33,366 bases of DNA. Origin: a virus. The notes beneath the pieces were generated by a model. It was not told where the DNA came from. It ran no database searches and saw only the letters and a list, made by a program, of their open reading frames with translations. The stretch covers positions 1 to 33,366 of IMG/VR virus record IMGVR_UViG_3300030012_000639; one strand, given 5' to 3'. The translations under genes were made by a program, and so were the position numbers. Shown piece by piece: positions 1-33,366 of this stretch (positions are counted from its first letter, which is position 1; each line of letters opens with the position of its first letter).

Positions 1-104
1 GTCATCTCTGGATATTGCAACACTGTTCCGCGACCTGACAAAGTCTCATACTCTGCAGGTTGGTACGTCCATTCGTGGTCGCACTCTTCTTCTATCTCAT
101 CCAT
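1..104 (-). CDS. Hypothetical protein, 3' end outside window
   Basis: The last gene of the minus-strand run, with only its first 34 codons inside the window. The ATG at 104 lies inside the last codons of the 54-aa gene at 97-261 and overlaps it by 8 bases, the stop/start arrangement used throughout this genome. The readable N-terminus is acidic (MDEIEEECDHEWTYQP), with a Cys followed by His that could belong to a metal site, but too little is visible to name a family. The frame is open to the window edge. Function unknown. Confidence 0.5.
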   Translation of the reverse strand, partial: MDEIEEECDHEWTYQPAEYETLSGRGTVLQYPEM

Positions 105-261
105 GCTCTAGTTCCCATTCCTCTTGTGCTATCTTTTCCCAGGTTTCGTGGAAACATGGGGTGCAACAAAAATAAACTCCAACCCATCGCAACTCGCTAC
201 GGTCAAACTTTTTACGGCATCCGTCACAAGTTACAGGGTCATCTGTTCGCCAGACTGTCAT
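97..261 (-). CDS. Small CxxC/CCxxC zinc-ribbon-like protein (54 aa)
   Basis: A short gene read directly from the minus strand. Its ATG (261) overlaps the TGA of the gene before in an ATGA arrangement, which supports both the frame and the start. The 54-residue product carries C12-x2-C15 and, 16 residues later, C32-C33-x2-C36. Two Cys knuckles like this are typical of a small zinc ribbon. Aromatic residues follow the second knuckle and the C-terminus is acidic. The 62-aa protein encoded at 560-748 has the same CxxC then CCxxC layout, so the two may be distant paralogues. Such proteins in phages often bind nucleic acid or block a host protein, but no specific role can be read here. Confidence 0.6.
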   Translation of the reverse strand: MTVWRTDDPVTCDGCRKKFDRSELRWVGVYFCCTPCFHETWEKIAQEEWELEHG

Positions 262-560
262 TCCCAATCCTTTGCTGTCTTTGTGTTGTAGTATTCTGTT
301 TCGAGCTTCTTGTCTAGCTTATACACATAATCTCTAGCTGCTATGATCTCTTTCTGAATATCCTCAACTATTTCAATTATTCGCTCTACGTCCCTGTCTA
401 AGTGTTTATGTGTCCAGTTTCTATCGAACACTTTAATCACCGCATCGAGATTACCTAAAACTGTTGCCATACGATAATGACTCGCGTCTACGTTTATGCG
501 CATAAGTTCTAGATCAAAACGAACTTCTCCTAAGAATGTTTTCTTAGCCCCCGTACTCAT
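258..560 (-). CDS. Hypothetical helical protein (100 aa)
   Basis: Unrecognised. The product is predicted to be mostly helical. Its second half (about residues 45-95) is rich in Ile, Glu, Asp and Lys in a heptad-like pattern, suggesting a coiled coil or helical bundle. The preferred start is the ATG at 560, which shares bases with the TGA of the gene before (TGATG). A GTG one codon upstream (563) is possible. The end overlaps the start of the 54-aa zinc-ribbon-like gene by 4 bases. No catalytic motif, signal peptide or membrane segment is visible. Confidence 0.65.
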   Translation of the reverse strand: MSTGAKKTFLGEVRFDLELMRINVDASHYRMATVLGNLDAVIKVFDRNWTHKHLDRDVERIIEIVEDIQKEIIAARDYVYKLDKKLETEYYNTKTAKDWE

Positions 561-748
561 CACATGGTATCCATGATTCTGGCGGGTATCACTTTAGTCG
601 TGTTACACCAATCGCAACACTTACCCTCGTCAGCTAGTGGAGCAGGGTTATGGCCTCCTCTCCAAAAAACTTTACCGTCTTTTGGGTTTACTTGTGGCAG
701 TATCTCGTCGCCACATAAAACACAATCTTGTGGTTCTAGGTCTTCCAT
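560..748 (-). CDS. Small CxxC/CCxxC zinc-ribbon-like protein (62 aa)
   Basis: A short protein with C9-x2-C12 and C44-C45-x2-C48, giving two Cys knuckles 31 residues apart, most simply read as one zinc site. Between them lies a short segment with Gly, Trp, His and Pro. The ATG at 748 is preceded by a strong AGAGAGGAG Shine-Dalgarno. The stop shares bases with the start of the 100-aa gene. It resembles the many unnamed zinc-ribbon mini-proteins of marine phage early regions. Function unknown. Confidence 0.65.
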   Translation of the reverse strand: MEDLEPQDCVLCGDEILPQVNPKDGKVFWRGGHNPAPLADEGKCCDWCNTTKVIPARIMDTM

Positions 749-775
749 CTTTTCTCCTCTCTAAGAATGTTATAG

Positions 776-997
776 TTACTGCTTCTGGTTCCAGTGCAGT
801 GCCTCCCTACGCATATGAAATGAATGTATTTCATCGTCGTATTCTTCGACGTAGTAGAACGGTTGTCCACCCCCGTGGCTAATCACGGGAAGTAATCCCA
901 ACGCATCCTCTACTGTAGTAATCGCCTTTTCTATCTTCGGATCACCATTAACTTCTACTCGTTCGATTACGAGCATCAACGCTTCTTTAATATCCAT
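776..997 (-). CDS. Hypothetical protein (73 aa)
   Basis: Unrecognised small acidic protein. The first 40 residues look helical (MDIKEALMLVIERVEV...). A short Gly-rich stretch and an aromatic, acidic segment follow. The ATG at 997 overlaps the TAA of the gene before (TAATG), so the two are probably translationally coupled and belong to the unit started by the promoter element at 1268-1308. No known domain is visible. Confidence 0.6.
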   Translation of the reverse strand: MDIKEALMLVIERVEVNGDPKIEKAITTVEDALGLLPVISHGGGQPFYYVEEYDDEIHSFHMRREALHWNQKQ

Positions 998-1221
998 TAT
1001 TTGATTCCCAGCTTGTTAGTATCTCTATAATGCTTTAGTAAATGCATCACGAACTGTGCTCGGGACAATGTAAAACCCATCTCTTCCTGAAAGAGATCCA
1101 TATATTTATCGAACTCTTGAATCTCTTTATTGACACCACCGTCGGTGTCACGGGTGTGGAAAACAATCGCAACTAATTTACTATAGTCACGCTCTTCTGT
1201 ACCTTTACGTCGTCTAGGCAA
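997..1221 (-). CDS. Hypothetical basic-N-terminus protein (74 aa), TTG start
   Basis: Unrecognised. The only start in frame is a TTG at 1221, and an AAGGAG Shine-Dalgarno sits about 8 bases upstream, which supports it. The N-terminus is basic (MPRRRKGTEERDY) and the C-terminal half is helical with the look of a small DNA-binding or ribbon-helix-helix-like protein (about residues 48-66), though this is weak. It is the first gene after the promoter element at 1268-1308, so it leads a short operon running to the left edge. Confidence 0.6.
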   Translation of the reverse strand: MPRRRKGTEERDYSKLVAIVFHTRDTDGGVNKEIQEFDKYMDLFQEEMGFTLSRAQFVMHLLKHYRDTNKLGIK

Positions 1222-1246
1222 AACTCTTTCTCCTTTCTAAGTTATC

Positions 1247-1266
1247 CCCGCGCCGTATAGCGCGGG
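1247..1266 (-). repeat. GC dyad just after the -10 of element A
   Basis: A perfect 6-bp G/C inverted repeat (CCCGCG / CGCGGG) with an 8-nt loop. It begins 1 nt after the -10-like hexamer of element A and spans the likely transcription start. A second CGCGGGT copy upstream of the -10 could pair with the same arm, so two exclusive hairpins are possible. Confidence 0.55.
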
Positions 1267-1267
1267 T

Positions 1268-1308
1268 AATAAAGCGTAACCCGCGACCAAAGGATAATAA
1301 AGCACTAA
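1268..1308 (-). promoter_or_regulatory. Repeated promoter-like element A
   Basis: Minus-strand box TTAGTGCTTTATTATCC (1308-1292), then GGTTACGC and a TTTATT hexamer (1273-1268) 23 nt after the CTTTAT core. It matches the boxes at 2575-2592, 4176-4193 and 6082-6099. The TAG stop of the gene before lies inside the box. It precedes the TTG-started gene at 997-1221. Confidence 0.6.
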
Positions 1309-1751
1309 CCAGAGTTCTCCATCTTCCAATAGCCGTAAACGCATCGGGTTCCTTCCCTTGAGCAATCATTGATATCGTGTATAACACCATCTATTACTGC
1401 TACTTGGTGTCGTGAAACATTACACACTAAACGTCCAAGTGGTAACTCTTCAGCGGTTAAATGAACTTGGCATCCACTGCCAATCTGCATGGTCGGAGTC
1501 CAAACAAAACCAAGGTCTTGCATATAATCTTTAAACCATTTTCGTGTGGTCGAAATACCATTACGAGCGGTTCGTGATCTCTTACCTGAGTCGTGTTTTG
1601 ATCTACGTTGCGTAGCATTTCCCTCTGCCAATCGGTCATAAACTTCTTGGTAAGGGAGCTGAGCTGCAATGGCTATGGCTCGGCAAACGCAATCCCCTGC
1701 TTCACCTTTATAACCAGCAGCTTCTCGGCCCCCATCGTTGTAAACAAACAC
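1305..1751 (-). CDS. Papain-like cysteine peptidase-fold protein (148 aa)
   Basis: The product carries G19-D20-C21 at the start of a helix, H115 in a hydrophobic strand (RHQVAVIDG) and D126 in GVIHD. This Cys-His-Asp order is that of small papain/transglutaminase-like hydrolases found as unnamed proteins in phages and bacteria. The middle (about 45-75) is basic. The start chosen is GTG at 1751: a GGGAGG Shine-Dalgarno at the end of the gene before lies just upstream, and the GTG follows that gene's stop by one base. A TTG at 1763 is also open but lacks a Shine-Dalgarno. Catalysis is inferred only from the triad order. It could process a phage or host protein or be an inactive fold. Confidence 0.55.
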   Translation of the reverse strand: MFVYNDGGREAAGYKGEAGDCVCRAIAIAAQLPYQEVYDRLAEGNATQRRSKHDSGKRSRTARNGISTTRKWFKDYMQDLGFVWTPTMQIGSGCQVHLTAEELPLGRLVCNVSRHQVAVIDGVIHDINDCSREGTRCVYGYWKMENSG

Positions 1752-1752
1752 T

Positions 1753-1995
1753 CTACCTCCCAATATGCTCGACGTCAGATCTAGGAATCACTTGGTATGC
1801 ACCTTTGTTATACGCTGGTGCGACAGTGGCTGTAGTCGTCGGTCGGTTATCTATCTTGTATGTACAATCTTTAGTGGGCGTACGAGAGGGGTAGTCATTC
1901 CCTCTCTGCCACTCAGGTCGTACACGTGGGGTGAGTGGCCGAAACTCAGGTCTCGGCTTCCTCACATTACGGACTGGTTTATAACGTCTAGGCAT
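1753..1995 (-). CDS. Hypothetical Arg/Pro-rich basic protein (80 aa)
   Basis: Unrecognised. The first half is strongly basic and rich in Arg and Pro (MPRRYKPVRNVRKPRPEFRP), suggesting a disordered nucleic-acid- or protein-binding tail. The second half is Thr/Ala/Tyr-rich with no domain. The ATG at 1995 overlaps the end of the 170-aa gene by 8 bases, and its own last codons supply the GGGAGG ribosome-binding site for the cysteine peptidase-like gene. Its first residues resemble those of the 74-aa protein (MPRRRK). Confidence 0.6.
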   Translation of the reverse strand: MPRRYKPVRNVRKPRPEFRPLTPRVRPEWQRGNDYPSRTPTKDCTYKIDNRPTTTATVAPAYNKGAYQVIPRSDVEHIGR

Positions 1996-2500
1996 CCACG
2001 TAATCCGAAGCTACACGGTCATCGTCGACAGCAGCCTCGGGGGATACTATCGTCGTGTGCTCTAAGGATAGCGGGAAATCTCTCTGGTGCTGTCCTACCA
2101 TACTCTTGAAGTAATCGAAAAACTCTCTAAACTCATCGGTATGGTAGCTTTTATACGCTCCAGTCCTCGTAGATTTTACCCTAGCATAATCAAGAAGCAT
2201 CGCTAAAAACTCCTGTCGGCTAGGGGCAAGTGCCTGAATAATCGGAAGATCCTCGTGCTCAGAAGCATCAATGATCTTCGCTGGCTTACAGATATATCCG
2301 TATAAAATAGCCATATCCAGATGGGTCACTGTAGCTAAACGGTAATCGGATAGCATCGACGTATCAGTAGTGGTGAAATGCTCGTGGGCCTGCTCGTAAG
2401 CTTTAGCTACGTGCTCAGCATCAAAGTCTATATAACCTAGACGTTCCTTCAGGAAGTTCTCTAGGATAACACCACAATAATCTCTACGAGTCAAACTCAT
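1988..2500 (-). CDS. Hypothetical helical protein (170 aa)
   Basis: Unrecognised cytoplasmic protein, mostly helical, with several aromatic and acidic residues and no membrane segment or signal peptide. The ATG at 2500 has a GAAAGGAGA Shine-Dalgarno about 7 bases upstream. It is the first gene after promoter element B, so it leads the unit 2500-1305. No catalytic motif is apparent. Function unknown. Confidence 0.65.
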   Translation of the reverse strand: MSLTRRDYCGVILENFLKERLGYIDFDAEHVAKAYEQAHEHFTTTDTSMLSDYRLATVTHLDMAILYGYICKPAKIIDASEHEDLPIIQALAPSRQEFLAMLLDYARVKSTRTGAYKSYHTDEFREFFDYFKSMVGQHQRDFPLSLEHTTIVSPEAAVDDDRVASDYVDA

Positions 2501-2528
2501 ATAAGTCTCCTTTCTTCTTTCTAAAAAT

Positions 2529-2547
2529 CGTACCCGTGGGCGGTACG
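2529..2547 (-). repeat. Dyad just after the -10 of element B
   Basis: A perfect 6-bp inverted repeat (CGTACC / GGTACG) with a 7-nt loop, starting 4 nt after the -10-like hexamer and spanning the likely transcription start. Its sequence differs from the dyads at elements A, C and D while the position is alike. Confidence 0.55.
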
Positions 2548-2550
2548 CCT

Positions 2551-2592
2551 ATATATAGCGTAACCGCCGACTAAACGAAAGTAAAGCACTAA
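2551..2592 (-). promoter_or_regulatory. Repeated promoter-like element B
   Basis: Minus-strand box TTAGTGCTTTACTTTCGT (2592-2575), then GGTTACGC and TATATA (2557-2552) 23 nt after CTTTAC. The box starts directly after the TAG stop of the gene at 2593-2865. It is the best match to the consensus of the six sites and precedes the 170-aa gene. Confidence 0.65.
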
Positions 2593-2865
2593 CTAGATTG
2601 TTCTTTTCATCCACTTAGTGTTTTCCTGGTAAAATATGCCTATCGTGCGTGAAGTATCCTCTACGATCTTTCTATCAAAAAACCATCCCCAAGATTCTTC
2701 GTCACACTGTTTTTCAGCGTAGTTCAGTATCTCAGGGTTTATCGAGTAATATCCGAGACCACTGCCAAAAGGCTCAGGCATCCCTTCATGTTGGAAACCA
2801 TGGTCTGCTGATCCAGTAGCTCCTGATTCTCGATATGGACTCTTTTCAACGTATGGACTAGGCAT
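2593..2865 (-). CDS. Hypothetical protein (90 aa)
   Basis: Unrecognised. The first third is Ser/Gly/Pro-rich and probably flexible. The rest is aromatic and acidic (several Trp, Phe and Tyr), ending in a basic MKRTI tail. The ATG at 2865 has no clear Shine-Dalgarno and an in-frame stop lies upstream, so the start is uncertain though no better one exists. The stop is directly followed by promoter element B. Confidence 0.5.
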   Translation of the reverse strand: MPSPYVEKSPYRESGATGSADHGFQHEGMPEPFGSGLGYYSINPEILNYAEKQCDEESWGWFFDRKIVEDTSRTIGIFYQENTKWMKRTI

Positions 2866-3058
2866 AAATAAATTTGCAGGAGTTGATTCGATTCATGGCT
2901 CTACTAACGAATACCCATTAGTAGCAACGACATTGAGTCATTACCATCTATATTCCGAACGCCACTGTTCATCGAATCTATTTCTCGTCCTAGGAACATA
3001 AAATGCCAAAAATCACCGATCTCTACAAAATCGGAAAAAAACATTTTATGCAAAAGGC
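2866..3058. other. 193-bp gap with weak ORFs and an inverted repeat
   Basis: No convincing gene. A 46-codon minus-strand ORF (2904-3044) lacks a Shine-Dalgarno. A plus-strand ORF begins at 3003 after AGGAAC, but its body runs antisense through the gene at 3059-3496. A 7-bp inverted repeat CTACTAA/TTAGTAG with a 10-nt loop sits at 2901-2924 and has no U-tract, so it is not a typical terminator. This is the largest gap on the left side. Confidence 0.4.
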
Positions 3059-3496
3059 TCAAGCTGAGGCTCCTGCTCCCCTACCTGGAGTGTCCGGAAT
3101 CCCTTCTGCCTGTTCGATAGCCGTTTGTTTCATCAAACGAGTTATCTCAGGCAAATTCTTAAATAAAATCTTTTGTTGTCCACAGATCAAACAATCTACG
3201 GATGTATAACCATCAATAGGTTTTGGTGCGTGCCAACCTTCGCACTCTGGATGTGGCCCTATCGTCATACCAATATCAACATCATCATGAGCAGCGTCTA
3301 AATAATCACGCTCCATATCATAAAAGTCTGGGAACATATATTGCGCTCGAGTATGAAAGTCGTGTATATCGTTAACATGGTCTAACGCAGGGTCTTCTAA
3401 GTATATCTTCTCAAAGATATCGTATTGAGCAATCTCATGTCCTGGTCGGCCAGCTCGTTTAATTTTTAAATTGCTTTTAAAAGTTTCGAATCGCAC
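3059..3496 (-). CDS. Hypothetical protein with Cys/His cluster (145 aa), GTG start
   Basis: Unrecognised. The start is GTG at 3496, supported by AGGAG six bases upstream and by the absence of another start. The N-terminal 30 residues are basic and the middle is acidic and aromatic. C85-x3-H89 is followed by C102-x2-C105, spacing that would suit one zinc ion. The C-terminus is a Gly/Ala-rich tail. It overlaps the end of the 53-aa gene by 31 bases. No family could be assigned. Confidence 0.6.
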   Translation of the reverse strand: MRFETFKSNLKIKRAGRPGHEIAQYDIFEKIYLEDPALDHVNDIHDFHTRAQYMFPDFYDMERDYLDAAHDDVDIGMTIGPHPECEGWHAPKPIDGYTSVDCLICGQQKILFKNLPEITRLMKQTAIEQAEGIPDTPGRGAGASA

Positions 3497-3627
3497 GTAG
3501 ATCTCCTATATCCTGTACGCAAAGTCATTTCTACATCGCACCAATACTTTTTCATCTTTGGGTCGATAGTCCGTTCCTGCGCAGCTTGAACGCTTTTTAG
3601 TTTTTTTCCGAATGCTTGTACATCCAT
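3466..3627 (-). CDS. Small basic protein (53 aa)
   Basis: Read directly from the minus strand. The ATG at 3627 has an excellent GGAGGGAAG Shine-Dalgarno. The product is basic (about a quarter Lys+Arg), with a helical start (MDVQAFGKKLKSVQAAQERT) and two Cys residues. It ends 31 bases inside the following GTG-started gene. A strong intrinsic terminator (3640-3668) lies right upstream and its U-tract runs into this ribosome-binding site, so expression would depend on read-through. Function unknown. Confidence 0.55.
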   Translation of the reverse strand: MDVQAFGKKLKSVQAAQERTIDPKMKKYWCDVEMTLRTGYRRSTCDSKLLKAI

Positions 3628-3639
3628 ATACTTCCCTCC

Positions 3640-3668
3640 AAAAAAAGATGGGGGGCATAGCCCCCCAT
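3640..3668 (-). terminator. Intrinsic terminator
   Basis: On the minus strand an 8-bp perfect stem, ATGGGGGG/CCCCCCAT with a 5-nt loop (3668-3648), is followed by C and seven U (3646-3640). It begins 4 nt after the TAA of the gene at 3673-4101. This is the clearest rho-independent terminator in the window. Confidence 0.85.
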
Positions 3669-3672
3669 ATTC

Positions 3673-4101
3673 TTACAACAATACAATAAAGCCCTCTTCG
3701 ATAAGGTGCTTTTTGTATTCTGCTGCAATCCGCTTCTTTTGTTTAGTGATCCTCGCTTGCTCCGCTACAGGATCTCTACCCTCGTCACGTCTCATTTCAA
3801 CGTGACCCTCAAGAACCGCATAGTCCATAAGCTCGGCCATGGTAAAAGAACTACGGTCGAAATCTTTATGCTCGATACCCATGTTCTCTTCCAACGCTTG
3901 CGTAAGCCCGATAAACTGTCCAGCAGTTTTAACACGCTCACTAGCTTTCTTGCCGGTGTACTTAAAACGTTGCATACCTTTTCCTTTACTCGTTGCTTGT
4001 ACCACTGGCACTTTAGCAACTTTCACTGGTTTTAGTGTCGCCTTCCCGACAGCACTATCAGCTTTGACAGCTGGTGCTGCCTTCTTCTTCGTCGCTGGCA
4101 T
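3673..4101 (-). CDS. Lys/Ala-rich-tailed protein (142 aa)
   Basis: The first 40 residues are Lys-, Ala-, Val- and Pro-rich (MPATKKKAAPAVKAD...), like the tails of histone-H1/HU-like proteins, and should bind DNA or RNA non-specifically. The C-terminal 95 residues are mixed-charge and helical and match no family I know. The ATG at 4101 has an AAAGGAGA Shine-Dalgarno. It is the only gene between promoter element C and the terminator at 3640-3668, so it probably forms a monocistronic, well-expressed unit. Nucleoid- or transcription-related function is a guess. Confidence 0.65.
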   Translation of the reverse strand: MPATKKKAAPAVKADSAVGKATLKPVKVAKVPVVQATSKGKGMQRFKYTGKKASERVKTAGQFIGLTQALEENMGIEHKDFDRSSFTMAELMDYAVLEGHVEMRRDEGRDPVAEQARITKQKKRIAAEYKKHLIEEGFIVLL

Positions 4102-4137
4102 TTTGATTCTCCTTTCTATCTGCCATTCTACTTTCTG

Positions 4138-4150
4138 CCTACTAAGTAGG
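4138..4150 (-). repeat. Dyad just after the -10 of element C
   Basis: A perfect 5-bp inverted repeat (CCTAC/GTAGG) with a 3-nt loop, starting 2 nt after the -10-like TATAGG. Same position as the dyads of elements A, B and D but a different sequence. Confidence 0.5.
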
Positions 4151-4152
4151 AA

Positions 4153-4193
4153 CCTATACGGTAACGCAGGAAACTACGAAAGTAAAGCACTAA
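4153..4193 (-). promoter_or_regulatory. Repeated promoter-like element C
   Basis: Box TTAGTGCTTTACTTTCGT (4193-4176), then GCGTTACCG and TATAGG (4158-4153) 23 nt after CTTTAC. It lies 7 nt after the stop codon of the 79-aa gene and precedes the Lys/Ala-rich-tailed gene. Confidence 0.65.
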
Positions 4194-4200
4194 CACGAGC

Positions 4201-4440
4201 TTAGTGCCTCTTTAAGTCTGGATCCTGATTAACGTATCCACTCGAAGGCTCGCCGGAATCTACCATTCCCTCGTCGCGCCTCTCATCTACTACCATCTGG
4301 ATGACTTCGTCTAATCGACTAGCTAGGTCTTGTAACTGTGTCACAAAAGCTGCAAGTTCTCGACCTATGTAAGACGTTTGATCTTTCGCTGCGATCAGCT
4401 CAGATAAAACATCTACTTTGTCGTCTACTCCGTTCTCCAT
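4201..4440 (-). CDS. Hypothetical coiled-coil protein (79 aa)
   Basis: Unrecognised acidic protein. Residues 8-52 form a long amphipathic helix with regular Leu/Val/Ile spacing, consistent with a coiled coil, followed by a polar tail. The ATG at 4440 lies inside the end of the 95-aa gene (16-base overlap). It is the last gene before promoter element C and so ends the transcription unit started at element D. No enzyme motif is seen. Confidence 0.6.
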   Translation of the reverse strand: MENGVDDKVDVLSELIAAKDQTSYIGRELAAFVTQLQDLASRLDEVIQMVVDERRDEGMVDSGEPSSGYVNQDPDLKRH

Positions 4441-4712
4441 ACCTCTACCCCACTCTTATCGTTTTTTAAAACCACTCGAGACATGAACTTCCAATCAGGT
4501 TTATGGTTTTTACAAAACCCTCTCCAAGATTGATCAATCCTGTTTTTCAACGCTTTAGTCGTATCCCCTTCACCATCAGGCTGAAAGAATTTACTTGGGT
4601 ATCGCATCTTCTTATCTGTTCCCATCTGAGGCTTTGGCCACGACTCCCAATCAATCTTTGACTTACGTCTACTATCTGCGGGGAGATCACCCCACTCGAA
4701 ATCATCACTCAT
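4425..4712 (-). CDS. Hypothetical Trp/Lys-rich protein (95 aa)
   Basis: Unrecognised. The protein is hydrophilic and rich in Trp, Lys and Asp, with no membrane segment. The N-terminus is acidic (MSDDFEWGDL). A central region has basic and aromatic residues (FFQPDGEGD, then a helix, then WRGFCKNHKP). The ATG at 4712 overlaps the stop of the gene before by 8 bases. Its neighbours and the DUF932 gene form one unit from element D. Function unknown. Confidence 0.6.
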   Translation of the reverse strand: MSDDFEWGDLPADSRRKSKIDWESWPKPQMGTDKKMRYPSKFFQPDGEGDTTKALKNRIDQSWRGFCKNHKPDWKFMSRVVLKNDKSGVEVWRTE

Positions 4713-4992
4713 TAACGAGTTCCTCCGTTTTCTTAACTAATCCTTGAATGGCAAAGAAATCATCGCGATCAGCTTTATTACTAATTTTGTCCGACAGCTG
4801 ACAGCCCTGCTGTGTCATCTTAGAAACAAGTGTTCGCATAGAATGTTTACCGGCTTTTTGTATATCTTTGAAGTCGTTTAGAGGACGCTCGAGGACGTCC
4901 TCGTCTGACAAAACGTTCAGACACCACCAGAGTCCACTGGCGGTGTCTGCGTCTAAGATTACAGAGTTTGTAAACTTATGTACCTGTGCCAT
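4705..4992 (-). CDS. Hypothetical protein (95 aa)
   Basis: Unrecognised. It is a mostly helical cytoplasmic protein with a helix-rich C-terminal half (about residues 55-95) ending in Glu-rich sequence. The ATG at 4992 shares bases with the stop of the DUF932 gene, so it is probably translated together with it. Small partners directly after DUF932 genes are common in phages, but no role is known to me. Confidence 0.6.
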   Translation of the reverse strand: MAQVHKFTNSVILDADTASGLWWCLNVLSDEDVLERPLNDFKDIQKAGKHSMRTLVSKMTQQGCQLSDKISNKADRDDFFAIQGLVKKTEELVNE

Positions 4993-6005
4993 TAAGCTGC
5001 CTTCGCATAATCAAGGGCTAGGTTCATCGCGGTAGTCTTTCGCTTAGAAGCCTCACCGAACATAGCGTTATACACTTTGTTCTCGCCTGTACGCTGGTGA
5101 TCTTCTACAAAAGTTACTGCGTTAAGTGCACCCCACCATGTCCCTTTTGCTGATTTAGTATCAGCTCCTGGGGCAGTTGCAAGAGCTTCGAATACTGTTT
5201 TAGCAGTATTATTAAAGTTATCTTGTATTGGGCCTTCTTCTGGTTTGTGATCTGCGAGAATCTTAGGTTGGTAAAGTTTAGAGATAAACTCAATGACCTC
5301 TTCATCCTTAGCTTTCTTCTTAGCAAGAAACTCAGCAGCTTCTTTAAACTCTGCACGCCGTTCGTATACAGCACCCATAGTTCGTAACGCCTCGTCTTCT
5401 TTTACATCGTTAAACGCTGTACGGTGAGACATCGTAAAGTTTGCTGCTGCTTTTTGTCGTAACGCTAGTTGTAATGTATTGCTACATACAACACGAACTT
5501 CGGTATCACGTATTGACATAGCATATCCAGGCTGGTGTGGCTGACGAAACAATACGAAACCGTTTATCTCATCGCCTCCTGGAAGTGCAAAGTCATCGTT
5601 TAGTTTAGCTAACCCGAAGATATCTTTACCTCCACGTAAGCTACCCGCCGTCTCCATAGAGATATTAGCGTGTTTAGAAAACTTCTGGAAGAAGTCGAAG
5701 ATACGCTCGTTTTGTATTACTTGGTAATCGCCGGAACACTCACCTAACCACGTATTATCGCTGTCGCGTACAAGCGCGAAACGATCAGGGTTGTCAAGAA
5801 GCTCAGCGTCAGCGTATACGCCATCTACAATTTTGTATTCGCTAGTAGGTTTGTGCGTAGTAAAAATAGGACGTTTACTAACTGTCCAATCTAACTCCGC
5901 TGCTTTCATCATCTCGTGTGGCGTTAGGTCAGGGGCTACTTCTAAACCCTCACCGTGCCACGGCACTTGGCCTGTCCAGGCCATCGTCTCTACTGCTGCA
6001 ACCAT
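4992..6005 (-). CDS. DUF932 phage/plasmid-like protein (337 aa)
   Basis: Matches the DUF932 / TIGR03299 'phage/plasmid-like' family: the N-terminal W-x-G-x-G motif (about residues 14-20) is followed by the typical order of segments, 'WTVSKRPIF', 'YKIVDGVYADAELL', 'ALVRDSDNTWLG' and 'GDYQVIQNERIF'. The middle then has 'EVRVVCSNTLQLAL' and ends in 'TWWGALNAVTFVEDHQR', a hallmark of the family. Length is normal. The family is widespread in phages and plasmids next to replication and recombination genes; its biochemical role is not established to my knowledge. The ATG at 6005 has a GGAGACC Shine-Dalgarno. It is first in the unit led by promoter element D. Confidence 0.85.
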   Translation of the reverse strand: MVAAVETMAWTGQVPWHGEGLEVAPDLTPHEMMKAAELDWTVSKRPIFTTHKPTSEYKIVDGVYADAELLDNPDRFALVRDSDNTWLGECSGDYQVIQNERIFDFFQKFSKHANISMETAGSLRGGKDIFGLAKLNDDFALPGGDEINGFVLFRQPHQPGYAMSIRDTEVRVVCSNTLQLALRQKAAANFTMSHRTAFNDVKEDEALRTMGAVYERRAEFKEAAEFLAKKKAKDEEVIEFISKLYQPKILADHKPEEGPIQDNFNNTAKTVFEALATAPGADTKSAKGTWWGALNAVTFVEDHQRTGENKVYNAMFGEASKRKTTAMNLALDYAKAA

Positions 6006-6035
6006 AATGGTCTCCTGTTATTTCTACTTTCTTTG

Positions 6036-6056
6036 GTAACGCTGTCACGGCGCTAC
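6036..6056 (-). repeat. Dyad just after the -10 of element D
   Basis: A 6-bp inverted repeat (GTAGCG/CGTTAC, one G-T pair) with a 9-nt loop, starting 2 nt after TATTAA. It matches the position of the dyads at elements A-C. Confidence 0.45.
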
Positions 6057-6058
6057 TT

Positions 6059-6099
6059 TTAATACCTTAACCGCCCACTTTACGAAAGTAAAGCACTAA
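6059..6099 (-). promoter_or_regulatory. Repeated promoter-like element D
   Basis: Box TTAGTGCTTTACTTTCGT (6099-6082), then CGGTTAAGG and TATTAA (6064-6059) 23 nt after CTTTAC. The box begins directly after the TAA stop of the VRR-NUC gene. It precedes the DUF932 gene. Confidence 0.65.
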
Positions 6100-6495
6100 T
6101 TAAACCAGTAAGAGACGTTTGAAGAAATCGTCCCAATCGTAAGGAGGAGTGAGACTATAAAATATATCACTGTTCCAATTAACTTTCCCATCTAAAAATT
6201 CCATCAAACTGTAATCTTGTATATCAAATACTCTTATCTCTTTATCTTTCTTTACTAAAATCAAACACTTACCACCACTCTTACATCTGTTGTGCATCCA
6301 GACAATCTGAAACTCTGTCAGAGTAAGTTTATTTCCTGTAATTGACTTTAACTCGATCCACGTTTCTTTGCCTTTGTAACATATATTTACATCAGGCACT
6401 CCTTTCGCTGTCCCACCCGTCTCGATCCTCTGAACGTGGGCTTCTTTGGGTACAGCATCTTTCAGCTGTTGCCAGAGTGAAGCTTCTTTTGGCAT
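6100..6495 (-). CDS. VRR-NUC domain nuclease (131 aa)
   Basis: A single-domain PD-(D/E)XK nuclease of the VRR-NUC family. E25, then G32-V33-P34-D35, then E48-L49-K50 give the E...GxPD...ExK active site. Q63 in the following helix is also a usual position of the fold. Stand-alone phage VRR-NUC proteins are thought to cut branched DNA such as replication or recombination intermediates, acting like Holliday junction resolvases. The start is supported by a near-perfect AAGGAGGT. It overlaps the HTH gene by 34 bases and closes the replication operon before promoter element D. Confidence 0.82.
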   Translation of the reverse strand: MPKEASLWQQLKDAVPKEAHVQRIETGGTAKGVPDVNICYKGKETWIELKSITGNKLTLTEFQIVWMHNRCKSGGKCLILVKKDKEIRVFDIQDYSLMEFLDGKVNWNSDIFYSLTPPYDWDDFFKRLLLV

Positions 6496-6701
6496 TCATA
6501 CCTCCTTCGATGGAAAGCGTAATAATCTCCTTGTCCTTCTAAACACCGAGTCACGATCTGCCAGACTCGAGCTTTAGTAATCCCAAACTTCTCTCCGATG
6601 GCTTCCATAGTCATCTTCTGATTAGTGTATAGATCAAATATTTCTGCATTGCGTTCTTCGTAAGTAGAAATCTGTTCTTGCGTAAGACTTCGTATTCTCA
6701 T
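6462..6701 (-). CDS. Helix-turn-helix protein, sigma-70 region 4-like (79 aa)
   Basis: Residues about 30-52 form a helix-turn-helix: MTMEAIGEKFG then ITKARVWQIV, closely similar to sigma-70 region 4 (TLEEIG..FGVTRERVRQI). There is no region 2, so this is not a complete sigma factor. The ATG at 6701 overlaps the TGA of the DNA polymerase gene (ATGA). It is a good candidate for a phage transcription regulator, and a possible ligand of the repeated intergenic boxes, though this is inference. The C-terminal tail is basic (about residues 64-74). Confidence 0.65.
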   Translation of the reverse strand: MRIRSLTQEQISTYEERNAEIFDLYTNQKMTMEAIGEKFGITKARVWQIVTRCLEGQGDYYAFHRRRYECQKKLHSGNS

Positions 6702-8563
6702 TTAGCATCGCCCCAAGTTTGTCCTTTTTCGTAATCTACTACCAAAGGTACTTTCAACTCGACGCAGTTGACCATCCGATCTATTATTATTTCTGCCTCT
6801 TCCTCCGATCTAACCGAGAAATCTAACTCGTCGTGTATCTGTAAATGTGGTACTAGTCCTTCCTTCCAGAGATCTAGCATCGCTAGTTTAGTCATATCCG
6901 CAGCCGATCCCTGTATCAGCCGATTCAGTGCCTTATATGTAAATGATCGTTTGAGATTATCTCCGTATTTATCTTTAGCCTCTTGCAGTGGCAGAGGAGC
7001 TTGTTTCTCATGATGTAAGTATCCGACCCCCTCCCATAAGTCGAAGTGACATTGTCGACCTCCGAGAGTTGTTATATATCCTCGTTGGGTAGCCATCCGA
7101 GAACACATGTCTTGTAATCCTCTTATGAACGGTACTCGATCGTGGTAAGTATTTAGCAGAGCGAGAGCCTCGTCAGTTTCTAATCCGAGTTCACGAATCA
7201 ACTTATCTTTGCCCATGCCGTAGGTCAAACCAAGGTTTATATCTTTAGCTTGTTTCCGAGGGATGTTAGCCATATCAGCTACGATCTGGTGAAAGTCTGC
7301 ATCTTGGCTCGAGTAAGCTTCTACTGCTTCATCTGCCCCTGTCAGACCGAGTAGTGAAGCGTAGTGCACTGTAATCCTGGGTTCTTGTTGGGAGTAATCG
7401 AAAGCTCCCCAATGTGCTCCTTCTTCTGGGATAAACAATGATCTAATTAGTTTGCCGATCTCTGGGTCTCGAGCTGGTACTTGTTGTAAGTTTGGGTTCG
7501 AGTAACTAAACCGACCAGTCACGGTTCCTCCACCATCGTTTCGTAGTGGGTGAGCTTCAGCATGAATTAATCCGTCATCGTCTACGTGTTCTAAAATCAT
7601 TCCGTCGATAAACGTAGTCCGAGCTTTATTTAACTTCCGAGCAGCTACTAACATCTTTGGTAGTTCATGTTCGTGGCTCTCGAGCCAGTTTGCTTGAAAA
7701 CTAGCCATACCTTTCTCGGTATGTGGATACCATATGTCATTCTTTTTAAAAGCTTTTTCGATCGAAGCGTTCGACCAGATCTCTACGTCGATCCCAAACT
7801 TTCTTTTAAACTCTACTAAGATTTGTTGTTCTTTTTGTGAGAGCTCTTTTGAAAGTTGCTCTGTCCGATCTAAATCGATCCGAACACCACGCCATCGCAT
7901 CTCGATCAGTAATGGAATTAGAGCACACTCTAAATCGAAGATCTTTTGTAGTCCCTCAGTCTCGATCCTCTTCTTAAATATTTTCCATAACTTTAGAGTC
8001 ATTACTGCATCTTGTTCAGCGTATGGCCCGACATATTTTGCAGGGAGTGCCCACATCCCACTCTTTTTATCTACGCCCCATGCTTTCGAGGCACTCTCTA
8101 AAAGAGTTTCATCTTTCGACTCAGCTAAGAAATCTTGTCCTAGATTATTTAAAGAATACGACCACCTGTTCTCATCAAACAACGGGGCAGCAAACATCGT
8201 ATCACGGATATCACATTTTAGTTCGATCTCATAAGCTTTTAACCACCCTACATCGTAAAGTGAATTATGGAAAACAAGCGTACCTTTATGATTTTCAAGG
8301 GTATTTTTGAGCCAGCGTAAGACTAACTCTTCATCTAAGTTACCTCCACCATCATGGCAGATAGGTAAGTATCCACTCCAACTATCTCCAGCTATAGCAA
8401 TACCAATTATTGCACCGTCACCTGTTGGCCATCCTGGGCCTTTAATATGTAAGTTAGGGTCTCGTGTTTCTAAGTCGACTGCTAATGTTTCGTAAGGATC
8501 GAAAGAGGGTAAGACAGACGGAGCTGACCAATCACTCTCAGGTTGAATCAGGGGTATCTGCAC
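6698..8563 (-). CDS. polA: Family A DNA polymerase with 3'-5' exonuclease (621 aa)
   Basis: Replicative polymerase. N-terminal DEDDy proofreading domain: D30/E32 in AVDLETRDP, D104 in HNSLYDVGW, and Y181/D185 in YAEQDAV. All catalytic residues are present. Polymerase domain: motif A D389 (DYSQQEPRI), motif B R436-K440-Y448 and motif C H577-D578-E579 (QIHDEL). There is no 5' nuclease domain, as in T7-type polymerases. The position equivalent to E. coli Phe762 is Leu444 (R436, K440, L444, Y448 keep the spacing), the variant linked in viral metagenomics to slower or temperate viruses. The start is GTG at 8563 with AGGTG upstream, overlapping the gene before by 26 bases. Confidence 0.95.
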   Translation of the reverse strand: MQIPLIQPESDWSAPSVLPSFDPYETLAVDLETRDPNLHIKGPGWPTGDGAIIGIAIAGDSWSGYLPICHDGGGNLDEELVLRWLKNTLENHKGTLVFHNSLYDVGWLKAYEIELKCDIRDTMFAAPLFDENRWSYSLNNLGQDFLAESKDETLLESASKAWGVDKKSGMWALPAKYVGPYAEQDAVMTLKLWKIFKKRIETEGLQKIFDLECALIPLLIEMRWRGVRIDLDRTEQLSKELSQKEQQILVEFKRKFGIDVEIWSNASIEKAFKKNDIWYPHTEKGMASFQANWLESHEHELPKMLVAARKLNKARTTFIDGMILEHVDDDGLIHAEAHPLRNDGGGTVTGRFSYSNPNLQQVPARDPEIGKLIRSLFIPEEGAHWGAFDYSQQEPRITVHYASLLGLTGADEAVEAYSSQDADFHQIVADMANIPRKQAKDINLGLTYGMGKDKLIRELGLETDEALALLNTYHDRVPFIRGLQDMCSRMATQRGYITTLGGRQCHFDLWEGVGYLHHEKQAPLPLQEAKDKYGDNLKRSFTYKALNRLIQGSAADMTKLAMLDLWKEGLVPHLQIHDELDFSVRSEEEAEIIIDRMVNCVELKVPLVVDYEKGQTWGDAK

Positions 8564-8870
8564 TTAAAAGCACCTGTGGTTGTGAGTGTCTAATGTGATG
8601 TTCTACTAAAAACAAATATCGTCTCAAGTCTCCGATATCGTCGAGTAAACCGTTCTCGCCATCGTATCTACGACCAGCTTCGAAGATGTCGTAGTTACAA
8701 GATTCAGCCTGTTGTTCGATACGGTCGAACTTTCTAGCTAACATCATAAACGCACCTGTACCGCCTCGTCGTTTCCAGGAGTCGCCGTAAGATTTTTCAG
8801 ATTCGATTAGACTAGCAATATCGTTCTGCGCGATATCTTTCATCTCCATCCACTTAGGATCTAGTGGCAT
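8538..8870 (-). CDS. Nmad1/DUF1599-like phage protein (110 aa)
   Basis: A conserved phage protein with segments 'KSYGDSWKRRGG', 'GAFMMLARKFDRIE' and 'LLDDIGDLRRYLFLVE'. The pattern, YGxSW followed by an R-rich helix and a DDxxDLRRY helix, looks like the DUF1599 family, called nucleotide modification associated domain 1 because it sits beside base-modification genes. I recall this from the family's appearance and have not searched. The start is ATG at 8870 with GGGAG seven bases upstream. A longer frame to 8960 would overlap the TS-like gene by 107 bases and lacks support. It lies between the TS-like gene and the polymerase. Confidence 0.6.
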   Translation of the reverse strand: MPLDPKWMEMKDIAQNDIASLIESEKSYGDSWKRRGGTGAFMMLARKFDRIEQQAESCNYDIFEAGRRYDGENGLLDDIGDLRRYLFLVEHHIRHSQPQVLLSADTPDST

Positions 8871-9924
8871 TTTTAATCTCCCATTTGATTTGTCTTCTTT
8901 TAATCCAGTGGAAGCAGGCTTGCTGCCAATCCTCCGCTTTAATTGTCGCAAGGTGAGCATAGGCGTCCTTATAATCTCGTTCTTTATGGGCTTTGTAAGA
9001 TGCTACCATCGGTAACATCACGTCAGGGAAAAATGTATTTGTATATTTGTCCCCGTCAAAAAAGTCATATGAAAATTTATCTACAGGTTCTGGCTTTCCT
9101 GCTTCTCTAGTAGGTAATGCTCTATGTATAAAATCTTCACATTCTTTTAAGAATGTAACAGGGTTGTTTACTAAAGGGTAATGTGGGTCAGGATAAGTGT
9201 TTGTATACCATGATCCTAAGCCCTCGATAGGAATATCTTTTACTTTATCCCAGACAGTGTTTTCGTAAACATGAAAGCTATCACTAACTTGGTAATACGG
9301 CCCCATCTCTAGTTCTAAAGAAGCAGCTATATATTCTTGTAACACGGACATATGGACAGCGTTAGCACCGTAAGCTCCCCATAACATATCATTCGATCTA
9401 TTACAGACAGTCATCTGTAATTTGTTATCTCGGATCTTAAAGTAGATATTTGTATTACAAGGGATGTCTTTACTAGGGCTATCAAGATCTGCGAAAGGAT
9501 CCCACATCTGTAAAACCACACGACGAGTATCGGGATCTTCACTTAACATAACAATCACTTGTGTAAGTTGATCTCGATCAAAGCGGTTACGCCAACGATG
9601 TCCATAAGCACCGTTAAGTGTTTGATTATCATCGGAAAACTGTGCCATGCCGCTGTTGAAATATAGTAATTTACTAAGATCGTTAGACCCTGCTAACATC
9701 CAAATTGATTCGAATAAATGAAAGAAAGGATTAGCGTCTCGTTCTGCACTAAATAAAACTCGTTCCCATGGCTTCTGGTAAACAGTAGTTACAGGAGTTA
9801 TTGCTTCTCGAGTCATACCGTTACGGCTTTCTTGCTTTCTATAGTTGACGCTCTCTGGTCCTCTAAAGAAATCAATACCTAACTGCATAGCCCTGTTCAC
9901 ATTACGAGCACTAATCACTTTCAT
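8854..9924 (-). CDS. Thymidylate synthase-superfamily enzyme, possible dUMP hydroxymethylase (356 aa)
   Basis: Carries the fold's signatures in order: E72 (FHLFESIWMLAG), GAYGHRWR (105-112), the phosphate-binding arginines R134-R135, the nucleophile C156 in DIPCNTN, NRSND (175-179), N188 in WGAYGAN, and H218/Y220 in SFHVYEN. Compared with ThyA, the strand after Cys and the RSND motif look more like T4 dCMP hydroxymethylase. The base-reading residue, however, appears to be Asn (N188), not Asp, which points to dUMP as substrate. The enzyme would make dTMP or 5-hydroxymethyl-dUMP from dUMP and methylene-folate. The hmdU-kinase-like gene nearby favours the second, by inference. The ATG at 9924 overlaps the gene before by 14 bases. 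Confidence 0.8.
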   Translation of the reverse strand: MKVISARNVNRAMQLGIDFFRGPESVNYRKQESRNGMTREAITPVTTVYQKPWERVLFSAERDANPFFHLFESIWMLAGSNDLSKLLYFNSGMAQFSDDNQTLNGAYGHRWRNRFDRDQLTQVIVMLSEDPDTRRVVLQMWDPFADLDSPSKDIPCNTNIYFKIRDNKLQMTVCNRSNDMLWGAYGANAVHMSVLQEYIAASLELEMGPYYQVSDSFHVYENTVWDKVKDIPIEGLGSWYTNTYPDPHYPLVNNPVTFLKECEDFIHRALPTREAGKPEPVDKFSYDFFDGDKYTNTFFPDVMLPMVASYKAHKERDYKDAYAHLATIKAEDWQQACFHWIKRRQIKWEIKNATRS

Positions 9925-10147
9925 ACAAGCTCTCCGTGTTTAAGTTGATAATGTGTTCGATCTGTAATCGACTTATCTCCTTTCCTTCTAAAGATAAACA
10001 CCAATAGATAGCGTCTAGTGCGTCTGTCTTCTTATTCGGAAGACTATGATCTCGCATACAGGCTTGTAGGAATCTACCGTAGTAATACATAACTGAGTCG
10101 GTAAACTCTTCCTCGGCTTCTATTATGTGTTGTTTAAGTCTCCCCAT
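9911..10147 (-). CDS. Hypothetical helical protein (78 aa)
   Basis: Unrecognised small helical protein with several acidic and aromatic residues (EEEFTDSVMYYYGRF at 13-27) and one or two Cys. The ATG at 10147 has AGGAG seven bases upstream, placed inside the end of the gene before. It sits between the hmdU-kinase-family gene and the TS-like enzyme and overlaps both, so it may be an accessory part of that pathway. No motif supports any particular role. Confidence 0.6.
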   Translation of the reverse strand: MGRLKQHIIEAEEEFTDSVMYYYGRFLQACMRDHSLPNKKTDALDAIYWCLSLEGKEISRLQIEHIINLNTESLYESD

Positions 10148-11067
10148 CTGCTTTCTCCTTTCTCTATATCTTCTATTAGTGGCATATCTAAATTATCGTA
10201 ATCGTAAACACTACGAGTCCGTCCTTCTTGTTTCATAATCCGCGAGTATTTATCGAACTCGCAAAGTCCTCCTTCTACTTCTCTCATCTCAAACGGCATA
10301 CGATAATGCTCGTCTGTCTTGCTAATTCCTGGGATCGACAGTTCAGATATACAAATATCGTATAGATCCTGCATCTCTGATAACCAATCGTGGCTACGCT
10401 TACAAAACTCTAGCGGTCTACCAGTTAATCTGTTTAGACCTCTCATAGCTCCTGGCCCTGCATTAGCCCACTGACAAATATCTGTTGCGTTTTCTAATAA
10501 ATAAGTATGTCGTAGATCAGTAACCATCTCATAAGCAACGAATGGCCCTATGTATGGGAACCGTAATAAGTATTGCCATGCATCAGCTAACGTATTTAAT
10601 CTTTCTAAATCTTCTAAGATACGTTCTCGCTCGACCCAAATATGAGTTACACACTCTGCTACACCAGTTACTTTATCCATGCGGTTAGGGCTTTTTACAA
10701 TGTAAGCACCCGTCACCCATTTAGGTTGTTTGTAAATTTCTTCGATAGCTTTCTTTCGATCCCACTCGATATGTAGATTATGATCAAGTAATGTCCTGCC
10801 TGTTTCTATCAAGTTAAAGAATCTAAAAGCTACTGTAGCCATAAAAACTTCTGGCTTATCTCGTAACGGTTGTCGTATATGAGTTCTAAACCAACGAGTA
10901 GTCCGATCATCCTCCCTAAACACCTGACAAAACTTAAACTTCTGTAAGATCTCATCCTGTGTCCAAGGAGGCTTTTCTTGTAGATCCTCTTTCTTTATCC
11001 GAATGCGCTCACGTTCCTCTATCCAGTACAGATAGAGAACTAGCTCCTCCGATAAGAAACGGTTCAT
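10123..11067 (-). CDS. 5-hmdU DNA kinase helical-domain family protein (314 aa)
   Basis: Shows the conserved blocks I know from the all-helical family first called alpha-glutamyl/putrescinyl-thymine pyrophosphorylase and now the 5-hmdU DNA kinase helical domain. In order: FCQVFREDDRTTRWF (about 46-60), FRFFNLIET (81-89), VTGAYI (118-123), FPYIGPFVAYEMVTDL (170-185) and ANAGPGAMRGL (202-212). Members act on 5-hydroxymethyl-uracil in phage DNA, priming thymidine hypermodification. No Walker A loop is seen, so a partner kinase domain may be missing here or encoded elsewhere. The ATG at 11067 overlaps the methyltransferase stop (ATGA). A start at 11088 is also open. The last 70 residues are acidic and unassigned. 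Confidence 0.75.
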   Translation of the reverse strand: MNRFLSEELVLYLYWIEERERIRIKKEDLQEKPPWTQDEILQKFKFCQVFREDDRTTRWFRTHIRQPLRDKPEVFMATVAFRFFNLIETGRTLLDHNLHIEWDRKKAIEEIYKQPKWVTGAYIVKSPNRMDKVTGVAECVTHIWVERERILEDLERLNTLADAWQYLLRFPYIGPFVAYEMVTDLRHTYLLENATDICQWANAGPGAMRGLNRLTGRPLEFCKRSHDWLSEMQDLYDICISELSIPGISKTDEHYRMPFEMREVEGGLCEFDKYSRIMKQEGRTRSVYDYDNLDMPLIEDIEKGESRWGDLNNT

Positions 11068-11921
11068 TTTGGTTTTCGTAATATCCATGCACAGTTATTC
11101 GCTATCTCTGGGTAAAATGTAGCAGCTACCACTCGTAGAAACTGTTTACCGAATCGAGCTTTTAATATGTCGAACTGGTCCTCAGTCCATCTCATCTCGC
11201 CTTCCTCTCGCATATCTTTCTGCATGGCTTTACGCAAACGAGGCATCTGGCAAAACGTTCCGACTACGATATCAAGTTCCCAGTTTCTAGTTAATTCATC
11301 GTGTAGTTCTCTAAAGCCCCACTCGTAAACATGGTCTTCAGGGAGCTTATCGTTCGACCCATCGTGATTAGGTGTAGAGACGTAAACTAATCCTCCTGGA
11401 CGTAACACTCTATGTGCATCTTCGAGCCACGGTCTGATGAACTCAGGTTTCATGTGCTCTATAACTTCTGTAGTCCAGAAGAAGTCAATGCTTTCATCTT
11501 CTACATCGAACTTAGGATTGACTGTTAAGTCTTGTATGTCTAACCGACCAGTAAAGTTTTTAAACCATGCTGAGTCCATCACTTGTCCTGTTGGACTATG
11601 GAACCCAGCTTTCTCTGTTAAAACAGCGGGGTCGATGTCTACACCGACATACGATCTAATTATGTCACGCTTCTTTACGGTGTACGCTTTGTACAGGTTC
11701 CTAAGTACCCATATCTCACCGCAACCCACTTCTAATGTATCTATCGGTCTGCCGAACTTATTAGATTCTTCAATACACAGAGAAGAAATCTTGTCGTATC
11801 TCGTCATGTGTGTAATTTCATCTGGTCGCCAGTTGCCTAGTAAATTAGCGTTGGCAATATCCATTCGCGTGTTTTTACTATCGTTCACGTTTTCAGTGAG
11901 TTTCTTTCTAATCGAAGCCAT
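11064..11921 (-). CDS. Class I SAM-dependent methyltransferase (285 aa)
   Basis: Rossmann-fold methyltransferase. Motif I LEVGCGE (63-69), the acidic end of strand 2 in VGVDIDP (D95), then the DFFWTTEVIEHM block (147-157) and the LRPGG turn (173-177) before strand 5. The specificity region after that has no N/DPPY motif, so it is not a standard DNA amino-methyltransferase. It resembles the Methyltransf_11/25 group acting on small molecules, sugars or hydroxyl groups. It leads the unit that runs into the hmdU-kinase-like, TS-like, Nmad1-like and polymerase genes, with a clear AAAGGAG before ATG 11921. Action on a modified thymidine is an attractive but unproven inference. Confidence 0.85.
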   Translation of the reverse strand: MASIRKKLTENVNDSKNTRMDIANANLLGNWRPDEITHMTRYDKISSLCIEESNKFGRPIDTLEVGCGEIWVLRNLYKAYTVKKRDIIRSYVGVDIDPAVLTEKAGFHSPTGQVMDSAWFKNFTGRLDIQDLTVNPKFDVEDESIDFFWTTEVIEHMKPEFIRPWLEDAHRVLRPGGLVYVSTPNHDGSNDKLPEDHVYEWGFRELHDELTRNWELDIVVGTFCQMPRLRKAMQKDMREEGEMRWTEDQFDILKARFGKQFLRVVAATFYPEIANNCAWILRKPK

Positions 11922-11944
11922 ATTATTCTCCTTTCTTAATTAGT

Positions 11945-11981
11945 ATTTTACTTTAGCCCTTTACCGAAAGTAAACGACTAA
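11945..11981 (-). promoter_or_regulatory. Repeated promoter-like element E (19-nt class)
   Basis: Box TTAGTCGTTTACTTTCGG (11981-11964), matching the consensus at 15 of 18 positions, then TAAAAT (11950-11945) 19 nt after GTTTAC. The helicase stop TAG lies inside the box, as at element A. Nested inverted repeats (CTTTAG/CTAAAG around TTTAC/GTAAA) overlap the box. It precedes the methyltransferase gene. Confidence 0.55.
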
Positions 11982-13471
11982 AGCGGAAAGTATTTTTGCG
12001 TCTGAGGTTCTATTAAATAGAGATTCTCTTTCGCCCTAGTTAGACCCACATAGAAGACACGCGACTCATCGTCTGGGTTATTCTGAAACGATTTGTATAC
12101 GCGACTTGATATATCTGTCAGCAGTATGACATTACTTGCCTCACCTCCTTTTGCTGCATGGATCGTGGATAGTCGTATCCTTGGTTCTTTCGTAATCTTT
12201 TCACCTCTACGAAGCATCGCTCGGATATAACTCCTCTCATCTACCGAAACACCTGTAAAAACATCGTACCAATATTCGTTAGGAAGATTGGGAATGTGTT
12301 TCTTAGCTGTATCATATGATATTAAAGTATCAAAGTCGATTTTCTCGAGGGAGGTAGGTGTCCGAAGCTTTAAATAATTTAAGACTTTGGTAAGTTGTGC
12401 TACGGGTATCGGCTCTCCTTTCCTAAAACTTTCCCAAGATTGCACTGCCATGATCTTTCTTTCCGAAACACTAGGTTTATTTTTAGTTTGGTAGAACCAT
12501 CCTTCGGATCTGCAGTGTTGTTCTATACTGTTTAGTAGATAATTTGTTCTTGCTAAGACTAACCAGTCATCATGTTCCATGTCTATCGTTTCGTAAGATG
12601 GCTCCCATGAAACGTGGCCTTCTTCTTTTCTAGGATTCCAGGTTTTATGCACTCGAGATCCTACTTGTCCGATACAACGTTCTGCAAGAGTATGGATAGA
12701 TCTAGGGATTCTATAAGACTGTTTAAGAACCATCGCGTCCTTAGAGTTACGGATCAGGTAATCAACATCTGCGCCAGCCCAACGATAGATAGCTTGATCA
12801 TCATCCCCTGCTATATAAACACGATCCGCAGAGTCACAAAGCTTTCTAACCACTGCCCACTGTAGAGGAGATAAGTCTTGTGCTTCATCTACAAACATCA
12901 CGTCTAATTTAGGAGCGTGACCACGATCTAAAAACATCTGGAGCATATCGGTGTAGTCGATAAGTAATCGGTCTCGCTTAAATAGTTTTAATCCGTTAGC
13001 GAATCTTTCCAATTCAAACCAGCCTACTGCATCATCTGCTTCATGCCACTGCGTTTCTAAATCTACTTGCCTCATCCTCGCAAGGTTTTCTATAAACAAC
13101 AGTCTGTCATCTTTAGAAATACCAGAGATATGTCCCTCGTCAGTATTTACTGCACCTTTTAATCTAAGATTTAGTTTCTCGTTTAGATCGTAAATATCCG
13201 AGGAGGACATCACACTATCTTTAGACAGACCTAACTGTTGAAAGCAAAGTGAATGAAGTGTTCTAAAATACGGTAGTTGGTTTTTCGTTATAGCAAACTT
13301 AGACATAGCTCGAGACTTACCCTCTTGCACTGCCTGTTTAGTAAACGTAAAGAATCCAATATCTTCTGGACAAGTACCGCGATCTAGTTCTTCTTCTAAC
13401 AAACCTAACAGTGTACTAGTCTTACCTGTTCCAGGAGGCCCAAGAATTACCTGTGTATCAGAGGAGAGCAT
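11978..13471 (-). CDS. UvrD/Rep-like superfamily 1 helicase (497 aa)
   Basis: ATP-driven 3'-5' DNA helicase type. Walker A GPPGTGKT lies near the N-terminus (about 11-18), the Q-like and Ia segments follow (FFTFTKQAV), then motif II VDEAQDL, motif III GDDDQAIYRWAG, motif IV SYR, motif V TIHAAKGGEA and motif VI YVGLTRAKENL near the C-terminus. It is shorter than UvrD (about 720 aa), with reduced accessory subdomains. The ATG at 13471 overlaps the primase stop as TGATG; a GTG one codon earlier is possible. Coupling to the primase suggests it works at the phage replication fork, in place of a DnaB-type helicase, which is not seen here. Confidence 0.92.
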   Translation of the reverse strand: MLSSDTQVILGPPGTGKTSTLLGLLEEELDRGTCPEDIGFFTFTKQAVQEGKSRAMSKFAITKNQLPYFRTLHSLCFQQLGLSKDSVMSSSDIYDLNEKLNLRLKGAVNTDEGHISGISKDDRLLFIENLARMRQVDLETQWHEADDAVGWFELERFANGLKLFKRDRLLIDYTDMLQMFLDRGHAPKLDVMFVDEAQDLSPLQWAVVRKLCDSADRVYIAGDDDQAIYRWAGADVDYLIRNSKDAMVLKQSYRIPRSIHTLAERCIGQVGSRVHKTWNPRKEEGHVSWEPSYETIDMEHDDWLVLARTNYLLNSIEQHCRSEGWFYQTKNKPSVSERKIMAVQSWESFRKGEPIPVAQLTKVLNYLKLRTPTSLEKIDFDTLISYDTAKKHIPNLPNEYWYDVFTGVSVDERSYIRAMLRRGEKITKEPRIRLSTIHAAKGGEASNVILLTDISSRVYKSFQNNPDDESRVFYVGLTRAKENLYLIEPQTQKYFPL

Positions 13472-14994
13472 CACAAAATACTATCATCGAAGTCAGGTAG
13501 ATTATGTGACTCTGTCTGTACCTGAAACTCTGGTATATGCCACACGTTTGCACCTTTACCTTTTATATTGAAGAAGTAAGAGTCCCCGCCTATGTTTTTC
13601 AGTTTAGCGGTCAACTTATTTCTAGGGTAATCTCTGAAGTTTTTACGATGTAGATAATCAACTAGATCTGCTAATCTAAAATACGTCCGTCCTTTATCAG
13701 TCCAGGGTTTACCGAGTAATAGTTCATCACGTTCCCTAGCTGGTCTTTCGGTGCAAAAGGTTTCTAATAACTCGTTAAAATGACCCTCAGTCGAAGCGTC
13801 TTTCGGAACTTCAATAATCGTAAGCGTATCTAACAACTGTTGTATTATCTGTCGCCAAACGTTATCTCTAACTTTAGGTGGAATAATATTTAAGTGATCC
13901 ATACACTTTCTTTGAAACCGTGTCTGGTTTAGTAATTCTTCGGTCTCGAGTTCTAAACGACCGCCCTCGACATCTAAAAACCATATCGGTGGGTCACTAT
14001 TTTGTTTGGTTAGGTTACTGAACAGGGGAGTACCGCCTGACGCACCAATACCGAACTTTCTAGTTCTACATAGTGGACTATTACAATGTCCCGATATCGG
14101 TTGATCGTTACATTTATAAAAATAATCTTTTCGTTGCACTTGTTTCGTAATTGTTAGAACTTCTTGTGCACTTAATGGTGGGGTGAAGTGTTGATGGTTA
14201 GCTTCCTCAACACGTTTCTCCCAATCGTCAGGGAACTTCTTTCTTAGAAACACCCCTAGATTAAATAATCCAGAGTTACGAGTACCTTTAGGAAAACCCT
14301 GAGCGACTAGATGCTCGAGGCAAGGAGGAGATTGATCTAGCCACTCAGAGTCTTCTATCACTGGAACAACGTCCAGCTTATCTAATTCTTCTTCTGTTAG
14401 AACCAGAGTCTCTGCGTACTCTATAAATTCTTTAGGTGTAAGAACTTTACCTGTAGGCCCGAAAGCATAACCAGTAGAGTTCTCTCCTCCGAAGTATGGC
14501 ATGTTCAAAGAACTACCACGATCCCCTCTTTCTAACAATAATTTAGTTTGCTTAGGAAATATCTCTGACTGCCCGAACCCGATGGCTGAAGCAACCTGCC
14601 TAAGTTTCCTTTGCATAGTAGACGCAGGGACAGGGTCGAACACGAAGATAAATAAATGTGCTCCCCCACTCTTTGATCTACAAACTACCAGTGGTAGCTT
14701 AAACTTTTTTAATTTCTTAGCGAGTCCTTTTAAATCTACAGTGAACTCATCTATATCTATCGAACCCCATACACAACTGTTGTTTTCATCTATCGGGACG
14801 ATACCTAAACCTATTTCTCCTTTTAAGTGTTGACTCCAAAGATCGTTGAGCTCTTTTTGTGTAAGCTCTTTCGATATAGTTACATACTTGCCTTTTGCTT
14901 TACCGTCTTCTCTAGTTTCTTTCGTCGGGGTAAAGACACTGTAGCCTTGCCTTAACCCCGCGAAACGGTGCGCAAACTCCTCTTGTAATGACAT
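13471..14994 (-). CDS. AEP-superfamily primase with four-Cys C-terminal cluster (507 aa)
   Basis: Archaeo-eukaryotic-type primase. The metal-binding hDhD is D80/D82 in GSIDIDEF, and the second signature is SKSGGAHLF (107-115) with H113. LNMPYFGG (163-170) corresponds to the third segment. This order is that of TOTE/PrimPol-type AEP domains. Downstream, C225, C295, C304 and C309 stand in a region with GTRN (237-240) and CRTRKFGIG, like the Cys-rich extension of several viral primases, where it binds zinc or an Fe-S cluster. The C-terminal 150 residues look like a winged-helix region. It is coupled to the SF1 helicase gene. The ATG at 14994 has AAGGGTGAG upstream. Confidence 0.85.
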   Translation of the reverse strand: MSLQEEFAHRFAGLRQGYSVFTPTKETREDGKAKGKYVTISKELTQKELNDLWSQHLKGEIGLGIVPIDENNSCVWGSIDIDEFTVDLKGLAKKLKKFKLPLVVCRSKSGGAHLFIFVFDPVPASTMQRKLRQVASAIGFGQSEIFPKQTKLLLERGDRGSSLNMPYFGGENSTGYAFGPTGKVLTPKEFIEYAETLVLTEEELDKLDVVPVIEDSEWLDQSPPCLEHLVAQGFPKGTRNSGLFNLGVFLRKKFPDDWEKRVEEANHQHFTPPLSAQEVLTITKQVQRKDYFYKCNDQPISGHCNSPLCRTRKFGIGASGGTPLFSNLTKQNSDPPIWFLDVEGGRLELETEELLNQTRFQRKCMDHLNIIPPKVRDNVWRQIIQQLLDTLTIIEVPKDASTEGHFNELLETFCTERPARERDELLLGKPWTDKGRTYFRLADLVDYLHRKNFRDYPRNKLTAKLKNIGGDSYFFNIKGKGANVWHIPEFQVQTESHNLPDFDDSIL

Positions 14995-15010
14995 TGCTCA
15001 CCCTTATTTA

Positions 15011-15802
15011 CTAGAACGGTATCTCTTCTTCGCCTTCCTCCGTGTTAGATACCGCTGATTCTTGTTCTTGTTGCACGTTAACTTCACCTTGTCGAGCTGC
15101 CTTCATAAACTCCATGGCGATTTTAGCTAACGACATACTTGTAGGATGCGCTCTCTCTACGGAAAGTCCCATCCAGCTATACTGGTCATTACTCTGGGGT
15201 ATAGAGGTTAATCGGTATGTGTATGCGAACATCGGGGCTTGAACAGTTTCACCTACTGCAGTATTTACAGTAGCGTTATTTAGCATTGTATTCCAACGCC
15301 TACTAAACCTGAGCTGTGAAGATGTCAAACTTAACAGAACTTGTTCAGGTGCAGAGTCTTCTTCTGCTATTAGAGAATAGTACTCGGCTGTTTCTACTAG
15401 CTGATTACCGTTCTCCATGATGAACTTACCTGAGTCATCTTTTGTGCATTTTGCTAGTTCAGCAGAATCGTGTTGATCACTAACGAAACCGCCTCCCTTT
15501 TCTCGAGGAATCCACTCGATATATTTCTTTTTATACGCACAGGGAATAATTAATACACCAGTATCACCATCGTAAACCTTGTTGGTCACACTGTTGAAAA
15601 AGTTACCCTCTTGTGCTTCAGCGATATATTGACCATCGCTTTTCTTTAGTTGCGGAGACATTGATTGCAACACCCTTAGAAAAGGAATTGCATAATCACC
15701 TGCACTCGCTTCTTCTAACCCTGTGCCTCCAGACAACAAACTATCGTCGTCGAAGACAGCTACCTCGGAGCTTTCTAACTCCGCTACTTTCTTACTAGCC
15801 AT
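15011..15802 (-). CDS. Probable single-stranded DNA-binding protein (263 aa)
   Basis: A conserved phage replication-module protein with a beta-rich core (about 40-215) and a long acidic tail ending in EEGEEEIPF. A disordered acidic C-terminus with terminal Phe is the hallmark of SSB proteins such as T7 gp2.5 and E. coli SSB, which use it to recruit partners. The core has no detectable OB-fold sequence signature by eye, so the call rests on tail and context: it lies just upstream of the primase and helicase genes. The ATG at 15802 has AGAGG about 6 bases upstream. A recombination mediator is the main alternative. Confidence 0.55.
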   Translation of the reverse strand: MASKKVAELESSEVAVFDDDSLLSGGTGLEEASAGDYAIPFLRVLQSMSPQLKKSDGQYIAEAQEGNFFNSVTNKVYDGDTGVLIIPCAYKKKYIEWIPREKGGGFVSDQHDSAELAKCTKDDSGKFIMENGNQLVETAEYYSLIAEEDSAPEQVLLSLTSSQLRFSRRWNTMLNNATVNTAVGETVQAPMFAYTYRLTSIPQSNDQYSWMGLSVERAHPTSMSLAKIAMEFMKAARQGEVNVQQEQESAVSNTEEGEEEIPF

Positions 15803-15811
15803 AGTATACCT

Positions 15812-16384
15812 CTACTTTATTTTGGCGCGGGATCCCACGTATATCCCGAAGGTTTCTGAGGGAATATCTTTCCCCTTCGTGAGCTGCTCTTTCACAAACG
15901 CATTTAACGTCTGTGGATGAACACCTTGTTTAACAGCAGGGTCATGACCTAACTGTTTTAATTTGTTTATTGCATCGTCTGCTTTTTTATTTTCGTCTTT
16001 ACCGAACTTAACAGTAACTTCGTGTTTGATAATACCAGCGTGTCCGTTATCGACTAACCATTGATGAGCTGCTATTCTATTAGCTTCTGATATATGCGCT
16101 CTATAAAACTCTTCTACTTTAATAGAAGAACCATCGGTCAATGTAATTTGTTTTAGATTAGCAGCTTGCATAGCTTCAGGTAAATCTACTTCTCTAACCG
16201 TTTTGAGATTATTTTTAGCTTCTTCTAATTCAAGTTCTAGTTGTTGTACAATCTTTTCGTTTTGTTGTAACAACTCCGCTAGTTGCGATATTCTATTATA
16301 CTCACCATCGGTGGTTTCTTCAGTCCAGGTTTTAGTTTCCTCACCTACTAAATCCTCAAACGTTAGTTGAGATTCCTCAGACAT
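15812..16384 (-). CDS. Conserved phage protein with coiled coil (190 aa)
   Basis: Unnamed replication-module protein. Residues 28-65 form a strong coiled coil (LAELLQQNEKIVQQLELELEE then KNNLKTVRE), leading into a mixed alpha/beta C-terminal part with the segment ITLTDGSSIKVEEFYRAHI (about 79-97). This pattern, a coiled coil followed by 'LTDGSxIxV', recurs in unnamed early proteins of marine podoviruses. The ATG at 16384 overlaps the end of the gene before and uses a GGAG inside it. It stands directly upstream of the SSB-like gene. It may be a replication accessory factor; no motif proves this. Confidence 0.6.
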   Translation of the reverse strand: MSEESQLTFEDLVGEETKTWTEETTDGEYNRISQLAELLQQNEKIVQQLELELEEAKNNLKTVREVDLPEAMQAANLKQITLTDGSSIKVEEFYRAHISEANRIAAHQWLVDNGHAGIIKHEVTVKFGKDENKKADDAINKLKQLGHDPAVKQGVHPQTLNAFVKEQLTKGKDIPSETFGIYVGSRAKIK

Positions 16385-16715
16385 ATACTTCTCCTAAGTT
16401 CTCCATGTAGCCTCGACGGATATCGAAACTAACAGGGTAATAAGTCATTTCTTGTTTATCCCATTTCAATACTTTGAAGCTACCGTTACTTGCAGCAGCA
16501 ACTGCGCAACATAAACCTATGGCAGCAGGATCTCCTATAAGCAACAAATAATCTTCGTCATTGAAATCTATGAGTTTATTTTGGACTCGTTTTACTTCTG
16601 GTCCAGTGGAGAGCATAAGGTTAGTTCTTGCTGGGAACACAACTTCTAAGTCCCCATACTTTTGTGCAGGAACAAGGTTACGTCCAGGAACATCTTGAAC
16701 AATATATACTGTCAT
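16377..16715 (-). CDS. Conserved hypothetical phage protein (112 aa)
   Basis: Small alpha/beta protein with hydrophobic strands and a Gly-Asp-Pro turn (LLLIGDPAAIGLCCAVAA, about 57-74). No catalytic residues stand out and the Ala/Cys segment is too short and mixed for a confident membrane anchor. It is the first gene of the replication operon and has a promoter-like element and AAAGGAG upstream, so it should be among the first products made from this unit. I recall similar unnamed proteins at this position in marine podoviruses, without a function. Confidence 0.6.
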   Translation of the reverse strand: MTVYIVQDVPGRNLVPAQKYGDLEVVFPARTNLMLSTGPEVKRVQNKLIDFNDEDYLLLIGDPAAIGLCCAVAAASNGSFKVLKWDKQEMTYYPVSFDIRRGYMENLGEVYV

Positions 16716-16739
16716 TCTAATTTCTCCTTTATAGAAAAA

Positions 16740-16777
16740 AGTTTAGGCGATACGAGTCTGGAAAGTAAAGCGTTATT
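16740..16777 (-). promoter_or_regulatory. Repeated promoter-like element F (19-nt class)
   Basis: Box ending in CGCTTTACTTTCC (16772-16760), sharing the CTTTACTTTC core of the other five sites, then TAAACT (16745-16740) 19 nt after CTTTAC. It precedes the 112-aa gene at the head of the replication module. Its 5' half differs from the consensus. Confidence 0.45.
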
Positions 16778-16780
16778 ATT

Positions 16781-16841
16781 TCTATTAGCTATTTTCTGTA
16801 GAAAACTTTTATGAAAAATTTTTACAGAATCGTCTAATAGA
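16781..16841. repeat. Imperfect inverted repeat
   Basis: The left arm TCTATTAGCTATTTTCTGTA (16781-16800) and the right arm 16823-16841 (TACAGAATCGTCTAATAGA) pair over both ends, 7-8 bp each, with mismatches in the middle and a 22-nt spacer. Lies between the two divergent promoters. Confidence 0.5.
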
Positions 16842-16869
16842 GTAATAGGTCTAATAAAGTAGAGTCTAA
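16832..16869 (+). repeat. Three GTCTAA direct repeats
   Basis: GTCTAA occurs at 16832, 16849 and 16864, at 17- and 15-base steps, the first two extended to GTCTAATA. TACAGAA also recurs at 16823, 16884 and 16991, with an inverted copy at 16794. Iteron- or operator-like arrangement. Confidence 0.5.
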
Positions 16870-16980
16870 GTATCTGAAATTACTACAGAAACCAAAAAGG
16901 AGAGAAGTAATAGAATATATTAGAAATATTAAAACGGGATCTGCCCACGAAATAAATTATCTATTTTATTTTTTCTCTAC

Positions 16981-16986
16981 TATAAT
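16981..16986 (+). promoter_or_regulatory. Sigma-70 -10 box for the SNF2 gene
   Basis: A perfect TATAAT 30 bases upstream of the TTG start. The -35 position (17 bp upstream) is poor, TATCTA within an AT-rich tract, so activation by a protein or by the nearby repeats is possible. Confidence 0.5.
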
Positions 16987-17016
16987 CTTCTACAGAATTT
17001 AGAAAGGAACAACGTC

Positions 17017-18459
17017 TTGAAATATGAGTTCAAGACTGAACCGTTTGAACATCAGCGCACAGCTTTATTACGTTCATGGGATAAAAAGAAGTATGCGTTC
17101 TTCATGGAGATGGGAACGGGGAAGTCTAAAGTCTTAATTGACACAATAGGTATCCTCTACTGTAAAGGAGCCATAGACTCTGTTGTTATCGTTGCACCCA
17201 AAGGTGTCTATAAAAACTGGGAGTCTCGTGAAATACCAACACATTTACCTGACTATATAGATCGTCATGTAGCAGTTTGGTCTCCTGCCCCACGTAAAGA
17301 AGAAAAGAAAGCTCTTACTTCTTTGTTTGATCTAATTGATAAACTCAAAATATTTATTATCAATGTAGAAGCATTTAGCACTAAGAAAGGTGTCACGTTC
17401 ACGGAGAAGTTTGTACTAAGCCACAGACCACTGTTCGCGGTAGATGAATCTACGACTATTAAGAACCCTAAAGCAGCTAGAACAAAAGCGATAATTAAGA
17501 TTAGTAAAGACGCAGCGTTTAGAAGAATACTAACAGGCTTTCCTATTACACAGTCACCTCTTGATCTTTACAGTCAAACAGAAACGTTAGAGAAAAATTT
17601 GTTAGGATTTACTTCTTATTATTCTTTTCAGAACCATTACGGTGAAGTTGTTAATAGATACTTCGGTGGAAGAACAGTTAAACAAGTTGTAGGGTATCGA
17701 AACCTTTCTGAACTTACAAAGAAACTAGACTCTTTTTCTTACAGGGTATTAAAGAAAGACTGTTTAGATTTACCAGATAAGATTTATCAGCGTAGGGATG
17801 TAGAACTAACTGCTGAACAAAAAAAGTTGTACCATGAACTTAAAGATCGTGCGATTACGATTTTACAAAACGAAGAACAAATATCTGTTACGAATATACT
17901 CACCCAGTTACTAAGACTTCATCAGATAGTCACGGGCCATGTAAAGTCTGACGATGATGTAGATATCCCCGTAGATAATAATCGCATAGACGCTATGTTC
18001 GAAGTTATCTCAGAGATGCAAGGTAAAGTAATTATTTGGGCAAACTACAGACAAAATATCCTGGAGATTGTTGATAGTCTCAAACAAGTATTTGATCCTA
18101 ATGAAGTTGCTTCTTACTTCGGAGATACTTCCCCAGATGAACGAGAAAGAGTAATTAAAGACTTCCAGAACCCTGATTCACCGTTAAGGTTTTTCGTAGG
18201 TAATACACAAACAGGTGGCTACGGTATTACATTAACAGAAGCTAAGAACGTAATTTATTACTCTAACAACTTTGATTTAGAAAAACGGTTACAGTCGGAA
18301 GATAGAGCGCATCGTATCGGACAAGTCAACAAAGTTACTTATGTTGATCTTGTAGCTAAAGATACTGTAGACGAAAAAATAGTCGACGCTCTTAGAAATA
18401 AATTAGATCTCGCCCAAGAAGTATTAGGAGATGATAAATGGCAAAACTGGTTAGGCTAG
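17017..18459 (+). CDS. SNF2-family DNA helicase/translocase (480 aa), TTG start
   Basis: Superfamily 2 Snf2-type ATPase. Motif I EMGTGKSK (31-38, K36), motif Ia VIVAPKGVYKNW, motif II VDEST (D143, E144), motif III LTGFPITQSP (173-182), motif V TGGYGITLTEA and motif VI QSEDRAHRIGQ (426-436), with the Snf2-typical 'RAHRIGQ'. About 480 residues is normal for compact phage versions. These enzymes move along double-stranded DNA and in phages are linked to replication or recombination. It is the only plus-strand gene, has its own promoter region and overlaps the last virion gene tail to tail by 9 bases. TTG at 17017 follows AAGGA by 8 bases. Confidence 0.9.
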   Translation: MKYEFKTEPFEHQRTALLRSWDKKKYAFFMEMGTGKSKVLIDTIGILYCKGAIDSVVIVAPKGVYKNWESREIPTHLPDYIDRHVAVWSPAPRKEEKKALTSLFDLIDKLKIFIINVEAFSTKKGVTFTEKFVLSHRPLFAVDESTTIKNPKAARTKAIIKISKDAAFRRILTGFPITQSPLDLYSQTETLEKNLLGFTSYYSFQNHYGEVVNRYFGGRTVKQVVGYRNLSELTKKLDSFSYRVLKKDCLDLPDKIYQRRDVELTAEQKKLYHELKDRAITILQNEEQISVTNILTQLLRLHQIVTGHVKSDDDVDIPVDNNRIDAMFEVISEMQGKVIIWANYRQNILEIVDSLKQVFDPNEVASYFGDTSPDERERVIKDFQNPDSPLRFFVGNTQTGGYGITLTEAKNVIYYSNNFDLEKRLQSEDRAHRIGQVNKVTYVDLVAKDTVDEKIVDALRNKLDLAQEVLGDDKWQNWLG

Positions 18460-18774
18460 ACTAGCTCTTATCTGATCAGCTGCCTCTTCTAATGCTCTAA
18501 GTGCTTGTTCTGGTGAGCCAGAATTATCAAGAGCTGCTGTAGCGATAGCTGAAGCTACCGTAGAAGTATCATCTGCTACTGGTTCTTCTTCTGGCATCAT
18601 AGGAGCGTCTTCTTCCATACCACCTAATAAAGCAGCTAGACGATCAAGCCCTCCGCTTTCAGACATTGCTGGCTCATCACGCATCGGAGCAGCTGGCATT
18701 GGGGGAGTAGGTACTTCAGCTTGTGCTCTCATCATATCTAATCTATTGGGCATATCGTTTAATGGTATCGCCAT
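18451..18774 (-). CDS. Small Ala/Met/Pro/Glu-rich protein (107 aa), probable virion-associated
   Basis: Last gene of the virion operon, ending inside the tail of the convergent helicase gene. The product is low-complexity, Met-, Pro-, Ala- and Glu-rich, with a short helix at the C-terminus (about 83-105) that may form a coiled coil. ATG 18774 has AAGGAA upstream. Similar disordered acidic proteins end the structural operons of marine podoviruses and are found in virions or act as scaffolds. Position is the main support. Confidence 0.55.
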   Translation of the reverse strand: MAIPLNDMPNRLDMMRAQAEVPTPPMPAAPMRDEPAMSESGGLDRLAALLGGMEEDAPMMPEEEPVADDTSTVASAIATAALDNSGSPEQALRALEEAADQIRASLA

Positions 18775-18775
18775 A

Positions 18776-20152
18776 TTAATTCCTTGGTACGTTAGGTCTA
18801 AAAGCGTTTTGAAAAGGAGCTACATTAGTATCAAAATTTGTAAGATCCATAATACCGTTACTTACTTGTCCACCTTGATTATATGAACCGCCAGTAAAAG
18901 GGTTAGAATATTGAGTTCCTAGAAGAGGACTAGACCCTTGTCCATATTCTTCAGCAGTAAACGGTGCTTGATAACTACCATAACTAGGTGTAAATGTTTT
19001 TAGGTAAGTGCTAAAAGCATCTTGACCAAGCCCTTGACGTTGACCACCTATTAAATTAGCCATGGGACTACCGCCTGGAAGGAAAGAAGCACCACTACTA
19101 AACTGTGATGTTGACCCTGTTCGTGGACCACTAGGGACAGCTCCTCTGAAGAAAGTATCTAAATCTTCTTTAGTGTCTTGTATTTGTTGATTAACAGCAT
19201 CAGCTTCATATTGAGACTGAACATCTTGATATTTAGTTTCAAGTTGCCCTAATTTATCAGTAAGTTCTTTTATAGTGCTTTCATAATCGTTTTTAGTTGC
19301 TTCAGCTAATTGTTCAGGTGTAACAAACTGTTGTTGTCCTAAATAAGATTCTAATTGTTCAGGTGTTAAATAATTTTGAAATAAGTTTTCTAAACCCTGA
19401 AGTTGTTCTTGAGTTGCGAACTGACTTGTATCAAACCCCTCTAGTCCTTGACTAATTAGTTGGTTTACTTGTTCTTCGGTCAATCCCGCAGTTTGTTCAG
19501 CTATAGCCTCTTCAACAGCTTCTTCTGTTTCAGCTTCTATATCTTGTATTGCTTCAGCAACTAATGATTCTATTTCTTCTCTAGTTAGAACACCTTGTTC
19601 AAAAAGTTGTGCTAATTGATTTTCATTTAATTCAAAGCCACCTGAGATAATAGATAAGACATCATCTTTGGTTATATCGCCTTCATCTATTCTTCTTTGT
19701 ATTTCATCAGGAGTTAATGTTCCTTCAGCTAACATCTCAGCTATTGTTTGAGTAACCGTTTCTTCTGTGATAGTAGGAGTCGTACTACCCGCTGCTATTT
19801 GATCAGGAAGAGATGCAAGACCCGCATTTAATTCATCCATTAACTCTTGGATATATCTTTCATACGCCCCTTCCGTTGTGGCAAACTGACCAAAACGGTC
19901 TACAACATCTTCGGGACGGATATAAAAATCTTCTCTTGAGTTATCAAAAGGAACTTCTGTAGTAGCTGTAGCAGTCGTTGCAACAGGGGTACTTTGAGGG
20001 TTACCGATACCGACTAATAAATCTTGTAAGTTCGCTGGTAGTCGAAACTCTCCAGCACCAACACCACCATTCATCATTCGTGGTGCTTCTACGTCGCTAC
20101 CCTCGGACATTTCTTCTGGTTCTTCTTTTAAGATTTTAGCTGAATAAAACAT
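18776..20152 (-). CDS. Virion protein with Glu/Gln-rich repeats (458 aa)
   Basis: Unrecognised, likely a structural or internal virion protein. Residues about 95-330 are a run of short helices rich in Glu, Gln, Leu and Ile with repeated T-x-E-[EQ]-[IL] turns such as LTPDEI, LTREEI, LTEEQV and LTPEQL. They look like imperfect copies of an 'LTxEx(I/L)' unit, in line with a long extended helical array. The C-terminal 120 residues are Gly/Ser/Gln-rich and flexible and include a QGGQVSNG segment like those in neighbouring virion proteins. The start at 20152 has only a weak ribosome-binding site; M15 (20110) is an alternative. Confidence 0.6.
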   Translation of the reverse strand: MFYSAKILKEEPEEMSEGSDVEAPRMMNGGVGAGEFRLPANLQDLLVGIGNPQSTPVATTATATTEVPFDNSREDFYIRPEDVVDRFGQFATTEGAYERYIQELMDELNAGLASLPDQIAAGSTTPTITEETVTQTIAEMLAEGTLTPDEIQRRIDEGDITKDDVLSIISGGFELNENQLAQLFEQGVLTREEIESLVAEAIQDIEAETEEAVEEAIAEQTAGLTEEQVNQLISQGLEGFDTSQFATQEQLQGLENLFQNYLTPEQLESYLGQQQFVTPEQLAEATKNDYESTIKELTDKLGQLETKYQDVQSQYEADAVNQQIQDTKEDLDTFFRGAVPSGPRTGSTSQFSSGASFLPGGSPMANLIGGQRQGLGQDAFSTYLKTFTPSYGSYQAPFTAEEYGQGSSPLLGTQYSNPFTGGSYNQGGQVSNGIMDLTNFDTNVAPFQNAFRPNVPRN

Positions 20153-20160
20153 AATATTTC

Positions 20161-23100
20161 TTACGGGGATAAACTAAGCTCGTCAAAAATTCTAAGGATT
20201 CTCTCTGGCATAGAGGCTTGTTCTGGGGTTAAGTTAGCCAATTCATCTCTAATTCTTTCACTAGCTTTTTGATTTTCTTCACTTCCTATATTTTCGAATC
20301 TACCTGCAGCAATAGCAGCTGTAACTTGGTACATAGCTAAAACAGGTAACTTTAACTCTTCTGCTCTGAGATAAGCTCTTAATTTAGCAGGATCAGAGAC
20401 AATCTGTCCTAAATATTTTGCTCGAGAAGCTGTTAATTCTTCAACAAACACATCTCTTGCAATACCAATTCTAGTTGCTGTCAAATCTAGAGGACCAAAA
20501 ATTGCTCTTCTAGCTCTATCTAAAAATCCTGTTCCTTTAGGACCTCTCGCTCTTAAATCACTTTGATCTAGTTTTGATTGCTCTCTAGCTAGTTTTTCTA
20601 AAGGATTCCCTGCAAATCCTTTTTGTTTATTTACTAGTCTAGCTAATATTCTTAAATCTTTAGCATATCTAAATGCTTCATCCTTTCCCACTATAGGCTC
20701 TAAAAATCTAGCAGCTTCTCTATCTGTACTAAAAGGTGTCAGAATTAAATTATTTAATTTTTCAATGTTAAATGTAGAATCAGCACCCGCTGCTAACCTC
20801 ATTCGTCTTCCACGAGCAGTTGGTCTAAACTGTCTCCCTCGCATTTTTAAAACTACTTCTTCAGCAAAATATTGTTGTAATGCTGACCTTAAATCAGGAT
20901 ATTCTTCTGCCATCTCTCCTATGCTATTTACGAATTTAGCTAAAGGAGTTTCTCGAATATTTTGTGCACCTGTGATTGAAAGATTAAAATAATTATCAAG
21001 AGCTTGAGTTAACGTTGGTATTGTTCCATCTGCGTTCGTAAGTTTTTCTAACTCTCTATTTATACCTCGAATGTTAGCCTGAGATTTTGTAACAGCTTCT
21101 TGTGCATTGCTTAAAAATTCTTTGTAATTAGTAAATTTGACAAAATCTTCTGGAAATAAAGCTCTTAGTTGTTCTTCATTGTTTTTTAATATTTTATTAA
21201 AACGACTGGCAGCTTCTGCAGGAGTGCTTCCATCAAGATCTACTTCTCTTTGTATTGCTTCTAAAACAGTGTTTTTTATAGACTGTAGCTTTTCTAAACC
21301 CCCGTCTTGTCTGCTTATAAATTCAGTTAAAGCTCTTACTTGACCAGGGTTTGTCGTTCTAATAAAAGTACCTATTTCTGACTCATCTTTATTAGCTAAA
21401 TCTACTAAAAATCTAGCAGATAGATCTTGTTGTTTATCAGAAAGTTGTTGAGCTAAAAATTGGTATTCAGATCCAACCTGTTCGTAAACTTTTTGCATAC
21501 TTTCAGGAGCTGTTCTTCCTGTTTGAAGTTTATACATTACACGGAAATTATCATCTATAGCTCTATCTATGTCGTCTAATAGAGCTTGACCTTTTTCGCG
21601 AATAACTTTATTAGGATGTCCTGATATTGCAGCAGATAAATTTTCCCTAGTTAGAATCAATTCTCTTTGAGTAAAATCTCTTTGAGGTAAAAAAGTTTTA
21701 GTTACTGGGTCTCTCCCTTGACCTAATAACAGTTGTATAGATATACCTTCTTGTTCTCTGTTGGGTAGAATATCACGGATAAATTGTTCAGCTTCTGTAG
21801 CATCTGCAGATCCAAAAACCACGCCTTCTTGTTTATTTGCATTTAAAAAATCATCAAGGGATGCTTTTATATATTTAGGTAATTTTACTGTTGCTTTAGG
21901 GTCGTTATAAATGTCCCTTTCTAAAACACCTCCGATTTGAGAACGGACATCTTCTAATTCATCACTGCGTTGTACAATAAGTCTAGATTTACTGTCGGGA
22001 AACGCTTGACTTTGTGCAGTTTGTACACGTTCTTGTATCGTTTCAGCAGATTCTTGTCTAGCTTTACGAGATAAGTCTGTGTTGAAAACATTTTCTAATT
22101 TTTGTAAAGACATCTTATCAGCTAATCCTCTTTCTTCTTCAGATAGCTGATCTACAAGTCGTTTAGATTTTATACCTGTAAATACGTCATTTAATGTTTC
22201 TTTAGAAATCCCTAGATCTTGTGCATCTCTAGGATTGAGTCCTGCTTTTCTTAAAATGTCTCTATAAAATTGTTCTAAAGCTATAGAATTAGTTTGATGA
22301 AACTTCTCTAACCTTCTTGCTACTGGAGAATCCACTAAAACATCGCTTAATAATTCTTCGAATGCCAAAATTCTTTCGTTATCAGAGAGTTGTCCGAGAC
22401 TTATTTCTTGATTTTTTAAAACTTGAGCTATTCTAGTTGAAGCATCTTCAGTAAAATTACGAATTTCTGTGGGAGATAGTTCAGCCTCTGATAAAGCATC
22501 ACCGATAACTGCTCCACTTTCATCAATAACTTCTGCTACTCTTTTTCTCATCTCAGGACTTACTTCTTCTGGTAAAGCATCTCCTCTAGCAATACCCCTG
22601 ATGTTTTCGCCTAAAACTCTAGACTCAACTATCATTTCGTCAATGATTTCGCTTTGAACAGGACGACCTGTTAATTTACCCCACATAGCTCCTAACGATC
22701 TTAGGAAAACATCTCCCCCTGCACCAAACATTAGAGCAGCTTGAAACAGGGCTTGTGAATCATCAACAGCTCTTTCGAAAGTAAGATCTGGCTGAACATT
22801 GCCACCAGCTTCTGTTGAGCCTAAAGCTAATAACCCGAATCGTGTTACAGCCTCACCCGAAGCAGCTCCAAGCGACGTTAATCCAATTTCTTTAACAGAA
22901 TCTAATATTGTGTTTGGAGGGGTATAAGAATCAATTCCTGTTTCTATGTCTGCTCGTTTTCTTGCAAGTCTTTTTTGTATTCTATTGCGAGCTATTTTTC
23001 CAGCTATAGTTACTAAACCTCCCCCTACAATTAAACCGCCTCCTTCTTGTACTCCAAACTTAGCAAGTTCTCTTAAAGCTGGAGAAAAATCTCCTTCTAA

Positions 23101-23958
23101 CATCCCCTCTACTGGTTGTACGTTAGATACTGGCAACCATGCTGGTTCTCCTGTATCAGGGTCAGTAGGGTTATATTTACTTTTTATTAACAACCCTTGT
23201 TGTATATCAAGAGGGTTGATCGGAACTACTTGAGCAGTAGGATCAAACGGTCTAATAATATTCATATACTCATCAGGAGTATTAAATACTGGAGATACAC
23301 TTACTCTATAAAAATGCTCAGAGTCTATGGGTGCAAAGTCTTCATATGATTTCTCTATAAACTGAGGTTTTACCCCACGTAAAACAAGAGCTTGTCTTTG
23401 GTCTTCATTAGACTCAAAAAACATATTTCTTAAAACCTCAACACCTTGGCTTACAGCAAAACCACCTACACCTAAAGCTGGTTGTACAGAGTACGGGACT
23501 AATGGTTGTTCGTCTTTTTCTCTTTTTTGATATTCAGAGGCTTGTAAACCTTGTTGTGTATTTAATTGAATACGAGCTAAAAAGTTTTCATATACAGGAT
23601 TTACTGTTTCTAAATCAGACCTTAATTTATCTACACTGACGCCTTGTTGCGTAACTTTATCTATTAACTCTTGATCATTTAGAACCTGATTTAAGACAGC
23701 TGCTAATTTAAAATGATCAGCATTAGAAATAGCAACGTTTCCCTTTCCCTCAACTTCTTTAACGAGATTGCTTCTCGGTCCTCCTGATTCAATTAACTGT
23801 CTAGGAGTAAAAGATTTTAAATTACCCTCTTTATCTAAATACTGAGAATTTCCAACAAACTCTTCGTCATCTAAAAAACCAGTAATTCCTGCTTCATTAG
23901 CTATCTGATTAAATAATTCAGAATTATAAAAATCATCTTTTGTAATTAAAAAAGACAT
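20161..23958 (-). CDS. Very long internal virion-type protein (1265 aa)
   Basis: The longest gene of the window. The product is mostly helical with long charged coiled-coil stretches. A Gly-rich hydrophobic segment (GGGLIVGGGLVTIAG, about 303-317) and a second near 400-425 could contact a membrane. Length, composition and position among tail and lysis genes fit podovirus internal core proteins that leave the capsid with the genome, such as T7 gp15/gp16 or P22 gp16/gp20-type ejection proteins. I see no lytic transglycosylase motif. The ATG at 23958 directly follows the stop of the 749-aa gene. Confidence 0.6.
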   Translation of the reverse strand: MSFLITKDDFYNSELFNQIANEAGITGFLDDEEFVGNSQYLDKEGNLKSFTPRQLIESGGPRSNLVKEVEGKGNVAISNADHFKLAAVLNQVLNDQELIDKVTQQGVSVDKLRSDLETVNPVYENFLARIQLNTQQGLQASEYQKREKDEQPLVPYSVQPALGVGGFAVSQGVEVLRNMFFESNEDQRQALVLRGVKPQFIEKSYEDFAPIDSEHFYRVSVSPVFNTPDEYMNIIRPFDPTAQVVPINPLDIQQGLLIKSKYNPTDPDTGEPAWLPVSNVQPVEGMLEGDFSPALRELAKFGVQEGGGLIVGGGLVTIAGKIARNRIQKRLARKRADIETGIDSYTPPNTILDSVKEIGLTSLGAASGEAVTRFGLLALGSTEAGGNVQPDLTFERAVDDSQALFQAALMFGAGGDVFLRSLGAMWGKLTGRPVQSEIIDEMIVESRVLGENIRGIARGDALPEEVSPEMRKRVAEVIDESGAVIGDALSEAELSPTEIRNFTEDASTRIAQVLKNQEISLGQLSDNERILAFEELLSDVLVDSPVARRLEKFHQTNSIALEQFYRDILRKAGLNPRDAQDLGISKETLNDVFTGIKSKRLVDQLSEEERGLADKMSLQKLENVFNTDLSRKARQESAETIQERVQTAQSQAFPDSKSRLIVQRSDELEDVRSQIGGVLERDIYNDPKATVKLPKYIKASLDDFLNANKQEGVVFGSADATEAEQFIRDILPNREQEGISIQLLLGQGRDPVTKTFLPQRDFTQRELILTRENLSAAISGHPNKVIREKGQALLDDIDRAIDDNFRVMYKLQTGRTAPESMQKVYEQVGSEYQFLAQQLSDKQQDLSARFLVDLANKDESEIGTFIRTTNPGQVRALTEFISRQDGGLEKLQSIKNTVLEAIQREVDLDGSTPAEAASRFNKILKNNEEQLRALFPEDFVKFTNYKEFLSNAQEAVTKSQANIRGINRELEKLTNADGTIPTLTQALDNYFNLSITGAQNIRETPLAKFVNSIGEMAEEYPDLRSALQQYFAEEVVLKMRGRQFRPTARGRRMRLAAGADSTFNIEKLNNLILTPFSTDREAARFLEPIVGKDEAFRYAKDLRILARLVNKQKGFAGNPLEKLAREQSKLDQSDLRARGPKGTGFLDRARRAIFGPLDLTATRIGIARDVFVEELTASRAKYLGQIVSDPAKLRAYLRAEELKLPVLAMYQVTAAIAAGRFENIGSEENQKASERIRDELANLTPEQASMPERILRIFDELSLSP

Positions 23959-26208
23959 CTAAGGCTTCACTGACTCTAATGTTTGACCAAACGCCCCTGT
24001 AGCCTTTGTTGGTTTTGCAGGTTTAGGTTTGAGAGCTTCAGCTTGTTTACTTCTTTTACCAGGAGTTGTTCCAGTTGCTAAATCGTATCTCATCAGATTT
24101 AAATATCGTCCGAGCCTACGAAGCTCTTCATCATCTCCAAACAAAATTTCTCTACTAAGTGTAGACGGTATAAACATTTGTAATTCAGGACTATATATAA
24201 GAGATGAAGTAATACCACCCATATTACGTTGTATGTCGCCTCTTATTTTTCTTCGTAATCGACCAACTTCTGCAGGGTCTTGACTATTATACAGACGATC
24301 TTGATCAGATTCAGGACCGAGATCTAAATTATAACGAGCTGCAATATCATCCCGTATATCTTCAAGAATCATTTCTCGTTGAGATTGATCTAAATTAGGT
24401 AACTCATCAATTTTTCTTAAAGTAGCACTATAACCAGCTCGTCCATCAACATCTCTAATTGCGTCGAATAAAGCACCACTTAAATTATCCATTACAACAG
24501 AGGGAGATCCGTCTTCAAAACCTAGTGTTTGTAGATTAAGTGCGACGTCTCTATCAGAGATCCTAGATAAAGATTCGCCTCTAGCCGTAGCTAATAAAAA
24601 TGCTAATCTTATTTGAGCAGCCCCATAAAATTTTGTATCTTGTAAATATTTAGTTAACTCATCTTTATCGTAGTTAAGCCAACTAGTGCTATCTGCTGGA
24701 GATACCCCTGACTCATCTTTTATTTTTAAAAGTTCATTAACAACTCTATTACGTCTTGAAGCTATTTGATTTTCTTCACCACTTTCTAAAGCTGCTTGAT
24801 ACCCTGTTATACTATCTGCTAATGTTTTAGCAGCACTTTCTGGATCTACATTTTGATCTATAAAAGTATCAAAAACAGTGGTGTCATCGGTATTTTCTGG
24901 AAGATTGTAAAGTTGTCGTAACTTGCTTCCGAAAGCTCTTATGTTTCTATCTAATACATCAGCTAAATTTGCTGCGTATTGAGTAGAGCCTGTTGTTATA
25001 CTTTCATCTAAACCTTTCACCATTCCAGATTTTTCATCGTATACGGCATTTCCCATACCTAAACGATCCATAATCTGGACACCTAACCGACCTAAACTTC
25101 TTGTAGCTTCTCGTCTAGTTTCTAAATCTTTTAGAGCATCTTGTTGTGACTTAGCTAATCTATTAGGAACAGCTCTGTCAGTAGTTAAATCGACAGTAGA
25201 AACTAAATTATACCCCTCTTGTCTCATTTGGGCGACAGTCTTAAATGAACCATCGTCTGTAAGAACTACTCTTTGTATTTTAGGTCGATTAGTTTTAGGG
25301 TCTCTAACTTTACGAAGACTAACTTCATAAAGTTGACCGTCAGTAATACCACCAGAATCTTGAAAAGTTTTAGTTGTAACTTCTCCAAGATCCCCATCTA
25401 ACAAAGTCATTCGACTATTACGATAGTACTGTCCCTTTGGAACTATCTCATTGGTTCCTTGTTGTAGATCAAAACTAGGATCATTGTTACTTTTAATCCA
25501 CGTATTACCTTCTTCGTCTCTTAAAGCTTCAGTTTGATAAGCTATTAGTTCGCCTGTTTTCTTATCTTCTTTAAAACCGTTAACCGTAACAGTAGTAAGT
25601 TTTGGATCTACTTTAGCAGCTGCTGTTCCTCTAGCTTGGCTTCTTTTTAAAGCTGCATCTGCTTTTAATTTATCTAAATCAGCTAATGTTTTAGAAGCAC
25701 CCTGTACCGATTTAATATAAGCGTCAGCTGCATCTGAGTCATCATCATCGAAAGCTAACCCAGGAGCATATTGAATAGCTTGTTGTAAAATATTACCAAG
25801 CGCAGTTTTAGTTTTTGGAGCGGATAATTGAGGTAACGCTTTATCTATTCCTGCTAAACGTTGTCTTCTTAAAGCATCTATTATTCCTTGAGGACTATCT
25901 GCTTTTGTAGGTAAAGTTTCTGTTGTATCTAAGGGTATTTGAGCTTGTTTTACAAAAGGATCTTCTTTAAATAAAAGTTTTTCTAATCCTGGTATTCTGC
26001 CTAAACCAGATAAAGCTAATCCTGCTGCTGATGGAGCAAGAGCACCTAATAAAGCTCCCTTTAAAGCGTCCTTAGAGTCTTTTTCTCTTCGTATAGTAGG
26101 AGTAGGGGAGAAAGAAAAACCCCGAGCAGGGGTAATCGTAGGAGCTTTTACGAGGTCTGCGATACCTCCCCCGCCTATATTAAAACCGAAGTTTTGTCGT
26201 TGAGCCAC
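23959..26208 (-). CDS. Probable internal/ejection virion protein (749 aa), GTG start
   Basis: Unrecognised, probably structural. The N-terminal 60 residues include a small Gly/Ala-rich hydrophobic stretch (ALLGALAPSAAGLALSGLG, about 51-69). The middle contains a beta-rich part (about 200-345) and the C-terminal half is helical. The tail is Lys/Pro/Ala-rich (about 720-742). The start is GTG at 26208, sharing one base with the TAG of the gene before. Such large proteins in series are typical of the DNA-ejection apparatus of podoviruses. Function is inferred from position and composition only. Confidence 0.6.
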   Translation of the reverse strand: MAQRQNFGFNIGGGGIADLVKAPTITPARGFSFSPTPTIRREKDSKDALKGALLGALAPSAAGLALSGLGRIPGLEKLLFKEDPFVKQAQIPLDTTETLPTKADSPQGIIDALRRQRLAGIDKALPQLSAPKTKTALGNILQQAIQYAPGLAFDDDDSDAADAYIKSVQGASKTLADLDKLKADAALKRSQARGTAAAKVDPKLTTVTVNGFKEDKKTGELIAYQTEALRDEEGNTWIKSNNDPSFDLQQGTNEIVPKGQYYRNSRMTLLDGDLGEVTTKTFQDSGGITDGQLYEVSLRKVRDPKTNRPKIQRVVLTDDGSFKTVAQMRQEGYNLVSTVDLTTDRAVPNRLAKSQQDALKDLETRREATRSLGRLGVQIMDRLGMGNAVYDEKSGMVKGLDESITTGSTQYAANLADVLDRNIRAFGSKLRQLYNLPENTDDTTVFDTFIDQNVDPESAAKTLADSITGYQAALESGEENQIASRRNRVVNELLKIKDESGVSPADSTSWLNYDKDELTKYLQDTKFYGAAQIRLAFLLATARGESLSRISDRDVALNLQTLGFEDGSPSVVMDNLSGALFDAIRDVDGRAGYSATLRKIDELPNLDQSQREMILEDIRDDIAARYNLDLGPESDQDRLYNSQDPAEVGRLRRKIRGDIQRNMGGITSSLIYSPELQMFIPSTLSREILFGDDEELRRLGRYLNLMRYDLATGTTPGKRSKQAEALKPKPAKPTKATGAFGQTLESVKP

Positions 26209-27740
26209 TATGCTGTACCTAACTTACGAGAGGACATTGGGAAACGTGACGCGAGTCCTCCACGTTTTGCTTTGGCAGGATTAAAACCCATTTTTCTTAC
26301 AACATCAGGAGCTTTTTTAGCTAATGCAGCTAATCCTTTATTTGGTATTGGTCGACCACCCTCTTGCATACCAACACCATAACTTTGATAAGCCCCTGTT
26401 CCACCAAACGGTGATCTTTGTGCAGTTCCTGAGTAACCCGTTCCACCAGCAAGTGGCCCTGCACCAGTTAAGAAATTTGCAAAACCAGACATAAGTTGTT
26501 GCGGTAAATTATATTGACCAACAAAGTTTTGATAATTTAAATCTAGTTGTGCTTGATTTCTAGCACGATTCATTGCACCAACATTCATTAAATTACTAAC
26601 ATCTTGCTGTTGTAACTGAGGTAATGTAGCTGCATAACCAGACATAGCTTGAGCACCTTGTTGCTGACCACCAGCTAATTGACCAGCTAAACCACTAAGT
26701 TGTTGAGCAGCTTGAACACCAGCTTGTCCTAATTGTTGCCCTGCCCCAGTTCCCATACTAAATAATTGTTGCCCACCAGATTGTAATGCACCAGCTGTAC
26801 CTCTTTGTGCTGCACCTGTTTGACCTGCCAACCCAGATAATAATGAAGCAAGCCCAGTTGCTGCACCAGCTCGTTGCGCACCAAGACCTGCTATTTGAGC
26901 ACCGGCACCTGCCTCAGCACCTCGTTGTCTAGCAAACTCACCTAATGCAGCACCTCTAGCACCTTCAAACCCTCGGCTACGAATACCTGCTATTGCATCA
27001 AATAAACCACGCTGTTCTGCTATTTGTCTTTCTTGTGCTCCTAAACGTGAACGAGATCCTCCGAAAGCACCTGTACTAACTTCTGCTGCATCACTAGCAA
27101 TATCTCTTTGTGCTGCTGCTTTTTCTAAATCTTTAATTGTTTGCTGTACAACTTTTTCTTCATATGGATCCATAAAACGATCAATATCAGCTGTATCGAA
27201 ACCAGCTGTACTAGCACGAGCTTTTTGTAATGCTTCTTCTATGAACGGACTTTGTAACCCTTCAGCTCTTCGCGCTTGTGCCTCTGCCTCTCGTAAACCA
27301 GTAAGTTCAGTTCCTTCTGCTTCTGAGGCTTTTCTAATTGCATCAGTAGTAAAATCAACACCCGTATCTAATCCAGCACGTGTGTAATCTTCTCCTTGTT
27401 GCAAAGCTCTTAATAACTGTGACTTTGCTTCCGAAGTTCCACCGGCTAACGTAGCAAGAGCTTCTTCTGTTAACCCTGAAGCCCTAGAAAAATATGGTTG
27501 GAAAGCTCCTAATCCTTGATCTGAAAGTTGCATAGCAAGTTCTTCTCTAGGAGAAAACCCTGCAATCCGCTCACCTGTATAAGTAAATGGAGAAGTATCA
27601 GCCCCACCTAATCCTTCAATCTGACTTCGATAATATTGTTCAACAAGCGGTAGCAAACCTAAACGTTCTTGTCCCCCTGTTAAAAGATTATATACAAGCC
27701 TATCGGGAGCCTGATAACTAAATGCTGTTTCGTTAGCCAT
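26208..27740 (-). CDS. Ala/Gln/Gly-rich virion protein (510 aa)
   Basis: Unnamed virion-type protein. Its N-terminal part has the feature 'FTYTGERIAGFSPREELAM' (about 52-70), typical of a protein present in many marine phages. Residues 180-260 are a helical region with 'MDPYEEKVVQQTIKDLE'. Then about 280-390 is very rich in Ala, Gln and Gly with 'AGAQIAGLGAQRAG'-like repeats, a composition shared with internal virion proteins of T7-like phages. The C-terminus has GMQEGGRPIPNKGL, a motif echoed in the neighbouring 298-aa and 458-aa proteins, and a basic tail. ATG 27740 follows the gene before by 2 bases. Confidence 0.65.
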   Translation of the reverse strand: MANETAFSYQAPDRLVYNLLTGGQERLGLLPLVEQYYRSQIEGLGGADTSPFTYTGERIAGFSPREELAMQLSDQGLGAFQPYFSRASGLTEEALATLAGGTSEAKSQLLRALQQGEDYTRAGLDTGVDFTTDAIRKASEAEGTELTGLREAEAQARRAEGLQSPFIEEALQKARASTAGFDTADIDRFMDPYEEKVVQQTIKDLEKAAAQRDIASDAAEVSTGAFGGSRSRLGAQERQIAEQRGLFDAIAGIRSRGFEGARGAALGEFARQRGAEAGAGAQIAGLGAQRAGAATGLASLLSGLAGQTGAAQRGTAGALQSGGQQLFSMGTGAGQQLGQAGVQAAQQLSGLAGQLAGGQQQGAQAMSGYAATLPQLQQQDVSNLMNVGAMNRARNQAQLDLNYQNFVGQYNLPQQLMSGFANFLTGAGPLAGGTGYSGTAQRSPFGGTGAYQSYGVGMQEGGRPIPNKGLAALAKKAPDVVRKMGFNPAKAKRGGLASRFPMSSRKLGTA

Positions 27741-27742
27741 GT

Positions 27743-28639
27743 TTATTTACCAAAATTTATTCTATCAAGAGCAGCGATACCTTTATCAAAATCACCGCCT
27801 CCCATACGTTTTACACCTTTATGCGATACAACATATTCTTTATCGCTTGCCCATATCGGCACTAAATCTTCTTTTGGGCCTCCTGGCCCATCAACCTCGC
27901 CCCCTCCTATAAACATTTTACGATTTAAAAGTGTCCCACCATCTTGCATACCTATACGTTGTGCTCGTATTTGTTTTGTTTTAAACGGCTTAGGTTTTAC
28001 AGCACGGATTATCGGATCAGGGTCTTCGTCTAATGGATTAAATATTTCTTGAGCTAAGATATTACCAAGTGAAGTAACTAAAGTAGAAATAGCTTTTTGT
28101 TTCGCATTATCAGCAGCTTTGCTATCTTCTAAAGCTGCGTCTATAACAGGATCTGATTCACCTGTTACTACAGGTTGATTTAGTGATGGAGCTTTAAGAG
28201 GTTCTGTTGGATCAAAACCACCAGATTGTAAAAGTTCGGTTTTAGTTAATGCTCTTTCTGCACTACCTGACGGAATATTGATTTCACTTTCTGTATCTGT
28301 ATCAATATATCTATTTTGAAAAAGACGATACAGTTGATCAAAATCCTCTAGTGTTTCTGGTCGTCTCCCTGTACTAGCTTTTTCTGACATTTCGCGTAGT
28401 GGTGCGTCTACTGTTTTACGATATTCTTCGTTAAGAGCATCAACTAATTTACCACCACCTAATTCACCGATACCCGTATTAGCACCGTAAGTCGCATATT
28501 TATTTAATATTTCAGTAGTAATATCAGGAGAGATACCTATCTCCTGGTTTTGTTCTATCATCTTACGAGCGTTAGATTCAGGATTAATCATAGACTCCAT
28601 AAGAGAGTCACGCTGTTTATCAGTGAAGATGCTACTCAT
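27743..28639 (-). CDS. Virion-associated protein with 'VDGPGG...EYVV' C-terminus (298 aa)
   Basis: The C-terminal 60 residues carry GMQDGGTLL, then GGGEVDGPGGPKEDLVPIWA and EYVVS, followed by a short helical end. This block (V-x-GPG, acidic, S/D-x-x-EYV) is familiar to me from unnamed structural proteins of marine phages, where it is placed at protein C-termini. The first 240 residues are helical and polar. ATG 28639 overlaps the DUF5824-like gene by 4 bases. Probably part of the particle, possibly an internal or tail-associated component; no biochemical role is known to me. Confidence 0.6.
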   Translation of the reverse strand: MSSIFTDKQRDSLMESMINPESNARKMIEQNQEIGISPDITTEILNKYATYGANTGIGELGGGKLVDALNEEYRKTVDAPLREMSEKASTGRRPETLEDFDQLYRLFQNRYIDTDTESEINIPSGSAERALTKTELLQSGGFDPTEPLKAPSLNQPVVTGESDPVIDAALEDSKAADNAKQKAISTLVTSLGNILAQEIFNPLDEDPDPIIRAVKPKPFKTKQIRAQRIGMQDGGTLLNRKMFIGGGEVDGPGGPKEDLVPIWASDKEYVVSHKGVKRMGGGDFDKGIAALDRINFGK

Positions 28640-28929
28640 GCTTTCTTTGTTTTCTTCGCTTTAGGTTTAGCTTTAGTTTTACTAGCAGCTTTTTTACCTT
28701 TCATAATATCTTTATCAACAGTAGCTGCTTTACCGCCTGTAAGAACAGAATTTACACGGGCCATGGCCCATTGATGTTGAGAAGTTCCAGGACGATGCCC
28801 TGTTTTATAAGCTGCTAACCCTCGTTTATATACTCTAGCAAGCTGACCAGCGGTTACTTTTTTGCCTTTTTTACGAGCTGCATCAGCTTTGTTAGAAAGT
28901 GCTTTTTTAGTTTTTGCTGAAAGACTCAT
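28636..28929 (-). CDS. DUF5824-like basic protein (97 aa)
   Basis: Small, strongly basic protein. The central block (about 28-65), 'LARVYKRGLAAYKTGHRPG' followed by 'QHQWAMARVNSVLTGG', matches what I remember of DUF5824, a family found in marine phages and giant viruses. The C-terminus is a Lys/Ala repeat (KAASKTKAKPKAKKTKKA) resembling a histone tail and should bind DNA. ATG 28929 overlaps the gene before by 4 bases. It sits within the virion operon, so it may be packaged with or bind the genome. Family assignment is from memory. Confidence 0.65.
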   Translation of the reverse strand: MSLSAKTKKALSNKADAARKKGKKVTAGQLARVYKRGLAAYKTGHRPGTSQHQWAMARVNSVLTGGKAATVDKDIMKGKKAASKTKAKPKAKKTKKA

Positions 28930-29159
28930 GCTTTTGTCCCAAACCTCTCTCTAAATCTACGAGTATATTTAGACTCTATAGTTTTCCTACGCTTACCTTT
29001 TTTCTTATCAGTAGAAAATTTATAAGCAGTAGGATCGTCCATCGCTTTCTTTTTGTTTTTAGCTATTTCTTTCTTTCGTTTTGCTTTTTCTTTCGAAGAA
29101 AGACCAGCTAAATATTTTGCAGGAACTTTAGGCTTTTTCTTCGTCTTTTTTACACTCAT
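28926..29159 (-). CDS. DUF5872-like Lys/Arg-rich protein (77 aa)
   Basis: Very basic (about 40% Lys+Arg). The start reads VPAKYLAGLSSKEKAKRKKE (11-30) and the end has KYTRRFRERFG. The 'VPxxYxxgLsxxdkxkqxxei' pattern followed by Lys-rich sequence recalls DUF5872, a short basic protein of phages and large DNA viruses. It is translationally coupled to the equally basic DUF5824-like gene on one side and the 108-aa gene on the other. Likely DNA-binding inside the capsid or during packaging, by inference. Confidence 0.55.
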   Translation of the reverse strand: MSVKKTKKKPKVPAKYLAGLSSKEKAKRKKEIAKNKKKAMDDPTAYKFSTDKKKGKRRKTIESKYTRRFRERFGTKA

Positions 29160-29482
29160 AACGCCACTACTATGTTGCCATTATTTATGACTTGAACTGT
29201 GCCCACGCTCCCTGTTGCGCTCAGTCCAGACGTGTCTGGCGTCGAAATATTCTGCCAAACGTTGCCTAAATATACCTGAAGAACCTCCTCTGTAGTATTC
29301 CAAATTATAGACCCTGCTTGGAAACTTAACTCATCTCTTCTAGCACTGGTAAACTGTGGAGTAGCATCAGGATCTACCGCTCCTAAACTAAGCTCTAATA
29401 AACGAACACTTCTGTTATACGTTTCTGAACGAACAGTTTCTCCTTGAGAAAACGGTAACGTGCCTTGTAATAATTTACTCAT
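29156..29482 (-). CDS. Small beta-rich tail-associated protein (108 aa)
   Basis: Unrecognised. The sequence is Ser/Thr/Val-rich, with a central WNTTEEVLQVYLGNVWQNIS segment (about 61-80) like the beta-strand 'W-N-x-x-E-x-x-L-x-V-Y' element common at the C-terminus of phage tail or fibre proteins, where it describes a trimeric-like tip. ATG 29482 overlaps the stop of the stabilisation protein by 4 bases. A minor tail or head-tail adapter decoration is the best guess from sequence style and place. Confidence 0.55.
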   Translation of the reverse strand: MSKLLQGTLPFSQGETVRSETYNRSVRLLELSLGAVDPDATPQFTSARRDELSFQAGSIIWNTTEEVLQVYLGNVWQNISTPDTSGLSATGSVGTVQVINNGNIVVAL

Positions 29483-31362
29483 CGTTTCCCGTTAGGTCTT
29501 ATATCTAATCGCGTACCACCGATTCTAAAACCTACTCCTAATCTAACACCTGTATCTGCATCATCATCTGATTCAAAACGTAACGTAGCTTGTCTAGCTC
29601 TACCCCTCATATCTATTTTAGTAGTTGAAGCAGTAAAACTAGTAGTTTGATCAGTGCTTAGAGATTCTCCTGGAAAGTTTCGTTGTTTAAGTACAACGTT
29701 TAGTTGTTGACCACTACCCCCTGTACCAGTAAATTTAACATCAGGAATCATCCTCCTAATAAATTGAAACTCTTCGCCATCACCAAGATCGAAGTCAGCA
29801 GATTCAATAAAGACGTTATCCATAGGAGAGCCGTCATCATCATTACCCGTCTCATGTTGATATAAAAAGTGCGAGGATCCAGATTTTCCAGCTGCTCTCG
29901 GGAACGCAACAATGCCTTCATCGAGCCATGCCGTTCGTGATAGTTGACCTATGCTCCATAGTTGCTCCACATAGTTATAAACAACATATCTATTCACTGA
30001 AGTAGAATCAGCAGAACAATAAAACCATCCTACCTCATTAAATTGTTTATTTAAAAACGCAAATACTTGGAAAGCCTGACCTTCGTTTATATCGTCAAAT
30101 ACGTGGGCGTGAACACTACACGGTAATGGGTTTACAGCCCCAGTATAATTATAAAAGCCTTTTTTATCCATCCAGAAAATACCTTGAGGTGAATTAATTG
30201 CTGCATTAGGTGAAATTAAACTCACTCCTTCATTTACTAGATTTAAACCAAAAGTATTAGGAGGACCAATAAACTGTAAACTGTATAAAGCTACGTCTGT
30301 CCATACTAATGTTTCTTGCCTAGCTCTTAATCCACCAATAATTTCTGAGCCAGCTGAACATCGTAAAGAACCCGCAGTATTTGTTGCTTTAGGTTCCCAA
30401 TCGGTAGCGTTTTCTTGGTCTGAAAAAGCTATTAACAAAGGGTCTATAGTTCCTGTTCTTGCGTCACCGCTAATCGGGTCTGCTCCTAATATTAAAACGT
30501 GTCTATCTATATCAGAAACAATAACTTGTAATCCTTTAGTTGGTGCGAGATTAGCTCCTGATAATGAAGATAAAGTAACAGCTCTGGTATTTAGCCCACT
30601 AGTTTTATCCCAATAGTAGATTGATCCTGATCTTGGATTAGAAATTAAATCTTCACCAAAATTATCCATTGACCATAAACGTAATTGATTAGCGTCACCA
30701 AGAGAAGAAGTAGAACCCCAAGTGCCGTCATCCCATGGCCCTACACCCCAACCTGTTCCTTCAACAAAAACATCTAACCCGCTGTTTATTTGATATACGC
30801 CTACGGTAGAACTACCACCATTACCACTATCACTAGAAGTTGCTGTTACTGCAGTGCCCGAAGTATCTTTTGCAGTGATTTCGTAAGTGTTTGCTGCTGT
30901 TACTAGATTTATTTCATATTCTTGATTTAATACAGCAGCGGTAATAGCACCACCTAAAGTTGCTGCACCTGAAAAAGTAACAAAATCCCCTTGTTTTGCC
31001 CCGTGTCCCGTATCAGTAACAGTGATTGTACTTGAGGCATTAGTAGCACTAAATGTAACATCTCCAGCAGCAGTTGTTGATCTAATTGGAGTTATATCGT
31101 TATAAGAAGCCCCTGCTTGTATATATAACTTACTTCGGGTTCCAAGACCTAATAATCTCGTACCCTCTAAATCAACCCAACCATGTAATTTGCGACCAGT
31201 GCCTTCGTAAGACGAGTCAAGATATTTAGTCCATCCACCTATTTTCTCAGGAAAACCTTTTCTAAATCTAACAAGATTAGCATCGAACCAGCCCCCTTCT
31301 GCAGTATAATCAGTGCCTTCTTTATTGATCCCAGGATTGAAGATAAACTTAGCGAGGGGCAT
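29479..31362 (-). CDS. P22 gp10-like packaged-DNA stabilisation / tail hub protein (627 aa)
   Basis: Begins with PLAKFIFNPGINKEGTDYTA, WFDANLVRFRKGFPEKIGGW (about 26-45), the opening typical of podoviral DNA-stabilisation proteins, which plug the head-tail channel beneath the portal (P22 gp10; T7 gp12 plays the same part). Further blocks 'LRLWSMDNFGEDLI' (about 228-241) and 'GIFWMDKKGFYNYTG' (about 395-409) resemble beta-propeller-like strands. An inserted Thr/Ser-rich beta domain (about 98-193, with TVTDTGHGAKQGDFVTFSG) is an extra module, perhaps carbohydrate-binding. This is the strongest indication that the virus is a podovirus. Confidence 0.7.
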   Translation of the reverse strand: MPLAKFIFNPGINKEGTDYTAEGGWFDANLVRFRKGFPEKIGGWTKYLDSSYEGTGRKLHGWVDLEGTRLLGLGTRSKLYIQAGASYNDITPIRSTTAAGDVTFSATNASSTITVTDTGHGAKQGDFVTFSGAATLGGAITAAVLNQEYEINLVTAANTYEITAKDTSGTAVTATSSDSGNGGSSTVGVYQINSGLDVFVEGTGWGVGPWDDGTWGSTSSLGDANQLRLWSMDNFGEDLISNPRSGSIYYWDKTSGLNTRAVTLSSLSGANLAPTKGLQVIVSDIDRHVLILGADPISGDARTGTIDPLLIAFSDQENATDWEPKATNTAGSLRCSAGSEIIGGLRARQETLVWTDVALYSLQFIGPPNTFGLNLVNEGVSLISPNAAINSPQGIFWMDKKGFYNYTGAVNPLPCSVHAHVFDDINEGQAFQVFAFLNKQFNEVGWFYCSADSTSVNRYVVYNYVEQLWSIGQLSRTAWLDEGIVAFPRAAGKSGSSHFLYQHETGNDDDGSPMDNVFIESADFDLGDGEEFQFIRRMIPDVKFTGTGGSGQQLNVVLKQRNFPGESLSTDQTTSFTASTTKIDMRGRARQATLRFESDDDADTGVRLGVGFRIGGTRLDIRPNGKR

Positions 31363-31784
31363 TACTGATATTCACCTGTTCGTATCATTTCAGTCACACG
31401 GATCGCACGTTGTCCTACTTGAGAAGCCCATCTACTATCTAAAAATTCATCAGCTGCATTATCGTATTGTTGTCTAGACATAGCTTCTATTGCTTTTACA
31501 AAACCTCGTAAACGCGATAATCCTAAATTAAAACACATATCTATCATTGCAGCTTGACGGACTTCATCTAATGCAGGAAACCAGAAATAAGCAGCAGTAA
31601 GTTCGTTTTTAACACGTTCTACATCATTTATAAGTAAAACATTTATCTCTTCTTCACTAAGACCTAACCCACCTTCCTCGTCTATATTTCTACCAACACC
31701 TATTGTCCATTTACCAGCAGTACATTGATAAGCATGAGATTTTACCCCCTCATGCAATTTTATCATTTTAAGTAATCTTTCCAT
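31362..31784 (-). CDS. T4-type lysozyme endolysin, GH24 (140 aa)
   Basis: Peptidoglycan muramidase of the lysis cassette. The active site follows the GH24 pattern E-x8-(D/C)-x5-T, here E12, C21 and T27 (HEGVKSHAYQC, then TAGKWTIGVGRN). The usual Asp is replaced by Cys, a variant known in active endolysins. The C-terminal lobe has 'AMIDMCFNLG' and 'SRWASQVGQRA'. There is no signal peptide or SAR segment, so export depends on the holin encoded next door. Length is typical for single-domain enzymes (T4 lysozyme 164 aa). ATG 31784 overlaps the holin stop. Confidence 0.92.
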   Translation of the reverse strand: MERLLKMIKLHEGVKSHAYQCTAGKWTIGVGRNIDEEGGLGLSEEEINVLLINDVERVKNELTAAYFWFPALDEVRQAAMIDMCFNLGLSRLRGFVKAIEAMSRQQYDNAADEFLDSRWASQVGQRAIRVTEMIRTGEYQ

Positions 31785-32167
31785 TATTTTTCTCTACTTA
31801 CCCCTTGGACTTTTTCGTATGAGCGCATAGCACCTAAACCAAGCATACCCATCATTACAGGAACAAGAAGCGTAGTATCTATCTCTGGTACATCTACCCA
31901 TATACCAAGTATATTTGAGAGAATCGTATTGTAAAAAAGCCCTATTGCACAAACCCAACCGATACAAGGTCGCCATCCTGCTACAAATAAAGATTTCGAC
32001 GCAGCTTCTACTTTATTTACTTCTAATTGACCTTTAGCAAGTTCTTGAGCATGGCGTTCTGCCATAGTGGCGATTTCGTGCGCTAACGCATTTTTCTGAT
32101 CTTTATCCTCGATAACTTTATCAAGGAGTTTAGTAGCTGGTTCTAATAAAGATCCTAATATACTCAT
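31784..32167 (-). CDS. GTA-type 3-TM holin (127 aa)
   Basis: Matches the 'holin of 3 TMs, for gene-transfer agent release' type. A soluble helical N-terminus (1-57) is followed by 'SKSLFVAGWRPCIGWVCA', the 'S-L-F-V-A-G-W-R-P' signature, which runs into two close hydrophobic segments (about 60-92) and a third at about 98-114. The protein would form the inner-membrane hole that lets the lysozyme encoded directly downstream reach the cell wall. The family is frequent in phages and GTAs of alphaproteobacteria, a mild pointer to the host. The start overlaps the EF-hand protein gene by 4 bases. Confidence 0.85.
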   Translation of the reverse strand: MSILGSLLEPATKLLDKVIEDKDQKNALAHEIATMAERHAQELAKGQLEVNKVEAASKSLFVAGWRPCIGWVCAIGLFYNTILSNILGIWVDVPEIDTTLLVPVMMGMLGLGAMRSYEKVQGVSREK

Positions 32168-32484
32168 CGTTTTGCCATATAAGCTGTAGCACCAAAATAT
32201 AACCCTACAATCGACGCTTGGCTTAAAAACAACATATCACTTATGCTCGCTAAAGTGCTAAGTCTATCAGCTGGGATAAAAGGAATAACAGGCAAAATAG
32301 CGAAAACGCACATACTGACAACAGCAGTCCAGGCCATTCTTCTTTGCGAATCTGCTTTTTCTTCTTGGAGTTCAAGTTGTAACATCTCCTGCTGACGGGA
32401 TATTTCTTCATCGGTAACAGTACCGTCACCGTCTACATCATACTCTGCGTATCTTGATTTAGGTTCTAGTTTTTTAGCATTCAT
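32164..32484 (-). CDS. Membrane protein with EF-hand calcium loop (106 aa)
   Basis: Residues 16-27 form a complete EF-hand loop: D16, D18, D20, G21, T22 (position 7), V23 and E27 fill the canonical 1, 3, 5, 6, 7, 8 and 12 positions. A charged helix (28-47) leads to two hydrophobic segments, about 50-70 and 80-101. It would sit in the inner membrane with the EF-hand exposed on the N-terminal side. Between a small secreted-type protein and the 3-TM holin it is probably part of the lysis cassette, perhaps an antiholin or second holin whose action depends on calcium. That function is inference. Confidence 0.7.
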   Translation of the reverse strand: MNAKKLEPKSRYAEYDVDGDGTVTDEEISRQQEMLQLELQEEKADSQRRMAWTAVVSMCVFAILPVIPFIPADRLSTLASISDMLFLSQASIVGLYFGATAYMAKR

Positions 32485-32705
32485 ACAGTTACCAAAATAT
32501 TCTGTCCCGTTGCTTTAGGTGTAGTGTAACTAAAAGCCCCGTTTTTATAGGTGTATACTTTAGAATCATAGTAAGTTGTTACCACTTCACTTTTCCGATT
32601 AATCTCTCTAACATGCAACCTCTCTACTTCTATCTTTTGTATCTGGTGTTTTGCATTTGGTGGTTGGGCTTGAACACTATTTGGGAAAGGTGGTATATCA
32701 GTCAT
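32481..32705 (-). CDS. Hypothetical protein (74 aa)
   Basis: Unrecognised. The N-terminus is Pro-rich (MTDIPPFPNSVQAQPPNAKH), followed by a helix-beta pattern rich in Lys, Glu, Val and Tyr with strands such as VVTTYYDSKVYTY. The start chosen is ATG 32705, overlapping the stop of the gene before by 8 bases. The longer frame from 32759 would run deep inside that gene. No signal or membrane segment. Located in the lysis region, but no lysis motif is visible. Confidence 0.5.
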   Translation of the reverse strand: MTDIPPFPNSVQAQPPNAKHQIQKIEVERLHVREINRKSEVVTTYYDSKVYTYKNGAFSYTTPKATGQNILVTV

Positions 32706-32958
32706 CGTCCTGTTTTTTCCTAGCTGGATCTCTAAAGACATATTTAGTGCCAGCTTCACTAGCTGGGATGACCCTTACTTCGCAGTATCCATCAAACTTA
32801 CTCGTTTTACTGCGCATCCAGTTGTGCTGATGAACAGACTGATGGACTAACGCATCACGATATTCGAGGCAAGAGGTTAACTCTTGAAAATATAATTCAA
32901 GACCAGTGGGTTGACCACCAGGAGTTAAAAGCACTAAAACAAAGATCATCAATGTCAT
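32698..32958 (-). CDS. Small exported/anchored protein (86 aa)
   Basis: The first 12-14 residues are hydrophobic (MTLMIFVLVLLTPGG), a signal sequence or short anchor. The rest is polar, with two Cys (about 29 and 58) that could form a disulphide in the periplasm, a Tyr/Phe/Val-rich middle and a basic, Asp-tailed C-terminus. A spanin-like or cell-envelope role is possible given its position before the EF-hand protein, holin and lysozyme, but no spanin signature is seen. ATG 32958 overlaps the TGA of the gene before (ATGA) with AGAAGG nearby; a longer start at 33018 is disfavoured. Confidence 0.55.
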   Translation of the reverse strand: MTLMIFVLVLLTPGGQPTGLELYFQELTSCLEYRDALVHQSVHQHNWMRSKTSKFDGYCEVRVIPASEAGTKYVFRDPARKKQDDD

Positions 32959-33366
32959 AACCTTCTCTTTTGTTTTAACGCTTGAACACGTTCTGCTTGA
33001 GGGGCAACAAGTCCCCATGTCAGAACATCAACATCCGTTTGATGGGCTGTACCAAGTATTCGAGGCATACTGTTTCTAATATAGATATACGCCCCATACC
33101 CGCACTGTTGATAATTAAACCGCAACCAATCCATTGCAACTTGATGTCTTTTGGATGGAGGGTTTACAAGCTGTAACTTATTCCACTCTCGTAAATCACA
33201 AAACAGATTAGGATCTTCGGGGTCGTATTCTAATTTTACTGCTTCTGCAACATTATCTGGATCAGTTGAGCCAGTTTCTCGTCTGTCGCTTTTAGTGTTT
33301 CCTGTTGTTGACTCAGACTGTCCACCACCGCTTTGATCTGCGTTTGATTGACTGCCGACAGTTGAC
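32955..33366 (-). CDS. Unknown protein, 5' end outside window
   Basis: The minus-strand frame is open from the right edge to the TGA at 32955-32957, 136 codons. The readable part starts with a Ser/Gly/Thr/Asn-rich linker and becomes a folded-looking domain with 'YDPEDPNLFCDLREW', then 'MDWLRFNYQQCGYGAYIYI' and a basic, Gln-rich end. Codon third bases are AT-rich, as in neighbouring genes, which supports this frame. Within the first 125 bases another frame reads a Gln-rich coiled-coil-like peptide ending in TAA; the choice there is open. Function unknown; lies just upstream of the lysis genes. Confidence 0.5.
   Translation of the reverse strand, partial: STVGSQSNADQSGGGQSESTTGNTKSDRRETGSTDPDNVAEAVKLEYDPEDPNLFCDLREWNKLQLVNPPSKRHQVAMDWLRFNYQQCGYGAYIYIRNSMPRILGTAHQTDVDVLTWGLVAPQAERVQALKQKRRL

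Follow-up and report, generated by a model that had tools for sequence, protein, structure and literature searches.

A probable phage thymidine-modification cassette in which a conserved Hen1-like methyltransferase may stand in for the 5-hmdU DNA kinase

The window studied here is the whole 33,366-nucleotide stretch of the IMG/VR record IMGVR_UViG_3300030012_000639, a genome fragment of an uncultured phage, and it carries a block of genes that very probably puts hydroxymethyl-uracil in the phage DNA. We favor, with roughly even confidence, the view that this block represents an M6/YuA-like thymidine-modification cassette with a replaced second step: a SAM-dependent methyltransferase (MT) would cap 5-hydroxymethyl-dU (5-hmdU) to give 5-methoxymethyl-dU. 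The data suggest that the conserved MT stands in for the kinase here and that the modification is a methyl-capped base, so far undescribed. The block consists of the following genes.

11064–11921, minus strand: SAM-dependent methyltransferase (MT), 285 aa (Pfam Methyltransf_23, 1.2e-11)
10123–11067, minus strand: HMUDK_hel protein (HEL), 314 aa, a standalone 5-hmdU DNA kinase helical domain (Pfam PF18723)
9911–10147, minus strand: small, conserved ORF of 78 aa between HEL and TS (no Pfam family)
8854–9924, minus strand: TS-superfamily enzyme (TS), 356 aa, assigned by sequence to the dUMP-hydroxymethylase type (PCN, RSND, N188)
8538–8960, minus strand: 140-aa protein, homologue of Pam3_54 (no Pfam family)
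6698–8563, minus strand: family A DNA polymerase (PolA), the last gene of the block (Pfam DNA_pol_A, 3.1e-60)

The order MT-HEL-78 aa-TS-140 aa-PolA forms one conserved block, MT included, and the order at PolA is the same in M6, Pam3, and the relatives of the window phage. An earlier sequence-only reading had delimited a hypermodification core at 8538–11067, with all genes overlapping and running into the polymerase. Indeed, each of its four ORFs overlaps the next and PolA overlaps the last, but the interval leaves out MT, which lies immediately upstream of HEL and shares four bases (ATGA) with it.

In the proposed pathway, the TS-type enzyme would convert dUMP into 5-hydroxymethyl-dUMP, which would enter the DNA as 5-hmdU; this first step is well supported. 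HEL would bind the DNA and present 5-hmdU, serving the adjacent MT here and a P-loop kinase in related phages. MT, a putative O-methyltransferase of the metal-dependent kind whose EVIEH...H site resembles that of Hen1, would then transfer the SAM methyl to the hydroxymethyl oxygen, yielding 5-methoxymethyl-dU in DNA. Capped in this way, 5-hmdU would be shielded from restriction as well as from the repair that targets this base.

The MT profile matches those of the Hen1 RNA 2'-O-methyltransferases (Hen1 4xcx, 8e-6), and the four metal ligands described for Hen1 (PMC10781085) all align with MT residues, Glu152, Glu155, His156, and His197. The likeness comprises the SAM motif, the EVIEH and DHxxEW metal ligands, and the STPN loop, but it covers only about 170 aligned positions, and the partners of MT are base-modification genes, whereas those of Hen1 belong to RNA repair. 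It is the sequence profile that points to a Hen1-like enzyme. EVIEH-type motifs are found in other class I methyltransferases too. When a structural model of MT was compared by Foldseek, the top 50 matches were general class I methyltransferases, with generic small-molecule methyltransferases ranking first. The conserved residues 1–28 of MT, which lie outside the model, are the prime candidate for a contact with HEL.

MT is found directly upstream of HEL, on the same strand, in 91 of 92 distinct relatives (within 60 bp in 83, with a median gap of 5 bp), the single exception beginning at a contig end; such gene adjacency is not proof of a complex. As for host genomes, the cassette was detected in just a 5.2-kb contig binned as Maricaulis, with MT at its end, besides three distant matches. 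The pairing of TS with the helical protein has already been published for pelagiphages (mSystems 2022, PMC9599517): the HTVC023P-type phages and uncultured marine phages carry TS and aG/PT-PPlase1 near PolA, in versions related to those of M6 and PaMx11. The main text of that paper contains neither 'methyltransferase' nor 'methylase', and the MT partner is not discussed there.

Among 50,697 phage records, just five have an MT homologue, which in each case adjoins a TS-type hydroxymethylase. Genes of the type found in phage AXL3 likewise lie beside a hydroxymethylase in 22 IMG/VR contigs, one being cut off before the enzyme. The window and AXL3 MT groups constitute one family (hhalign 99.3%, E=9e-21), in which the four putative metal ligands are invariant. 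The AXL3 group is unrelated to the window phage, and its hydroxymethylase displays PCT, RSSD, and Asp, that is, the dCMP type; the feature common to both groups is a 5-hydroxymethyl pyrimidine. The DNA of the cultured phage AXL3 resists 35 of 37 restriction enzymes and is cut only at A/T-only sites (PMC7504290). No HEL was found in the AXL3 group, so MT may not need HEL, or may act on a free nucleotide. This absence of HEL, together with the many small-molecule methyltransferases retrieved by Foldseek, is consistent with an alternative that we consider unlikely, in which the cassette makes 5-hmdU, HEL alone acts on DNA, and MT works elsewhere, on free 5-hmdUMP, an amino group, RNA, or protein. 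The strict MT-HEL pairing, with overlapping genes or gaps of a few bases, and the association of MT with hydroxymethylases in independent phages both argue against it.

Among the closest known systems are the thymidine hypermodification clusters of the Pseudomonas phages M6/YuA and PaMx11/Ab18, for which the gene roles in M6 and PaMx11 were taken in part from Pfam names and PMC6449724. M6 DNA carries 5-NedU, a base derived from 5-hmdU (PMC6449724). The standalone HMUDK_hel proteins of these clusters are 36–41% identical to HEL, and M6 shares with the window the succession of helical protein, small gene(s), TS, small gene(s), and PolA. In contrast, the window phage has no HMUDK P-loop kinase, amino acid:DNA transferase (ADDT), or Nmad5; no PLP, radical SAM, or FAD enzyme is seen between its UvrD and PolA; and, unlike in these clusters, MT stands in front of HEL.

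The missing kinase was sought in several ways, with positive controls detected for both the PF18748 and AAA_33 searches. PF18748, the P-loop 5-hmdU DNA kinase, was found neither in 17 window-type records nor, in a second search, in 20, and AAA_33 had no match in 18 window-type records while detecting both control phages, M6 and Ab18. PF18747, like the other two models, has no match in the window record or its long relatives, and tblastn with four phage kinases gave no match near HEL. A kinase encoded elsewhere in the genome was rejected as an explanation, none being found by any of these models or by the four kinases. ADDT, which gives strong matches in M6, Ab18, and Bhz59, was found neither in the window record nor in its relatives. 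The 17 relatives of 52–84 kb have no kinase or ADDT, and they are not small fragments since 16 of them carry a terminase. The sequence-only reading had proposed that the phage makes 5-hmdU and builds on it; the dUMP-hydroxymethylase-type TS, HEL, and the M6-like gene order uphold this part, but the kinase route that it implied found no kinase or ADDT to sustain it. It is improbable that the phage follows the ordinary M6-type route, phosphorylation and then amino acid transfer, with a kinase and transferase that are too diverged or supplied elsewhere. The HEL-TS-PolA order, as in M6, and the mere 15 bits that the Ab18 kinase itself reaches with the HMUDK model fit such a route; the broader AAA_33 model, which detects the Ab18 and M6 kinases but none in the 18 window-type records, the lack of ADDT, and the fact that the window has no P-loop gene left unexplained from UvrD to PolA speak against it.

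HEL matches Pfam HMUDK_hel (PF18723) with E=1.5e-44 and 152.9 bits, which, set against a cut-off of 25, is not a chance match. The alignment runs from residues 10 to 281 of HEL and covers profile positions 5–278 of 281, a full-length match. The membership of the 314-aa protein in this family, first proposed from the blocks FREDDRTTRW, TGAYI, YIGPFVAYE, and AGPGAMRGL, all of which it contains, is thereby confirmed, as is the absence of a Walker A motif, which had seemed puzzling. Members of the family ordinarily lack the motif, since M6, Bhz59, Ab18, Pam3, and RHph_I65 encode the kinase in a gene of its own. HEL is not a degenerate kinase: the family is standalone in other phages too, and in M6, PaMx11/Ab18, and Pam3 it is found beside a separate, genuine P-loop 5-hmdU DNA kinase.

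The AlphaFold model of HEL (pLDDT 90.3, pTM 0.88) retrieves by Foldseek the viral HMUDK_hel proteins and the SP10 5-hmdU DNA kinase, a 637-aa protein that contains the domain. It has a fold in common with ADDT (E=1.4e-3) and resembles the solved OGG glycosylase MjOgg (probability 0.96, TM 0.54 by target, with a weak E=0.33); sequence comparison found no relative of HEL among solved structures. We propose that HEL is a helix-hairpin-helix DNA-glycosylase-like subunit that binds DNA and presents the base. The fold held in common with ADDT and the many invariant polar residues of HEL could also mean that HEL itself performs the modification, as an ADDT-like transferase with a glycosylase fold, and that MT matures the product, for example by methylating the added group. 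We give this a low probability, given that both the name and the curation of the family treat it as a kinase domain, which the SP10 kinase contains, and that there is no activating kinase here.

In the Brevibacterium phage LuckyBarnes, which has no HMUDK match, HEL (PF18723) adjoins group-transfer enzymes, the TET-associated glycosyltransferases (TAGT), and a PCN/RSND TS. The partner enzyme of HEL therefore varies, although the group transferred in LuckyBarnes would be a sugar and not a methyl. On a wider scale, we tentatively advance, at somewhat less than even probability, that Hen1-like MTs O-methylate phage 5-hydroxymethyl-pyrimidines (to 5-methoxymethyl-dU here and to 5-methoxymethyl-dC in the AXL3 group) and that HMUDK_hel is a general base-presenting subunit with an exchangeable kinase, glycosyltransferase, or methyltransferase, which would make a new branch of DNA hypermodification. 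If so, ether capping would join the phosphate, amino acid, and sugar additions known for phage 5-hydroxymethyl bases, an enzyme would be available for tagging such bases in vitro, and the purpose of the helical domain in 5-hmdU DNA kinases would be explained.

The first step of the pathway relies on the 356-aa TS, which matches Pfam Thymidylat_synt (E=8.6e-23) and phrog_5131, thymidylate synthase (E=1.1e-107). It is 41% identical to the SPO1 dUMP hydroxymethylase, gp29, over the core and 42% identical to M6 gp58 over the full length. Alignment bears out the RSND that had been read after the catalytic Cys as well as Asn188, which corresponds to Asn177 of E. coli. The signature of PCN, RSND, and Asn at the dUMP position is the same as in the SPO1 enzyme and M6 gp58, whereas E. 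coli ThyA has PCH and RSCD; the scores are 157 bits versus SPO1 gp29 and, with a different program, about 54 bits versus ThyA. Among window-type TS proteins, 80 of 81 carry all three elements, and the remaining one has RSND and Asn, with the PCN pattern not found. The dUMP-hydroxymethylase type is well supported by these sequence features. Although a CMP hydroxymethylase is its nearest relative in sequence among solved structures, a cytosine substrate is disfavored by the dUMP-type Asn. SPO1 differs in its gene neighborhood, with no HEL or methyltransferase annotated in 30 kb of SPO1. That the enzyme makes dTMP only and leaves the phage DNA unmodified, as the name thymidylate synthase in PHROGs and most records would have it, is very improbable in view of this signature, of the closeness to the SPO1 and M6 proteins, and of HEL, which always accompanies TS in the window group.

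The two small genes flank TS. For the 140-aa gene, which separates TS from PolA in those relatives whose sequence extends that far, no Pfam match supports the Nmad1/DUF1599 label given to it earlier. Its product is 42% identical to Pam3_54, annotated by its depositors as 'nucleotide modification'. The position of the gene, as in M6 and Lydia, suggested a T7 gp1.7/DUF3310 nucleotide kinase, a candidate that was discarded because neither M6 gp61 nor T7 gp1.7 resembles the 140-aa protein to any meaningful degree. The 78-aa ORF is represented in most relatives, either by a homologue (27–99% identical within the group to which the window belongs) or by an ORF of 73–86 aa in its place.

The methyltransferase (MT) and the helical protein (HEL) of the HMUDK_hel family belong to a tight minus-strand block of six genes, in which every gene overlaps its neighbour.

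Genes of the block
11064–11921, minus, SAM methyltransferase, 285 aa (MT)
10123–11067, minus, 314-aa helical protein (HEL)
9911–10147, minus, 78-aa ORF
8854–9924, minus, thymidylate-synthase-type enzyme, 356 aa (TS)
8538–8960, minus, 140-aa protein
6698–8563, minus, family A polymerase (PolA)

The 33,366-base window is a full IMG/VR virus record, and is apparently a genome fragment, as no terminase gene was found in it. Upstream of MT sit a UvrD helicase and an AEP primase (13471–14994), the latter matching PF22548, the AEP domain of TOTE conflict systems (6.4e-13). The sole large plus-strand gene (17017–18459), by eye an SNF2-like helicase, is kept in the relatives whose loci reach that far. 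In a second group of relatives (L013, L016, L085, and others), a lysine-rich protein of 85–115 aa with the conserved motif DDKSTPDVNEAWxGGKAPKKK is encoded directly before PolA, after the 140-aa gene.

HEL is matched over its length by Pfam HMUDK_hel (1.5e-44), and the proteins most similar to it in annotated phages are the helical ones from Epa5, PaMx11/Ab18, YuA, and M6 (36–41% identity). Its AlphaFold model is all-helical and confident (pLDDT 90.3, pTM 0.88). In a viral structure library, it matches the helical proteins of phiRSL1 and PhiW-14 and the 637-residue SP10 5-hydroxymethyl-dU (5-hmdU) DNA kinase; its match to an amino acid:DNA transferase (ADDT) is weaker. Among solved structures, only the M. 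jannaschii 8-oxoguanine glycosylase is prominent, with a probability of 0.96, yet E = 0.33. The strongly conserved stretch YIGPFVAYE..TDLRHT...A.DI..W may be a helix-hairpin-helix motif and, after it, the glycosylase aspartate. One relative carries an in-frame TGNNNTAVGG repeat inserted after HEL (L041 7732–7884).

The sequence-only reading had regarded a kinase-family protein devoid of a Walker A loop as a puzzle. HEL indeed lacks this loop, but such is the rule: the M6 helical protein gp55 is also without a P-loop and is preceded by the gene of a P-loop kinase, gp54 (HMUDK_HMUD1, 7.7e-18). A separate kinase likewise accompanies the helical protein in Bhz59, Pam3, and RHph_I65, and Ab18 and Epa5 share the M6 arrangement with weaker kinase scores. 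The unusual point is rather that a recognisable kinase is wholly missing. PF18748 was found neither in the window and 16 relatives nor in the 20 records of a second search. The broad kinase profile AAA_33, which detects the M6 and Ab18 kinases, gave nothing in 18 window-type records, and neither PF18747 nor ADDT was found in such records. Tblastn with four different phage kinases, ADDT, and Nmad5 gave no match in the HEL neighbourhood of any relative. Among the relatives searched, 17 have a length of 52–84 kb, and a terminase is present in 16 of those.

In M6, Bhz59, Ab18, Pam3, and RHph_I65 the partner of HEL is a kinase, whereas in the window it is MT, and the centre of the finding moves from a Walker-A-less kinase to a conserved methyltransferase replacing the kinase. 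Among the 92 distinct relatives, 91 have an MT homologue on the HEL strand, upstream and mostly as the immediate neighbour (median gap 5 bp, below 60 bp in 83; the largest, 918 bp, contains small ORFs); in the remaining one, the locus is cut by the contig end. A window-type MT (55% identity; L236 4262–5098) also stands at the end of a 5.2-kb contig assigned to a Maricaulis MAG, probably a phage contig. The whole phage collection yielded only five matches to MT, PW916, two AXL3 records, and two Manatee Spring viruses, all adjoining an NTP pyrophosphohydrolase, a thymidylate-kinase-like gene, a TS-type hydroxymethylase, and a dCMP deaminase. This arrangement recurs in 22 further IMG/VR contigs, one of which ends before the hydroxymethylase. 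Judging by their profile alignment (hhalign 99.3%, E = 9.4e-21; 27 common invariant positions), the window-type and AXL3-type MTs clearly form one family.

The MT family profile matches Hen1 RNA 2'-O-methyltransferases (4xcx, 8e-6; 5wy0; 3jwg), which methylate a hydroxyl and bind Mg2+ via Glu, Glu, His, and His (PMC10781085). These ligands align with E152, E155, H156, and H197 of MT, all four invariant in both groups. Since Foldseek with the MT model ranks general class I methyltransferases highest, we confine the claim to a predicted O-methyltransferase-like active site, not Hen1 membership. Mean conservation of residues 1–35 exceeds that of the rest of the protein; residues 1–28 are highly conserved yet modelled below 50 pLDDT, as expected of a segment folding on a partner or substrate, and make a candidate docking segment.

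The residues noted for TS, RSND and Asn188, are borne out: window-type enzymes carry PCN, RSND, and Asn188, as do SPO1 dUMP hydroxymethylase and M6 gp58. The finding of a TS-HEL thymidine-modification core is real and better supported than sequence reading alone allowed; 5-hmdU is probably present in the DNA of this phage. AXL3-type enzymes, by contrast, carry PCT, RSSD, and Asp, the T4 gp42 dCMP-hydroxymethylase type, and the 'thymidylate synthase' of AXL3 itself (L030 7851–10993) looks like a dCMP hydroxymethylase with these residues; the T4 residue was read by eye, the automatic column being one residue off (RSNDVVFGFRND). AXL3 DNA resisted 35 of 37 enzymes, the two cutters having purely A/T sites (PMC7504290), as expected for modified cytosine, and a dCMP hydroxymethylase would explain this resistance at every tested site containing G or C. 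It follows that the two groups have a 5-hydroxymethyl pyrimidine in common rather than a particular base. MT may cooperate with HEL and O-methylate such a group on DNA. The TS-helical protein pair was published in 2022 in uncultured pelagiphages and tied to M6/PaMx11 (PMC9599517), in a main text where the word 'methyltransferase' is absent. In the literature searched, which lacks key papers, no description of a methoxymethyl pyrimidine from phage DNA was found. The methyltransferase-for-kinase variant is open to a clear test.

In LuckyBarnes, the partner of HEL is a pair of TET-associated glycosyltransferases and an HMUDK match is absent; WilliamStrong also has one such glycosyltransferase gene. 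Exchangeable partners in these neighbourhoods would fit a two-part enzyme in which HEL is the half that handles DNA. The LuckyBarnes HEL gene adjoins both glycosyltransferase genes and a PCN/RSND TS (L116 1774–5789), whose C-terminal extension resembles, by eye, the 140-aa protein of the window (YGKSWRKRG...).
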